Shown one piece after another: positions 1-64,000 of a DNA stretch of 64,000 bases. Source of the stretch: Microbulbifer hydrolyticus (GTDB lineage Bacteria > Pseudomonadota > Gammaproteobacteria > Pseudomonadales > Cellvibrionaceae); contig NZ_CP047491.1 in assembly GCF_009931115.1 (NCBI RefSeq), forward strand, positions 3,750,001-3,814,000, written 5' to 3'. The notes under the pieces are model-generated. The model was not told where the DNA came from. It made no database searches and was given only the letters and a program-made list of their open reading frames with translations. Positions within the stretch are counted from its first letter, which is position 1, and every line of letters starts with the position of its first letter. The position numbers and the translations under genes are program-made.

Positions 1-715
1 CGAACTTGGTGCCATCCGACTTGGTCACCAGTGGCAGGGTCAAACCAAACACCTTGCCCCGGTGCTGACGTCGCGTCAGATCCACGCCGCCGGTAATATT
101 GCCCCACTGGTCCGAGCCCCCAATCTGCAGCGTGCAGTTGTGGCGCTTGTACAGCTCAGAAAAATCCATGGACTGCAAAAGGATGTAGGTGAACTCGGTA
201 AAGGAGATGCCCTCCCCCTCACGCTGGATGCGCTGCTTTACAGACTCCTTGTTCACCATATTGTTAACCGAGAAGTGCTTGCCCACATCACGCAGGAAGT
301 CGAGCACATTCAGGTCCTTGGTCCAGTCCAGGTTATTGACCACCAGCGCCGCATTATCCTGTGCATCAAAATCCACAAAGGCACTGACCTGGCGCTTGAT
401 TTTCTCAACCCAGCCATTAACTACCTCGGGGGTATTGAGGGAGCGTTCCTGCGCCTTGAAGGAAGGGTCGCCAATCAAGCCGGTTGCGCCGCCAACCAGC
501 GCAATCGGCTGATGTCCTGCCGCCTGAAACCTCTTGAGTGTCAGCAGCGGGACTAGACTGCCTATATGCAGGGAATCCGCAGTGGGATCAAAGCCGCAAT
601 ACAGTGTGCGACTCTCGCTCGCAAGGTGCTGTTCCAGTTCGCCGTCACCGGTGGCCTGATTGACCAGCCCGCGGCGCGTGAGATCTTCCAGCAGTGTCGC
701 ATCCACTCCGGCCAT
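1..715 (-). CDS. tyrS: Tyrosyl-tRNA synthetase, C-terminal part outside the window
   Basis: Charges tRNA-Tyr with tyrosine in the cytosol. The 238 visible residues are the N-terminal part of the class I catalytic domain: [15 protein letters not shown] carries the HIGH motif, [11 protein letters not shown] follows, and [12 protein letters not shown] is the typical tyrosine/tRNA-binding loop. The window edge falls just before the KFGKSE-type signature loop (the last visible residues are KSDGTKF), so the anticodon-binding and S4-like domains are not seen. The ATG at 715 is preceded by AAGGGGA, a good ribosome binding site. It is divergent from the M23 peptidase gene, the same arrangement as in Pseudomonas. 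Identity is secure; only completeness is unknown. Confidence 0.96.
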
Positions 716-1034
716 TGTATCCCCTTGCGGTAAGTTCAGATGTGCTCGAGACGGCCCCCGAACACTCGATCCGGCGGGCAAAAATTGGGCTGCAAATGTA
801 CCGAATCCTGCGCTAAATACAAGCGGAGCCGAGTAGTGGCGGCAAGTTGCCGGTTTTCTTGGGTGCGGCAGGATTTCGACGCAGGTCAGAGGAACTGAAT
901 CATGGACAGACAGGTCAATTACTCCGTGAACAAGGGCGGGAATTTTGTTATAAAGTTGCGCCGGTGTTCGTTTTTTAGGCACAATCGCCGGAACCCGATA
1001 ACAACCACTGTCAGCGCTACCCCGATTTAAGATC
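716..1034. other. Divergent intergenic region between tyrS and the M23 peptidase gene
   Basis: These 319 bases must hold both divergent promoters. I see no convincing gene. A short hairpin (CGGCA, loop AGT, TGCCG, then GTTTTCTT) lies at 841-858 and resembles a weak plus-strand terminator, which is odd between divergent genes. I could not identify a good -35/-10 pair for either gene. Confidence 0.4.
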
Positions 1035-2408
1035 ATGCAGAAACAACGCAATAACCCTCGCCTGCTGGGCGCCATGGGCAAACACTTCCCCCGCACTCAC
1101 GCACTGGCTGCGGGCGCAGCCAGTTTTGCGCTGGCGCTGACACTCTTCGTTTCCACCCCGGAAGTGGAAGCCAAGCGCACCTCGCTGGAGGTTTCCCTCA
1201 CCCTCCCGGAAGAAGCCGTACAGCAGATCCAGGAGGAAGCAACCGCTGCAGCCATCGATGCGCCCCAGAGCGTCATGGAGGGGCTACGAGTGGTACAGGA
1301 GACCGTACGTAACGGCGACACCCTCTCCGATCTGTTCCAGCGTGCCGGTATCAGCAGCGCCGAAATGTACCAGCTGCTATCCAGCGGCAAAGAGGCCAAG
1401 CAGCTGGCCAAGCTGGTACCCGGGGAGGAACTCACCTTCCAGATTGACGGTGAAGGCAGCCTGCAGACCCTCGAGCTGCACCGCGACCGCCTGAGCAAGG
1501 TCGAATTCAGCCGCAACAGCTCCGACGAATACAAGTACGCGCTACACCAGCGTGAGGCGGAGCGCTATACCGCATTCCGCGAAGCCAAGATCGAAAGCTC
1601 TCTGTTCGTCGATGGCACCAAGGCAGGGTTGAGCAACAACCTGATTATGGAGATGGCGGACATCTTCGGTTCAGATATCGACTTCGCACTGGATATTCGT
1701 AAAGGTGACCGCTTTAGCGTGATCTTCGATGAAAAGTTCCTCGACGGGGAGAAGATTGGCAACGGCGCTATTCAGGCCGTGACCTTTACCAACCAGGGCA
1801 AGACCTTCAGCGCAGTGCGCTACACCGACAGCAACGGCGACACCAATTACTACACTCCCGACGGCAAGAGCATGCGCAAAGCCTTTATCCGTACGCCAGT
1901 GGATATCGGCCGTATCAGCTCTCATTTCAACCCGCGCCGCCTGCACCCGATCTTCAAAACCCGTCGGCCGCACAACGGTACCGACTATGCAGCACCCCGC
2001 GGCACTCCGGTTTACTCCGCTGGTGACGGCCGGGTCATCAAGGCCGGCTACAGCAAGGCCAACGGTAATTACGTATTCATTCAACACGGTGAGCGCTATA
2101 TCACTCGCTACCTGCACCTGAACAAGCGCAAGGTAAAGCGCGGTCAGCGCGTCAAGCAGCGTCAGGTGATCGGCACCGTAGGCGCTACCGGATACGCAAC
2201 CGGCCCGCACCTGCACTATGAGTTCCTGGTTGACGGCCATCACCGCAACCCGGCCACCATCGTGCGCAAGCTGCCCAAAGCAAAAGCCATCGCGAAATCG
2301 GAAATGGCCCGCTTCCAGACTCAAACCCAGCCACTGATTGCGCAACTGGAGCGTTTCGAGCAGCCCGCACTGGCACAAAATGCGGAAGAGAAGGACTCCG
2401 TAAACTGA
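1035..2408 (+). CDS. M23 family peptidoglycan endopeptidase with LysM-like OapA domain (MepM-like)
   Basis: Predicted periplasmic zinc metallopeptidase that cuts peptide cross-links in murein. The N-terminus has a basic stretch then a hydrophobic segment (about residues 24-42), a signal anchor or signal peptide. Residues ~85-145 ([16 protein letters not shown]) form a LysM/OapA-like wall-binding domain. The C-terminal half is a LytM/M23 domain: the zinc ligands H and D are in [14 protein letters not shown] and the HxH in GPHLHYEF, so the site looks complete. 457 residues is normal for MepM/YebA relatives. The stop codon abuts the ATG of anmK with no gap, so hydrolase and muropeptide-recycling kinase are probably cotranscribed and coupled. 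Exact bond specificity cannot be read from sequence. Confidence 0.93.
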
Positions 2409-3521
2409 ATGACGGACCTTTACATTGGCCTGATGTCCGGCACCAGCGTCGACTGTATCGACGCGGTGCTGGTGGAATTCACCGAGTCAGACAACAGGCT
2501 GCAATGCCAGACCCGAGCCGCACTCGGGCACCCGATCTCATCCGCTATGCGCGAGGCCATTCTGGCCCTTTGCGCACCGGGTCCCTCTGAACTCGACCGC
2601 GCAGGGCAGCTCGATCGGCAGCTCGGCGAGGAGTTCGCTGCGGCTACCCTGGCAGTCCTCCAGGAAGCCGGCATCAAGCCTTCCGCGGTCAAAGCCATCG
2701 GCAGCCATGGCCAGACCGTACGTCACCGCCCCCCGGGCAGTGTATCCATACCCTTTTCCTTACAGCTGGGCGATCCGAATACCATCGCCGCACTCACCGG
2801 TATCACCACCGTGGCGGACTTCCGTCGCCGCGATATGGCCCTGGGCGGCCATGGCGCCCCGCTCATGCCGGCATTCCATAACGCCGTGTTCCAGGCAGGC
2901 CGTGACCGCGCTGTGGTGAATATCGGTGGAATGGCAAATATTACCGAGCTCGCGGCGGGTGGCGGGGTGCGCGGCTACGATACCGGGCCGGGAAACGCAT
3001 TGCTCGATTACTGGGTAAAACTACACCGCGGCAAGGCCTACGATGCGGACGGTAGCTGGGCTGCCAGCGGCACACCACATACAGAACTGCTCAACCGCCT
3101 GATGTCCGACCCCTATTTTGCCGCACCCGCGCCGAAGAGCACGGGACGGGAAGCATTCAATCCTTCCTGGCTGGAGCGCGCCTGCGCCGGGCTGGAAGTC
3201 CCCCCCGCGGACATTCAGGCAACGCTGGCCGAAGTAACCGCAGCATCGATTGCCCAGGGGGTACACGAATTCGCACGTGGCGGAGAGCTGCTGGTGTGTG
3301 GTGGCGGTGCGCGCAATCGCGACCTTATGGACCGCCTGCGACGTCGTCTGCCCACCTGGTCGGTAGCGGCTACGGACGATTACGGAATCGATGCAGACTG
3401 GGTAGAAGGGGCGGGGTTTGCCTGGCTGGCTCGTCAGACCATGCTAGGGCTGAGCGGCAACTGCCCCGCAGTTACCGGCGCAGGGAAAGAGACCATCCTG
3501 GGCGGGATCTTCCCCGCCTGA
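2409..3521 (+). CDS. anmK: Anhydro-N-acetylmuramic acid kinase
   Basis: Phosphorylates and opens 1,6-anhydro-MurNAc released by lytic transglycosylases, giving MurNAc-6-phosphate for reuse. The start GLMSGTSVDCID is the family signature (phosphate-binding loop), VVNIGGMANIT is the central ATPase-fold motif, and GYDTGPGNALLDYW holds the catalytic aspartate. 370 residues matches the family. The gene begins directly after the M23 peptidase stop and ends 35 nt from the convergent erpA. The same window also encodes AmgK and MurU, later steps of the Pseudomonas-type pathway to UDP-MurNAc. Confidence 0.97.
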   Translation: MTDLYIGLMSGTSVDCIDAVLVEFTESDNRLQCQTRAALGHPISSAMREAILALCAPGPSELDRAGQLDRQLGEEFAAATLAVLQEAGIKPSAVKAIGSHGQTVRHRPPGSVSIPFSLQLGDPNTIAALTGITTVADFRRRDMALGGHGAPLMPAFHNAVFQAGRDRAVVNIGGMANITELAAGGGVRGYDTGPGNALLDYWVKLHRGKAYDADGSWAASGTPHTELLNRLMSDPYFAAPAPKSTGREAFNPSWLERACAGLEVPPADIQATLAEVTAASIAQGVHEFARGGELLVCGGGARNRDLMDRLRRRLPTWSVAATDDYGIDADWVEGAGFAWLARQTMLGLSGNCPAVTGAGKETILGGIFPA

Positions 3522-3556
3522 CATGTCCGTCGCGGTCTTTCCGGCGCGCAGGGCGG

Positions 3557-3910
3557 TCAAATAGAGAATGAGGAACCGCAGCCGCAGGTCGCGGAAGCGT
3601 TGGGGTTCTGAACCACAAAGCGGGAACCTGACAGCCCCTCTTCATAGTCCACGCTGGCACCCACCAGATACGGGTAGCTCATTGCGTCCACCAGAACCTC
3701 GATGCCGTCTTTTTCGACCACTGCATCGTCTTCGGCCACCAGTTCATCAAAGGTAAAGCCGTACTGGAAGCCTGAGCAGCCACCACCGGTCACAAAGACG
3801 CGCAGCTTGAGCTCCGGGTTGCCTTCCTCTTCCAACAGGCCTTTCACCTTGGCAACGGCCTTCTCGGTCACCTGGATCGGATCGGGAGAAAAGGAAACAG
3901 CTTCAGACAT
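3557..3910 (-). CDS. erpA: Iron-sulfur cluster insertion protein ErpA (A-type carrier)
   Basis: Carries and delivers Fe-S clusters to apoproteins such as those of isoprenoid synthesis. All three conserved cysteines of A-type carriers are present: one in [12 protein letters not shown] (about residue 44) and the C-terminal CGCG pair in [11 protein letters not shown]. 117 residues is the standard length. The C-terminus and position beside anmK and argC fit ErpA rather than IscA, since no isc genes are near. The gene is read away from the bactofilin side with about 150 nt between them. Confidence 0.95.
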
Positions 3911-4064
3911 ATATCACTCTCGAAACAGGTTCGCAGACCAACCCTCCGCAGAGAGCGGCTGCCCGCTGCCGAATGACAGCGGTGCGGGCGCATTATGGGT
4001 AAAACCCAGCAAACAGGTCAAGTATTGCCCGTTTCACCGGGTTTCACCAGCGTCCTCCGGCGCG

Positions 4065-4502
4065 TTATTCCGCGTCGACGGTGGTTGCGTCCTCGGAATA
4101 GCCCAGCATGCGAGGCTCACTGGTGTTATCCACTTCCACATTGGATACCAGGGAACCGTTGACCTGGGCGCCCTTGACCATCTCGATCAGCTTATAGTGC
4201 ACATTGCCCTCAACGATGGCTTTGGAGGCGAGCTCCAGATGGCCACTTGCGTGGACGTCACCTTTTACATTGCCATTCACCACAACGTTGGGGACTCGGA
4301 TCTCACCCTCGACGATACCGCCGTCAACGATTTGCAGGCGGGCGTCGCTATCACTGTGGGCGCAGACATTGCCGTTGACCCGGCCTTCAATCACCAGGTT
4401 ACCGCGAAAGTGCAGGTCGCCGGTTACTTCGGTATGACGCGCGATCAGAGTCGTGTTGTTGCCACCAGTGCTAGCCATAGTTTTCTCTTTCTTCTTCAAC
4501 AT
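4065..4502 (-). CDS. Bactofilin family protein
   Basis: Polymer-forming cytoskeletal protein with a right-handed beta-helix core: about residues 18-110 show the repeating hydrophobic/Gly pattern (TEVTGDLHFRGNLVIEGRV, VVVNGNVKGDVHASG, KAIVEGNVHY). Bactofilins assemble nucleotide-free filaments at the membrane and often scaffold cell-wall enzymes or shape determinants; the wall genes nearby fit but do not prove this. Two starts are possible: the ATG at 4502 giving the basic tail MLKKKEK, and an ATG at 4478 (MASTGG). Neither has a strong ribosome binding site. I keep the longer form because a short basic N-terminus would suit membrane attachment. Confidence 0.88.
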   Translation of the reverse strand: MLKKKEKTMASTGGNNTTLIARHTEVTGDLHFRGNLVIEGRVNGNVCAHSDSDARLQIVDGGIVEGEIRVPNVVVNGNVKGDVHASGHLELASKAIVEGNVHYKLIEMVKGAQVNGSLVSNVEVDNTSEPRMLGYSEDATTVDAE

Positions 4503-4580
4503 AATTCAACCAAAACCTCATGAATTGAGCGGAGCCTGGTAACTCCACTGAGAGCGCGGTACTGCGCTCACTTCAGCAAA

Positions 4581-5324
4581 TCAGCTCTGCTGCACCAGCC
4601 AGCCGTAGCGCTGGTCAATATTGAACCCTTTGCGCTTGCTGGATTTAAGCGACAGTTCTACCCCTTCCGGCACGAAGCCCTCCGGCAACTGCAGCTCTCC
4701 CTCGATATTCTGGAAATACTTGAAACGCAGCGGAATCGACTCACTCTCAACCTGAGAGGAGAGGTCCGCCAACGCGTAACGGCGCGGCTCACCGTCGACC
4801 TGGCCAACGATCGTAAAACGCACCGCGCCAGTCACAACCTGATGACGGGCCGCGGACTGTTGCACCAGCAACTTGTACTGGTAGCGGCGCTCACCGGCTT
4901 CCGAGATACTGAAGCGACCAATGGAGACCCCATCGCTTCCCTCTGAAGGCGCCATGATACCGCGATAAAACGAGATCTCCTGGCGCAGCTCGGCAATCTG
5001 GTTTTCCTTCGCCACCAGCTCTCCGCGAACCGACTCGCTGGCCTGCTCGCCAATGGCCACCGACTGCTCCGCCGTGGCCGCGCGCACCCGCAAGGCCTCT
5101 ATCTCGGCGCGCAGGCGATCGACCTCATCCAGAGCCTTGGCATGTGCCCGGGTCTTGTCATCCAGGTTTTTGCTCAGCTGATACTGCCCGGCAAAGTAAG
5201 CACCGGCACTGGTGGAAAGCACCAGCAGGGCCACCCCCAGCACAGAAAATACGCCGTGAAGTATGGGCCTGTGGGGCACCACCTTCATGCGATATTGCTT
5301 GCTGCCTTTAACTTTGCGTGCCAT
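4581..5324 (-). CDS. Membrane-anchored coiled-coil protein, DUF6776-like
   Basis: Function unknown. The N-terminus is basic (MARKVKGSKQYRMKVVPHRP), followed by one membrane helix (about residues 25-47, LHGVFSVLGVALLVLSTSAG). A coiled coil rich in Glu, Arg and Ala follows (about 55-120), then a soluble beta-rich domain (about 130-247) likely in the periplasm. The equivalent gene lies between bactofilin and argC in Pseudomonas, so the linkage to bactofilin is conserved. A role as a partner or anchor for the bactofilin is an inference from position only. Confidence 0.8.
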   Translation of the reverse strand: MARKVKGSKQYRMKVVPHRPILHGVFSVLGVALLVLSTSAGAYFAGQYQLSKNLDDKTRAHAKALDEVDRLRAEIEALRVRAATAEQSVAIGEQASESVRGELVAKENQIAELRQEISFYRGIMAPSEGSDGVSIGRFSISEAGERRYQYKLLVQQSAARHQVVTGAVRFTIVGQVDGEPRRYALADLSSQVESESIPLRFKYFQNIEGELQLPEGFVPEGVELSLKSSKRKGFNIDQRYGWLVQQS

Positions 5325-5398
5325 GTGTCCTGGGTGTCATTATCTGGATAGTGTTATCGATTGTCGTTTATTTTTCTATTCTGCGAATATCTTCGATT

Positions 5399-6454
5399 CT
5401 AAGGCAGCAATGCCGGGCTCTCCAGCCCCTGGTTCTCATTTAAGCCAAACATGATATTCATGTTCTGCACCGCCTGCGCTGAAGCCCCCTTGGCCAGGTT
5501 ATCAATGACCGACAGGACAACAACGGTATCACGCCCCTGCGGCCTGAGAACCGCCAGACGACACATGTTGGTGCCGCGCACGCTGCGAGTCTGCGGGTGG
5601 CTGCCCGCCGGCATCACATCTACAAATGGCTCCGCCTGGTAACGCTGCTCAAACAGAGCCTGCAGCGCTTCCTGGGTCGCCTCCGCCGCAGCGGGGTTTT
5701 TCAGTTTCGCGTACAGCGTGGCATGGATACCGCGCACCATCGGCAACAGGTGCGGCACAAAGGTCAGGTCCACATTACCACCAACCACCTGGCTGAGCCC
5801 CTGCTCAATCTCCGGCAAGTGGCGGTGACCCGCCGCGGCGTAGGCGCGAAAGCTGTCGTTGTTTTCGGCAAATAACAGGTCGGTTTTAGCCTGGCGTCCG
5901 GCACCACTGGCACCACTGGCGGCATTCGCGATCAACCCGCTGGACTCAACCAGCCCTGCTTCCAGCAGGGGGATGAAACCCAGCTGAATCGCTGTGGGGT
6001 AGCAACCGGGGCAAGCGAGCAGCTGTGCGCCGCCTATCTGCTCCCGGTTGATCTCCGGCAGGCCGTACACCGCCTTCGCGGCCAACTCCGGGCAGGCGTG
6101 CTGCTGCCCGTACCACTGCTCCCAAGTGGGGATATCCTGCAGACGGAAGTCCGCGGACAGGTCGATCACCCGAACACCGCGCGCCACCAGGTCCGGCACC
6201 TGGGCCTGGGCCACGCCGTGCGGTGTGGCGAAAAACACCACATCACACCGGGCCAGCTCATCCACATCCGGTGCGCTGAACTTCAGATCGTAGTGACCAC
6301 GCAGACTGGGGAAGAGTTCCGTCACCGGGGTGCCAGCTTCCGCACGGGACGTGATTGCGCTCACCTCCACCTGAGAATGGCCAGACAACAGGCGCAGCAA
6401 CTCCACACCCGTATATCCCGTTCCACCTACGATTGCTGCTTTGATGACGCTCAC
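5399..6454 (-). CDS. argC: N-acetyl-gamma-glutamyl-phosphate reductase
   Basis: NADPH-dependent third step of arginine synthesis. The N-terminus [19 protein letters not shown] is the Rossmann dinucleotide motif, and [16 protein letters not shown] contains the active-site cysteine. I chose the GTG at 6454 because GAGGAGC sits four bases upstream; this gives 351 residues, the normal family size, whereas the upstream ATG at 6556 adds 34 residues of low-complexity sequence with no homology look. It is divergent from the CLC gene. Confidence 0.96.
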
Positions 6455-6575
6455 TTTTGCTCCTCGCTGATCACTATCCCTGGCGGAACCTCCGCCGCTG
6501 CCTGATGGCGGGCGATAGCCCCTGTATACTGAGCCGTGCACTCTACCATAAGCCACCGATTTTAAAGGACTAACC

Positions 6576-8393
6576 GTGCGGCGACGCCAGCAGTCAAGCC
6601 CAGAGACTTTTACTTCGCCCCTATCCCAGCGGCGCCGCTCGAGCCTGCTCGAGCAGGCACGGGTCCAGCTGTCGTCACAGCAGGCGCTGGCGTTGCTGGT
6701 GTTGTTTGCCCTGATTATCGGGATCTGCGCGGGGCTGGTGGTGATTGGTTTCCGCCAGCTGAGTGAAGGGCCGGCGATTTTTTACCTGCCGCAACTGGAG
6801 GATTTTGAGTCTCTGTCCCCGGCGTGGCGCTTCGGATTACCGGTAAGCGGCGCCCTGGTACTGGGGCTGTTTTTCCACTGGGTCGCCCCATCCGGCCGCC
6901 CCACCGGCGTGGTACACGTGCTCGATCGACTGCACAATCACCAGGGCCGGATGCCCACCAAGAATGCCGTTCTGCAGTTCTTCGGCGGCGCTCTTGCCCT
7001 GCTGAGCGGCCAGTCGATCGGCCGTGAGGGGCCATCGGTTCATTTGGGTGCTGCCACTGGCAGCTGGATCGCGAAGCGTTTCCGCCTGCCCGACAATTCC
7101 GCGCGCACACTACTCGCCTGCGGCGTTGCCGCAGCCATTGCAGCCTCATTTAATACACCCTTGGCGGGGGTGATTTTCGCCATGGAAGTGGTGATGCTGG
7201 AGTACACCGTCGCCGGCTTTCTGCCGGTCATGATCGCCGCGGTGGTTGGCAGCGCGGCGACTCGCCTGGCGTTCGGGCACCAGGCCGCCTTCGACGTACC
7301 GGCCTCCCAGCTGGAATCCCTCGCTGAGCTGCCGATCCTTTTTGTCAGCGCCCTGCTCATTGGTGCACTTGCCTCGCTGTTCATTATCAGCCAGCGCCGC
7401 CTGGTTCCGCTGCAACAGAAACACTCACCCCTGCTGCGATTCCTGGTGGCCGGCACCGGCACCGGGCTTCTGGCACTGTGGGTGCCCGAGATCCTGGGTG
7501 CCGGCTACGACACGCTCGAGCTGGCCATGCTCGGCCAGCTCAGTATTGCCGCACTCTCCGCCATCGTGCTCGCCAAACTCGTCGCCACCGCACTGGCCAC
7601 CGGGCTCGGAATTCCCGGCGGCGTCATTGGCCCCAGCCTGATACTGGGTGCCTGCATCGGCGGGGCCGCTGCGCACCTCGCCAATCTCTGGCTGGGGGCG
7701 GCTACCGCCAGCCCCGGCCTCTATGCAATGGTGGGCATGGCAGCCATGATGGCGGCACTGCTGAATGCGCCGCTGGCGGCACTGCTGACGATTCTCGAGC
7801 TCACTTACAACCCAAACGTCTTGTTCCCTGCCATGATGACGATTGTTATCGCCTGCCTGGTCAGCCGGCAACTGTTTGGCAGTGACGGCATCTATCAGGA
7901 ATCCCTGCGCGCACTGGGCAAGAGCGGCACCCCCAGCTGGCGCGCGCAGATGCTGAGCAGAGTGGGCGTTGCCAGTGTGATGGAGCGGGCGGTAGCCATC
8001 ACGCCGCAATTCCTTGAGCGGGCACAGGCCGAGCGTCTCATAGAGCAGCAACCGGCCTGGCTACTGGTCGGTGGTGAAACGACCCAACAGGCCCTGCGCA
8101 CGGCCGACCTCGCGAATTTCCTGCAGCGTCCGCCAAAGGAGGGAGAAGGCGAGCGCCGCGAATCAAAGGAAGATGAAAAAATTGATCTCATGCGCCTGCC
8201 TGGCGAACGCCTGCAGCTGGCACCGCTCAGCTGGCGCGCCACGCTGCTGGAGGCGCAACAACAGCTTGAACAACAGGGGGCCGGTGCACTCTACGTAGGG
8301 AGAGATTACGACCAGGACAGCACGGGTATACTGAACAGCGATGTGGCGGGTATCATCCTGCCACAGCATATCGAACACTATTATCGGCAATAA
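6576..8393 (+). CDS. CLC family chloride channel or transporter
   Basis: Integral inner-membrane protein for chloride or another anion, about residues 35-440 with the usual 10-18 helices. [12 protein letters not shown] carries the gating glutamate (Glu148 of E. coli ClC-ec1), and [14 protein letters not shown] corresponds to the GIFAP filter. The first filter segment GSGIP is replaced by PSGRPTG. In [15 protein letters not shown] the position of the internal proton glutamate (Glu203) is valine, which suggests a channel or an uncoupled transporter. The ~160-residue C-terminal tail resembles a degraded CBS pair. The GTG start at 6576 has AAAGGA upstream. It is inserted between argC and hemJ, which are near neighbours in Pseudomonas. 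Confidence 0.93.
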
Positions 8394-8467
8394 CGGTCAT
8401 CAGTGGCCGCCAACGCCGAACTCAGAATAAATTCATAACCGGATCAATTTCCGGACAAGGAGCATCG

Positions 8468-8905
8468 ATGTACGATTGGATCAAGGCTTTTCATATCGTA
8501 TCCATGGTGTGCTGGTTTGCCGCACTGTTCTACCTGCCGCGGCTCTTCGTCTATCACGTGGACGCCACGGATGCGCTCAGCAAGGACCGCTTCCAGATAA
8601 TGGAGCGCCGCCTCTACCGGGGCATCGCCATCCCCTCAATGATCGCCACCATCGTGTTCGGAGTCTGGCTGATTTACATCCAGAGGTCCTACAATCCGGA
8701 TTACCTGAAAACTTCAATCTGGCTGCACGCCAAGCTGACGCTGGTCGTGCTGTTGATCGGTTACCACCACATCTGCGGCAGCTATGTGAAGAAATTCGCT
8801 GCCGGCACCATCAACAAGAGCGGTCGCTACTTTCGCGTATTCAATGAACTACCGGTACTCGCGCTGCTGGCCATCGTGATACTTGCTGTCGTCAAACCCT
8901 TCTGA
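8468..8905 (+). CDS. hemJ: Protoporphyrinogen IX oxidase HemJ
   Basis: Membrane enzyme of the penultimate haem step, oxidising protoporphyrinogen IX. The 145 residues contain four to five helices with the family motifs KAFHIVSMVCWFAALFYLPR (conserved His and Arg) and SIWLHAKLTLVVLL (second His), matching the HemJ/UPF0093 family. RBS AAGGAGC is upstream of the ATG. Together with hemL and hemB within 4 kb it forms a loose tetrapyrrole cluster. Confidence 0.93.
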   Translation: MYDWIKAFHIVSMVCWFAALFYLPRLFVYHVDATDALSKDRFQIMERRLYRGIAIPSMIATIVFGVWLIYIQRSYNPDYLKTSIWLHAKLTLVVLLIGYHHICGSYVKKFAAGTINKSGRYFRVFNELPVLALLAIVILAVVKPF

Positions 8906-9004
8906 GCACCGTGTTGAGCTAGGCGCGGGAGAGCACCGGAGGTGCCGCTGCCGCGCACTGGCAAGGCTAGAATGAATAGATCCCTCTTCAGGCCCTGAAA
9001 GGTT

Positions 9005-9796
9005 ATGGATACACGCCAACCCATCATTCTCACGGTCACACATCACGATCCCAGTGGCAGTGCGGGCATTGCGGCAGATACGGAAACCGCCGCCAGCCTC
9101 GGCTGCCATTGCACCTCCGTGGTATCGGCGATCACGGTGGGTGATACCCGTGACCTGGCCGGCGTGGCGCCGGTGGACGAGAACCTGCTGGTGGAGCAGG
9201 CGCGGGCAATTCTGGAAGACATGCCGGTGGCCGCCATCAAAATCGGCTACCTCGGCTCGGTGGAAAATGTGCACGCCCTGCACAGCGTGCTGCGGGACTA
9301 CCCGGACATTCCACTGATCATCGACCCCGATGCGACACTCGCCGACAAGGAGAGCGTGCTGGCACCACCGCTATGGAGAGCCATGTGCGACCTGCTGCTA
9401 CCGCTGGCTACCCTGGTTGCGCCCAATAGACGCGAGGCCCGCGCCATGGCCGGCGAAGCCGATGTGCACGATGCACAGGCGCAGGAGCTGCTGGAAAGTG
9501 GCTGCCGTTACCTGCTGCTCACTGGTGTTCCCGCCGCCGACCAGCAACTGGAAAACCGCCTTTACGATACCCGCGGGCTGGTGCGGGAATTCCGCTGGCA
9601 ACGCTTGCCGCCGGCCGCGTACGGCGTCTGCGGCATCCTCACCACCGCCATTGCCTGTCATATCGCCCACGGCCTGACCATGCTTGAAGCGGTAAACCGC
9701 AGCCAGCAGTTCACCTGGAGCGCCATCGCCGACAGCCGGCGCCTGGGCATGGGGCGGCCGGTGCCCAACCGGCTGTTCTGGACCTGCAAGGACTGA
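9005..9796 (+). CDS. thiD: ThiD-like hydroxymethylpyrimidine kinase, divergent active site
   Basis: Ribokinase-fold protein of the HMP/HMP-P kinase family (thiamine pyrimidine branch). The N-terminal motif is HHDPSGSAGIAAD instead of the usual GSDPSGGAGIQAD, and VAPNRREA matches the TPN-EA segment. The C-terminal anion-hole motif, normally HGTGC, reads YGVCG, and the KGGH stretch reads LTGVP. The place next to hemL is the same as thiD in Pseudomonas, so orthology is likely, but catalysis may be changed. 263 residues is normal. No thiE is visible. Alternative: a paralogue with another pyrimidine or B6-like substrate. Confidence 0.78.
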   Translation: MDTRQPIILTVTHHDPSGSAGIAADTETAASLGCHCTSVVSAITVGDTRDLAGVAPVDENLLVEQARAILEDMPVAAIKIGYLGSVENVHALHSVLRDYPDIPLIIDPDATLADKESVLAPPLWRAMCDLLLPLATLVAPNRREARAMAGEADVHDAQAQELLESGCRYLLLTGVPAADQQLENRLYDTRGLVREFRWQRLPPAAYGVCGILTTAIACHIAHGLTMLEAVNRSQQFTWSAIADSRRLGMGRPVPNRLFWTCKD

Positions 9797-9835
9797 AAGC
9801 AGCACACCCGGGCACCCTTCCCCACAGTAATCTGT

Positions 9836-9884
9836 TGCGCAACCAAACATGCGGTTTGCGGCAACCGACCGTGGCGAAGATAAT
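9836..9884 (+). promoter_or_regulatory. Candidate hemL promoter with overlapping inverted repeat
   Basis: TTGCGG (9856-9861), 17 bp spacer and GATAAT (9879-9884) make a plausible sigma-70 promoter 60 nt before hemL. An interrupted inverted repeat (TTGC..AACC and GGTT....GCAA) covers the -35, a possible operator. Inference from pattern only. Confidence 0.5.
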
Positions 9885-9946
9885 AGCCCGCACTTTCCGA
9901 TCCCGTTTCACCCCATCTTTCAAACCAATCCGGTTTCCGAATTTCT

Positions 9947-11230
9947 ATGAGCAAATCCGAATCCCTCTTTGCCGAAGCCCAGAAAGTCATCCCCGGCGGC
10001 GTCAATTCGCCGGTACGCGCCTTCCGCGCGGTGGGCGGCACGCCGGTCTTTATTGAGCGCGCCGAAGGCGCCTACCTGTACGATGCTGACGAGAAGCGCT
10101 ACATCGATTACGTGCAATCCTGGGGCCCGATGGTACTGGGCCACGCCCACCCGGACGTGATCGATGCGGTTGTGGAGCAGGCCCAGTCCGGCCTCAGCTT
10201 CGGCGCCCCCACCGAGCTCGAAACCGAGCTGGCAGAAGAACTCTGCCGTGTGTGGCCGAACATGGACCTGGTGCGCTTCGTGAACTCCGGTACCGAAGCC
10301 ACCATGAGCGCCATCCGACTGGCCCGCGGCTACACCGGCCGCGACAAGATCGTGAAATTTGAAGGGTGCTACCACGGCCACTCCGATTCCCTGCTGGTAA
10401 AAGCCGGCTCCGGCGCTCTCACCATGGGCGTCCCCTCCTCGCCGGGCGTACCCGCCGCCCTGGCGGACCACACCATCACCCTGACCTACAACGACATCGA
10501 GGGCGTGAAAAAGTGCTTCGCAGAGATCGGTGACCAGATCGCCTGCATCATTGTCGAGCCGGTAGCGGGGAACATGAACTGCATCCCACCGGTACCCGGT
10601 TTTCTCGAAGCCCTGCGTGAAGTCTGCGATCAGGCGGGCAGTGTGCTGATTCTGGATGAGGTGATGACCGGCTTCCGGGTCAGCCTTACCGGGGCCCAGG
10701 GCTACTACGGTATCGAGGCAGACCTGACCACGCTCGGCAAGGTGATCGGCGGCGGCATGCCGGTCGGCGCCTTTGGCGGCAAGCGCGAGATCATGGAGCA
10801 GATTGCACCACTGGGTCCGGTCTATCAGGCGGGCACTCTTTCCGGCAACCCAATGGCCATGGTCGCGGGCCTGGAAACCCTGCAACTGATTCAGGAGCCG
10901 AAGCTCTATGAGGAGCTGACAGCCAAAACAGACCGTCTCGTAGAGGGCGTACTGGCAGCGGCCAAAGAGGCCGGCATCCCCATGACCGCCAACAAGGTGG
11001 GCAGCATGTTCGGGTTTTTCTTTACCGATGCCGAGAAGGTGACCAATTACCAGCAGGTGATGGCTTGTGATACCGAGCGCTTCAACCGCTTCTTCCACGG
11101 TATGCTTAAAGAGGGTGTTTATCTGGCACCAGCCTCTTACGAAGCGGGATTTATGTCCGCTGCCCACAGTGACGAAGATATCGAGGCCACCATTGCCGCG
11201 GCACGCAAAGTGTTTGCGCAACTCGGCTGA
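9947..11230 (+). CDS. hemL: Glutamate-1-semialdehyde 2,1-aminomutase
   Basis: PLP enzyme making 5-aminolevulinate from glutamate-1-semialdehyde in the C5 pathway, in the cytosol. N-terminal [13 protein letters not shown] is diagnostic; [18 protein letters not shown] binds cofactor phosphate; LDEVMTGFR holds the PLP aspartate; [18 protein letters not shown] contains the Schiff-base lysine. 427 residues is the standard length and no key residue is missing. A promoter is suggested 60 nt upstream. hemB and hemJ, other steps of the pathway, lie nearby. Confidence 0.98.
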
Positions 11231-11293
11231 ATCGCACCAACCGAATGCGCGTCGCCGCCGAGCTGCGCGCGTTCGGCACCCCCTCCGGCGAAA

Positions 11294-11683
11294 TCACGCG
11301 GCCGCCAGCGCCGCCATCACCAGCAGCCCGAGACAACAAAAAAACCCGCTAAACCAGCACAGTGAGCGCGCAGCGGCCCAGTCTTTCAGGTAACAGATAC
11401 CGTATAGAATCCGTGTTGCCACAAAGATAAGCGACAGTCGCGCCAGCCACTGCTCATCCACGCCTGCGGCAATCGCCGCGAATACCCCGGCGATAAATGC
11501 CGGCAGAATCTCGAAACTGTTGCGCTGGGCCCAATCCGCCCGCCGCGACAAGCCGCTCTGGTGCTCGAGAAACTCCCGCGGCGAACGGTTGTTGTAGCGT
11601 CCCTCCGCGGTGGCCTTGGCGATCGCGGCAAATGTGGGCGGCATCAGCACCACCACCAGCAGACACCAGAATGCAACAGCCAT
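11294..11683 (-). CDS. MAPEG family membrane protein
   Basis: Small integral membrane protein with four predicted helices, 129 residues, of the MAPEG superfamily (membrane proteins of eicosanoid and glutathione metabolism). Family features seen: RADWAQRNSFEILPAF with the conserved Arg/Asn/Glu after the first loop, and FVATRILYGICYL corresponding to the RxxY motif in helix three. The substrate is unknown; bacterial members may have glutathione transferase-like activity. It is divergent from hemB, sharing a 92 nt upstream region where TATGAT (11704-11709) could be the hemB -10. Confidence 0.85.
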   Translation of the reverse strand: MAVAFWCLLVVVLMPPTFAAIAKATAEGRYNNRSPREFLEHQSGLSRRADWAQRNSFEILPAFIAGVFAAIAAGVDEQWLARLSLIFVATRILYGICYLKDWAAARSLCWFSGFFCCLGLLVMAALAAA

Positions 11684-11769
11684 CAGAGTAACTCCCGTTT
11701 TGGTATGATTGCCGCCAGCTTAGCCGCCGCCCAGTGTGTGCGCCAATCCTACCCTTCCAGCCGGAGTGA

Positions 11770-12786
<1,017 letters not shown>

Positions 12787-12802
12787 TTATTCGATGTGTA
12801 AA

Positions 12803-12826
12803 GCTGGCCCATAATTCCGGGCCAGC
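12803..12826. terminator. Hairpin between convergent hemB and mrcB
   Basis: Perfect 8 bp stem GCTGGCCC/GGGCCAGC with an 8 nt loop, followed at once by a second hairpin (CTGCTCCTG/CAGGAGGCAG). No T-run on either side, so a weak or Rho-assisted terminator. Confidence 0.5.
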
Positions 12827-12850
12827 GCACTGCTCCTGTTCAGGAGGCAG

Positions 12851-15553
12851 TTACGGCCACTGATCCGGTTCCTCGGGTGGCCAGGGTTGCGCCTCTTCCA
12901 CCGGCGCACCGCGAGAGCCCGGATCCTGAATGGCCTCCTCCCTTCGCAACCGCTCTTCCAGTATCCTGCGCTCCTCCTGAGCCCGCCGCTCCTCCTCCAG
13001 ATATCGCTGCTCCTGAATTCGTCCGGACTCTTCCAGACGCTGCAGGCGCTCCCGCTCCGTCGATGGTGGAATCTGCTGTTGACCGGCCTCTGGCTGTTGC
13101 TGTGGTACCGGCTGCTCCTGCTCCAGCTGCTCCCGCAACTGGCGTTCCCGTTCGCGCTGCTCTTGTTGTCGCCGTTGCTCCTCCGGGTCGATGCCCCAGC
13201 CCGGCGTCATGTCCTCACGGGGCGCCGCGTTTTCCTCATCCCGATCAAACCAGTTCCGGAACCAGCCGCGACGCTCACAGCGGGGGTCGGTTTTCAGGCG
13301 ACTTTCCACCGACACCGGGATCTCGCGGCCACCCTGGCAATTGCGCGGGTCCATGTATTCACCCCGATCGTTCACCGGCTTCCACTCAACGCCCCGGGGA
13401 GCCTTGATGCGCCCGTGGCGGTGGGGCAGCTTGCGCATGATGTCGGTCCAGATTGTCAGTGCACCCGTGGCACCGGTAAGGCTGGTGCGCTCATTGTCGT
13501 CACGCCCCATCCATACCACCGCTGTCACTCCGGGGCTGAAACCGGCAAACCAGCTATCGCGATAATCGTTGGTGGTACCGGTCTTGCCGGCGAAGGGCAC
13601 ACTGTTGGGCAGGCGCCGGTAAGCACTTTTACCGGTCCCTTCCCGCATCACCTGCTCCAGCCCATAGCGCAGCAGGTATATCGGGACCTCGTCCACCCCA
13701 CGGTTGGATTTGGGACGGAAGCGCTGCACCTGTTCGCCGTCTGCGTCGGAAACTGCCAACAAAGTGCGCGGCTCTACGTGCTCACCGCCATTCGCCATGG
13801 TCTGATACATACCCGCCACCTCAAACGGTGTCAGCTCCACTGCACCGAGGAACAGCGACGGAACTCGCGGCAGACTGGCCTGTACTCCGAGACGGCGAAT
13901 AGTCTGGCGCACATTTTCGATACCCAGATCCAGCCCCAGACGCGCGGTGGCCTGGTTATACGAGCGGGACAGGGCAACATAGAGCGGCACCAACCCGTGG
14001 CTGCGATTGCCGAAGTTGGCCGGCATCCAGACCTGGCCATCGGCGGTTTCCTCGCGGATCGGCGCATCGTCGATCAGGGTCGCAAGGGTGTATTCATGTG
14101 CACGCTCCAGTGCGGTCAGGTAGACCGCGGGCTTGATCAGAGAGCCGACCTGGCGACGCGCTTCCAGGGCACGGTTGAACCCCGGGTAGTGCGGTCGGCG
14201 ATCCCCCACCATGGCGAGCACATTGCCGCTGTGGTTTTCCAATACCACGGTGGCGCCCTGCAGAGAGTTTTCCTGGATACCGCGGTCTTTTTCCAGCCTG
14301 GCCGCGCCGTCACTCACCGCATCCTCAGCCAGCTTCTGCACCGAGGGAGAAAGCGTGGTGTACACCCGCAGGCCTGCGGTGCGCAGCTCCTCCACGGAGT
14401 AATAAGGACGCAACTCTTCCAGCAGCCGCTCGGTAAAGGCGGGATAAGGATTCTGCGCTGCGGCGCCGGCAGCGGCCACCTCCAGCGGCTTTTTACGCAG
14501 CCGCTCGTGCTGCTCTTTGGTGATCAGGTCCTGCTCGAACATCACGTCCAGCACGGTGTTGCGGCGCTCCAGCGCCCGCTCGGGGTTGCGCCAGGGATTA
14601 TAAAATGAGGCTCCCTTGGCAAGCCCGACCAGCAGCGCGATCTCATGTGGCTCCAGCTGGCTGAGCGGTTTCTGGAAATAGAATTCGGAAGCCAGCCCGA
14701 AGCCGTATATCGCCCGACTACCCTGCTGCCCCAGCCAGACCTCGTTGATGTATTCCTGGAGGATGTAGGCCTTGTCGTAGTGGACCTCCATCAGGATTGC
14801 CATCAGCGCTTCATTAAACTTCCGCCACAGACTCGGCTTGTGATCAAAGAAGATGTTCTTCACCAACTGCTGGGTAATGGTGGAGCCACCCTGTACCACG
14901 CCGCCCGCCTTGAAGTTGGCCACCATGGCGCGCGCGATGCCGCGGGGAGACACCCCGAAGTGATGCACGAAGTCCTGATCCTCTACCGCAATCAGGGTGG
15001 CCCCCAGCAGTGGCGGGATTTCCTCGATACGCACCGGTGTGCGGTCGTCGCCCCCGCCGAGCAGGGTGCCAATGGGCGCAGCGTCGAGGCGGAACTCCTT
15101 CAGGCGCTCATCACCCTCGCTACGCAGGTTACTCAATTCATCGTTGCGCAGGCGGAACCGGACCTTCGCCGCCGGCTCGCGCTTGTCCGCATGGATAAAG
15201 TCGCGCCGCCAGACCAGATACTCCATGCCCTCGCGCTGCCACTGCCCCGGCTCCTCAAGTGCCGAGACCTGCTTGTAGTTCAACGCCGCGAATTCGGATG
15301 CCAATTCATCCGGGCGCATCACCATACCCTCCTTGAGAATCAGAGGACGGGCGTAGACCCTGGCCGGCAACTGGTACTGGCGGCTGTCCAGCCGCTCGCG
15401 CAATTGCACATCCAGCCACACCATGTACCCGGCAAGAACCAGCACGCCGAGCAGGGCCAGCAGGCTGAGACGCTTGATCCAGACGCGCAGTCGGCCGGAA
15501 TGTCGTTTTGCGTTTGCACTTTTCGCTTTAGTACGGCGCTTTTTCGATGCCAT
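12851..15553 (-). CDS. mrcB: Penicillin-binding protein 1B, bifunctional glycosyltransferase/transpeptidase
   Basis: Polymerises and cross-links murein at the inner membrane. After a very basic cytoplasmic tail there is one membrane helix (about 30-47), a UB2H-like domain (about 60-150), the GT51 glycosyltransferase (EDQDFVHHFG with the catalytic Glu; GGSTITQQLVKN) and the transpeptidase with all three motifs: SLIK (SxxK serine), SYN and KTGTT. At 900 residues it is longer than E. coli PBP1b because of a ~120-residue C-terminal tail rich in Gln, Glu and Arg, probably helical, with a Pro/Trp-rich end. It is alone on its strand between hemB and the PfkB kinase. Confidence 0.97.
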   Translation of the reverse strand: MASKKRRTKAKSANAKRHSGRLRVWIKRLSLLALLGVLVLAGYMVWLDVQLRERLDSRQYQLPARVYARPLILKEGMVMRPDELASEFAALNYKQVSALEEPGQWQREGMEYLVWRRDFIHADKREPAAKVRFRLRNDELSNLRSEGDERLKEFRLDAAPIGTLLGGGDDRTPVRIEEIPPLLGATLIAVEDQDFVHHFGVSPRGIARAMVANFKAGGVVQGGSTITQQLVKNIFFDHKPSLWRKFNEALMAILMEVHYDKAYILQEYINEVWLGQQGSRAIYGFGLASEFYFQKPLSQLEPHEIALLVGLAKGASFYNPWRNPERALERRNTVLDVMFEQDLITKEQHERLRKKPLEVAAAGAAAQNPYPAFTERLLEELRPYYSVEELRTAGLRVYTTLSPSVQKLAEDAVSDGAARLEKDRGIQENSLQGATVVLENHSGNVLAMVGDRRPHYPGFNRALEARRQVGSLIKPAVYLTALERAHEYTLATLIDDAPIREETADGQVWMPANFGNRSHGLVPLYVALSRSYNQATARLGLDLGIENVRQTIRRLGVQASLPRVPSLFLGAVELTPFEVAGMYQTMANGGEHVEPRTLLAVSDADGEQVQRFRPKSNRGVDEVPIYLLRYGLEQVMREGTGKSAYRRLPNSVPFAGKTGTTNDYRDSWFAGFSPGVTAVVWMGRDDNERTSLTGATGALTIWTDIMRKLPHRHGRIKAPRGVEWKPVNDRGEYMDPRNCQGGREIPVSVESRLKTDPRCERRGWFRNWFDRDEENAAPREDMTPGWGIDPEEQRRQQEQRERERQLREQLEQEQPVPQQQPEAGQQQIPPSTERERLQRLEESGRIQEQRYLEEERRAQEERRILEERLRREEAIQDPGSRGAPVEEAQPWPPEEPDQWP

Positions 15554-15837
15554 ATGCGTTCAGATAAACTCGTTTCTTTCAATAAACTATCGATGAGTCA
15601 GGCCATGGGGCCCGAAGGTCAGACCGGTTAATACAGCCATAATTGAGCCATTTATAGCGCGCATTTATAAGGTCGCTTTTGTTCAAGTCAAACCTGGCGG
15701 GTCACACATCGTCATGATGCGCGCCCCCTCGCCCCACGCTGCCCAAAACTTGCACTTGCTCCGCCGCCCGCCATAATGCATCCAGCGCCCGTCCTGCGGG
15801 CCCCTCGAATAGAATACACACTAGCTACGGACCCCTT

Positions 15838-16845
15838 ATGCACCAGTACGACCTTTACGGCATCGGCGCCGCCCTTCTCGACACGGAAATAGAAGTCACC
15901 GACGGCGACCTGCAGTCCCTGGGCATCGACAAAGGGGTCATGACACTGGTGGATGACCAACGCCAACAGCAGCTGGTGGACGACCTGAAAAATCACATGG
16001 TCACCGCCAGCCACGCCTGCGGCGGTTCCGGTGCCAATACCGTCATCGCTGCAAGCTATTTCGGGCTCGATACCTTTTATTCCTGCAAAGTAGCCAACGA
16101 CGATAACGGTGATTTTTACCGCGACAATCTCGCCGCCGCCGGAGTCGGCTACCCCAAAGCCCTGCACAACGCAGACACCGGCATTACCGGCAAGTGCCTG
16201 GTACTGATCACGCCAGATGCCGAGCGCAGCATGAATACCTACCTCGGTATCAGCGCCGAGCTGTCTGTCAGCGAACTCGACAGCGAGGCACTCGGCAAAT
16301 CCCGCTGGGCATATATCGAAGGCTACCTGGTCTCCTCTGACACCGGCCGCGCCGCCGCCATCGAGCTGCGCAAACAGGCCGGAGCCTGCGGCGTAAAAAC
16401 TGCCCTGAGCCTATCCGACCCCATGATGGTGCAACTGTTCCACGATGGCCTGAAAGAAATGATTGGTGACAGTGGTGTCGACCTGCTGTTCTGCAACCGC
16501 GATGAAGCCCTCAAGTTCTGCGCCACCGAATCCCTCGATGAGGCGGCGCAGACACTGCGCGATTACTGTCGCGCTTTCGCCGTGACCCTTGGCGCCGACG
16601 GCGCACTGCTGTGGGACGGCGAACAGGTACACCGCGTGTCCTCCCCGAGCGTAAAAGCCATTGACACCAATGGGGCCGGCGACATGTTCGCGGGTGCCTT
16701 CCTGTACGGCATCAATCGCGGTATGGGATTCGCCGATGCCGGAGAACTGGCCTGCCGCGCAGCCGCGCAGGTGGTGAGTCAGTATGGACCGAGATTGCGG
16801 GCGGAGCAGCACAAGACACTGCTGGAGCAGGAAGCCAGCGCGTAA
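15838..16845 (+). CDS. PfkB family kinase, adenosine-kinase-like
   Basis: Ribokinase-fold sugar or nucleoside kinase. DTNGAGDMFAGAF is the PfkB signature 2 with the catalytic aspartate, and ACGGSGANTVIAASYFG is the substrate-side GGxxxN motif. Residues FCNRDEA fit the NxxE phosphate motif. Bacterial proteins with this layout are usually annotated adenosine kinase; the natural substrate (adenosine or another nucleoside) is not proven by sequence. 335 residues, complete. It is divergent from mrcB and convergent with the GGDEF-EAL gene. Confidence 0.85.
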   Translation: MHQYDLYGIGAALLDTEIEVTDGDLQSLGIDKGVMTLVDDQRQQQLVDDLKNHMVTASHACGGSGANTVIAASYFGLDTFYSCKVANDDNGDFYRDNLAAAGVGYPKALHNADTGITGKCLVLITPDAERSMNTYLGISAELSVSELDSEALGKSRWAYIEGYLVSSDTGRAAAIELRKQAGACGVKTALSLSDPMMVQLFHDGLKEMIGDSGVDLLFCNRDEALKFCATESLDEAAQTLRDYCRAFAVTLGADGALLWDGEQVHRVSSPSVKAIDTNGAGDMFAGAFLYGINRGMGFADAGELACRAAAQVVSQYGPRLRAEQHKTLLEQEASA

Positions 16846-16931
16846 TTTCGGAAGGATTGGTTTACCGGGGCTTTCAATACAGGATCTCAGGCGCGTCGCA
16901 GACAGGGGGTGACGCAGCGCCCAGGGAGGGG

Positions 16932-18701
16932 CTAGCTGACCGAAGAAGGACGCGGGCCACTGATTTCAGGAAGACACGCGGCGGCGGCAATACCAAACCC
17001 CTGGGCGTAATCCACCCCCATAAGGCGCAGCTTTTCCAGCAATTCCGGCGTCTCCGCAAACTCGGCGATGGTACTGATGCCCATACGCTTGGCCAGGTGA
17101 TCCACCGTGCTCACCATCGCACTATCGATTTCATCTTCCAGCATATTCCGCACGAAAGAGCCATCGATCTTCAAATAATCCACCGGCAGCTGGCGCAGGT
17201 ACGCCAGCGATGAAGCACCGCGGCCGAAATCATCCAGCGCAAAACTGCACCCTGCCGCGCGTAACTTGTGGATAAAAACCAGCGCACGATCCAGGTTATT
17301 GATCGCGCTGGTTTCGGTAATTTCAAACTGCACCCGCGACGGCGCCACGCCGGCCTCGGTCAATTCCCGCAGTACAAAATCGGCAAACAGTTCATCGCCG
17401 AGACTGATACCGGAGATATTGATGGCATAGTGGAAGCCACCGGACCCGCTCGACTGTTCCAGCGCCATGTAGCGGAGAATATTGCGGATAACCCAGCGAT
17501 CCACCTCGTCGATCATGCCATAGCGTTCCGCCGCCGGCAGAAACAGCCCGGGGGAAATCACATCCCCATCCCGCCCCTGCATGCGTACCAGAACCTCGTA
17601 GTGATGCACGCGGTTTTGATCCTGCAATGCCACCACCGGCTGGCGATAGAGCAGCAGGCGGTCCTCGCGAATAGCGGCATGAATCTCGGCAAGCCAGGTA
17701 CTCTCGCGGCGCTTCTCCAGTGCCTTGCGCGAATCCCCGAAGAATTTGACCCGGTTGCGCCCCTGGTCCCGCGCGGCACTGCACGCGTCGTTAGACGATG
17801 CCAGCAACTGGCTCGCCGGCGGCGCGTGGCTGTCGACACTCACGGCACCGATGGAGAGGGCCGGACGGGTCTCACTGTCCTCCCACTGGAACACAAACCC
17901 GTTCACCGCCTCCCGCAACCGGGTGACGATACGCTTGGCCTCTTCCAGAGTGCAGTCTTTCAATAACAGCGCAAACTCGTCACTACCAACCCGCCCCAGC
18001 AGGTCGCCATTACCCAGGCAGCGAGTGAGAATCTTTGCCAGCGCTATCAACAGCGCATCCCCGGCGCTGTACCCCAGCGTGTCATTGACTACCTTGAACT
18101 GGTACACGTCGAGATACAGCAGGATATGGTGTTGGCGGGGACCGGTATCGGTATTCAGCAGTTGCTGCAGCGCGTGTTCGAATGTCTGGCGGTTGGGCAG
18201 ATGGGTGAGCGCATCGTGGCTACTCTGCCAGCTGAGGCGGGAGGAGATCCGGCGGGCATCAGAAGTATGTCGCAATACGAGAACGTAACCTTCCAGCACC
18301 GCATCATTTTTGAGACTGTTGATCTGCACGCTGATTTCCAGCAGCTCACCAGTCTCCCGGCGGATGTTCGCGCGCAGCTCTCGCCGGCTGGGAATATCTT
18401 CCTCGCGGTCACCGCTGGCCAGGTTCAGGTCGAGCGCTTCCCCCTCGTCATCAAACAGCGGCAGGCTGTCGGCGAGGACCTGCCCCGGCAACAGCCCCAC
18501 CAGATTGCCACACAGCTCACTGACCAGCGGGTTGCTATAGCAGACCAGGCCGTGCCGGTCGGTCACAATCACCCCGTCAGCCACTTCACCCAGCGCCAGC
18601 TCCGCAGCCGCCGGACTCAGTCGCGCACCAGCTAGCTTGCCGGTGCCAGACTCTTCCAGCAAGCTGTGATAGGCCGCATTTTTGGGTGTAAATTCAGTCA
18701 A
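16932..18701 (-). CDS. PAS-GGDEF-EAL c-di-GMP signalling protein, probable phosphodiesterase
   Basis: Soluble protein with no clear membrane segment. Order: PAS sensor (about residues 30-150), GGDEF domain (about 155-315) and EAL domain (about 335-580). The GGDEF signature is GSDEF, so cyclase activity is doubtful. The EAL motif reads EVL, but the other catalytic positions are kept: INISG (Asn), EITET (Glu), LDDFGRG (two Asp), YLKIDG (Lys), AEFAE (Glu) and AQGF (Gln), which favours active c-di-GMP hydrolysis. Start is TTG at 18701 with TGGAAG five bases before it. A perfect CRP-type palindrome lies 155-170 nt upstream of the start, so cAMP-Vfr control is likely. Confidence 0.92.
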   Translation of the reverse strand: MTEFTPKNAAYHSLLEESGTGKLAGARLSPAAAELALGEVADGVIVTDRHGLVCYSNPLVSELCGNLVGLLPGQVLADSLPLFDDEGEALDLNLASGDREEDIPSRRELRANIRRETGELLEISVQINSLKNDAVLEGYVLVLRHTSDARRISSRLSWQSSHDALTHLPNRQTFEHALQQLLNTDTGPRQHHILLYLDVYQFKVVNDTLGYSAGDALLIALAKILTRCLGNGDLLGRVGSDEFALLLKDCTLEEAKRIVTRLREAVNGFVFQWEDSETRPALSIGAVSVDSHAPPASQLLASSNDACSAARDQGRNRVKFFGDSRKALEKRRESTWLAEIHAAIREDRLLLYRQPVVALQDQNRVHHYEVLVRMQGRDGDVISPGLFLPAAERYGMIDEVDRWVIRNILRYMALEQSSGSGGFHYAINISGISLGDELFADFVLRELTEAGVAPSRVQFEITETSAINNLDRALVFIHKLRAAGCSFALDDFGRGASSLAYLRQLPVDYLKIDGSFVRNMLEDEIDSAMVSTVDHLAKRMGISTIAEFAETPELLEKLRLMGVDYAQGFGIAAAACLPEISGPRPSSVS

Positions 18702-18772
18702 TGAACTTCCAACTCAACCGGCAATATGAGCCGATTTTACCGAGGCATCCCGCATCGGGACTGCAGAACAAT

Positions 18773-18806
18773 AGAGCACGAATGCTCTCCATAAGGGAAA
18801 ATAATA
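18773..18806 (-). promoter_or_regulatory. Candidate promoter and 5' hairpin of the GGDEF-EAL gene
   Basis: Read on the minus strand, TATTAT (18806-18801) can serve as a -10, placing the transcript start near 18794. AGAGCA-TTCG-TGCTCT (18788-18773) would form a UUCG-capped hairpin at the 5' end of the mRNA. No good -35 is seen, in line with an activator-dependent promoter. Confidence 0.45.
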
Positions 18807-18855
18807 CCGACATATTCGCCAGCGCGAAAACCTCCCTCTAATCCCCGACGGCATT

Positions 18856-18871
18856 TGTGATCAGAATCACA
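18856..18871. promoter_or_regulatory. CRP/Vfr-type binding site, perfect TGTGA-N6-TCACA
   Basis: Both half-sites match the CRP core consensus exactly. The centre is about 70 bp upstream of the start inferred for the GGDEF-EAL gene, a class I activator position. It lies in the 197 bp gap after the stop of the yajG-like gene on the same strand. Confidence 0.7.
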
Positions 18872-18898
18872 GGCCTCCGGGAACCACGTTTGATCCAA

Positions 18899-19483
18899 TT
18901 ACAGATGCTGGCGCAGGAATGCCTTCAGCTTTTCATCCTCAAACGCCCGCTGCAGTGTGGCACTCAGCAGACGATTGACCGTGCTCTCCACTTCTTCCGC
19001 GCTGGGCTTGATCAGGTTGCGGTCATTGCCACTGGTACTGTAATTCCCGTAGAAGGTGGCGCCTTTTACGCTGACTTGCAACTGGATCGATGCTCCTGAA
19101 TTCACCTTGGTTGTGTAGAGCTTGTTCGGACTGTCGTAACTGAGGTCGGTGAGATTTGCCACCACCTGCACGTCACCACCGGTCTCGACACTGCGGAAAG
19201 ACCAGGATTCCAGCCCCTGGTACAGCGCGCTCGCCAGAGACTGTTCAATGTTATTGGACATAGTCACATTGGAGGAGTCGGCATAAATGCCCCCAAGGGA
19301 CCCAAGGCCGCCACCCGGGAGCTGGTTGACTCCGCGCGCATGTACAGTATAACCAGCTCCGATGTTATCCGGTGCCACGTTAACCTCGGGTTTGACCGCC
19401 ACCTGTACCGGGCTGTGCGCACAGGCAGCCAGCATGAATGCAAATCCCGTTACCAGCAATGTGGTGGCAAAACTTTTCATCAA
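18899..19483 (-). CDS. YajG family lipoprotein
   Basis: Signal peptide with lipobox FMLAAC (Cys at about 21) predicts an outer-membrane-directed lipoprotein. The mature part fits the YajG family: a beta-rich domain with IEQSLASALYQGLESW and an amphipathic C-terminal helix segment (EEVESTVNRLLSATLQRAFED). Function is unknown in detail; YajG relatives are abundant envelope lipoproteins often near stress or wall genes. 194 residues matches. Same strand as the PCuAC gene 74 nt upstream, but probably separate. Confidence 0.82.
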   Translation of the reverse strand: MMKSFATTLLVTGFAFMLAACAHSPVQVAVKPEVNVAPDNIGAGYTVHARGVNQLPGGGLGSLGGIYADSSNVTMSNNIEQSLASALYQGLESWSFRSVETGGDVQVVANLTDLSYDSPNKLYTTKVNSGASIQLQVSVKGATFYGNYSTSGNDRNLIKPSAEEVESTVNRLLSATLQRAFEDEKLKAFLRQHL

Positions 19484-19556
19484 TTATCTCCAGTGATTGT
19501 CTACCGAAATTGTTTATGGGGTGAAGCGCGCTCAGACCGCCCAAGCCATCAATCGT

Positions 19557-20123
19557 TCAACCATGATCATGGTGCGCATGATGATGACCGGCACCCTGCT
19601 TCGGGCTTTCTTTTACCTTTTTCCAATCGGGTGCGCGCACCGGCAATTTGACCTCTAGGTTGCTACCGTCGGCAAACACCAGCCGCAACGGTAATACATC
19701 GCCAGCTTTCAACGCGACACCATGTACCATCAGATGGGTGGCACCCGGGCGCATTTCAATAGTGCCATTGCCGGGCAGCGAAAGTTTTTCCAGTGCGCGC
19801 ATCCGGCTTATGCCATCCACCTGCTGCGTGGCGTGCATTTCAACTTTGCCCCCGGGGTGCGCCGGCAACTCCACCCGCCCCAGCACGCGTGAGACTCCGG
19901 ACAGATCCCGCAAGGTCACATAGGCCGCACCCATCGGCGCACCTGGTGGCATTTCCCGTGCGTACCCGCTTACCTCTAGACCCGCGGCCAGATCTTCAGC
20001 CGCAGTCGGAGCGGATAAATGCGCGCGACCTTGCGCGGACTCGGCTGCGGCAACCCCACCCACAGGGGTAGAGAGCAGCAGTACCAGTGCGCAAACGTCA
20101 AAACCTGAAAATGGCCTTTTCAT
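19557..20123 (-). CDS. PCu(A)C-type periplasmic copper chaperone with His-rich tail
   Basis: Copper(I) carrier, typically supplying the CuA site of cytochrome oxidase. A signal peptide (about residues 1-27, ending VAAAES) is followed by a cupredoxin-like domain with the ligand pattern VEMHATQQVDGISRM and HLM near residue 135, i.e. the H(M)x10Mx21HxM motif. The extreme C-terminus GHHHAHHDHG adds an extra metal-binding tail found in some members. 188 residues is slightly long because of that tail. DsbD, which reduces periplasmic cysteines during cytochrome assembly, is encoded 1 kb away. Confidence 0.9.
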   Translation of the reverse strand: MKRPFSGFDVCALVLLLSTPVGGVAAAESAQGRAHLSAPTAAEDLAAGLEVSGYAREMPPGAPMGAAYVTLRDLSGVSRVLGRVELPAHPGGKVEMHATQQVDGISRMRALEKLSLPGNGTIEMRPGATHLMVHGVALKAGDVLPLRLVFADGSNLEVKLPVRAPDWKKVKESPKQGAGHHHAHHDHG

Positions 20124-20190
20124 AATTTTCTCCCGCTTATAGTCCCGCTTCGACCGGGCTTTTTATTCTTCGCCGGGTCGTCTCCCGGAC

Positions 20191-20961
20191 TCAGGGGTTC
20201 TTTTGTAACAGTAATCGCGGCGGATTGCCGAGCTTTATGTCACCACGAACCCGATAACCCGGTACGGCCTGGCGCAGTTGGCTGTATATCCAGCGCCCCT
20301 CGGCATCGCTGCGGGCGACAATAACGACGCGCAACTGATGTTCACGAATGCGCTGCGCAATGGCGTTCAGCATTTCCACCATGGTATCGGAGCGTGCTCC
20401 AAGCTCCTTGACCGGCAAAGTCACAGTCTGTGCACCGGGGCCATCCAGCGTCACATCCTGCCGAGCTCTCGTCTGCTCTCGCTGCAGTTGGTCCCGCACC
20501 TCTTTGGACAGCGGGTTGCCGGGAGCAATTTCGTCGGCCCTGTTCAGCAGGCTGTTTACCTCACCGAAGGAGCGCTGGCGCAGTGCGTCACGCGCTCGCT
20601 CCACCAGCTGCATTACCAGTATCTGGATACCCGCGGCGGCCTGGGTATTGCCTGGATCCAGCTGCTGCACCTGCAAGTAGAAGTCGTAGGCGCTGGCACC
20701 GGCAGGCATAGTGATAAAACCCTCTCGCTGAGCACGCTCTGCGCGCCCGAGGAAATGCTGCACGGCACGCTGCCTGATTTCTTCCGGGCTGGGCCCGGTG
20801 GGCGCCGGCGGCGGAGGTGTCGGCTGGGGCGGCGCGGGGGGCGGGGGCGTCGCACATCCGCCAGTCACTGCCAGCAGGCACACCAAAATCACCACAACGA
20901 ACGGATTCCGCCCGGCGGCAGCATCGGGACGCGAAAAGAAACGGCCCGAGACCCAAGTCAC
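20191..20961 (-). CDS. Putative lipoprotein with Pro-rich linker and helical repeats
   Basis: No firm family. From the GTG at 20961 the protein has a basic start, a hydrophobic segment and lipobox LLAVTGGC, then a Pro-rich stretch (ATPPPPAPPQPTPPPPAPTG) that could cross the periplasm. Residues that follow look like TPR helices (AYDFYLQVQQLDPGNTQAAA, LLNRADEIAPGNPL). The C-terminal part (VVIVARSDAEGRWIYSQLRQA) is weakly like an OmpA peptidoglycan-binding fold. The start is uncertain: GGAGG lies 14 nt before the GTG, and the frame stays open upstream to 21075. It is divergent from dsbD. Confidence 0.7.
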   Translation of the reverse strand: MTWVSGRFFSRPDAAAGRNPFVVVILVCLLAVTGGCATPPPPAPPQPTPPPPAPTGPSPEEIRQRAVQHFLGRAERAQREGFITMPAGASAYDFYLQVQQLDPGNTQAAAGIQILVMQLVERARDALRQRSFGEVNSLLNRADEIAPGNPLSKEVRDQLQREQTRARQDVTLDGPGAQTVTLPVKELGARSDTMVEMLNAIAQRIREHQLRVVIVARSDAEGRWIYSQLRQAVPGYRVRGDIKLGNPPRLLLQKNP

Positions 20962-21187
20962 TATTCTGATATCTGCCTCCAATTTACCACCAGCCCGCCA
21001 AGGGCTGTTGTTTTTTTGTACCGCAAGCACCGTTATACTCGGCCTCCCGGTATACTGTGGCCTCACCAGCACCAACGCCAGCTGCGACCAAATGCCCGGT
21101 TTCGTCGACCAGGTTCAGGGGCCGAGACGGAACGGGGACTGGCAACACCAGTCCAACATTGCCCGACTATAAAGAATTTTATTACCC

Positions 21188-23062
21188 ATGACTGCGAAGA
21201 TCTCCGGCTTGCGAACCACAGAAGCGTCACACTTATTCGCAGGCGCCGCACTGGCAGCATTCCTGCTGCTATGCCTGACCCTGCTCACCGCGCCGGCCAG
21301 TGCCCGCGACGGGTTCTCTGCCACCCAGTCATCGTCGCCGTTTGGCGCCCTCAGTGCCGGGCAGGATGATTTCCTGCCCGTCGACCAGGCCTACCAGCTG
21401 GATTTCCTGTTTACTGACAGCAGCGCCAGCGCACTGTTCCAGATTGCCCCCGAGTATTACCTGTACCGCGACAAGCTCGCGCTGTATCTGGTCGAGGGGG
21501 AAACCAAAACCGCACTGCCACTGAACCTTGTAAAAGGCGAAGTCATCTGGGACGACTACTTCGAGAAAGAAACCGAGGTCTATCGCTGGCAGCTGGAGGT
21601 CCCCGTGGATCTCGCAACCGAGGGCAAGTCCCGTATACAGGTGCGCTACCAGGGCTGTGCTGACGCGGGCCTCTGCTACCCACCGCAAGTGCGTGACTTC
21701 GAGCTGGACCCAGCAACAAAGACCGCCGCCCCGGTTGACAGTAATCCAGCGGCCGGGGCCACCGGTACCCCGGCGCCGAGTTCGGTCGCCAGCGTCCCCT
21801 CGCCCGGCAACCCGGCGGGCGGCCTGTTACTGGCGATGGCTCTGGCCTTTGGCGGCGGCGTGCTCCTAAACCTGATGCCCTGTGTTTTTCCGGTACTGTC
21901 GATCAAGGCGCTGGCGATAACCCACGCCGGTGATCGCCAACACCTCCACGGCTGGGCCTACACGGCTGGTGTCGTTGGCACCTTCGTTCTCATTGCCGCC
22001 GCAATGCTGGCGCTGCGCACTGCCGGCGAGGCGGTGGGTTGGGGCTTCCAGCTGCAGTCGCCTGTGGTGGTTGCGGTGCTGGTCTACCTGTTTTTTGCCA
22101 TGGGCCTCAGCCTGTCGGGGGTAACCGAGTTCGGCGGACGCCTGATGGGACTCGGTGCCCACAGCACTCAGAACAGCGGCCTCGGGGGCTCTTTCAGCAC
22201 AGGAGCCCTGGCTACAGTGGTTGCCAGTCCGTGTACCGCGCCGATGATGGGTTCCGCCCTGGGCTTTGCTGTCACCCAGCCCGCACCAGTGGCACTGGCG
22301 GTGTTCGCCGCCCTCGGCGCCGGTATGGCTGCGCCATTTCTTTTACTCACCTATGTGCCGGCTCTGGCCCGCCGTTTGCCGCGCCCTGGCCCGTGGATGG
22401 AGACGCTCAAGCAGCTTCTCGCCTTTCCCATGTATCTTACTGCGGTGTGGTTGCTGTGGGTGCTCGGTCGCCAGACAGGCAGCGACGGCGTCGCATTGGT
22501 GCTCGCCGGTGCCGTGGCCATTGCCTTCGCCCTGTGGCTCTGGCCGGGTGCAACCGCCAGTGGTGGTAAACGTAAGTGGATGCGTAATGCATTTGCGGTC
22601 GCAGCAGTGGCGGGAGCAGCCTGGGTTATCCCGAACCTCGAAAGCGCTGGCAGCCCGGTGACACAAGCCGGCAAAAGCGGCTACTGGCAGCCCTATTCTC
22701 CGGAAGCGCTGGCGTCTGCCCGCGACGAGGGGCGCCCGGTGCTGATCAATATGACGGCGGCCTGGTGCATCACCTGCCTTGCCAACGAGAAGGTGGTGCT
22801 GTCCAGCGATGCGATCACTGCTGCGGTGGGTGATCTCGGCATCACCGCACTGAAAGGAGACTGGACCAACCAGGACCCGCAGATCACCGAGCTTCTCGCG
22901 CGTTATGGCCGCTCCAGCGTCCCGCTTTACCTGCTATTCCCCGCCGGTGGCGGTGAGCCACAAATCCTGCCCCAGATCCTCACCCGCGACAGCCTGCTTA
23001 TCGCCATGCGCAGCGCCGCCGGACAGGAAGCGATCGTCGATTCCGCTACAGATATCCCCTGA
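21188..23062 (+). CDS. dsbD: Thiol:disulfide interchange protein DsbD
   Basis: Moves electrons from cytosolic thioredoxin across the inner membrane to periplasmic partners such as DsbC and cytochrome c maturation proteins. Signal peptide, then an N-terminal immunoglobulin-like domain with the pair CADAGLC; a polytopic domain with the two essential cysteines in LMPCVFPVLS and VASPCTAPMMG; and a C-terminal thioredoxin domain with TAAWCITC. All six catalytic cysteines are present. 624 residues is normal. aroQ and accBC follow, as in Pseudomonas. Confidence 0.97.
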   Translation: MTAKISGLRTTEASHLFAGAALAAFLLLCLTLLTAPASARDGFSATQSSSPFGALSAGQDDFLPVDQAYQLDFLFTDSSASALFQIAPEYYLYRDKLALYLVEGETKTALPLNLVKGEVIWDDYFEKETEVYRWQLEVPVDLATEGKSRIQVRYQGCADAGLCYPPQVRDFELDPATKTAAPVDSNPAAGATGTPAPSSVASVPSPGNPAGGLLLAMALAFGGGVLLNLMPCVFPVLSIKALAITHAGDRQHLHGWAYTAGVVGTFVLIAAAMLALRTAGEAVGWGFQLQSPVVVAVLVYLFFAMGLSLSGVTEFGGRLMGLGAHSTQNSGLGGSFSTGALATVVASPCTAPMMGSALGFAVTQPAPVALAVFAALGAGMAAPFLLLTYVPALARRLPRPGPWMETLKQLLAFPMYLTAVWLLWVLGRQTGSDGVALVLAGAVAIAFALWLWPGATASGGKRKWMRNAFAVAAVAGAAWVIPNLESAGSPVTQAGKSGYWQPYSPEALASARDEGRPVLINMTAAWCITCLANEKVVLSSDAITAAVGDLGITALKGDWTNQDPQITELLARYGRSSVPLYLLFPAGGGEPQILPQILTRDSLLIAMRSAAGQEAIVDSATDIP

Positions 23063-23117
23063 CCTTGCCTTTGTGGCCATTCAAATAGGTGAACAGGCCA
23101 CTCACCACAAAACTTTG

Positions 23118-23274
23118 CGGTAAATAGGCCGTGAATTTCGGCGAACTGCGGACAACTTCTCTATTTCCCATTCTGGGGCATGGACAGAGGGTCACTTTTA
23201 CGGCAAACTCCCGGCCAATTCAGGAAAACTTGCTGATTACCGCTGTTTACCGGCAAGTTTCATGACTTTTACCG
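23118..23274. promoter_or_regulatory. Cluster of TTTACCG-like heptamers before aroQ
   Basis: In the 252 bp between dsbD and aroQ I count five related words: CGGTAAA (23118), TTTTACGG (23196), ATTACCG (23236), TTTACCG (23246) and TTTTACCG (23267). A hairpin AAACTTGC/GCAAGTTT encloses two of them. They may be repeated operator sites for an unknown regulator of aroQ-accBC. Confidence 0.35.
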
Positions 23275-23314
23275 AATTTTAGTCACAGTTTCGCGCGCTT
23301 TATCGAGGCACAGA

Positions 23315-23749
23315 ATGGCTAGATTGCTTTTGCTACACGGCCCCAATCTGAACCTGCTGGGTACCCGCGAGCCCCAGATATACGGCTCCACCGCCCTCGC
23401 CCAGATCAACGAAGCAGCTCGCACCCAGTGCGAAGCCGCCGGCTGTGAATTTGATTGCCTGCAGAGCAACAGCGAAGCGGAACTGGTAGAACGCATTCAC
23501 CAGGCCTACGCCGACAAGGTGGACTTCATTGTCATCAACCCCGCCGCGTTCACCCACACCAGTGTGGCATTGCGCGATGCGCTGGCGGGCGTGGCTATTC
23601 CTTTTGTCGAAGTTCACCTCTCCAATCCGCACGCCCGCGAGGCTTTCCGCCACCACTCGTACCTGTCGGATCTGGCGGTCGGTGTTGTGTGCGGGTTCGG
23701 AGCAGATAGCTACACTTTGGCTCTTGAAGGGGCCCTGAAGCGACTTTAA
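23315..23749 (+). CDS. aroQ: Type II 3-dehydroquinate dehydratase
   Basis: Third step of the shikimate pathway, a dodecameric cytosolic enzyme. [20 protein letters not shown] is the family signature with the catalytic Tyr near residue 24; [20 protein letters not shown] and [18 protein letters not shown] hold the active-site Asn, His and Arg. 144 residues is typical. Upstream of accB by 68 nt on the same strand, the usual order in gammaproteobacteria. Confidence 0.98.
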
Positions 23750-23817
23750 CCACCAATTTTTCATTCGCCGGCTGCGCGCCGGCGTTTATGCATCCACAAA
23801 TTGAGAGTGAAACTGTT

Positions 23818-24303
23818 ATGGATATCCGCAAAATCAAGAAACTGATTGAGCTGCTCGAAGAGTCCGACATCGGCGAGCTGGAAATCAAAGAGGGGGAGGA
23901 GTCTGTACGCATCAGCCGCGGCACAAGCGGTGCATCCATGCAGATGCCGCAAATGGCGATGCCAATGCAGATGGCGCCCGCCGCGCCGGTCGCGACTCCG
24001 GCAGCCCCCACCGCTGCACCGGCCCCCGCTGCCGGTGAAGGCAGCGCAGAATCCGTACCCGCGATAACCGGCCACCCGGTGAAATCCCCCATGGTTGGCA
24101 CCTTCTATGCCGCTTCCAGCCCGGGCGCTGAGCCGTTTGTGAAGGTCGGCCAGCAGGTAAAGGTAGGCGACGTAATCTGCATCGTCGAAGCGATGAAGAT
24201 GATGAACCAGATCGAGGCAGACAAAGCCGGCACCATTGAGTCCATCATGGTGGAAGACGGCCAGCCGGTAGAGTTCGACCAGCCGCTCGTGATCATTTCC
24301 TGA
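23818..24303 (+). CDS. accB: Biotin carboxyl carrier protein of acetyl-CoA carboxylase
   Basis: Carries biotin between AccC and the carboxyltransferase in fatty-acid synthesis. N-terminal [20 protein letters not shown] is the conserved dimer region; a flexible Ala/Pro/Met-rich linker follows (about residues 40-78); the biotinyl domain ends with [13 protein letters not shown], the MKM lysine being the biotin site. I start at the ATG at 23818 (GAGAG upstream), giving 161 residues; the in-frame ATG at 23788 has no ribosome site and adds non-homologous residues. Its stop is 15 nt before accC, an operon. Confidence 0.97.
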
Positions 24304-24318
24304 GCGGGGTAACGACGC

Positions 24319-25662
24319 ATGTTTGAAAAAATTCTGATCGCCAACCGCGGCGAAATCGCCCTGCGCATACTGCGGGCCTGCAAAGAGATGGGGATTGCCA
24401 CCGTGGCGGTGCACTCCCAGATCGACCGCGACCTGAAACACGTGCGCCTGGCTGACGAAGCCGTGTGCATCGGCCCCAACCCGTCGCCACAGAGCTACCT
24501 GAATATCCCCGCCATCATTGCCGCGATGGAAATCACCGACGCGGTAGCGGTACACCCTGGCTACGGCTTCCTGGCGGAAAACGCCGATTTTGCCGAGCAG
24601 GTACAGAAAAGCGGCTTCACCTTTATTGGCCCCGACGCCGACACCATTCGCCTGATGGGCGACAAGGTCTCCGCCATCGCAGCGATGAAAGAGGCCGGCG
24701 TTCCCACGGTGCCGGGCTCTGACGGCCCGCTACCGGAAGACGGCGAGAAGTGCCTGGAGATCGCGCGCCGGATCGGCCTGCCGGTGATCATCAAGGCCGC
24801 TGCTGGCGGCGGTGGTCGCGGTATGCGTGTGGTGCACAGTGAAGGCGCCCTGCTTAACGCCATCTCGGTCACCAAATCCGAAGCCGGCGCCGCCTTTGGT
24901 GACAGCACGGTGTATATGGAGAAGTTCCTGCAGAACCCGCGCCACGTGGAAATCCAGGTGATGTCTGACGGCCAGGGCAACGCCGTGCATTTCGGCGATC
25001 GCGACTGCTCCCTGCAACGCCGCCACCAGAAGGTACTGGAAGAGGCCCCGGCTCCCGGCATCCCGGATGCGGTGCGCAAGGGAGTGCAGGACGCCTGTGT
25101 TCAGGCCTGTATCGATATCGGCTACCGCGGCGCCGGAACCTTTGAATTCCTGTACGAAGACGAGCGGTTCTATTTCATCGAGATGAACACGCGTATCCAG
25201 GTGGAACACCCGGTATCCGAGATGGTGACGGGCGTTGACCTGATCAAGGAGCAGATTCGCGTTTGCTCGGGCGAAAAGCTTTCCTTCAAGCAGGAAGACA
25301 TCAAGATCACCGGCCACTCATTCGAGTGCCGCATCAACGCGGAAGACCCGAAATCGTTCTTCCCATGCCCCGGCAAGGTAGAAAACTACCACGCTCCGGG
25401 TGGCCTGGGTGTGCGAGTGGACTCCCACCTGTACTCCGGTTACACGGTACCACCGAACTACGATTCCATGATCGCCAAGATCATCACCCACGCCGAAGAC
25501 CGCGAAACCGCCCTGGCGCGGATGCGGGTGGCGTTGAGCGAGACGATCATCACCGGCATCAAGACCAATATTCCACTGCAGGAAGAGCTGGTTCGGGATG
25601 CGGAGTTCGCCAAGGGTGGTGTGAATATTCACTATCTCGAGAAGAAGCTGGGACTCGAGTAA
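24319..25662 (+). CDS. accC: Biotin carboxylase subunit of acetyl-CoA carboxylase
   Basis: ATP-dependent carboxylation of biotin on AccB. ATP-grasp enzyme: N-terminal [20 protein letters not shown], glycine-rich loop [33 protein letters not shown] with metal and biotin ligands, and [20 protein letters not shown] with the catalytic glutamate and arginine. 447 residues is the standard size with no gaps. Cotranscribed with accB; followed by a long non-coding stretch holding two palindromic elements. Confidence 0.98.
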
Positions 25663-25677
25663 GGCCCGGTTTCTTTT

Positions 25678-25720
25678 CCCGCCTCAGTGGTGTTTCGCTC
25701 AAAATGAACTCCGAGGCGGG
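25678..25720 (+). terminator. Hairpin after accC
   Basis: CCCGCCTC and GAGGCGGG pair over a 27 nt loop, beginning 16 nt after the accC stop. No T-run; a weak terminator or RNA-protecting structure. Its right arm touches palindromic element A. Confidence 0.4.
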
Positions 25721-25828
25721 AAAGCACCGGGTATAGGTTTTCAAAACCGCAGTGAATACATCCATGTAAGCTGCGGCGGCGACGTCCTGTCGCCGACGCT
25801 TTTGAAAACCTATACCCGGCACTTCCCC
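25718..25828 (-). repeat. Palindromic GGA-loop element, copy A
   Basis: 111 nt. Outer arms: 20 bp perfect pairing (25727-25746 with 25800-25819) plus partial pairing outside. The paired variable middle is TATAGGTTTT. Read on the minus strand it holds a hairpin GGCGAC-AGGAC-GTCGCC and then TAC-ATGGAT-GTA, the latter closed by a further 6 bp stem (CCGCAG/CTGCGG). ACATGGATGT is close to the CsrA/RsmA consensus. Antisense to accC and only 68 bp from copy B, which has the opposite orientation. Confidence 0.85.
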
Positions 25829-25896
25829 TTCAGCCTTACCCCTCCTACTCTGTAAGCTCCCCCGTTCTTGTAGAATGCGAACAAATCTGCGCTGAA

Positions 25897-26008
25897 GGCT
25901 TCGCTGCCGGTATGGCTTTGCGAGACCTTCTAAAACAGGGACGTTTTAGAAGAGCCCCCATGGATGGGTTTACGGCGTGTCTCGCAAAGCCTTACCGGCA
26001 GCGGAGCC
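25897..26008 (+). repeat. Palindromic GGA-loop element, copy B
   Basis: 112 nt. Arms 25897-25926 and 25979-26008 pair over 30 positions with two mismatches; innermost arm GCGAGAC/GTCTCGC. Hairpin 1 is CTTCTAAAAC-AGGGAC-GTTTTAGAAG (25927-25952); hairpin 2 is CCC-ATGGAT-GGG followed by TTTACGGCG. Lies 53 bp before prmA on the coding strand, so it may be in the prmA leader. The core is nearly identical to copy D. Confidence 0.88.
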
Positions 26009-26060
26009 GCCACGAGCTTTCCAAGTACCCAACTACCACACTACCCGGACCCCCAATCAA

Positions 26061-26951
26061 ATGCCCTGGCTACAACTCCGCGTAAATACCACCCGCGAAC
26101 AGGCAGAAAGGATCGAAGACGCCCTGCTGTTTGCCGGCGCCGTCTCCGTCACCCTGCAGGACAATGCCGACCAGCCAATCCTCGAACCCGGCCTCGGCGA
26201 AACCCCCTTGTGGGATGAAACCCTGGTCACCGGCCTGTTCGACGCTGAAGTCGATACCGGTGTAGCCGAGGCCAAGGCTGCGTCCCACCTGTGCGAACTG
26301 CTCCCCAATGCCCGCTGGGAGCAGCTAGAAGACAAGGACTGGGAACGGGAATGGATGAGCCACTACAAGCCCATCCAGTGCGCCGACAACCTGTGGATCT
26401 GCCCCAGCTGGTGCGAACCGCCGGCCCCCGATGCCGTCAACATCATGCTCGACCCTGGCCTCGCTTTCGGCACCGGCACCCACCCGACCACCTTCCTGTG
26501 CCTGCAGTGGCTTGCCGGTGAACCCGTACAGGGAAAAACCGCCATCGACTTCGGCTGCGGCTCCGGCATTCTCGGCATCGCCGCCCTGTTGCTGGGCGCG
26601 GATAGTGCCATGGGCACGGATATCGATCCCCAGGCCCTGCTCGCCAGTCGCGACAATGCCGTGCGCAATGGCCTGGACCCGGAGCGCTTCCCGGTGTACC
26701 TGCCGGAAAAGGCACCGGCACCGAGTGCATCGAGTGCCGACATCATGCTGGCCAATATTCTCGCCGGCCCGCTGGTCACGCTGGCGCCACAGCTGATTGA
26801 GCGGACCCGGGTGGGTGGTCGCATCTGCCTGTCAGGGATCCTCAACAGCCAGGCGGAGAAAGTGAAAGCGGCCTACAGCCAGTGGATCGATTTCGATGCC
26901 GACGGCGAGAAAGAGGAATGGGTGCGCCTGAGCGGGACAAGGGTGCGCTGA
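26061..26951 (+). CDS. prmA: Ribosomal protein L11 methyltransferase
   Basis: S-adenosylmethionine-dependent methylation of lysines and N-terminus of ribosomal protein L11. N-terminal MPWLQLRVNTTREQAE is the L11-binding domain start; LDPGLAFGTGTHPTT is a strong family motif; IDFGCGSGILGIAAL binds SAM; DIMLANILAGPL is the NxLxxxL catalytic-site loop. I start at the ATG at 26061, giving 296 residues like E. coli PrmA; an in-frame ATG at 25977 would place the start inside palindromic element B. Confidence 0.97.
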   Translation: MPWLQLRVNTTREQAERIEDALLFAGAVSVTLQDNADQPILEPGLGETPLWDETLVTGLFDAEVDTGVAEAKAASHLCELLPNARWEQLEDKDWEREWMSHYKPIQCADNLWICPSWCEPPAPDAVNIMLDPGLAFGTGTHPTTFLCLQWLAGEPVQGKTAIDFGCGSGILGIAALLLGADSAMGTDIDPQALLASRDNAVRNGLDPERFPVYLPEKAPAPSASSADIMLANILAGPLVTLAPQLIERTRVGGRICLSGILNSQAEKVKAAYSQWIDFDADGEKEEWVRLSGTRVR

Positions 26952-27097
26952 GGGCGCACCAGGAGCCTGACGCCTTGATCTGATGACGAGGATAACGGCA
27001 GCGGTATCGTCATACCGACAACTACTGGCCCCCTGCACTACGCGCGGGGCCATCGGACTGATAAACTTCCCCGCCAAAGTAATAACCGTCGAAATCC

Positions 27098-28351
27098 ATG
27101 TCGCAACTGGTCACCCGCTGCCCCCACTGCAGCACCTCGTTTCACGTCAGCGAACAGCAATTGCGCGCCGCCCGCGGCGCTGTGCGCTGCGGCTCCTGCC
27201 TGCAGGTCTTCCGCGCCGACGAGAACATCGTCTTCAACGAAGGTGACCCAACCCCGGCTGCCACCAAAAAGGCCATCGACGAACTCCTGGAAGACGACGA
27301 CTTCCTGATTCACGACGACATTGAACTGGACGGAGACGACGAGGACACGCCACCGCAGCGGAGCAGCAAGCCAGCCTCGGGGCCCGCAAAAGGCGAACCA
27401 CCCAAAGCGGCAGAGCGCCCCCGCCAGAACCCGCTGATCGACGATGCCTTTGGCGAACAGCAGTGGCAGGATCTCGACGACCAGGAAGACGCCCAGCAGG
27501 ACCTGGATCTCAGCGGAGAACTGGACAGCCAGCTTCCTCCGGCCAGCGAAGACCCCTGGGCCGAGGAGATCGCCAGGGAGGAATCCAGCGGCGTCATCCC
27601 TGCGGATCATTCCGTGGAGAGCCTCGAACAACCGGGACACAGCGAAGACAGCTTCTTTGCCGACGAGCAAATAGTCCCCACCCGCGAGGGGCCGGGCAGC
27701 ATGCGCAACCAGGGGCACCTCGCCGATGACGATGCACCGGGCGATGCAATCCCCGCTGCCGACGACCATATTGATCCACGCCAGCGCGACCAGGCCCCGT
27801 TACTGCCGAGAGACCAGCTGATCTCCGCCATCGGCCCCGCCCCGATTGAAGTCAACTGGCAACCCAGGCGACACAATCGCGTGCCCGCCTGGCTGTGGAC
27901 GCTCGGAGTGGTACTGCTGATGCTGGCGCTGGCAGCCCAGACGGCCTACTTCCGCTTCGACACCCTCAGCAAGCGCGATCCCTGGCGCGGGATTTACGCC
28001 CAGCTCTGCCCGCTCCTTGACTGCAAGCTTCCAGCCCAGGTCGACATCAGCGCGGTACATACCTCTAACCTGGTGGTACGCAGCCACCCGCAGATACCCG
28101 GCGCACTGGCGGTGGAAGCGGTACTCCTGAACCGGGCGCCCTTCGATCAGCCGTTCCCGACGTTACAGCTACGCTTTACCGACCTGAAGAATGCCCCGGT
28201 CGCCAGCCGTCGCTTCACCCCACAGGACTATCTCAAGGGTGAACTGTCCGGAAAACGGCTGATGCCTGCAGGTAACCCCGTACACATCGCCCTCGACATC
28301 ATCGATCCCGGCCCCGAAGCGGTGAACTACGAGCTGCGTATCGCGCCCTGA
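27098..28351 (+). CDS. Zinc-ribbon DUF3426 membrane protein
   Basis: Function not established. N-terminal zinc ribbon of MJ0042 type: TRCPHCSTSF and VRCGSCLQVF provide four cysteines (about residues 8-31). A long acidic, low-complexity linker follows (about 45-250, rich in Asp, Glu, Pro). One membrane helix (about 268-287, LWTLGVVLLMLALAAQTAYF) then a C-terminal DUF3426 domain probably periplasmic. The gene sits between prmA and dusB as in Pseudomonas. The zinc ribbon at the cytosolic end suggests nucleic-acid or protein contact, an inference. Confidence 0.88.
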   Translation: MSQLVTRCPHCSTSFHVSEQQLRAARGAVRCGSCLQVFRADENIVFNEGDPTPAATKKAIDELLEDDDFLIHDDIELDGDDEDTPPQRSSKPASGPAKGEPPKAAERPRQNPLIDDAFGEQQWQDLDDQEDAQQDLDLSGELDSQLPPASEDPWAEEIAREESSGVIPADHSVESLEQPGHSEDSFFADEQIVPTREGPGSMRNQGHLADDDAPGDAIPAADDHIDPRQRDQAPLLPRDQLISAIGPAPIEVNWQPRRHNRVPAWLWTLGVVLLMLALAAQTAYFRFDTLSKRDPWRGIYAQLCPLLDCKLPAQVDISAVHTSNLVVRSHPQIPGALAVEAVLLNRAPFDQPFPTLQLRFTDLKNAPVASRRFTPQDYLKGELSGKRLMPAGNPVHIALDIIDPGPEAVNYELRIAP

Positions 28352-28545
28352 CGGCCCACAGCGCGTTACCGGGGAACTATGTTATGGCGCGAATTGCTAC
28401 AAATTGTTGCACAAAGTTCGCCCTAAACGGCCAGCCATCGAACAATTTGCGCGCTTTTTCGCTTTTCCAGCGGCCGAGCAGCCGCTATCATAGGCGGCTC
28501 TTTTGACACACCAACGTTCGAGACCAGACCCCGCGGGAGGGCGAG

Positions 28546-29556
28546 TTGCCCACGGAATTGCCAAGCAGTTTCGCCATAGGCCCATACAATATCGGTGCGC
28601 CAGTTATCCTGGCGCCCATGGCCGGCGTTACCGATCGACCCTTCCGCAAACTGTGCCGTGAACTCGGCGCCGGCCTGGTTGTGTCCGAGATGGTCACTTC
28701 CGACACCAGCCTGTGGAACAGCCGCAAATCGCGGATGCGCCTCAATCACAGTGGGGAAGCCGGGCCCATTTCGGTACAGATCGCCGGTGGCGACCCGCAG
28801 ATGATGGCAGAGGCCGCGCGCGCAAACGTCGAGCGTGGCGCGCAGATCATCGACATCAACATGGGTTGCCCGGCAAAGAAGGTGTGCAAGAAAGCAGCGG
28901 GCTCCGCCCTGTTGCGCGACGAAAAACTGGTCGCCGATATTCTGGAATCCGTGGTGCAATCCGTCTCAGTACCAGTGACGCTGAAAATTCGCACTGGCTG
29001 GTGCCCGGATTCCCGCAACGGAGTAACGGTGGCCAAAATGGCCGAGGATCTCGGAATTTCTGCCCTGGCTGTACACGGACGCACCCGCGCCTGTGGCTAC
29101 CATGGTCAGGCCGAATTCGATACCATTGCCGAGATTGTGTCGGCGGTGAAGATACCTGTCTTCGCCAATGGCGACATCACCGGCGCGGAAAAGGCCCGCA
29201 AGGTGTTGGACTACACCGGTGCCAAGGCGGTCATGATTGGCCGAGCGGCTCAGGGACGTCCATGGATTTTTCGGGAAATCGCCCACTACCTGGCAACAGG
29301 AGAGCGTTTACCGGAGCCCTCACTGGATGAAGTCAGGGACATATTGATCACTCACCTGGGTGAGTTACACCGTTTTTACGGTGAGGTTATGGGGGTACGT
29401 ATCGCCCGTAAACATGTGGGTTGGTACGTGAAAACACTCGCGCACAGCGAGGACTTTCGCAATACCTTTAACCAATTGGATTGCGCAGAAGCACAACATG
29501 CCAGCGTTCGTGAGTGGTTTGAACGCCGAATAACTAGAGGGGCAATAGCGGCATGA
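28546..29556 (+). CDS. dusB: tRNA-dihydrouridine synthase B
   Basis: FMN enzyme reducing uridine 17 class positions in tRNA. TIM-barrel start [20 protein letters not shown], catalytic cysteine in [19 protein letters not shown], and [14 protein letters not shown] near the C-terminus are DusB hallmarks. The start is TTG at 28546 with GGGAGG five bases upstream; no ATG fits. The stop overlaps the fis ATG (ATGA), the classical dusB-fis operon in which dusB is translated ahead of fis. Confidence 0.97.
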
Positions 29557-29858
29557 ATAACGAAGCACTGATTCCGGATACCAACGATGTGGTATCCCCT
29601 GGGGGCCAGACTCAATTACAACAACCGCAGCAGCAGTCGCTGCGCGACGCGGTTGAACAGGCGATGGAAAACTACTTCCGTCACCTGGACGGTCAGATGG
29701 TGACCGATGTCTACGATATGGTGCTGTCTGAGATTGAAGCGCCGATGCTGGAAGTGGTGATGAAGCACACCCGCCACAACCAGACCCGCGCTGCACAGCT
29801 GCTGGGCCTCAACCGGGGCACCCTGCGCAAGAAGCTCAAGCGCTACGGCCTGCTGTAA
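29553..29858 (+). CDS. fis: DNA-binding protein Fis
   Basis: Nucleoid protein that bends DNA and activates rRNA and other growth genes. The C-terminal helix-turn-helix [20 protein letters not shown] is near identical to other Fis proteins; the N-terminus ([18 protein letters not shown]) has extra Gln compared with E. coli. 101 residues. It overlaps dusB by four bases and ends before a perfect palindromic terminator. Confidence 0.97.
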
Positions 29859-29906
29859 GGCGGCCAACCGCCGCGGACAGTGACGTCCCAGGCGGTAAAA
29901 ATTCGA

Positions 29907-29944
29907 CGAGGGGGGATGGGCATATGCCCATCCCCCCTCGCTAT
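29907..29944 (+). terminator. Terminator of dusB-fis
   Basis: Perfect 34 nt palindrome (arms CGAGGGGGGATGGGCAT and its complement), then CTATTTTG. Very stable stem with a short T-run, 48 nt after the fis stop. Confidence 0.8.
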
Positions 29945-29952
29945 TTTGTGTT

Positions 29953-30067
29953 TATGATGAAATAGATCCCACCGGCCGCTTCAACACGGGCCTTCGACCC
30001 ATGATCCATTTCATCGCCGGCCCTTGGCCGCGGCGGCACATCCATGTGCCGCATTAGTTCTTTTTTT
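29953..30067 (+). promoter_or_regulatory. Candidate purH leader with terminator-like hairpin
   Basis: GCGGCACAT-CC-ATGTGCCGC (30033-30052) followed by ATTAGTTCTTTTTTT looks like an intrinsic terminator ending only 21 nt before the purH start. An upstream GC hairpin (CGCCGGCC-CTT-GGCC..GGCG, about 30015-30035) shares bases with its left arm, so the two exclude each other, as in attenuation. TATGAT (29953-29958) is a possible -10 but lacks a good -35. Alternatively this is just a second terminator for fis. Confidence 0.5.
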
Positions 30068-30088
30068 AAATCAGATGGACGATGCGAT

Positions 30089-31663
30089 ATGACTGACAAG
30101 GTGGCCGTTCGCCGCGCGCTGATCAGCGTTTCCGACAAAACCGGCATTGTGGAATTTGCCCGCGAACTCTCCAGCCTGGGTGTGGAGATCCTCTCCACCG
30201 GCGGAACCTACCGCCAGCTGGGCGAAGCCGGCATCCCGGTGGTGGAAGTATCCGACTACACCGGCTTTCCGGAAATGATGGATGGCCGTGTAAAAACCCT
30301 GCACCCGAAAGTGCACGGCGGCATCCTCGGCCGCCGCGGTAAAGACGACGCGGTGATGAGCGAGCACGGCATCAAGCCCATCGATATGGTCGTGGTCAAC
30401 CTGTATCCTTTCAAGGCCACCGTTGCCGACCCGAACTGCGACCTGCCCACCGCCATCGAAAATATCGATATCGGCGGTCCCACCATGGTCCGCTCCGCAG
30501 CCAAGAATCACAAAGATGTCGCCATCGTGGTCAACGCACACAGCTACGATACCGTGATCGAGGAAATGAAGGCCAACGACGGCCAGCTCGGTTACGAAAC
30601 CCGCTATGACCTGATGGTGCAGGCGTTCGAGCACACCGCCCAGTACGACGGCATGATTGCCAACCACTTCGGCGCTCGCAACACCAGCAACGAATCCCGC
30701 GCGTTCCCGAATACCTACAACGTCCAATACGAAAAAGCCCAGGACATGCGCTACGGCGAGAACCCGCACCAGAAAGCGGCTTTCTATGTCGAAGCTGATG
30801 CCGAGGAGGCCTCCGTCTCCACCGCCACCCAGCTGCAGGGCAAGGAACTGTCCTTCAACAACGTGGCCGACACCGACGCCGCGCTGGAAACCGTCAAGCT
30901 GTTCGACGAACCCGCCTGCGTCATCGTCAAACACGCCAACCCCTGCGGCGTCGCCGTGGCCAAGGACATCAAGACCGCCTATGAGCTGGCCTTCGCCACC
31001 GACCCGGAATCCGCGTTCGGCGGCATCATCGCCTTCAACCGCGAACTGGATGCCGAAACCGCCCAGCTGATCGTCGACAAGCAGTTCTCCGAAGTCATCA
31101 TCGCGCCCAAGGTCTCCGCCGAAGCGGCACAGGCCGTTACCGCGAAGAAGAACGTGCGCCTGCTGGAATGCGGCGAATGGAGCGCAGCGCGCCCCGCCGC
31201 CTTCGACTACAAGCGTGTGACCGGTGGCCTGCTGGTGCAGGAAAAAGACAACGGCATGGTTGCTAAAGACGACCTCAAGGTCGTCACCAAGGTGCAGCCG
31301 TCCGACGAGCAGCTCGAAGAACTGCTGTTCGCCTGGAAGGTGGCCAAAATGGTCAAATCCAACGCCATCATCTACGCCAAAGACGGCCGCACCATCGGCG
31401 TCGGCGCCGGCCAGATGAGCCGTGTCAACTCCGCGCGTATCGCCGCCATCAAGGCCGAGCACGCCGGCCTGGAAGTGAAAGGCGCGGTTATGGCGTCTGA
31501 CGCCTTCTTCCCCTTCCGCGACGGCATCGACAACGCCGCCAAGGTCGGCATCAGCGCCGTGATTCAGCCGGGTGGCTCCATGCGCGACGACGAAGTCATC
31601 GCCGCTGCCGACGAGCACGGCATGGCGATGGTATTTACCGGTATGCGTCACTTCCGCCACTGA
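30089..31663 (+). CDS. purH: Bifunctional AICAR transformylase/IMP cyclohydrolase
   Basis: Last two steps of IMP synthesis. N-terminal MGS-like cyclohydrolase domain (about residues 1-195: [45 protein letters not shown]) and C-terminal transformylase domain with [14 protein letters not shown] (the KH catalytic motif) and [12 protein letters not shown]. From the ATG at 30089 it has 524 residues, close to E. coli PurH (529). An in-frame upstream ATG at 30044 falls in the hairpin and is unlikely. purD follows after palindromic element C. Confidence 0.98.
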
Positions 31664-31706
31664 TCGACAACGACACCTTCCGGGCTGCACAAAACCCGGA
31701 TGCAAA

Positions 31707-31818
31707 GGGCCAGGTGCCGGGGCCCGTTTGCGAGACCTTCACCGCCATGGATGGCGGTGCAGAGCCCCCAGGGACGGGTTCACGGCGTGTCTCGCAAACG
31801 GGCACCGGCACCTGGCCC
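31707..31818 (+). repeat. Palindromic GGA-loop element, copy C
   Basis: 112 nt between purH and purD, sense strand. Arms 31707-31736 and 31789-31818 pair over 30 positions with one mismatch; inner GCGAGAC/GTCTCGC kept. Hairpin 1 is CACCGCC-ATGGAT-GGCGGTG; hairpin 2 is CCC-AGGGAC-GGG then TTCACGGCG. Compared with copies B and D the two loop sequences are exchanged. Its outer arm CAGGTGCCGG is shared with copy E. Confidence 0.88.
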
Positions 31819-31925
31819 GCCACGGAGCTGGCAAACCACTACCCTGCCATCACTCCGTCACCTGTCCGACAAGTTAAGAATGCTAAACTAGCCCACCTAA
31901 ATAACAGGCACGGGGAAACTCAAGA

Positions 31926-33221
31926 ATGAACATCCTGGTAATCGGCTCTGGTGGCCGTGAACACGCACTGGCCTGGAAGGCCGCACAGAACCCCGCCGTA
32001 GACACCGTCTTCGTCGCCCCCGGCAACGCCGGCACCGCCCGCGAACCCAAGCTGCAGAACGTCAATATCGGCGTCGACAACTTCTCCGCCCTGTCTGACC
32101 TCGTCGAAGAAAAGGGTATCGACCTCACCATCGTCGGCCCCGAAGTACCGCTGGTCGACGGCATCGTCGACTTCTTCAACAGCCGCGGCCACAACATCTT
32201 CGGCCCTGAAAAAGCCCCCGCCCAGCTCGAAGGCTCCAAAGCCTTCACCAAGGACTTCCTCGAACGCCACGCCATCCCCACCGCCGCCTACCAGAACTTC
32301 ACCGAAGTCGAGCCGGCCGTGGCCTACGTGCGCGAGCAGGGCGCGCCCATCGTCGTCAAAGCAGACGGCCTGGCCGCAGGTAAAGGCGTCATCGTCGCCG
32401 AAACCGTCGAACAGGCGGAGCTGGCGGTGCGCGACATGCTCAGCGGCAATGCCTTCGGCGACGCCGGCTGCCGCGTCGTCATCGAGGAATTCCTCACCGG
32501 CGAAGAGGCCAGCTTCATCGTCATGGTGGATGGCGAAAACATTCTGCCCATGGCCACCAGCCAGGACCACAAACGCGTTGGCGACGGCGACACCGGCCCC
32601 AACACCGGCGGCATGGGCGCCTACTCCCCGGCACCCGTCGTCACCCCGGACGTCCACGCAAGGGTTATGAAAGAAGTCATCGAGCCGACCGTCAAAGGCC
32701 TGGCCAGTGAGGGCATGCCCTACACAGGTTTCCTCTATGCCGGCCTGATGATCGACGAACAGGGCGCCCCCAAGGTCATTGAATACAACTGCCGGTTCGG
32801 CGACCCGGAAACCCAGCCGATCATGATGCGCCTCAAATCCGACCTGGTGGAGTTGTGCATGGCGGCAATCGAAAAACGCCTGGACCAGGTGGAAGTCGAG
32901 TGGGATTCCCGTCCGGCACTGGGTGTCGTACTGGCTGCGCACGGCTATCCCGGAAGCTACCGCAAGGGCGATGGCATCACCGGGCTCGACAAGGCCGACA
33001 GTGAAAATGCCAAGGTCTTCCACGCCGGCACGGCACTGGACGGCGAGCGTGTTGTAACCAGTGGCGGCCGGGTCCTCTGTGCCACCGCACTGGGTGACAC
33101 CGTGGCGGAAGCCAAGGACAATGCATACGAATGCGCCCGCAAAATTCACTGGGAAGGCGCCTTCTACCGCAAGGACATCGGTTACCGTGCCGTTGAGCGG
33201 GAACAGTCTGAAAAGGCCTGA
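31926..33221 (+). CDS. purD: Phosphoribosylamine-glycine ligase (GARS)
   Basis: ATP-dependent ligation of glycine to phosphoribosylamine, second purine step. N-terminal MNILVIGSGGREHALAWKA, VGPEVPLVDGIVDFF, ATP-grasp segments VVKADGLAAGKGVIVA and DHKRVGDGDTGPNTGGMGAY, and CRFGDPETQPIMMRL with Mg ligands are all present. 431 residues, normal. Likely in one unit with purH, though element C separates them by 262 nt. Confidence 0.98.
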   Translation: MNILVIGSGGREHALAWKAAQNPAVDTVFVAPGNAGTAREPKLQNVNIGVDNFSALSDLVEEKGIDLTIVGPEVPLVDGIVDFFNSRGHNIFGPEKAPAQLEGSKAFTKDFLERHAIPTAAYQNFTEVEPAVAYVREQGAPIVVKADGLAAGKGVIVAETVEQAELAVRDMLSGNAFGDAGCRVVIEEFLTGEEASFIVMVDGENILPMATSQDHKRVGDGDTGPNTGGMGAYSPAPVVTPDVHARVMKEVIEPTVKGLASEGMPYTGFLYAGLMIDEQGAPKVIEYNCRFGDPETQPIMMRLKSDLVELCMAAIEKRLDQVEVEWDSRPALGVVLAAHGYPGSYRKGDGITGLDKADSENAKVFHAGTALDGERVVTSGGRVLCATALGDTVAEAKDNAYECARKIHWEGAFYRKDIGYRAVEREQSEKA

Positions 33222-33245
33222 ACCCCGCGTTTTAGGAGTTTGTCG

Positions 33246-33893
33246 ATGAGCAATCAACGTCAATTGTCCGGCTTGGACCGCCTGCTGCTGCAGGCGGATC
33301 GTGCCCTGCGTACCCTGAGCCCAGGATCCCCCTGCCACGAGCGCCCTTCCCCCGCCAAGTCTGCCGGTGAGGCTGAACTGTCAGACACAGAGCGCCGCCA
33401 TGCGGCGGGCCTGATGCGGGTGAACCACAGCGGTGAGGTTTGCGCCCAGGCCCTGTACCAGGGTCAGGCGCTGACCGCGAAGCTGCCACAGGTGCGTGCG
33501 GAAATGGAGCATGCGGCGGATGAAGAGATTGATCACCTGGCGTGGTGCGAGCAACGCCTGGATGAACTGGGCAGCCGCCCCAGCCTGCTGAACCCGCTCT
33601 GGTACGGGCTTTCTTTCGGTATCGGCGCTGCCGCAGGCAAGGTGAGTGACAGGGTCAGCCTAGGGTTTGTCGCCGCCACCGAGGAGCAAGTGTGTAAACA
33701 CCTGGAGAGCCATCTGCGGGAGCTTCCGGCACAGGACGACAAGAGCCGCGCGGTGGTGGAACAGATGCTGGTGGATGAAGCCAAACACCAGCACGCGGCG
33801 CTGGATGCCGGCGGGGCGCGCTTCCCCGGGCCGGTAAAGGGGCTGATGACCCTGGTATCCAAGGCCATGACCTCGGTGAGCTATCGGGTGTAG
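33246..33893 (+). CDS. coq7: Coq7 family ubiquinone hydroxylase (2-polyprenyl-3-methyl-6-methoxy-1,4-benzoquinone monooxygenase)
   Basis: Di-iron carboxylate hydroxylase of ubiquinone synthesis, membrane associated. The two halves of the four-helix bundle carry the ligands: [13 protein letters not shown] (Glu), [13 protein letters not shown] (ExxH), and VDEAKHQHA (ExxH-like) at the C-terminus. 215 residues. The ATG at 33246 has AGGAG seven bases upstream. Convergent with the OsmC-family gene, with a shared terminator. Confidence 0.95.
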
Positions 33894-33918
33894 GCGTTCC
33901 GCTCACGCAGTCTGAACA

Positions 33919-33955
33919 AAAAACCCCGAGGCTTTTGCAAGGCTCGGGGTTTTTG
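33919..33955. terminator. Bidirectional terminator between coq7 and the OsmC-family gene
   Basis: AACCCCGAGCC-type stem (ACCCCGAG ... CTCGGGGT) flanked by A-run on the left and TTTTTG on the right, so it can stop both convergent transcripts. Confidence 0.88.
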
Positions 33956-33974
33956 TTTGGCGTTCGAAACCGAA

Positions 33975-34394
33975 TCAGGCTTCTTCGATACGGTATGTGT
34001 GCACGATCTCGACACCGGCCTTGCCGAGCATGATCGACGCGGAGCAGTACTTTTCCGCAGACAGCTCAACGGCCTTGGCCACATGTTTTTCCTTGATATC
34101 GCGCCCGCGCACCACAAACTCCATCTCGATCTTCTCGAACGGTGCCGGGACCGCATCCGGGCGATACCCCTTGAGCTCCACATGGCAGCTGACCACATCC
34201 TGGCGGGTCTTCTCAAGGATGCCGACCACGTCGTAAGAAGCGCAGCCACCCACCCCCAGCAGGATCATCTCCATGGGGCGGATACCATTGTTCTTCTGCC
34301 CACCTTCCATTACCACCGAATTACCACTGTCGGACTCACCGACAAAAGTGACGCCATTTACCCAGGTCACCCGACCCTGCATAACACCCGCCAT
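33975..34394 (-). CDS. OsmC/Ohr family protein (YhfA-like)
   Basis: OsmC-fold protein; family members reduce organic peroxides through a cysteine pair. Here GVGGCASYDVVGIL has the first conserved cysteine and KYCSASIML the second, so thiol chemistry is possible. Sequence style is nearer to the YhfA branch than to Ohr. 139 residues. It is divergent from vfr, the order known in Pseudomonas, sharing a 341 bp upstream region. Confidence 0.88.
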   Translation of the reverse strand: MAGVMQGRVTWVNGVTFVGESDSGNSVVMEGGQKNNGIRPMEMILLGVGGCASYDVVGILEKTRQDVVSCHVELKGYRPDAVPAPFEKIEMEFVVRGRDIKEKHVAKAVELSAEKYCSASIMLGKAGVEIVHTYRIEEA

Positions 34395-34735
34395 GGGATC
34401 TACTCCTACTCAATTGATGGGGGCGGGGAGCTTACCACACTGGCGAGCCGTACCGCCCATAGCCAGAAACCGGAGCCACAGCGGTGACCGTATTGGCACG
34501 ATAGTTCCAGAATAGTAAGTCATCACTTACGGCGGTTGTATCAACCTCTCACAACCGTTATAAACAACATCACATTCCGCGCGCCCCTGGCCACCATAGC
34601 GAAAGCCATAAACAGTGGCCCAGATCACATTGCGGACTATTGCCACCTACAGCCCCTGTCAGCCCCACACAATAAGCGGGATAATCCTCCGCTTACCGGG
34701 ATCAGGCACAAAAAACCTAGAAAAGGAGTAGATCC
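34395..34735. other. Divergent upstream region of the OsmC-family gene and vfr
   Basis: 341 bp without a gene. It holds the CRP-type box at 34611-34632 and GATAAT (34680-34685), a possible vfr -10 with a poor -35 (TGTCAG). A second TCACATT half-site occurs near 34570 without a matching left half. Confidence 0.5.
34611..34632. promoter_or_regulatory. Candidate CRP/Vfr box upstream of vfr
   Basis: Right half AGATCACATT is consensus; left half AGTGG keeps GTG; 16 of 22 positions match the CRP consensus by my count. Centre lies about 70 bp before the inferred vfr start point, the same spacing as the box before the GGDEF-EAL gene. Suggests autoregulation. Confidence 0.55.
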
Positions 34736-35371
34736 GTGACGGTTGCTACCGAAGAAACCCTGTCTACTGGCAACATTGAAGACTTTCTCGCCCATTGCCA
34801 CCGCCGCCGCTACCCGGCCAAGAGCACGATCATCTACGCTGGCGACCGCTGCGAGTCTCTGTACTTCATCATGCGCGGCTCCGTGACCGTACTGATCGAA
34901 GACGACGAGGGCCGCGAGATGATCGTTGCCTATCTGAACGACGGCGACTTCTTTGGCGAAATGGGCCTGTTCGACCAGGACACCCGCAGCGCCTGGGTGC
35001 GCACCAAGACCGAATGTGAGGTCGCGGAAATCTCCTACACCAAATTCCAGGAGCTGACCCGTCAGCACCCCGAATTCCTGTTCAACCTGGCCACCCAGAT
35101 GGCGCTGCGCCTGCGCAACACCACCCGCAAAGTGGGCGACCTGGCGTTCCTCGACGTGACCGGCCGCGTGGCACGTACCCTGCTCGACCTGTGCAACGAG
35201 CCGGATGCCATGACCCACCCGGAAGGCATGCAGATCAAGATCACCCGCCAGGAAATCGGCCGTATCGTCGGTTGCTCCCGCGAGATGGTGGGGCGGGTAC
35301 TGAAGACCCTTGAAGAACAGGGGCTGGTATCGGTGAAAGGCAAAACGATGGTGGTCTTCGGCACAAGATAG
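34736..35371 (+). CDS. vfr: cAMP-activated global regulator Vfr/CRP
   Basis: Dimeric transcription factor that binds cAMP and TGTGA-N6-TCACA boxes. Cyclic-nucleotide domain: [20 protein letters not shown] contains the Glu and Arg-Ser that hold cAMP. C-terminal helix-turn-helix: [20 protein letters not shown], with the R-E---R recognition pattern of CRP. 211 residues. GTG start at 34736 with AAGGAG seven bases before. Placed between osmC and trpC as in Pseudomonas. Confidence 0.96.
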
Positions 35372-35388
35372 ACCTCCAAAGAATCCTG

Positions 35389-35421
35389 AAAAAAAAGCCG
35401 GGCATCTGCCCGGCTTTTTTT
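35389..35421. terminator. Bidirectional terminator between vfr and trpC
   Basis: AGCCGGGC-ATCT-GCCCGGCT stem with eight A on the left and seven T on the right; intrinsic terminator for both convergent genes. Confidence 0.93.
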
Positions 35422-35436
35422 GGTTCGCCCGATCAT

Positions 35437-36231
35437 TCAGTTGAATAGCTCCATCAGACGACGGCCAGGCTCCGGTTCGCGCATAAACGCTTCGCCGACC
35501 AAGAAAGAATCCACATTGTGACCACGCATGGCCGCCACGTCATCGGTGGTGTGGATGCCACTCTCGGTCACCACAATGCGGTCTTCCGGGATTAGATCCA
35601 GCAGCTTGAAAGTGGTCTCCAGCTGCACTTCAAAGGTGTGCAGGTTGCGATTGTTGATGCCGATCAGGCGATTCGGCAGCTTCAGCGCCCGCTCCAGCTC
35701 TGCGCGATCGTGCACTTCCACCAGCACGTCGAGACCCAACTCCATGGCCAGGTCGTTCAGGCTGGTCAGCTGGGCATCGTCCAGGCAGGCGGCGATCAAC
35801 AGGATGCAGTCGGCACCGATGGCGCGCGCCTCGTACACCTGATAGGGATCGACAATAAAGTCCTTGCGGATGACCGGCAGACGCACCGCATTGCGGGCCT
35901 GTTGCAGGTATTCATCAGCGCCCTGGAAAAAGTCCACATCGGTCAACACCGACAGGCAGGCAGCACCGCCCTTCTCGTAGCTGGTAGCGATTTCAGCGGG
36001 AATAAAGTCCTCGCGAATCACGCCCTTGCTGGGGGAAGCCTTCTTGATCTCGGCGATCACGGCTGCCTCTCCGGCGTTGCGCTTGGCCTCGATGGCCTGC
36101 ACGAAGCCCCGGCACGCGGGCTGCTCTAGTGCACGCTGTTGCATCTCATCCTGCGAGACCTGCTTCTTGCGCTCGGCCACTTCTTCCCATTTGCGCTCGA
36201 CGATGGTCTTCAGAATCGTTGGGGTACTCAT
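35437..36231 (-). CDS. trpC: Indole-3-glycerol phosphate synthase
   Basis: Fourth dedicated tryptophan step. TIM barrel with [18 protein letters not shown] (catalytic Lys and substrate loop), [33 protein letters not shown] (catalytic Lys), [14 protein letters not shown] and [12 protein letters not shown] (phosphate site). 264 residues, monofunctional (no TrpF fusion). It starts four bases after the trpD stop, so it is the last gene of trp(E-channel-G-D-C). Confidence 0.97.
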
Positions 36232-36235
36232 TACT

Positions 36236-37270
36236 TCACTCTTTGAATGCGCTGGTAAAGGCGGCCAGCTCGTTGATCTTTTCTCCGGCGAGGCCGCTGT
36301 AGATGGCGTCCTGCGCCATGCTCACCCCTTCCGCGCGGCTCGCGGCCACGCCACTGACGTAGATCGCCAAGCCGGCATTCATGGCAATGATATCAGCTGC
36401 CTTGTCCCCTGCGGGGGTTTCGCGCTTGCCGAGGGCGTCGCGGATCAAGGCGAGGGAGGCTTCAGAACCATCCACACACAGTCCGTCCAGGTTCTGCCGC
36501 TCGATACCGAAATCCTCCGGCGCGATGGTGACTTTTTTCAGCTCACCGTTCTTCAGTTCCCAGCCGCGGGTATCCGCGGCGAGGCTCACTTCATCCAGGC
36601 CGTCATCGCTGTGCAGTACCAGTACATGTTCGGAGCCCAGCTTCTGCAGCACCTCTGCCAGCATGCGGCAATAGTGCGGGTCGAACACGCCGATCACTTG
36701 GCGCTTGACCCCGGCGGGGTTGGTCAGCGGGCCCAGCAGATTGAAAATGGTGCGCAGTCCCAGCGCCTTGCGCGGGCCGATCGCGTGGCGCATGGCGCTG
36801 TGGTAACTGGGCGCAAACATAAAACCCACCCCCACGCCGTCGATACAGCGCGCCACCTGCTCGGGTGTCAGGGGAAGATAAATACCGGCTTTTTCCAGCA
36901 GATCTGCTGCGCCGGAAGAAGAGGAAACGGAGCGGTTGCCGTGCTTGGCCACCCGCGCGCCGGCGGCGGCGGCGACAAAGCTCGATGCACTGGAGACATT
37001 GAACAGGTTGGCGCCGTCACCACCGGTACCGACGATATCCACCGCGTTGGTGTGGTCGATCTCTACCTTGGTGGCCAGCTCGCGCATCACCTCCACGGCA
37101 CCGGTAATCTCCTCGACGGATTCACCGGCCATACGCAGCGCCACCAGAAATGCACCGACCTGCGCATCTTCCGCTTCCCCGCGCATAATCTGGCCCATGG
37201 CCGCACGCATCTCTTCACGGGTGAGATGCTCACCCTCGACCAGTTTGGCGATCGCCTGCTGGATATTCAT
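36236..37270 (-). CDS. trpD: Anthranilate phosphoribosyltransferase
   Basis: Second tryptophan step, joins anthranilate to PRPP. Motifs: [19 protein letters not shown] (PRPP-binding GTGGD), [19 protein letters not shown] (KHGNRS) and [20 protein letters not shown]. 344 residues, standalone. Follows trpG after 207 nt that contain palindromic element D; overlaps nothing and is tightly linked to trpC. Confidence 0.97.
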
Positions 37271-37338
37271 TATTCTTGCTCCCCGTTCCCTATGAACTTG
37301 CCCTGAAAGGCTATCAGCGCTCCGATTCTGGACGCGAA

Positions 37339-37450
37339 GGTACTGATGCCGGGATCCATCTGCGAGACCTTCTAAAACAGGGACGTTTTAGAAGAGCCCC
37401 CATGGATGGGTTCACGGCGTGTCTCGCAGATGGATCCCGGCAGCTGTACC
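37339..37450 (+). repeat. Palindromic GGA-loop element, copy D
   Basis: 112 nt inserted between trpG and trpD, orientation antisense to the trp genes. Arms 37339-37368 and 37421-37450 pair over 30 positions with two mismatches; variable middle GATCCATC. The core (two hairpins with AGGGAC and ATGGAT loops) differs from copy B by a single base. Confidence 0.88.
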
Positions 37451-37477
37451 GCCACCAGCCCCTCTACGGAGCACCCC

Positions 37478-38056
37478 TCAGGACTCCAAAAAATTCCGCA
37501 GCATATCGTGCCCATGCTGGGTCAGGATCGACTCCGGATGAAACTGCACACCCTCCACCGGTAACTCGCGGTGGCGCAACCCCATGATCTCATCGATCTC
37601 ACCGTCTTCGGTTTCGGTCCACGCCGTGACTTCGAGGCAGTCCGGCAGGCTGCCCTTCTCCACCACCAGCGAGTGGTAACGGGTTGCCTCAAACGGGTTG
37701 GAGAGACCGTTAAATACACCGAGATTGTTGTGGATAATCGGCGAGGTCTTGCCGTGCATCACCTCGCCCGCGCGCACCACACGGCCCCCGAATACCTGGC
37801 CGATACTCTGGTGGCCCAGACAGATCCCGAGGATCGGCAGTTTGCCTGCGTATGCGCGGATGGTATCCATCGAGATACCCGCTTCATTCGGCGTGCATGG
37901 ACCCGGCGAAATCACGATTTTTTCCGGGTTCAGTTTTTCGATATCGGCAACGGTAATTTCATCGTTGCGCTTGACCACCACTTCCGCCCCCAACTCCGCG
38001 AGATACTGCACGATGTTGAAGGTGAACGAGTCGTAGTTGTCGATCATCAGGATCAT
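37478..38056 (-). CDS. trpG: Anthranilate synthase component II, glutamine amidotransferase
   Basis: Supplies ammonia from glutamine to TrpE. Class I amidotransferase triad: nucleophile Cys in [13 protein letters not shown], and His/Glu in [10 protein letters not shown]-terminal [19 protein letters not shown] is diagnostic. 192 residues; may also serve as PabA. Its ATG overlaps the stop of the upstream ion-channel gene by four bases (38053-38056), showing translational coupling. Confidence 0.97.
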
Positions 38057-38907
38057 GATTTGCTTCCTTTCTCATCGCCCATTTCCCCCAGGCGCTTCTG
38101 CAAACGGGCGAGGGATTCCTGGGTGGCGCGCAACTCGCGCAAAATTTCAGTCTGGCTGGGCGGCATCGCCAGCTCGTCGAGGCGGCGCAGCTTGGCCTCT
38201 TCCAGGTTGTTCAGCACCACGCCGATGAACAGGTTGATCATCACAAACGCGCCCATCACCACAAAGCTGAGGAAATAGATCCAGCTGTAGGGCATGGACT
38301 CCATCGCGGTGTACATGATGTCCGTCCAGTCCTCAAAGGTGACGATGCGGAACAGACTCAGCAGTGCGATCGGCAGCGTGCGCCAGTGGGTCGGGTCGAT
38401 TTCATGAAACAGGAAATAACCGGCCACCCCGTAAATATAAAAAATGATCCCCATCAGCAGGCTGATATGGAACATGCTAGGCAGGCTGCGCAGCAGTGTA
38501 TCCACCAGCAGGCGCAACTCCGGGAAAGCGGACACCAGACGCAGCACCCGCAGAACCCGCACCAGACGCGCCAGAGTTGCCAGCGGTCCCGCCGCGGGGA
38601 TCAGGCTCAACACGATGATGGAGAAATCAAAGCAGTTCCAGCCGTTGGCAAAATAGCGCCACGGGCGGTTGCCATGGGCGAACATTTTGATCGCCGCCTC
38701 AACCATAAATGCCAACAGGATGAACTGGTTTATCCCATGTAGCAGACCGCTGTAACGCTCCAGTACCCAAGTGGAGGTCTCCAGCCCCACCACCACGGCG
38801 TTGATCGAAATCAGGGTAATAATCACCTGATTAAAGATCGGCATGTCCACCAGCCGGCGACATTGCTCGGCAAAAGAGCGTTTCTGTTCTACTGAGATTT
38901 CGGTCAT
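38053..38907 (-). CDS. Voltage-gated cation channel of the bacterial Nav (NaChBac) type
   Basis: Six-helix single-domain ion transporter forming tetramers in the inner membrane. S4 voltage sensor [14 protein letters not shown] has arginines every third residue (four). Pore loop filter is TFEDWTD, compared with TLESWSM in NavAb; both extra acidic positions resemble the calcium-selective mutant CavAb (TLDDWSD). S6 ends [15 protein letters not shown], followed by a coiled coil ([20 protein letters not shown]). I use the ATG at 38907 with GGAAG upstream; a TTG at 38925 is also in frame. It lies between trpE and trpG and overlaps trpG by four bases. Confidence 0.92.
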
Positions 38908-38942
38908 CGGTATTACTTCTTCCAATGGTTACACAGCAAAGG

Positions 38943-40424
38943 TTATTGACCGGTAGCGATGGCCACGGCGCGGAACAGTGCCCGCGCCTTGTTCATGGTC
39001 TCATCCCACTCGGATTGCGGATCGGAATCCGCCACCAGGCCGGCACCGGCCTGCACGTAAACTTTTTCGTCCTTGATCACCGCGGTGCGAATGGCAATGG
39101 CGGTATCCATATTACCGTTCCAGGCAAGGTAGCCCACGGCACCGCCATAGACGCCGCGCTTTTCCGGCTCCAGTTCGTCAATGATTTCCATCGCGCGAAT
39201 TTTCGGGGCACCGGACAGAGTACCTGCGGGATGCGCGGCACGCAGGGCGTCGATACCGGTGAGCCCCGGCTTTATTTTACCGGTGACATTGGAAACGATG
39301 TGCATCACGTGGGAGTACCGCTCGACCACCATTTTATCGGTCACCCGCACCGTGCCGGTCTCGGCCACCCTGCCCACGTCATTGCGGCCCAGGTCGATCA
39401 GCATCAGGTGCTCGGCAATCTCTTTCGGGTCCGCCAGCAGATCCTTTTCCAGCGCCAGGTCCTGCTCCTCGGTCGCACCGCGACGGCGGGTACCCGCGAT
39501 CGGGCGCACGGTCATGTCGCCATCCTCAAGGTGCACCAGGATTTCGGGGCTCGAGCCCACTACCTGGTGATCACCGAGGTCAAGGAAATACATATAGGGA
39601 GACGGGTTGAGGCTGCGCAGGGCACGGTAGAGGTTGATCGGCGGCACGGTAAACGGGGCAGACAGGCGCTGCGACGGCACCACCTGCATGACGTCACCAG
39701 CCAGGATGTATTCCTTTACCTTGTGCACGCCCTGCTTGAACGCTTCCTCACCAAAATGGGAGGTGAAGCTCTCTTCGGCGGTGTGGTCACCGTCGATACC
39801 GAGCGGGTCGACCGCGGGCAGCGGTTGCGACAACTGGCCCACCAGCTGGTCGAGCCGACGCTGGGCCTGCCCGAAAGCGCTGTCCTGCTCCGGGTCCGCG
39901 TGCACGATAAAAATCACCGCGCCAGCCAGGTTATCAAACACCACCAGCTCGTCGCTGACCATCAACAGAATGTCCGGGTTACCCAAGGTATCCGGCGGAC
40001 AGCTGTGGGCGAGCTTCGGCTCGATGTAACGAACGCAGTCGTAGCCGAAGTAACCGACCAGGCCGCCGTTGAAACGGGGAAGCCCTTCGATTTCCGGTAC
40101 CTTGTAGCGGCTCTGGAATTCTTCCACGAAGGCGAGCGGATCTTCCACCTGTTTCCGCTCGACGATGCTGCCATCGCGCTCGATGGTCACTTCGTGATCG
40201 GTCACTTTCAGCACGGTGCGGGCCGGCAGCCCGATGATGGAGTAGCGCCCCCACTTCTCGCCACCCTGCACGGATTCGAGCAGGTAGCTGTAGCGGCCAC
40301 CGTCGCGGGCGGCCAGCTTCATATAGGTACTGAGCGGGGTTTCGATGTCGGCCAGTACACGGCGGACAAGGGGTATGCGGTTGTATCCTGCAGACGCAAG
40401 CTGGGTGTATTCGCTGGGGGTCAT
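38943..40424 (-). CDS. trpE: Anthranilate synthase component I
   Basis: Converts chorismate to anthranilate with TrpG. Chorismate-binding domain in the C-terminal half: [84 protein letters not shown]. The N-terminal region carries [15 protein letters not shown] with the LLES tryptophan feedback motif. 493 residues, normal. Followed after 35 nt by the channel gene. Confidence 0.98.
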
Positions 40425-40733
40425 GGCGACTCCGGTCTGTGCAATGCTTTGTTTTTTGTTCTGGGGCCTGGATTACGCATCGTCTGTGGAATCCTACCCG
40501 CGGGAAAGGCGCCCGTAGGACCGGATCATTCACCAGGTCTTCAGGCTTCAGCGGATCAGTGGCGCCATCGCCAGCTGTTATTGAGGTGGGCAGTGCAGTT
40601 CAATGTCACTTTCTCGCAGCGTAGGGGTCGCAGCGTCGAGTTGCTTCCCTGTATTCCGGCGAGCAAGTGTACAAATGTCTTGTGGGGTGGGCAAGCGCCG
40701 GCATACCGGCGCTGACCGGACAGTTCCAGAAAC
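40425..40733 (-). promoter_or_regulatory. trpE upstream region with possible leader peptide
   Basis: 309 bp between rpe and trpE. A GC hairpin AGCGCCGG-TATG-CCGGCGCT (40713-40694, minus-strand reading) lies 20 nt after rpe, without a T-run. Further on, a 17-codon frame begins with GTG at 40609 and ends at 40556 with the residues SWRWRH, i.e. two Trp codons just before the stop. These codons lie inside a TGGCG/CGCCA hairpin, and GGCGCC there could pair alternatively with GGCGCC downstream. No U-run terminator is seen before trpE, so attenuation is only a possibility. Pseudomonas has gph at this position; it is absent here. Confidence 0.4.
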
Positions 40734-41402
40734 TCAGACCTGCGCCAGCTCCGCGCGCATGGCGTTGATGACTTCTGCGTAGTCGTCCTGGTTGAAGATG
40801 GCGGAGCCGGCGACGAAGCTGTCGGCACCGGCCTGGGCGATTTCGCGGATGTTATCGCGGGTGACGCCGCCGTCGATTTCGAGGCGAATATCGAGGCCGG
40901 AGTCATCAATCAGCTTGCGGGCCTCTTTGAGTTTGTCGAGGGTGGCGGGGATAAATTTCTGACCGCCGAAACCGGGGTTTACGGACATGAGCAGGATCAT
41001 GTCGAGTTTATCCAGCACGTATTTGGCAGCGTCGAGGCTGGATGCCGGATTGAATACCAGACCGGCTTTGCAGCCCAGGGAGTGGATGAGCTGCAGGGAA
41101 CGGTCGACGTGCCGGCTGGCTTCCGGGTGGAAGGTGATGTAGCTGGCACCGGCATCGGCGAACATGCGAATCATGTCGTCGACGGGGTCGACCATCAGGT
41201 GGACGTCGATAGGGGCTTCGACGCCGTGGTTACGCAGGGCTTTGCAGACCATGGGGCCGATGGTGAGGTTGGGGACGTAGTGGTTGTCCATTACGTCGAA
41301 GTGCACCCAGTCGGCGCCGGCGGCGAGGACGTTGTCGACCTCTTCACCCAGGCGGGCGAAATCGGCGGAGAGGATGGAGGGTGCGATTTTGTAGTCTGGC
41401 AT
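40734..41402 (-). CDS. rpe: Ribulose-phosphate 3-epimerase
   Basis: Interconverts ribulose-5-phosphate and xylulose-5-phosphate in the pentose phosphate pathway. TIM barrel: [33 protein letters not shown] (metal His/Asp), [32 protein letters not shown] (Asp) and [11 protein letters not shown]. 222 residues, complete. Preceded by palindromic element E. Confidence 0.98.
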
Positions 41403-41452
41403 TTTCTCGTCTCGGTGCTTTCGTCTGGGCCCATTGTTTCAGGCCCTGTGGC

Positions 41453-41563
41453 GACCAGGTGCCGGGTGGAGCTTTTCGGGACCGCTGTAAACCCATCCCT
41501 GGGCGCTTCGGCGCAAACATCCTGTTTGCGACGATCCCGAAAAGCTCCACCCGGCACCCGGCC
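41453..41563 (-). repeat. Palindromic GGA-loop element, copy E
   Basis: 111 nt between murU and rpe, same sense as those genes. Core arms 41458-41481 and 41535-41558 pair perfectly over 24 bp, with partial pairing outside. On the minus strand: hairpin CGCAAAC-AGGAT-GTTTGCG, a small GCGC-CGAA-GCGC, then CCC-AGGGAT-GGG followed by TTTACAGCG. Inner arm is GGGA/TCCC rather than GCGAGAC, so this copy and A are the most diverged. Confidence 0.86.
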
Positions 41564-41609
41564 TTCGATTTGTAATTCTTAACTTCGTTAGCAGACCGGA
41601 TTCAACCGC

Positions 41610-42308
41610 TCAGGAATCACTGCTCAACCGCTGCTCCAGCTTCTTCAACCTCTCCGGCGTACCCACATCACACCAGCCGCCCTCATACACTTCCGCCTGC
41701 ATAATGTCCTCGTTGTGGGCAAAGACCTCGCCCAACCCGTAGCGTTCACGAGCGTTGGGGTAGCCGGTGAGGATTTGCGGACGCAGGTAACTGATGCCGG
41801 CAAAGGTGTATCTGGGTTTCGTGCTGCCGGATAGCAGACCATTGTCGATACCGAAGTCCCCTTCAGGGTTGTGCGGAGGATTAGGCACCATGAGGAGGCG
41901 ACCGGGGCAGTTATCTGGCAGCGGGGTTTCAATCCAGCGGGAGAAGTCGAAGTCGCACCAGACGTCGCTGTTGACCACGAGGAACGGCGCGTCTCCGAGG
42001 AGCGGCAGCGCTTTGGTTATGCCACCGGCAGTTTCCAGGGGTTCGCGCTCTTCGGAGTATTGGATCTGTATGCCAAAGCGGTCGCCACTGCCCAGGTGTG
42101 CACGGATCTGCTCGCCGAGATAGGCGGTATTGATGACCACCTGCTTGACCCCCGCGGCCGTCAGACGCTCGAGGGTGTACTCGATCAGCGGCTTGCCCAG
42201 TACCGGCACCAGCGGCTTGGGCATGCGGTCGGTGAGTGGGCGCAGGCGTTTGCCGAATCCGGCGGCAAGTACCATGGCAACGGGAGCGGGATTCTGTCTG
42301 GCTGTCAT
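41610..42308 (-). CDS. murU: N-acetylmuramate alpha-1-phosphate uridylyltransferase
   Basis: Transfers UMP to MurNAc-1-phosphate to give UDP-MurNAc, bypassing early murein synthesis (fosfomycin target). Nucleotidyltransferase signature LAAGFGKRLRPLTDRMPKPL, QYSEEREPLETAGGI and LVVNSDVWCDFD (metal Asp). 232 residues. Located eight bases after amgK on the same strand, the known Pseudomonas amgK-murU pair, which supports MurU over other sugar nucleotidyltransferases. Confidence 0.94.
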   Translation of the reverse strand: MTARQNPAPVAMVLAAGFGKRLRPLTDRMPKPLVPVLGKPLIEYTLERLTAAGVKQVVINTAYLGEQIRAHLGSGDRFGIQIQYSEEREPLETAGGITKALPLLGDAPFLVVNSDVWCDFDFSRWIETPLPDNCPGRLLMVPNPPHNPEGDFGIDNGLLSGSTKPRYTFAGISYLRPQILTGYPNARERYGLGEVFAHNEDIMQAEVYEGGWCDVGTPERLKKLEQRLSSDS

Positions 42309-42316
42309 CTTCGCGC

Positions 42317-43426
42317 TTATTCGGGGATTTCGGTTTCTGCGGTCTGGCGCTCGCCTGCGGTGCGATAGTCGCGGTACCAGTCCTGCTTTTCAAGTAACGG
42401 CAGAATTTCTTCGCGGAACCAGTTGGCGAAGGGCTGCAACTCCGGGTATTTGTCACAGACTTCCAGAGTGTAACGGATCACCAGGGGCAGGTCTGGCAGG
42501 TAGCCGTGCTTTCCATCCCGCAGGTACAGGCGCGGGAACAGGCCAAGAACCTTGAAGTGGCGCTGCAGGCCGATCCAGTCGAACCAGCGCAGGAAGGTTT
42601 CTGCAGGAACTTCGGGAATGACGCCCGCATCCATGGCAGAGGACGCGTACGCCAGTGCCCAGTTTTCCACCTGGTCCTGCGGCCAGCGGATATAGCAGTC
42701 GCGCAACAACGAGGCGAGATCGTATGTGACCGGGCCCCATACGGCATCCTGGAAATCCACTACGCCGGGGCGTTCGCCGTCACGAATCATCAGGTTGCGG
42801 CTGTGATAGTCGCGGTGCACCAGCACCTGGGGCTGGGCACTGGCGCTGTCCAGCAAATGCGCAAAGGTCCGCTCCAGCAGCTGGGTCTCGTCATCACTGA
42901 GCTCCCGCTGTAGCAACTTGCCGATCAGCCACTCCGGAAGCAGGCGCATTTCCATATGTAGCAGCTCCCGATCATAGGGCGGGAACATACCCTCGGGGCG
43001 GTTGATCTGCTGAAGGCACAGCAGCTCGTTCATGACTTCCGCGTAGAGGCCAGAAACACTGTCCGCGTTGAGTTCACGCAGAAGCTGGGTGTCGCCGAGG
43101 TCTTCCAGCAGCATGAACCCCTGCTCGATATCCGCCGCGATCACCAGCGGGGTGTGGATACCGTTGCGACGCAGGTAGTCGGCCAGGGCAACGAATCGCT
43201 TGGGGTTGGTTTTGCTCGGCGGCGAATCCACCGCGATCAGCGTCGGGCTGGTATCGGTGCGGAAATAACGGCGAAAACCGGCATCACCAGACAGGGGCAG
43301 CAGGTTCAGGCTGCTCTCCAGCGGCGGCACCTGCAGCTCTTCATTTCCCGTATGCAGGGCGCGGGCGGCCCATAAGCGCAGCTGTTCGCGGCGCGCGTCC
43401 GGGACCTGGGTTACACATTCATTCAT
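42317..43426 (-). CDS. amgK: N-acetylmuramate/N-acetylglucosamine 1-kinase
   Basis: Anomeric sugar kinase of the aminoglycoside phosphotransferase fold. Brenner motif LVHRDYHSRNLMI with catalytic Asp and Asn, and VVDFQDAVWGP as the metal-binding DFG equivalent. 369 residues, about 30 more than the Pseudomonas enzymes, mainly at the N-terminus (MNECVTQVPDARREQ). Directly upstream of murU. Divergent from lptD across 254 bp. Confidence 0.93.
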   Translation of the reverse strand: MNECVTQVPDARREQLRLWAARALHTGNEELQVPPLESSLNLLPLSGDAGFRRYFRTDTSPTLIAVDSPPSKTNPKRFVALADYLRRNGIHTPLVIAADIEQGFMLLEDLGDTQLLRELNADSVSGLYAEVMNELLCLQQINRPEGMFPPYDRELLHMEMRLLPEWLIGKLLQRELSDDETQLLERTFAHLLDSASAQPQVLVHRDYHSRNLMIRDGERPGVVDFQDAVWGPVTYDLASLLRDCYIRWPQDQVENWALAYASSAMDAGVIPEVPAETFLRWFDWIGLQRHFKVLGLFPRLYLRDGKHGYLPDLPLVIRYTLEVCDKYPELQPFANWFREEILPLLEKQDWYRDYRTAGERQTAETEIPE

Positions 43427-43542
43427 CCGCCACCTGCATACATCCGCACGTTTATGGCGGGCTTGAGGGCCCGCCCGGCACTCCGGCCGCCTAAAAAGTG
43501 CGCATTGTAACTGCGCAGGCGGCGCGGATCACCCGCTATTGT

Positions 43543-43571
43543 TTCCATGGGTACGGCCATTCAAGTAGAAT
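43543..43571 (+). promoter_or_regulatory. Candidate lptD promoter
   Basis: TTCCAT (43543-43548), 17 bp, TAGAAT (43566-43571). The -10 is good, the -35 moderate. It lies 110-175 bp before the two possible lptD starts, in the region divergent from amgK. Confidence 0.4.
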
Positions 43572-43680
43572 CGACCGCTGATTTTTGCGCGCCAGCCCTG
43601 CCGGCACGGTCACGTTTTGCGGACTTCGCCGCAGATTCGGTCACACTGGCTGGAGATAGCCCCAAAACCCGGGCTGCGCA

Positions 43681-46374
43681 ATGCGATCTGATCGCGCAAT
43701 CTCGCCAACGGAACAGACTCTAAAGATAGCTGGAACCATTCACTCGATGCTGGAAGCTTCCCGCTGGCGCCGCCTTGCGCTGGCTATTGGACAATTATCA
43801 CGCCCGCGCTCTCTCGCTTTTGGCTTGCTCGCTGCCCAACCACTGTGGTTTACGGCAGCTGCCGTGGCGGAAACCGCCGTGCCCCAGGCCACGCCGCACA
43901 CCGACGGCTCAGTATCGGAAAACCCCTACCTGTACCTGGACTGGTTCCCCAAAGCCCAGCTGGATCCGGCTTTCCGCCACAGCCTCGCTCCCGTATGCGG
44001 CGGCGCGTTCATCGAGCCGCAGCGGCTGTACCCCAACGCGAACCTGTTACCGGAAGATGCGCCGCTACGCGCCACAGCTGACAGCTCCAACTGGCTGGAA
44101 GACGGCACCGCTCAATTGCGCGGCAATGTGCACATCACCCAGGGCTATCGCCAGCTGTTCGCCGACCAGGTGGACGTGAACCGCGAAGAAAGCACCGCGT
44201 ACCTCAGCGGCGCCATCGAGATGCGCGAGCCGAGCCTGCTGGTGCGCGGCAAGGCCGCCGAAGTACATACCGACAGCAAAGCGGCCTCCATCGAAGACGC
44301 CACCTATGTCGTCCACAACGAGTTCGTACACGGATCCGCACGCTTCGCTTCCCGTGAGGCCAGCGGGGAGCTGATTCTGACCGAAGGCAGCTACACCCGC
44401 TGTGAACCGGACGACGTTTTCTGGCGAATGAGCGGTGGAGAGATCGCCATCGACAATGTGGAGCGCCAGGGCACCGCGCGCAATGTGCGCCTTGAGATTG
44501 CCGACATCCCGGTGTTCTATTTTCCGTATCTGCGCTTTCCCGTCGGGGATGAGCGCATGTCCGGCCTGCTTTTTCCCAGCATCAGCAACAGCGATGAAAA
44601 CGGCTGGGATATTGCCATCCCGTATTACTGGAACATCGCGCCACAGCTGGACGCCACCATCGTGCCGCGCTATGTGCAGTACCGCGGCACGGGCCTGGAG
44701 CTGGAAACCCGCTACCTGAGCCCGTGGTTCAATACCGAAGCGCGTGTGGCAGGCCTGCCCAACGACAAAGGCGGCGACGATGAAGATGCCCGCCGCCTGA
44801 TCAACGAGGGCTTCCCCGAGGATCTGGTACTACCTGCCAAGGGCGAGAACCGCTGGTACCTCAACCTGGATCAGCTGGGTGGCAACGGCGGCGCCTGGCG
44901 CACCCGTATCGACTATTCAAAGGTCAGCGATCCGGACTACTTCCGCGATCTGGACAACGCGGAGCTGAAGGTTCCGCAAAACGTCAGCGCACGCGCCCTG
45001 ACCAACCTGAACCAGACGGCGGAAGCGAGCCTCACCAGCGACCACTGGCGGGGCAGTATTCGCGCCCAGGAATACCAGCAGCTGGTGAAGGACCGTTTCG
45101 ACACCTACAGCCAGCTGCCCCGTTTCAACCTCAATGGCAATTACAAGTGGGGCAACTGGCATCTGCTGATGGATCACGAGCTTACCAGCTTCGATCACAC
45201 TGACACCCAGACCATCCGCTTTATCGCCGATGTAGACGACCCCGACAGCGAAACCACCCTCACGCGTAACTTCGTCAACGCGAATCGCGCGCGGATAGAC
45301 TACAGCTTTGGCTGGGACCAGCAGTGGCTGTGGGGGTTTTTCAACCCGGAAATCAAGGGAATCTATCTGGGTTACGAACTGGCGGACACCTTCCTGGCCG
45401 ACTCGGCCATGGACTCGCCGGAGACCTCCGCCGGGCAGCTCACCATCGACAGCGGCCTGTTTTTCGAGCGCAGTGATAGCCTGTTCGACTATGAGTACAT
45501 TCAGACGCTGGAACCGCGACTGTTCCTGATGGCCAGCAGCGAAGCGGACCAGACCGACTTCCTCAACGTGAGCAACAGCCCAGGCGACGGCGGCAACGAC
45601 CTGCTCTACGATACCTCGCTGTTTACCTTCAGCTACGACCAGCTGTTCCGCGACAGCCGCTTCAACGGCAATGACCGCATTGACGACGCCGATCGCGCCG
45701 CCTTCGGTCTCACCACACGCTTTGTGGATCCGCGCAGTGGCCGCGACCTGTTCTCCGCCAGCGCGGGGCAGATTTTCTATTCCGAGGCCAGCCGCATCGA
45801 GCTCGCCGCGTTTATCGAGGATGTACCGCGCTCCGAGTTTGCCGCGCGCCTGGAGAGCCGGCCCAGCGACTCCCTGCGCATCAGCAGTGAAGTGATCTAT
45901 CACGACACCGACAATACAATTAACCGTGGCAACGTTACCCTGCGCTATCTGGATGACGATTTCCGCCTGTTTAATGTCGGGTATCGCTACCTGCGCAAGG
46001 AAGAGATTTACGACGCCACTGACTCCTACCTGGTGCAGGGCCCGGTGCGGCAGGCGGATGTTTCCGCCGTATGGCCGGTCAATGACCGGCTTTCCATCCT
46101 TGCCCGGGCCAACTACGATTTCACCTTCGACAGGGAACTGGAATATCTCGCCGGACTCGAATATGACACCTGCTGCTATCGCACCCGGGTGTTGTGGCGG
46201 CGCGAGCTGGATAACGACCTGGCGGATGTGGTGCCCCCGGAAGAGCTGGAGTTCGACGAAGGTATCTATATTGAACTGCAACTCAAGGGCCTTGCCGGCC
46301 TCGGCGGTTCGGTTACCCGTATGCTGAGCCAGGGCATTGCCAACTTTGAACAGAGAGAAGTACTGAAACAGTGA
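43681..46374 (+). CDS. lptD: LPS-assembly outer-membrane translocon LptD
   Basis: Inserts lipopolysaccharide into the outer leaflet with LptE. After a signal sequence there is a jellyroll OstA domain (about residues 120-240: GNVHITQGYRQLFADQVDVN) and a large C-terminal beta-barrel (about 330-897). The conserved cysteines for the two inter-domain disulfides are present: one near the mature N-terminus (PVCGG), one in YTRCEPDD and the pair in DTCCYRT. 897 residues is longer than E. coli (784). The ATG at 43747 (MLEASRWRR) is a good alternative start giving a tidier signal peptide. Confidence 0.96.
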   Translation: MRSDRAISPTEQTLKIAGTIHSMLEASRWRRLALAIGQLSRPRSLAFGLLAAQPLWFTAAAVAETAVPQATPHTDGSVSENPYLYLDWFPKAQLDPAFRHSLAPVCGGAFIEPQRLYPNANLLPEDAPLRATADSSNWLEDGTAQLRGNVHITQGYRQLFADQVDVNREESTAYLSGAIEMREPSLLVRGKAAEVHTDSKAASIEDATYVVHNEFVHGSARFASREASGELILTEGSYTRCEPDDVFWRMSGGEIAIDNVERQGTARNVRLEIADIPVFYFPYLRFPVGDERMSGLLFPSISNSDENGWDIAIPYYWNIAPQLDATIVPRYVQYRGTGLELETRYLSPWFNTEARVAGLPNDKGGDDEDARRLINEGFPEDLVLPAKGENRWYLNLDQLGGNGGAWRTRIDYSKVSDPDYFRDLDNAELKVPQNVSARALTNLNQTAEASLTSDHWRGSIRAQEYQQLVKDRFDTYSQLPRFNLNGNYKWGNWHLLMDHELTSFDHTDTQTIRFIADVDDPDSETTLTRNFVNANRARIDYSFGWDQQWLWGFFNPEIKGIYLGYELADTFLADSAMDSPETSAGQLTIDSGLFFERSDSLFDYEYIQTLEPRLFLMASSEADQTDFLNVSNSPGDGGNDLLYDTSLFTFSYDQLFRDSRFNGNDRIDDADRAAFGLTTRFVDPRSGRDLFSASAGQIFYSEASRIELAAFIEDVPRSEFAARLESRPSDSLRISSEVIYHDTDNTINRGNVTLRYLDDDFRLFNVGYRYLRKEEIYDATDSYLVQGPVRQADVSAVWPVNDRLSILARANYDFTFDRELEYLAGLEYDTCCYRTRVLWRRELDNDLADVVPPEELEFDEGIYIELQLKGLAGLGGSVTRMLSQGIANFEQREVLKQ

Positions 46375-47747
46375 TGACAATAATGCAGATGTTCACCCCT
46401 TTTCGCCGCGGACTGCTGGCCTGTGCCGCCCTGTGCGCCCTTTGCGCCACCGCCCTGCCCGCCACTGCCCAGGTACAGAAACTCGACCGGGTCGTCGCCG
46501 TTGTCGACGACGACGTGGTGATGGCCAGTGAGCTTCAGCAGCGCCTGAACACCATTACCCAGCAGATTGCCGCGCAGAAAGTGCAGGCACCGCCGATTGA
46601 GATCCTGCGCCGGCAGGTACTGGAACAGCTGATTGTCGAGCGCCTGCAGTTGCAGATGGGCTCTCGCGCCGGCGTCACCATTTCTGAAGAGGAGCTGGAC
46701 CAGGCCATCGCCCGGGTGCAGCAGAACATGGGCGCATCGCCGGAAGAATTCCAGCGCAAGCTGGAGGCCGATGGCATATCCAACAACGCGTTCCGCCAGC
46801 AGATCCGTCAGGAGCTGATCATCCGCCGGGTCGAGCAGGGCAGTGTCGGCCGCCGTATCCAGATCACCGACCAGGACATCAACAACTTCCTGCGCTCCAA
46901 AGAGGGCGAGTTCTGGAAGTCACCGCAGTACCAGCTGGGCCACATCCTCATCCCGGTCAGTTCCAGTGCCCCCGCCGAAGAAGTGACCCAGGCCCGCGCC
47001 AAGGCCGAGTCCATATACGAAAAGTCCAAAGCCGGGGAAGACTTCCGCGCCCTGGCGATCTCCAACTCCGCCGGCCAGAACGCGCTGCAGGGCGGCGACC
47101 TGGGCTGGCGTAAGACCGTAGAGCTGCCCACGCTGTTTGCCGATGCCCTGGAAGGCCTGAGTGTAGGCGATACCACCAAGCCATTCCGCAGCGATGCGGG
47201 TTTCCACCTGCTCAAGATTCACGAACAGCGCGGCGCCACCGAGCAGGTTGTGGAGCAGACCAAGGTGCGTCACATCCTGGTCAAGACCTCTGCCATCCGC
47301 GATGACGACGCGGCCTACAAGCTGTTGATGGATCTGCGTGAAAAAATAGGCGCCGGCGATCTCAAGTTTGAAGACGCCGCCAGGGATAACTCGGAAGACA
47401 TCGGCACCATGCTGCAGGGCGGCGATCTGGGCTGGTCCAATCCCGGCCAGTTTGTGCCCGAGTTCACCCAGGCCATGAACAACACCCCGGTGGGCGAAAT
47501 CAGCATGCCGTTCCGCAGCCAGTTCGGCTGGCACATTCTGCAGGTGGAAGGCCGCCGCCAGCAGGACATGACCGACCAGTACATCCGCAACCAGGCTGCC
47601 AACCTTCTGCGTAATCGCCGCTACGAAGAAGAGCTGCAAAACTGGCGTCAGGAAATTCGCGACCAGGCGTATGTGGAAATCAAGCTACCGGAACTGAAGG
47701 AGCCTTCCGAAGCTGCTGAAGGGGAAAGCGAGGGCGACAGCCAGTAA
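46374..47747 (+). CDS. surA: Periplasmic chaperone and peptidyl-prolyl isomerase SurA
   Basis: Escorts unfolded outer-membrane proteins, including LptD, to the BAM complex. Signal peptide (about 1-32, ending PATAQ), N-terminal chaperone domain ([17 protein letters not shown]), two parvulin domains ([10 protein letters not shown] with [16 protein letters not shown] in the second) and a C-terminal helix. 457 residues. Its ATG overlaps the lptD stop (TGATG), and pdxA follows after four bases: the lptD-surA-pdxA-rsmA-apaH operon. Confidence 0.97.
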
Positions 47748-47751
47748 ACGG

Positions 47752-48753
47752 ATGACCCCAAGGATTGCCTTCACGCCCGGCGAGCCCGCCGGAATAGGCC
47801 CGGAGCTGGCGGTAAAACTCGCCTGCTCCGGGCGCTCCCCCGATATCGCGCGGGCGCAAATCGTAGCCATCGCCGACCCCGACCTGTTACAGCAGGAGGC
47901 GGCGCGTCAGGGTAAAACCCTGCAGCTTCTCCCTTTCGACCCCAGCCAACCCGCCGAGGCTTCCCCTGAAGGCGCCCTCCACTGTCTGCCGGTCCCCCTC
48001 GCGGAGCCCGCCGTCCCCGGCCGTCTCAATACCGCCAATGGCCCCTATGTGCTGGAGACCCTGCAACGCGCTGCCGATGGCTGCAAAAATCGCACTTTCG
48101 ATGCGGTGGTGACTGGACCGGTGCACAAAGGGGTGATCAACGAAGCCGGCGTGCCGTTCAGTGGACATACCGAGTTTTTCGCAGAACAGGCCGGGGTTGA
48201 AAAAGTGGTGATGATGCTCGCTGCGGATGACCTGCGGGTGGCACTGGCCACCACACATATTCCGCTGAAAGATGTGAGTGACGCCATTACTGCAGATTCC
48301 CTGCAGCAGGTGCTGACGATTCTGCACCGCACCCTGCAGCAGCAATTCCGCATCGAACAACCCCGCATCGGTGTATGCGGCCTCAATCCCCACGCGGGGG
48401 AAGGCGGCCACCTGGGGCGGGAGGAAATCGACGTGATCGAGCCCACCCTGAACACCCTGCGCGCGCTTGGACTCGATCTGATCGGCCCCCTGCCCGCCGA
48501 CACCCTGTTTACTCCGCCACAACTTGCGCGTTGTGACGCGGTACTGGCCATGTACCACGATCAGGGCCTGCCGGTGTTAAAATTCAAGGGATTCGGGCGC
48601 GCCATCAATATCACACTGGGGTTACCGTTTATCCGCACCTCTGTGGATCACGGCACCGCACTCAATATTGCAGGCAGCGGGGTTGCCGACACCGGCAGCC
48701 TCAACGCCGCACTGAGCCAGGCCATTGAGCTGGCCCAACTGCGCACCATTTAG
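47752..48753 (+). CDS. pdxA: 4-hydroxythreonine-4-phosphate dehydrogenase
   Basis: NAD-dependent step of pyridoxal phosphate synthesis (DXP-independent branch partner of PdxJ). [17 protein letters not shown] at the start, [13 protein letters not shown] and [11 protein letters not shown] (metal His), [17 protein letters not shown] and [12 protein letters not shown] (metal His) are typical. 333 residues. Inside the surA-rsmA operon, the usual place. Confidence 0.97.
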
Positions 48754-48798
48754 CGACGTTACGGCGCGCTGCAACCTCTTACCCATACGAATACATTC

Positions 48799-49620
48799 AT
48801 GGACAACTTTTTCCAACACAAAGCGCGCAAACGTTTCGGGCAAAATTTTCTCGTCGATGAGAACATCATCGAGCGCATCGTGCGCGCCATCGGCCCGAAA
48901 GAAACCGACAAGCTGGTGGAGATCGGCCCCGGCCAGGGCGCCATTACCGCACTACTGCTGGATAAGTGCCCATCCCTTACCGCGGTGGAACTGGACCGGG
49001 ACCTGATTCCGATGCTCGAGTTTAAATTCCGTGAATATCCAGATTTCACCATCATCGAAAAGGATGCGCTGAAATTCGATTTTGGCAGCCTCGCCGAAGG
49101 CGATGGCGAACAGCTACGTATCGTGGGCAACCTGCCCTACAACATCTCCACCCCCCTGCTGTTCCACCTGTTGAGCTTTCGCGGCAAGATCCAGGACATG
49201 CATTTCATGCTGCAGAAGGAAGTGGTTGACCGCCTGAGTGCGGTTCCGGGAGTCAAAGCATTTGGGCGCCTGAGTGTCATGGCCCAGTACCACTGCCGTG
49301 TGCAGGGCCTGTTTCCGGTACCTCCGCAGTCATTCCGCCCGGCACCGAAAGTGGATTCCGCCATTGTGCGCCTGGTACCCCACCAGACCCTGCCCCACCC
49401 GGCAGAAAACGAAGCATTGTTGGAACGTATTGTCAGTGTCGCCTTCCAGCAGCGTCGCAAGACCCTGCGCAATGCACTGAAACCCCTGTTTCCCGAACTC
49501 GATCCGGAGCAGCTGCCGGTAGACACCAGCCGTCGCCCGGAAACCCTGGGCGTCAAGGAATACGTGGAGCTGGCAAACTACTGCAACCAGTTACCTGCTC
49601 CCGAAGCACCGAAACAATAA
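48799..49620 (+). CDS. rsmA: 16S rRNA dimethyladenosine transferase RsmA (KsgA)
   Basis: Dimethylates the two adjacent adenosines near the 3' end of 16S rRNA. SAM motif LVEIGPGQGAITALL, catalytic NLPYNISTPLLFHL (NLPY), and VPPQSFRPAPKVDSAIV near the C-terminus. The N-terminal FQHKARKRFGQNFLVDEN is invariant in the family. 273 residues. apaG, which follows in Pseudomonas, is missing; apaH starts 13 nt later. Confidence 0.97.
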   Translation: MDNFFQHKARKRFGQNFLVDENIIERIVRAIGPKETDKLVEIGPGQGAITALLLDKCPSLTAVELDRDLIPMLEFKFREYPDFTIIEKDALKFDFGSLAEGDGEQLRIVGNLPYNISTPLLFHLLSFRGKIQDMHFMLQKEVVDRLSAVPGVKAFGRLSVMAQYHCRVQGLFPVPPQSFRPAPKVDSAIVRLVPHQTLPHPAENEALLERIVSVAFQQRRKTLRNALKPLFPELDPEQLPVDTSRRPETLGVKEYVELANYCNQLPAPEAPKQ

Positions 49621-49633
49621 GCGGGAAAATCTT

Positions 49634-50458
49634 TTGGCCACCTACGCAATCGGCGATATTCAGGGCTGCCTGGAACCATTACAAAGACTGCTGAAAAAAG
49701 TCCACTTCAACCCGGACAAGGACAAACTGTGGCTGGCCGGCGACATGGTTCACCGCGGCCCGGACAGCCTCGGTACCCTGCGTTTTCTCTACGAGCACCG
49801 CAGCCAGATTACTGCCGTGCTGGGCAACCACGACCTGCACCTGCTGGCCATTGCCCACGGCGCCAAGCGCCTGACCGACAAGGAACATGACCTCGCCGAA
49901 GTCCTGCGGGCAAAAGATGCGGATATATTGCTCGGCTGGCTGCAGAAGCAGCCGCTGATGGTGCACAAAAAAGTGGAGGACAAATACTTCTCCATGGTGC
50001 ACGCCGGCATTCCACCCATGTGGAGCATGAGCAAGGCATTGGAGCTTGCGGGCGAAGTCCATCGGGCCCTGCAGGACCCGGCCATGGCCGAAGCCTTTTT
50101 CTTTGGCATGTACGGCAATGAACCGCATCTGTGGAGCGATCACCTAATCGGCGTGGAGCGCCTGCGCTCTATCACCAACTACTTCACCCGCATGCGCTTC
50201 TGCAAGGAAGACGGCACCCTGGACCTCATCACCAAGCAGGGACCCTTGGCCGCGCACCACGATTACCAACCCTGGTTCAGCTACCGCCACCGTAAAACAA
50301 AAAGCGACCGCATCATTTTCGGGCACTGGGCGGCACTGGAAGGGGAAGCGAACACCAAGAAAGTGTATGCGCTGGATACTGGCTGTGTGTGGGGCGGCTA
50401 TCTCACTGCCATGCGGCTGGAGGACGAGAGCTTTTTCTGTGCGGACTGTGCGCCCTAG
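49634..50458 (+). CDS. apaH: Symmetrical bis(5'-nucleosyl)-tetraphosphatase
   Basis: Hydrolyses Ap4A to two ADP and can decap Np4-capped RNA. Metallophosphatase motifs in order: AIGDIQGC (GDxxG), LAGDMVHRGPDS (GDxxDRG variant with His for Asp) and VLGNHD; FGHWAALEG supplies later His. 274 residues. Start is TTG at 49634; the upstream GCGGGAAAA provides a modest ribosome site. Last gene of the lptD operon. Confidence 0.95.
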   Translation: MATYAIGDIQGCLEPLQRLLKKVHFNPDKDKLWLAGDMVHRGPDSLGTLRFLYEHRSQITAVLGNHDLHLLAIAHGAKRLTDKEHDLAEVLRAKDADILLGWLQKQPLMVHKKVEDKYFSMVHAGIPPMWSMSKALELAGEVHRALQDPAMAEAFFFGMYGNEPHLWSDHLIGVERLRSITNYFTRMRFCKEDGTLDLITKQGPLAAHHDYQPWFSYRHRKTKSDRIIFGHWAALEGEANTKKVYALDTGCVWGGYLTAMRLEDESFFCADCAP

Positions 50459-50815
50459 GACCTATCCCGCCCTCTGACCGAAAATCAGGCTGTTCGGGAA
50501 TGGAGCGCAGCTGGTAGCCCGTAGAACCCCTCCTGGTCTCCTCTAAAGTGCTTTCCAACTGTCGACCTCCAGATTTCCATCGCCTTTCGGCCAGCCTCAA
50601 CCCCATCACCCCCGGTTACTTTTTCCTCCGCCCCCTCAGGGTGGGATGCTGTCTGTCGTCGCCTGACCTCTAATCAAGTCTCCGTTTTTGTACATGTATT
50701 CAGCCACCCGTCGGTTTTGAGGGGGGCACATGTAGCGATGGTGCGTCAGCTTGCGGCGAATATCGAAAACGCAGGCCGACATACATTCATAATAGAAACA
50801 ATAAGGTCTTAGAGC
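50459..50815. other. Non-coding region before the pullulanase gene
   Basis: 357 bp. No gene I can support. It contains a TACATGTA palindrome (50691-50698) and is likely to hold the pullulanase promoter; I found no clear -35/-10 pair and no classical MalT boxes. Confidence 0.35.
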
Positions 50816-53800
50816 ATGCAAGCTTCCTCTCGCGCGAGCGGGCACACCCGTCGCGTCCGTCATATTCACTCAGCCTCACTGCTGGCGATGGCAATTGTCG
50901 CCTCAACCCATAGTGCCGCCCAGACAGCAAACTCTGAACTTTCGATGGTGAACATTCCCGGCACCATCCAGACTGCAATCGGTTGTGCTGGAGACTGGGA
51001 CCCCGCATGCGAGGTGTCGCAACTGACCTACGATGCCAGCGATGATCTCTGGCAGGGCGCCTACACCCTGCCGGCTGGCGACTACGAATACAAGGTTGCA
51101 ATCGACGGTGGCTGGGATGAGAACTACGGCGCCTATGCTGACGCAAATGGCGGCAACATTCCGCTGAACATCGCCGCTGAGCGCGAAGTGAAGTTCATCT
51201 ATGACCACGAAACCAACTGGATTGCCGACAACGTAAGGCACAGTATTGTCACCGCAGCCGGTGACTTCCAGAGCGAACTGGGCTGCCCCGGCGACTGGCA
51301 GCCAGACTGTCTGCAGACCTGGCTGCAGGATGTCGACGGTGATGGTGTCTACACCTTTATCACCGACGCACTGCCGGCGGGCGACTATCAGATGAAAGCG
51401 GCACTCAACGAGGGCTGGGACGAAAGCTACGGTGACAGCAGCGGTAACAATATTGCGTTTACCGCAGAGGCGGGCAAGGAAATTTATTTCGCCTTCGACA
51501 GCAACACAAAGAGCGTTGTGGTCAGCACCGACGGTGTTCCGCGTGGTGACCTGACCACAGACAAAGCACACTGGGTGGACGCATCCACCATCGTGTGGCC
51601 GGTTTCCCTGCCGGAAGGCGGCAGCGCCAGACTGGTCGCCAGCGACAGCGCCGCGCTTACCCTGGGGCCAGACGGCGTTGCCGGTGATACACAGGTTGTG
51701 CTGGCGCACAATGCGAGCGGCCTGCCTGAAAGTGTCAGCGCCAAATTCCCGCATCTCGCGAATGCCACCGCCTTTACCGTGCCGAACAGCGCCGACATCG
51801 CGGCACTGCTAAAGGGCCAGCTGGCAGTCGCTATTTTTGATGCGGAAGGCAACATTGTGGATGCCACCGGTGTACAGACTCCGGGAGTACTCGATGCGGT
51901 ATTCGCATACGACGGTACGCTCGGTGCGACAGTGGGTGAAAACTCAATCGACTTTGCCCTGTGGGCGCCCACCGCAAAATCGGTCAAGGTCCACCTGTTC
52001 GACAGCGGTGACCAGTCAGAGCCGACGACGCATATTGAAATGACGTCCAGTAACGGCGTGTGGACCGCGTCCACGAGCATCGACTGGGACCGCAAGTTTT
52101 ATATGTATGAGGTAGAGGTCTATTCCTACGCGACCCGCAAGGTCGAGACTAACTGGGTAACCGATCCGTACTCCCTGAGCCTTTCCACCAACTCCAGCAA
52201 GAGTCAGATCGTCAACCTGAACGACGCAGACCTTAAGCCGGAAGGCTGGGATTCGGTGATGAAACCATCGCTGTCTGCAGCGGAAGATATCTCGGTCTAC
52301 GAACTGCATGTGCGCGACTTCAGTATCAAGGATGACACGGTCAGCGAGACGGCCCGTGGAACCTTCGCAGCCTTTGCCGAAGGCGGGCGCGGCAGCCTGC
52401 ACCTGGCGGAGCTGGCGGCTGCCGGTCTCACCCATGTGCACCTGCTTCCGGCGTTCGACTTTGCCACCGTCAATGAAGACCGCTCCGCACTGAAAACCAC
52501 CGGCGATCTCAGCGTTTATGCCGCAGACAGCACAGAGCAACAGGCCGCCGTCAATGCGATTCGCGATGAGGATGGTTTCAACTGGGGTTACGACCCGCTG
52601 CATTTCACCGTGCCGGAAGGTAGCTATTCCACCGACCCGGAAGGTGTGCAGCGCATCATTGAGTTTCGCGAAATGGTGCAGTCGCTGAGCGATATGGGCC
52701 TGCGGGTAGTGATGGACGTGGTGTACAACCACACCAGTTCTTTCGCCCAGTATGACAACTCGATCCTCGACAAAATTGTCCCCGGTTACTACCACCGCCG
52801 CAATGGTGAGGGATACGTGGAGATGAGCAGCTGTTGTGCCAACACCGCGAGCGAACACACCATGATGGAAAAGCTGATGCGCGATTCCATGAAGACCTGG
52901 GCCACCGCCTACAAGGTCGATGGTTTCCGCTTTGACCTCATGGGCCACCACAGCAAGGAGAACATCCTGAACGTGGCCGCCGATATGGAAGCACTCACCA
53001 CGGAAACCGATGGCGTGGACGGTTCAGCCATCTACCTGTATGGCGAGGGCTGGAACTTTGGTGAAGTGGTCGACGACGCACGCTTTGTGCAGGCACGACA
53101 GGCGAATATGGCTGGCACTGGCGTGGGTACCTTTAACGACCGCATGCGCGACTCGGTGCGTGGCGGCAACCCGTTTGGGGGCTTCGAGGAACAGGGCTTT
53201 GGTACCGGCCTGTTTACCGACAGCAACGGCAAGTTCGGCGGTGACGATGAGCGCGCCACCCTGCTGACCCTCGCCGACAAGGTGCGAGTGACACTCGCTG
53301 GCAACCTCGCAGACTATGTCCTGGAAACATCGAACGGCACCGAGCTGACCGGCGCGGAGCTGATTTACAACGGCCAGCCCACCGGCTACACCGCCGATCC
53401 GCAGGAGTCCATCAACTACGTTGCCGCCCACGACAACGAAACCCTGTTTGACGGCATCCAGATCAAAGCCAACAGCACTACCAGCCTGGCTGATCGCGTG
53501 CGCCTGCAGAACTTCAGTAACTCGCTGGTAATGCTCGCGCAAGGTGTACCCTTCATCCATGCCGGGCAGGAAATCCTGCGCTCCAAGTCCATGGACCGCG
53601 ACAGCTACAACTCTGGTGACTGGTTCAACGCCATCGACTTCTCCCTTGCTACCGACAACTGGGCCGCCGGCCTGCCGATCGCGGACAAGAACGAAGACAA
53701 GTGGGGCCTGATGGGACCGCTGTTGGCGGACCCGGCTATTGCGCCACAGCAGTCGGATCGGGAGTTTGCCCTGGCGGTGTTCAAGGACTGGCTGCAGATT

Positions 53801-54292
53801 CGCAACAGTAGCGGCCTGTTCCGCCTGCCCACCAAAGAGGCGGTGCAGTCGGTGGTGTCCTTCGCCAATACCGGCCCCGAGCAGATCCCCGGCCTGATCG
53901 CCATGCATCTGAACGATGCCACTGGCGATTTTGACGAGGAGACGTCGCAGATCCTGGTGCTGTTCAATGGCGGCGCCGAGGCTCAGGAGTTCACTCTGGC
54001 GTCTGCGGCGGAACTGCCGTTTGCCCTGCATCCTGTGCAGCAGGAATCGGCCGACGCAGCCCTGGCAGACGCTTCCGTGGAGGCCGGCGTGTTCACCGTG
54101 CCGGCACGCACCACCGCCGTGTTTACGCTCGCCCGTGCAGATGACACATCGATCATTGTCGACGAGGAAGAGGAAAACGAGCAGCAGGAGGATAATGACC
54201 AGGGGTCAGGCAACGGCTCCAGGGGCGGTGCCACCGGGTTCGCGCTGCTGGCCCTGCTGGCTGCGGCCCTGTTGCGTCGACGCCGCGTCTAA
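50816..54292 (+). CDS. Secreted pullulanase-type GH13 enzyme with N-terminal modules and GlyGly-CTERM anchor
   Basis: Hydrolyses alpha-1,6 links in pullulan or starch, outside the cell. Signal peptide (about 1-38), then two related modules of about 95 residues (each with GCxGDWxPxC and LPAGDYxxK, GWDExYG), probably starch-binding X25-type; further linker/PUD-like segment; CBM48 domain (IDFALWAPTAKSVKVHLFD). Catalytic GH13: region I DVVYNHT, nucleophile GFRFDLMG, acid/base YGEGWNFG, region IV AAHDNETLFD, and FNWGYDP as in type I pullulanases. The C-terminus has an acidic linker, GG-xxG, a hydrophobic helix and RRRRV, a GlyGly-CTERM (rhombosortase) signal. 1158 residues. Confidence 0.93.
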   Translation: MQASSRASGHTRRVRHIHSASLLAMAIVASTHSAAQTANSELSMVNIPGTIQTAIGCAGDWDPACEVSQLTYDASDDLWQGAYTLPAGDYEYKVAIDGGWDENYGAYADANGGNIPLNIAAEREVKFIYDHETNWIADNVRHSIVTAAGDFQSELGCPGDWQPDCLQTWLQDVDGDGVYTFITDALPAGDYQMKAALNEGWDESYGDSSGNNIAFTAEAGKEIYFAFDSNTKSVVVSTDGVPRGDLTTDKAHWVDASTIVWPVSLPEGGSARLVASDSAALTLGPDGVAGDTQVVLAHNASGLPESVSAKFPHLANATAFTVPNSADIAALLKGQLAVAIFDAEGNIVDATGVQTPGVLDAVFAYDGTLGATVGENSIDFALWAPTAKSVKVHLFDSGDQSEPTTHIEMTSSNGVWTASTSIDWDRKFYMYEVEVYSYATRKVETNWVTDPYSLSLSTNSSKSQIVNLNDADLKPEGWDSVMKPSLSAAEDISVYELHVRDFSIKDDTVSETARGTFAAFAEGGRGSLHLAELAAAGLTHVHLLPAFDFATVNEDRSALKTTGDLSVYAADSTEQQAAVNAIRDEDGFNWGYDPLHFTVPEGSYSTDPEGVQRIIEFREMVQSLSDMGLRVVMDVVYNHTSSFAQYDNSILDKIVPGYYHRRNGEGYVEMSSCCANTASEHTMMEKLMRDSMKTWATAYKVDGFRFDLMGHHSKENILNVAADMEALTTETDGVDGSAIYLYGEGWNFGEVVDDARFVQARQANMAGTGVGTFNDRMRDSVRGGNPFGGFEEQGFGTGLFTDSNGKFGGDDERATLLTLADKVRVTLAGNLADYVLETSNGTELTGAELIYNGQPTGYTADPQESINYVAAHDNETLFDGIQIKANSTTSLADRVRLQNFSNSLVMLAQGVPFIHAGQEILRSKSMDRDSYNSGDWFNAIDFSLATDNWAAGLPIADKNEDKWGLMGPLLADPAIAPQQSDREFALAVFKDWLQIRNSSGLFRLPTKEAVQSVVSFANTGPEQIPGLIAMHLNDATGDFDEETSQILVLFNGGAEAQEFTLASAAELPFALHPVQQESADAALADASVEAGVFTVPARTTAVFTLARADDTSIIVDEEEENEQQEDNDQGSGNGSRGGATGFALLALLAAALLRRRRV

Positions 54293-54313
54293 ACGGTAAA
54301 AACCCAAGGCAAT

Positions 54314-54345
54314 AAAAAACCCGGCATTTTTGCCGGGTTTTTTAT
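54314..54345. terminator. Bidirectional terminator between pullulanase and galE genes
   Basis: AAAAAACCCGGCA-TTTT-TGCCGGGTTTTTT, perfect stem with A-run and T-run; stops both convergent transcripts. Confidence 0.93.
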
Positions 54346-54351
54346 TGATCG

Positions 54352-55374
54352 CTACTTATACCCTTGCGGATTCTGCGACTGCCAGCGCCAGGTGTCTGTC
54401 ACCATCCGCTTCAGGTCCAGCTCGGTCTTCCAGCCGAGCTCCTGCTCGGCGTAGGAGGGATCGGCATAGCATTCGGCAATATCACCGGGGCGTCGCGGCA
54501 CGATTTTGTAGGGAATCTCCCTGTCCGCAACCTCGGCAAAAGCGCGCACGATTTCCAGTACCGAACTGCCGCGGCCGGTACCCAGGTTGTAGGTGTAGCA
54601 GCCCGCGTCTGTAGCGTCTTTCTGCAGTTTATTCAGCGCCGCCAGGTGGCCGCGGGCCAGATCGACCACATGGATGTAATCGCGCACGCCGGTGCCGTCG
54701 GGGGTAGCGTAGTCGTCGCCGAACACCTGCAGCTGGGGCAGGCGCCCTACCGCCACCTGAGCCACATACGGCAGCAGGTTGTTGGGGATACCGGCCGGGT
54801 CCTCACCGATGGTGCCGCTCTCGTGAGCACCGATGGGATTGAAGTAGCGCAGCAGGCTCACCTTCCACTGGCTGCCCGGCGCCTTGCACAGGTCACGCAG
54901 CATGTCTTCCACGATCAGCTTGCTGGCGCCGTAGGGGTTGGTGGCACCGGTGGGGAAGTTTTCGCGAATGGGCACTGTCTCCGGGTCGCCGTACACGGTG
55001 GCCGAGGAACTGAAAATCAGCTGGTGTACACCAAACTCCTCCATCACCTGACACAGGGTCAGGGTGCCGGCAACATTGTTCTGGTAATAACGCAGGGGAA
55101 TGGAAACGGATTCGCCTACCGCCTTGAGACCGGCGAAGTGGATCACTGCAGAAACCGGGTACTGACGAAAAACCTCCCGCAATGCATCCGCATCCTGGAT
55201 ATCCACCTGATGGAAGGGCACGGTCTTGCCAGTGATGGCCTCGACCCGACGTAGCGCTTCCTCACTGCTGTTGCACAGGTTGTCCACCACCACCGGTTCC
55301 AATCCGGCCTCCAGTAGCTCAACACAGGTGTGGCTGCCGATATAGCCGGCGCCCCCGGTTACCAGAACTTTCAT
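54352..55374 (-). CDS. galE: UDP-glucose 4-epimerase
   Basis: NAD-dependent interconversion of UDP-glucose and UDP-galactose for polysaccharide and LPS building. [19 protein letters not shown] binds [12 protein letters not shown] gives the catalytic Ser/Thr, and [14 protein letters not shown] the Tyr-x3-Lys. 340 residues from the ATG at 55374, which has AGGAAAATT before it; the ATG at 55479 would add 35 unrelated residues. Alone on its strand. Confidence 0.96.
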
Positions 55375-55778
55375 AATTTTCCTGTTTTGTTGGATTTTCT
55401 GTCGCTTTCTGCCGAGATCACCGCGCCAGGCGCAGCGATCATCGCCCAACCGGGCGCACCATGGCTTTGAGGGACGCATTTTACGCCGTAAACGGGCTTC
55501 GCAAAACTGACACCCTTTTCAACCTATCTTGAACCTATCTTCCATTGAAGCCCGTAGCGCTGACTATCCTGAAAGTGCGGGACCTGATACCAGGCCCCCT
55601 GTTGCGACAGCAGCATCGTCGCGCAATCAATAGGTAATAAAGATAGCGATCTCGCGCGTCAGCGCTCTTCAGCATTCGTTGCGAGATGTATTCGCGGTCA
55701 TCACACGCTGCAGCGCAGTAGGCACTCCAAGGCAGGAGGTCGATTACTGACGCGGTACGCTACAGGGAGTCGTACACC
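55375..55778. other. Non-coding region between divergent galE and prkA
   Basis: 404 bp. A tandem direct repeat AACCTATCTT occurs at 55521-55530 and 55532-55541, 11 bp apart, i.e. on one face of the helix. A hairpin GGG.CCTG-ATAC-CAGG.CCC lies at 55579-55597. No gene and no clear sigma-54 site. Probably holds the stress promoter of the prkA operon. Confidence 0.4.
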
Positions 55779-57701
55779 ATGTCGATATTCAATCACTACC
55801 TGGAACGCTACGAGTCGATTCAGGAGGAAGAACTCACCATCCAGGAATACCTGGAGCTGTGCAAAAACGACCGCAGCGCCTATGCCTCTCCGGCCGAGCG
55901 CATGCTGATGGCCATCGGCGAGGCCGAGCTGGTGGACACCTCCCGCGACCCCCGACTCTCGCGTATCTTTTCCAACAAGGTCATCAAGCGCTACAAGGCG
56001 TTCAACGAATTCTATGGAATGGAAGAGGCCATCGAACAAATCGTCTCTTTCTTCCGCCATGCAGCCCAGGGACTGGAAGAGAAGAAGCAGATCCTGTATC
56101 TGCTCGGCCCGGTGGGCGGTGGCAAGTCCTCACTGGCGGAGCGCCTCAAGGCATTGATGGAACAGGTGCCCATCTATACGATCAAGGGTTCACCGGTGTT
56201 CGAGTCCCCACTCGCGCTCTTCTCACCCAGCGAAGACGGGCAGATTCTGGAAGAGGACTACGGCATTCCACGCCGCTATGTGAATACCATCATGTCGCCC
56301 TGGGCGGTGAAACGCCTGCATGAATACAACGGTGATATCACCAAGTTCAAGGTGGTAAAAATCCGCCCGTCGATCCTCGATCAAACGGCGATCGCCAAGA
56401 CCGAGCCCGGCGATGAAAACAACCAGGACATTTCGTCGCTGGTGGGCAAGGTGGATATCCGCAAGCTCGAGGACTTCCCGCAAAATGACCCGGACGCCTA
56501 CAGCTTCTCCGGTAGCCTGTGCCGTTCCAACCAGGGCCTGATGGAGTTTGTGGAAATGTTCAAGGCACCGATCAAGGTGCTGCATCCACTGCTGACCGCC
56601 ACCCAGGAAGGTAATTACAACAGTACCGAAGGGCTCGGCGCGATTCCGTTCAATGGCGTAATTCTGGCGCACTCCAACGAATCCGAGTGGCAGTCTTTCC
56701 GCAACAACCGCAACAACGAGGCCTTCCTCGACCGCATCTATATCGTCAAGGTGCCCTACTGCCTGCGGGTGAAAGAAGAGATCAAAATCTACGACAAACT
56801 GCTCGAGCACAGCTCCCTGTCCAAGGCCCCCTGCGCACCCGACACCCTGCGTATGCTGGCGCAGTTCTCGGTGCTGTCCCGGATCAAGAACCCGGAAAAT
56901 TCCAGTATATTTTCCAAGATGCGGGTGTACGACGGTGAAAACCTGAAAGACACCGACCCGAAAGCGAAAACCATCCAGGAATACCGCGACAATGCCGGTG
57001 TGGACGAGGGAATGAACGGCCTGTCTACCCGCTTCGCGTTCAAGATCCTGTCCAAGGTATTCAACTTCGACGCCACGGAGGTGGCTGCCAACCCGGTGCA
57101 CCTGCTCTATGTACTCGAGCAGCAGATCGAACAGCAACAATTCCCGCCAGAACAGCAGGAGAACTACCTCGGGTTTATCAAGGAATACCTGGCCCCGCGC
57201 TATGTGGAGTTTATCGGCAAGGAAATCCAGACCGCCTACCTGGAATCCTACGCGGAGTATGGCCAGAACCTGTTCGATCGCTATGTGACCTACGCAGATT
57301 TCTGGATTCAGGATCAGGAATATCGCGACCCGGAAACAGGCGAGATTCTCGACCGCGCGGCACTGAACGAAGAGCTGGAAAAAACCGAGAAGCCAGCCGG
57401 CATCTCCAACCCGAAAGATTTCCGCAACGAGATCGTCAACTTTGTACTGCGTGCACGTGCCGGCAACCAAGGTAAAAATCCGGACTGGCGGTCCTATGAA
57501 AAGCTGCGTTCGGTAATCGAGAAGAAGATGTTCTCCAATACCGAGGACCTGCTACCGGTCATCTCATTCAATACCAAGGCTTCTGCGGACGACAAGAAAA
57601 AGCACGCCGACTTTGTGGCGCGCATGGTCGAGCGCGGTTACACAGAAAAGCAGGTACGACTGCTTTCCGAGTGGTATTTGCGGGTGCGCAAGTCGCAGTA
57701 A
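55779..57701 (+). CDS. prkA: PrkA family serine protein kinase (YeaG)
   Basis: AAA-domain serine kinase induced by starvation and stationary phase. GPVGGGKSSLAERLK is the Walker A loop (about residue 110); the C-terminal part contains the PrkA kinase-like domain with SEWYLRVRKSQ at the end. 640 residues matches E. coli YeaG. First of the prkA-yeaH-spoVR set, which is kept together in many proteobacteria. Its substrate is not predicted here. Confidence 0.96.
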   Translation: MSIFNHYLERYESIQEEELTIQEYLELCKNDRSAYASPAERMLMAIGEAELVDTSRDPRLSRIFSNKVIKRYKAFNEFYGMEEAIEQIVSFFRHAAQGLEEKKQILYLLGPVGGGKSSLAERLKALMEQVPIYTIKGSPVFESPLALFSPSEDGQILEEDYGIPRRYVNTIMSPWAVKRLHEYNGDITKFKVVKIRPSILDQTAIAKTEPGDENNQDISSLVGKVDIRKLEDFPQNDPDAYSFSGSLCRSNQGLMEFVEMFKAPIKVLHPLLTATQEGNYNSTEGLGAIPFNGVILAHSNESEWQSFRNNRNNEAFLDRIYIVKVPYCLRVKEEIKIYDKLLEHSSLSKAPCAPDTLRMLAQFSVLSRIKNPENSSIFSKMRVYDGENLKDTDPKAKTIQEYRDNAGVDEGMNGLSTRFAFKILSKVFNFDATEVAANPVHLLYVLEQQIEQQQFPPEQQENYLGFIKEYLAPRYVEFIGKEIQTAYLESYAEYGQNLFDRYVTYADFWIQDQEYRDPETGEILDRAALNEELEKTEKPAGISNPKDFRNEIVNFVLRARAGNQGKNPDWRSYEKLRSVIEKKMFSNTEDLLPVISFNTKASADDKKKHADFVARMVERGYTEKQVRLLSEWYLRVRKSQ

Positions 57702-57732
57702 GCACTGATGAGTTTTGTGCCTTGAAGTCTCA

Positions 57733-57784
57733 CGGTGGCGGCGCTGCCCCAGCAGCAGCACTGCCACCGAGCTCCCCCAGGAGC
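57733..57784 (+). other. Twin hairpins between prkA and yeaH
   Basis: CGGTGGC...GCCACCG (57733-57769, with an inner GCTGC/GCAGC stem) is followed by GCTCC-CCCA-GGAGC (57771-57784). No T-run, so more likely RNA processing or stability elements that set different prkA and yeaH levels than a terminator. Confidence 0.45.
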
Positions 57785-57826
57785 CTCGTGGCACTGCAGC
57801 GCACCGCAACATAAGGCAGTAAAGCA

Positions 57827-59107
57827 ATGAGCTATATCATCGACCGCCGCCTGAACGGCAAGAAAAAAAGCACCGTCAATCGACAGCGTTTTTTGCGGCG
57901 CTACAAGTCTCATATCAAAAAAGCCGTCGGCGAAGCCATGAATAGCCGATCCATCACCGATATGGGTAACGGCGAAAAAATCAGTATTCCCACCCGTGAT
58001 CTCAATGAACCCATTTTCTCCAATGGCCGTGGCGGACATATGGAGCAGGTGCTGCCCGGCAACAAAGAGTTTGTCACCGGCGATCGTATTCCCCGCCCCG
58101 GGCAGGGCCAGGGCCAGGGCAGCGGAGGAAGTGGCGCCAGTGATAGCGGCGAGGGTATGGACGAGTTCGTCTTCCAGATTTCCCAGGAAGAGTTTCTCGA
58201 TTTCATGTTCGAAGGCCTTGAGTTGCCGAACATGGTCAAGCGCAAACTCGCCGGCAACGATTCCTTCCAGGTGGTTCGCGCCGGTATATGCAACGAGGGC
58301 ACCCCGGGGCGACTGAACGTGGTGCGCTCGATGCGCGCTGCCAATGCCCGCCGTATTGCACTCAGCGGCGGCAAGCGCCGCAACCTCAAGTTACTCGAGC
58401 AGGAACTGGAACAGGAAGAAAGCAAGGATCCGGCGCTGCGCGACCAGCGCAAGGTTGAACAGTTACGGCTGGAGATGGAAGACCTGAGAAGCAGGATCAA
58501 GCGCATCCCATTTCTCGACGACTTCGACCTCAAATACAACCTGCTGGTGAAACAGCCCCGGCCCAGTTCCAAAGCGGTAATGTTTTGCCTGATGGACGTA
58601 TCGGGCTCGATGAACCAGGCCACCAAGGATATGGCCAAGCGGTTTTTCCTGCTGCTGTACCTGTTCCTTCAGCGCAGTTACGAATACACCGAGGTCGTGT
58701 TTATCCGTCACCACACCAGTGCCAAAGAGGTGGACGAACAGGAATTTTTCTACTCTCGCGAGACCGGTGGCACCATTGTATCCAGTGCACTCAAAATGAT
58801 GCGCGACATCATGCGTGAGCGGTATCCGGCCAGCGAGTGGAACATCTACGGTGCCCAGGCGTCCGATGGGGACAACTGGAACGACGACTCCAGCACCTGC
58901 CACAAGATTCTGATCGACGACATCATGCCCCACGTGCAGTACTACTCCTATGTGGAAATCACACCCAGAGACCACCAGGCCCTTTGGGACGAATACCGGA
59001 GTGTGGAACAAGTGTTCCCAGAACACTTTGCCATGGAGCAGATCATCGATGTAGGGGATATCTATCCGGTATTCCGCCAATTATTCACCCAGAAGGTTGC
59101 CGCCTGA
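57827..59107 (+). CDS. yeaH: DUF444 (UPF0229) family protein YeaH
   Basis: Partner of PrkA in stress response; molecular role unclear. N-terminal [20 protein letters not shown] is characteristic. A Gly/Gln-rich stretch (about 87-103) and a charged coiled segment follow, then a von Willebrand A-like domain with the MIDAS motif MDVSGSMN (about residue 257). 426 residues. The stop overlaps the spoVR ATG (TGATG), so the two are coupled. Confidence 0.95.
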
Positions 59108-60669
59108 TGCTAGATACAGCGATCAATAAAAAGCAGCCCATCTCGACCACTTCCGAGTGGACTTTCGAGCTCATTCAGGAATACGACCGGGAAATCGCGC
59201 TGCTGGCCAAGGAATTTGGCCTCGACACTTATCCCAACCAGATAGAAGTTATCAGTTCCGAACAGATGATGGACGCCTACTCCTCGGTAGGCATGCCAGT
59301 GGGTTACAACCACTGGTCCTTCGGCAAACAGTTCATCAGCGTGGAGAACAATTACCAGCGCGGGCGCATGGGGCTGGCGTACGAGATTGTGATCAACTCC
59401 AATCCCTGTATTGCCTATCTTATGGAAGAGAACACCATGACCATGCAGGCGCTGGTCATCGCCCACGCCAGTTACGGTCACAACTCCTTCTTCAAGGGCA
59501 ACTACCTGTTCCGCACCTGGACGGATGCCAGCAGCATCATCGACTACCTGCTGTTTGCAAAAAACTATATTGCGCGCTGTGAAGAACGCCATGGCGTGGA
59601 TGAGGTGGAAGCGCTGCTGGATAGCTGCCATGCACTGATGAACTACGGCGTGGACCGCTACAAACGCCCCTACCCCATCTCGGCCCATGAGGAGGAGCGA
59701 CGCCAGAAGGAACGCGAGGAGTACCGCCAGCGCCAGCTGAATGACCTGTGGCGAACAATCCCGAAAATGGATGGGGCCGAGGAGCATGAACGTCCGCACC
59801 GCTTCCCTGAGGAGCCGCAGGAAAACATTCTTTATTTTGTCGAGAAAAATGCACCGCTACTGGAGAACTGGCAGCGTGAACTGGTGCGTATTGTGCGCAA
59901 GCTTGCGCAATATTTTTATCCGCAGCGCCAGACTCAGGTGATGAATGAGGGCTGGGCCACGTTCTGGCACTACACCCTGCTCAACGAGTTGCATGCGCGG
60001 GGCAAAGTAACCGATGGCTTTATGCTGGAATTTCTGCAAAGCCACACCAGCGTCATCTACCAGCCCCCCTACGACAGCCCGTATTACAACGGCATTAATC
60101 CCTACGCGCTGGGCTTCAGTATTTTTACCGACCTGCGCCGGATCTGTGAAAACCCCACGGAAGAAGACCGGGCCTGGTTTCCGGATATCGCCGGCAGCAA
60201 CTGGAAAGAAACCCTTCAATTCGCGATGCGCGATTTCAAGGATGAGAGCTTTATCCTGCAGTTTCTTTCGCCCAAGGTGATGCGGGATATGAAACTGTTC
60301 TGTATTTCCGATGATGACCGGGAAAAGGAAATTGAAGTGGGCGCCATCCACAATGAGGATGGCTACCGGGAGCTTCGCGCCAAGCTGGCCGGGCAGTACA
60401 ACCTGGGGAACCGCGAGCCAAACATCCAGGTATATTCAGTAGATACCCGTGGCGACCGCTCCATCACCCTGCACCACACCCAGCACCAGCGCAGGCCACT
60501 GGGTAAAGACACGAGCGAGGTACTGCGGCATCTGCACCGTCTGTGGGGATTCGACGTGCACCTGCACAGCCTCAATGGCGACGAAATTACTGCAGATTTT
60601 CACTGCCCTGAACTCGGCAGGGACCGACCGGACGAAGAGGAATCAATGCTAGTGCCCAAGCCGATCTGA
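59107..60669 (+). CDS. SpoVR family protein (YcgB)
   Basis: Conserved stress-regulon protein of unknown activity. N-terminal SEWTFELIQEYDREIALLAKEFGLDTYPNQ, the HASYGHNSFFKGNYLF motif, and QVMNEGWATFWHY (HExxH-like pattern NEGWATFWH) define the family. From the ATG at 59107, 520 residues as in E. coli YcgB. Last gene of the prkA operon. Confidence 0.94.
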   Translation: MLDTAINKKQPISTTSEWTFELIQEYDREIALLAKEFGLDTYPNQIEVISSEQMMDAYSSVGMPVGYNHWSFGKQFISVENNYQRGRMGLAYEIVINSNPCIAYLMEENTMTMQALVIAHASYGHNSFFKGNYLFRTWTDASSIIDYLLFAKNYIARCEERHGVDEVEALLDSCHALMNYGVDRYKRPYPISAHEEERRQKEREEYRQRQLNDLWRTIPKMDGAEEHERPHRFPEEPQENILYFVEKNAPLLENWQRELVRIVRKLAQYFYPQRQTQVMNEGWATFWHYTLLNELHARGKVTDGFMLEFLQSHTSVIYQPPYDSPYYNGINPYALGFSIFTDLRRICENPTEEDRAWFPDIAGSNWKETLQFAMRDFKDESFILQFLSPKVMRDMKLFCISDDDREKEIEVGAIHNEDGYRELRAKLAGQYNLGNREPNIQVYSVDTRGDRSITLHHTQHQRRPLGKDTSEVLRHLHRLWGFDVHLHSLNGDEITADFHCPELGRDRPDEEESMLVPKPI

Positions 60670-60773
60670 CGATCGGCGGGCTTGGCGTATTCTTACAGGG
60701 CCCGACGAAGCACCGACGGACACTCAAGCCGGCCCCACCACTTCAGCGGCAGGTACTACCAGCCAATGCCTGA

Positions 60774-61337
60774 TCAGGCATCCAGCAACAGGTTGATTCG
60801 ACCCACGAGCTCGTTGCGATCGCAACTGGCGGCAACTACGGCATCGGCTCCGGCATCCAGCCAGTGTTGCTGATTGCTGTCACCATTCGGTGCGATTACC
60901 AGCACGCTCAATGAAGAGAATTCACTGCGGCAACGAATCATATCCAGCACCTGAAATCCGTTAACGCCATCCAGGTTCGTATCCAGAACCAGCATTGCGG
61001 GTTTGCTGGTTGCCAGCAGGGCGCCAGCGGTGAAACTGTCACCAGCGATCTCCACTTCTACACCCGCTTGCTGCAGCAACTGACGGCTTGCGGCCAGCTC
61101 CGGAGAGTCAGCCACCAGCAACACCTTGCGCGTCGCGCTACCCAGCTCAGCAGGTACCGGCATGGCGTTGTCACGCAGGAAGCCAACAAAGTCTTCCACG
61201 CAGATACGGTGGTCGCCGCGACCCGGCAGTTTGTAAGCTTTCAACTGGCCGCGCTCAATCCAGCGGATTACGGTACGGAAATTCACTCCACAGTACCGGG
61301 CAGCTTCCCCGGTAGTGAGTACATGCACTTCACTCAT
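60774..61337 (-). CDS. Helix-turn-helix protein with degenerate receiver domain
   Basis: N-terminal MerR/excisionase-type helix-turn-helix (about residues 5-55: TTGEAARYCGVNFRTVIRWI, GRGDHRICVEDFVGFL). C-terminal receiver-like domain (about 68-187): VLLVADSPELAASR has only one acidic residue where receivers have two, AMLVLDTNLDG keeps the phosphoacceptor Asp, and the usual KPF lysine is not found near AASCDRNELV. The order HTH-receiver is the reverse of common response regulators. I use the ATG at 61337 (GGGGGAT upstream); a GTG at 61355 is possible. Convergent with spoVR. Regulon unknown. Confidence 0.85.
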   Translation of the reverse strand: MSEVHVLTTGEAARYCGVNFRTVIRWIERGQLKAYKLPGRGDHRICVEDFVGFLRDNAMPVPAELGSATRKVLLVADSPELAASRQLLQQAGVEVEIAGDSFTAGALLATSKPAMLVLDTNLDGVNGFQVLDMIRCRSEFSSLSVLVIAPNGDSNQQHWLDAGADAVVAASCDRNELVGRINLLLDA

Positions 61338-61477
61338 TTTATTACTATCCCCCACGAATCGCGCATTTAATTATTAATTATGCTGAATTAAACCAAATAA
61401 GCAGGCGTTAATTCTATGCCTATATAGGTTTAACGAACCAACGGGGACATCCCTCAATAAAAGTTTGATAGTTATGG

Positions 61478-61505
61478 TTGACAGTTAAGGCAGGTAAAAT
61501 AGAAT
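61478..61505 (+). promoter_or_regulatory. Near-consensus sigma-70 promoter of the candidate sRNA
   Basis: TTGACA (61478-61483), 16 bp spacer, TAGAAT (61500-61505). The best promoter match in the window; start expected near 61512. Confidence 0.7.
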
Positions 61506-61511
61506 AGGCAG

Positions 61512-61689
61512 CATGTTCGCCTAGTTTATTAAAACATCGGCAACAAACGCTATCTCCCCTTAATTTGTAGCCTTTTGTAACAACCTACAGAAGCATCGGG
61601 GAACCTTGCGATTACGAGCTTGTTGGGATTCTCTCTTCACGAATACCCTAAGACCCTGGGCCCCCTTGTATTTTCGGGGCCTTTTTTTT
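61512..61689 (+). ncRNA. Candidate small RNA, about 178 nt, between the HTH gene and cca
   Basis: A strong promoter and a strong intrinsic terminator bracket sequence without a plausible open frame. Structure seen: TGTAG-cctTTGtaaCAAc-CTACA hairpin (about 61566-61590), GGGATTC...GAATACCC hairpin (about 61625-61648) and the terminator. It contains CA-rich single-stranded words (GCAACAAACG, GTAACAACC) that could bind Hfq. It does not look like 6S RNA, tmRNA, Spot 42 or RsmY/Z to me. Target unknown. Confidence 0.6.
61658..61689 (+). terminator. Intrinsic terminator of the candidate sRNA
   Basis: GGCCCC stem with GGGGCC, 11 nt loop, then eight T. Lies 146 nt before cca, so it separates the sRNA unit from cca. 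Confidence 0.92.
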
Positions 61690-61834
61690 ATCTTCCAGCC
61701 TCCTCAATTTCCTACTATTTACCTGACCAAACGCCGCTTTTGGCGAAGTCGTGCTCAGGTTCAGCAGCATTTATGGCCACTTCCGCCCTCTTATTTCTCG
61801 CCGCCGCGACCAGATTCAGTCGGGGAGCCGGACA

Positions 61835-63067
61835 GTGAAGTGCTATCTGGTTGGCGGCGCGGTACGCGACCTGCTGCTGCAACGCCCAATACACGAACGC
61901 GACTGGGTGGTGGTCGGCGCCACGGAATCCGACATGCTCGCGCAGGGCTTTCGCCCGGTAGGCAAGGATTTCCCTGTCTTCCTGCACCCGGATAGTGGCG
62001 AGGAGTACGCCCTCGCCCGCACAGAGCGAAAAAGCGGCCACGGCTATGGTGGTTTCACCGTCTACGCCAGCCCCGAAGTCACCCTCGAGCAGGACCTGCA
62101 GCGCCGAGACCTCACCGTCAACGCCATGGCACAGACCCAAGACGGCCAGATCGTCGACCCTTATGGCGGCCGTGCAGACCTGGAAGCCCGCAAATTGCGC
62201 CACGTATCCCCGGCATTCAGCGAAGACCCATTGCGCATATTGCGCGTAGCACGCTTCGCCGCACGCTACGCGCCGCTCGGCTTTACCGTCGCCGATGAAA
62301 CCATGACGCTGATGCGAGGTATGGTGGATGCAGGAGAGGTCGAACACCTGGTGCCCGAACGCGTGTGGAAGGAGGTAAGCAGGGCACTGACCGAGCCCCG
62401 GCCCGATGTTTTCATCCACGTGCTAAGGGATTGCGGTGCGCTGAAGGTCCTGCTGCCGGAAGTTGATTGCCTGTTTGGTGTCCCGCAGCCAGCACTCCAC
62501 CACCCGGAAATCGATACCGGTGACCATATCCTGCGCGCCCTGCGCGAGGCCCCGGCAGACCTGCCAGTGCGATTTGCGGTACTGGTGCACGACCTCGGCA
62601 AGGGCATCACTCCGGACAGTGTACTGCCCAGTCACCGGGGCCATGAGGGCGCCGGGCTTCCACTGGTAAAAGACGTGTGCAAGCGCCTGCGGGTGCCCAA
62701 CCCCATCACTGCATTGTCCCTCGGGGTATGTGAATACCACCTGCACTGCCACAAAGCCTTCGAGCTGCGCCCGCAGACCCTCCTCAAGATGCTGCGCGCC
62801 CTCGACGCCCTGCGGCGCCCCGAGCGCTTTGCACAGTTCCTGGCGAGCTGCGAGGCGGATGCGCGCGGCCGCAAAGGACTGGAGGACCGCGACTATCCAC
62901 AGGCGGACTACCTTCGCGCAGCCCGTGAAGCGGCGGCCAATGTGGACCCACAGGCGCTGATCGCGCAGGGATATGAAGGCGCCGAGCTGGGCAAGGCCCT
63001 GGACCGGGCGCGCCTGAAAGTCGTCGCCGACCTCAAAAAATCTTATAGCGCACCGGGCCAGCAATAG
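61835..63067 (+). CDS. cca: CCA-adding tRNA nucleotidyltransferase
   Basis: Adds or repairs the 3' CCA of tRNAs. Class II enzyme: [20 protein letters not shown] with ERDWVVVG (catalytic carboxylates), [11 protein letters not shown] (RRD), [15 protein letters not shown], and a C-terminal HD phosphohydrolase domain ([10 protein letters not shown]). I chose the GTG at 61835 with GGGGAG upstream, giving 410 residues as in E. coli (412); the in-frame ATG at 61751 adds 28 non-conserved residues. Follows the sRNA terminator. Confidence 0.96.
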
Positions 63068-63119
63068 CGCACCCGCCGGCTCACTCCAAAACCCCAACCA
63101 CGATTACCGGGAACACGCC

Positions 63120-63845
63120 ATGGCCACCGCCCTGATTACCGGCGCCGCCGCCCGCCTCGGGCGCGCCATTGCCGAAGAGTTACACCGAGACCACCAGGTT
63201 GTCATTCACTACCGCCGTTCCGCGGAAGCCGCGCAGACCCTCGCCGCGAACCTCAACGCCAGGCGCCCGGGCTCCGCCGCGACTGTGCAGAGCGACCTGG
63301 GCAGTGCCACCGATTGCGACAACCTGGCCAGCGCCGCCCTCGCCTGTTTTGGCGAGCTGAGCGTACTGGTAAATAACGCGTCCGCGTTTTACCCCACCCC
63401 CATTGGCGAGGCCGACGAACAGCAATGGGATGAGCTGATGGGCAGCAATCTCAAGGCCCCGTTTTTTCTCAGCCAGGCACTGGCACCCGCACTTGCCGAG
63501 CAGCGCGGTTGCATCGTCAACCTCGCGGATATTCACGCGGAAAAACCCATGCCGACACACACCGTGTACTGTGCCGCAAAGGCCGGCCTGGCGATGCTAA
63601 CCAAAAGCCTCGCTCGCGAACTGGCTCCGCAGGTGCGGGTAAATGGCGTGGCGCCCGGAGCGATTCTGTGGCCAGAACAGGAGAGTGAAGGCTATAACAA
63701 GGAGCAGATACTCGCGCGCATCCCCATGCAACGCAGTGGTGACCCATCGGACATTGCCCGCACGGTGCGCTTTCTGGCAGTGGACGCTCCTTATATCACC
63801 GGCCAGATCATCGCCGTGGATGGGGGCCGCAGCCTCAATATCTGA
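63120..63845 (+). CDS. SDR family pteridine reductase (FolM-like)
   Basis: NAD(P)H-dependent short-chain reductase, probably acting on dihydropteridines such as dihydromonapterin in folate/pterin metabolism. Cofactor motif TGAAARLGRAIAEEL (TGxxxRxG), VNNASAFYPTPIGE (NNAS with the FYPTP typical of PTR1/FolM), catalytic Tyr-Lys in YCAAK, and GVAPGAILWPE. 241 residues. Fits a folate gene near cca, as in Pseudomonas. Other SDR substrates cannot be excluded. Confidence 0.85.
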   Translation: MATALITGAAARLGRAIAEELHRDHQVVIHYRRSAEAAQTLAANLNARRPGSAATVQSDLGSATDCDNLASAALACFGELSVLVNNASAFYPTPIGEADEQQWDELMGSNLKAPFFLSQALAPALAEQRGCIVNLADIHAEKPMPTHTVYCAAKAGLAMLTKSLARELAPQVRVNGVAPGAILWPEQESEGYNKEQILARIPMQRSGDPSDIARTVRFLAVDAPYITGQIIAVDGGRSLNI

Positions 63846-63874
63846 ACATTCGACCATAGAGTGAGCAAAAGCCA

Positions 63875-64000
63875 GTGAGCGAAAAACAGTTTATTTCCGC
63901 CCAGTCCCTGCTGGAGGACTCGTTTACTCTGGCCATGAAAGTGGTCGAGAGCGGATTTCGCCCGGACTACATCGTCGGCGTCTGGCGCGGCGGCGCCCCC
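63875..64000 (+). CDS. Phosphoribosyltransferase, N-terminal fragment
   Basis: The window ends after 42 codons. GTG start at 63875 (MSEKQFISAQSLLEDSFTLA). The segment FRPDYIVGVWRGGAP is the type I PRTase beta strand with the WRGG loop found in hypoxanthine/xanthine-type phosphoribosyltransferases. Reaction: base plus PRPP to nucleotide, exact base unknown. 29 nt after the SDR gene, possibly in one operon. Confidence 0.75.
   Translation, partial: MSEKQFISAQSLLEDSFTLAMKVVESGFRPDYIVGVWRGGAP

Follow-up and report, generated by a model that had tools for sequence, protein, structure and literature searches.

Divergently encoded pairs of a transcriptional regulator and a small RNA (sRNA) include SgrR-SgrS, OxyR-OxyS, and GcvA-GcvB, and multicopy sibling or tandem sRNAs include Qrr1-5, LhrC, and PrrF. 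We analyzed a unit at positions 61478 to 61689 of the window (the whole stretch of Microbulbifer hydrolyticus DNA that was analyzed, 64,000 nucleotides long) that resembles the divergent pairs in two respects: its predicted sRNA and the neighboring gene for a DNA-binding regulator would be transcribed away from each other, and the promoter of the sRNA carries operator-like repeats. It differs from them in that the Microbulbifer regulator combines an HTH_17 (excisionase/MerR-like) domain with a receiver domain and is not of the LysR or SgrR type. The RNA sequence is also unrelated, and we infer regulation within the Microbulbifer pair from sequence. The kind of system, an sRNA with a divergent regulator, is already known; the family itself is uncatalogued.

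We compared the window with Rfam 15, and nothing in it reached a gathering score, which ruled out a known RNA family as the identity of the unit and bore out the earlier note's impression that this is not one of the common RNAs. The sole subthreshold sRNA match was to suhB/mmgR (RF00519; 16.3 bits versus a cutoff of 41; E value of 0.82). In both RNAs, a C-rich linker precedes a GGCC terminator with U8, but the seed of suhB/mmgR is not that of the Microbulbifer unit. The literature searched contained no work pairing Microbulbifer with an sRNA or small RNA, and CCCUAAGACC was not found there. The sRNA family is new to Rfam and, within the literature searched, to the literature. The parts of the locus are as follows.

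61478 to 61505, plus strand: promoter TTGACA-16-TAGAAT, assigned by consensus match and conservation in the genus
61512 to 61689, plus strand: predicted sRNA of ~178 nt, its presumed 5' end placed ~7 nt past the -10 box
61514 to 61610, plus strand: 5' region of variable length, predicted to form two hairpins
61641 to 61657, plus strand: presumed seed GAATACCCTAAGACCCT (family form GAACACCCTAAGACCYTT), the linker preceding the terminator
61658 to 61689, plus strand: intrinsic terminator GGGCCCC-cuuguauuuuc-GGGGCCU followed by T8, with compensatory changes in other genera
61690 to 61694, plus strand: ATCTT, immediately 3' of the T tract
60774 to 61355, minus strand: divergent HTH-REC regulator gene, encoding an HTH_17 DNA-binding domain and a receiver domain
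61751 to 63067, plus strand: cca (CCA-adding enzyme), longest frame, outside the unit and a close neighbor in Microbulbifer

The unit has the sequence features of an independent sRNA gene, namely, its own promoter, its own intrinsic terminator, and no open reading frame, each of which the earlier note had described and our analysis confirmed. The -35 box (TTGACA, 61478 to 61483) and the -10 box (TAGAAT, 61500 to 61505) are separated by a 16-nt spacer and score 11/12 against the sigma-70 consensus, compared with 9/12 for each of the other promoter-like sites within 4 kb. The spacer carries the repeat GACAGTTAAGGCAG, which in the genus consensus is the direct repeat GACAGgTAaGACAGgT and which is a probable operator overlapping the -35 element, judging by its sequence. 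The terminator arms lie at 61658 to 61664 (GGGCCCC) and 61676 to 61682 (GGGGCCU), with the T8 tract at 61682 to 61689. There is no ATG-started frame of at least 25 amino acids inside the unit (61478 to 61689), and the plus-strand frames that touch it have TTG starts and continue out past the terminator. We infer that the unit is transcribed. The predicted RNA has an ordinary folding energy (z score of -1.3), with part of its seed predicted to pair with a stretch upstream of the seed, and the unit is present in a single copy in its own genome. The neighbors were also as the earlier note had proposed: the divergent gene product has domain matches to HTH_17 and Response_reg, and cca was identified downstream, a link that holds next door in Microbulbifer only. 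The true start of cca is probably a GTG at ~61838, since the first residue of the longest frame covered by the NCBIfam match is residue 30.

We searched 58 genomes at the DNA level. Of 37 from Microbulbifer, including the unit's own, 36 contain the unit, the exception being a genome with 80% completeness; no match was obtained in the 21 genomes outside Microbulbifer. The unit stood in the same place in each case, with the HTH-REC gene, the unit, and cca syntenic in all 36 loci, the unit pointing away from the first and toward the last. The core pattern ACCCTAAGACCNTGGGCCCC occurred in 25 stretches among ~85,000 species genomes, all 25 from Microbulbifer. An alignment of the 36 units resolved three zones: a conserved promoter (consensus TTGACAG.TA.GaCAGGT, then TAgAAT), a highly variable 5' part, and a 55-nt 3' module that is nearly invariant in the genus (CGAATACCCTAAGACCCTGGGCCCCCTTGTWTTTTCGGGGCCTTTTTTTTATCTT). 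This is a conserved gene unit, and because promoter, 3' module, and synteny are kept in 36 genomes, the arrangement is not due to chance. The 5' part ranges from almost nothing to ~120 nt (predicted RNAs of 78 to 199 nt across the genus), and because it is nearly absent in some species, it appears dispensable for the core function. Within the window's subclade, the 5' part is predicted to form two hairpins with some two-sided changes; those that keep a pair affect 9 of 41 consensus pairs, all within 61514 to 61610. The ATCTT that follows the T tract is the same in 36/36 Microbulbifer units and recurs unchanged in one other genus (L105), a conservation that an RNA ending in the T tract leaves unexplained.

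With a covariance model of the 3' module, we obtained a single weak match in another genus; it adjoined an HTH-REC ortholog, and we then collected the upstream regions of HTH-REC orthologs. In other genera, 22 of the 23 close orthologs (identity of about 50% or higher) had promoter, seed, and terminator upstream in divergent orientation, whereas none of 13 more distant homologs had the unit upstream. The layout in these genera is a TTGACAGGT-type promoter (pattern TTGACAGGTtaG.cA in 21 units), a variable stretch, (GA)ACCCTAAGACCYTT, and the terminator. We built a second model, R2, from the modules of other genera and applied it to 120 family genomes. Of the 47 that encode a close HTH-REC ortholog, 46 gave a strong match (E value of <1e-8), compared with 0 of the 73 that do not; the matches in ortholog-bearing genomes are partly by construction, but the absence from the other 73 is not. 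The divergent HTH-REC/sRNA arrangement is stable over evolution, and the coupling of the two genes is strict. In samples of the order (390 genomes) and the class (369 genomes), R2 had no strong match outside the family. Spread beyond the family was rejected, since only weak model matches were seen, largely driven by the terminator. These results refine the earlier note's description of an orphan ~178-nt sRNA: an uncatalogued sRNA gene of that length is the best reading of the unit, with strong comparative support, but it is not an orphan, since it travels with the HTH-REC gene across the family. The sole close ortholog without the sRNA module, in G423 (L280:1973-4999), has a receiver-protein gene standing there instead, with cca behind it; because cca follows this replaced locus, its vicinity to the locus may predate Microbulbifer.

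Additional seed copies occur in another genus, g149, and in one genome, G428, a likeness to the Qrr1-5, LhrC, and PrrF siblings. In genus g149, extra copies lie at other loci (L267 to L272) with wholly different GC-rich terminators, several of them between genes that were judged by eye to be azoreductase-like and modA-like. The G428 genome has a tandem array of seven seed-terminator modules (L113:253-767), the first six terminators with T6 and the last with T8. The G428 repeat differs from those siblings in that it consists of seed plus terminator with a 77-bp period and without a visible promoter per copy. The spacers between the G428 copies could form a small hairpin.

The seed linker is more conserved than the structured parts of the RNA. 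ACCCTAAGAC is invariant in 24/24 aligned modules from several genera, and the core of the linker GAACACCCUAAGACCCUU does not change while the terminator stem after it varies with compensation. In the same 24 modules, 94.9% of stem cells are paired, and the stem has a covariation score of 0.268, compared with 0.141 (standard deviation of 0.027) in shuffles, of which 0/500 reached 0.268. Twenty-eight modules of other genera had 16 different stem sequences versus 3 forms of the 11-nt seed stretch; these modules were located by their 8-nt core, which makes the core invariant by construction, but its presence at 22 of 23 loci is not. A fixed seed beside a helix conserved in structure only is the signature of a base-pairing seed followed by a terminator. 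The terminator loop often includes (A/U)GUA (for instance, GATGTA, GCTGTA, and GCAGTA; L107, L109, L113, L115, L117, and L121) and, in Microbulbifer, UUGUA; it is possible that this loop is an extra contact site.

We searched for targets in 1.26 Mb, about 30% of the genome. Complementarity of the seed to start regions showed no bulk excess over shuffled seeds in this 1.26 Mb. A general anti-Shine-Dalgarno effect was rejected, since shuffled seeds bind the start windows slightly better than the actual seed does. The 11-nt complement GGGTCTTAGGG occurs within the genus almost solely in the sRNA gene itself, and a search for 13-nt complements allowing G-U pairs and one mismatch gave 22 places, versus 38 for the reversed control, with no clear ribosome-binding site; this near absence of GGGTCTTAGGG elsewhere and the count below the control ruled out a long antisense target. 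One candidate emerged, GGGTCTCAGGGAG, which lies over the Shine-Dalgarno sequence of a glycine-zipper protein gene (G000:C1:2759603-2760187) and could form ten pairs with one mismatch. Its motif, GGGTCT-N-AGGG, is recognizable in 15 of 17 genomes of the window's subclade (subclade 1), where the leader upstream of it is highly variable, and G015, one of the two genomes in which it is missing, also carries a deletion within the sRNA seed. Across 41 genomes, the only gene other than the sRNA gene at which the motif recurs before an ATG is the glycine-zipper gene. However, a second Microbulbifer subclade has a different ribosome-binding site at this gene and lacks the motif, though its seed is identical. 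The glycine-zipper ribosome-binding site is thus a post hoc candidate target, chosen by its sequence from 1141 crude start windows and nearly always keeping one mismatch.

Because there was no bulk excess and perfect complements are rare, either the seed pairs over short or imperfect stretches or the linker serves a different function, for example, protein binding. The linker could be a protein-binding site through which the RNA sequesters a protein as a decoy, in the manner of CsrB or RsmZ, with tandem modules adding sites. This would account for a seed that is strongly conserved though start regions lack complements to it, and the seven tandem copies in G428 and the dispersed copies in g149 would fit titration. 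Microbulbifer, however, has one seed copy per RNA, the motif lacks the GGA loops of CsrA sites, and its position directly before the terminator is that of base-pairing sRNAs with an internal seed; we therefore consider a decoy unlikely. It is very improbable that the unit is no more than another element's terminator or 3' end, or conserved regulatory DNA of the divergent gene. Conservation of ATCTT beyond the T tract, where an RNA end does not explain it, would suit such an element, but the gene upstream runs in the opposite direction, the conserved promoter is directed into the unit, operator and module lie anywhere between about 70 and more than 300 nt apart, and copies of the module at other loci have different terminators. 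A conditional leader of cca, with the terminator and upstream hairpins as an attenuator, was rejected as the least credible reading, since cca does lie downstream on the same strand in 36/36 Microbulbifer genomes but the unit is kept in other genera with no cca in the collected ~1-kb stretches, some species have almost no 5' leader, which leaves no alternative structure, there is no conserved antiterminator, and every Microbulbifer species has a stable stem and T7 to T8.

We conclude that the unit is probably the gene for a trans-acting base-pairing sRNA, switched by the divergent HTH-REC protein and with its seed before the terminator, a reading drawn from comparative sequence evidence. The regulator's HTH domain is almost identical across orthologs of different genera, and within the 155 nt surrounding the promoter of the sRNA, TGACA/TGTCA boxes are ~5 to 9 times above expectation. 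The constancy of the pair, the conserved HTH domain, and the conserved repeats make it likely that the HTH-REC protein controls this promoter. It would bind the TGAC-type repeats overlapping the -35 box of the sRNA gene, and similar boxes before its own gene, and this binding would turn the sRNA on or off. Most other genera have a canonical receiver, with EDQPE, LDLKMPG, and LPKPF motifs, but that of Microbulbifer (about 60780 to 61125) lacks several phosphorylation-signature residues that the orthologs keep. By its sequence, the Microbulbifer receiver appears to be decaying to a pseudoreceiver, and control by phosphorylation is doubtful there because these residues are lost.

The 3' end of the RNA would be formed by the intrinsic terminator with its long U tract, and the 5' region would be a dispensable, fast-evolving scaffold. 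The ~17-nt linker GAA(C/U)ACCCUAAGACCCU would act as a seed, pairing with target mRNAs and blocking their translation. This pairing would probably take place at ribosome-binding sites and probably involve Hfq. Hfq-binding sRNAs, such as SgrS and RyhB, follow a terminator rule of seven or more T residues (PMC5558911). The intrinsic terminator of the unit in the window is alike in this (T8), but modules in other genera have T5 to T9, several orthologs only T5 to T6, and Hfq binding of the unit is a prediction. Two sequence features of Hfq dependence, an hfq gene in the genome (101.9 bits) and the long T tract, are both present.

More tentatively, the locus may belong to a family-wide circuit of an HTH_17-receiver protein and a dedicated sRNA, although on balance we hold this broader reading to be doubtful. 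Its ~17-nt seed and terminator would form a module that could be shortened to an RNA of ~78 nt, copied with new terminators, or arranged in tandem to give read-through RNAs of one to seven seeds, and Microbulbifer would have shifted from phosphorylation-controlled to level-controlled operation because its receiver lost signature residues. With this finding, the bacterial family that contains the marine bacterium Microbulbifer gains a conserved sRNA family, in which an uncatalogued sRNA and its likely controller can be tested together. With an invariant seed, a fixed partner, and natural variants (short forms, sibling copies, and a sevenfold array), control, seed function, and dosage are all testable.
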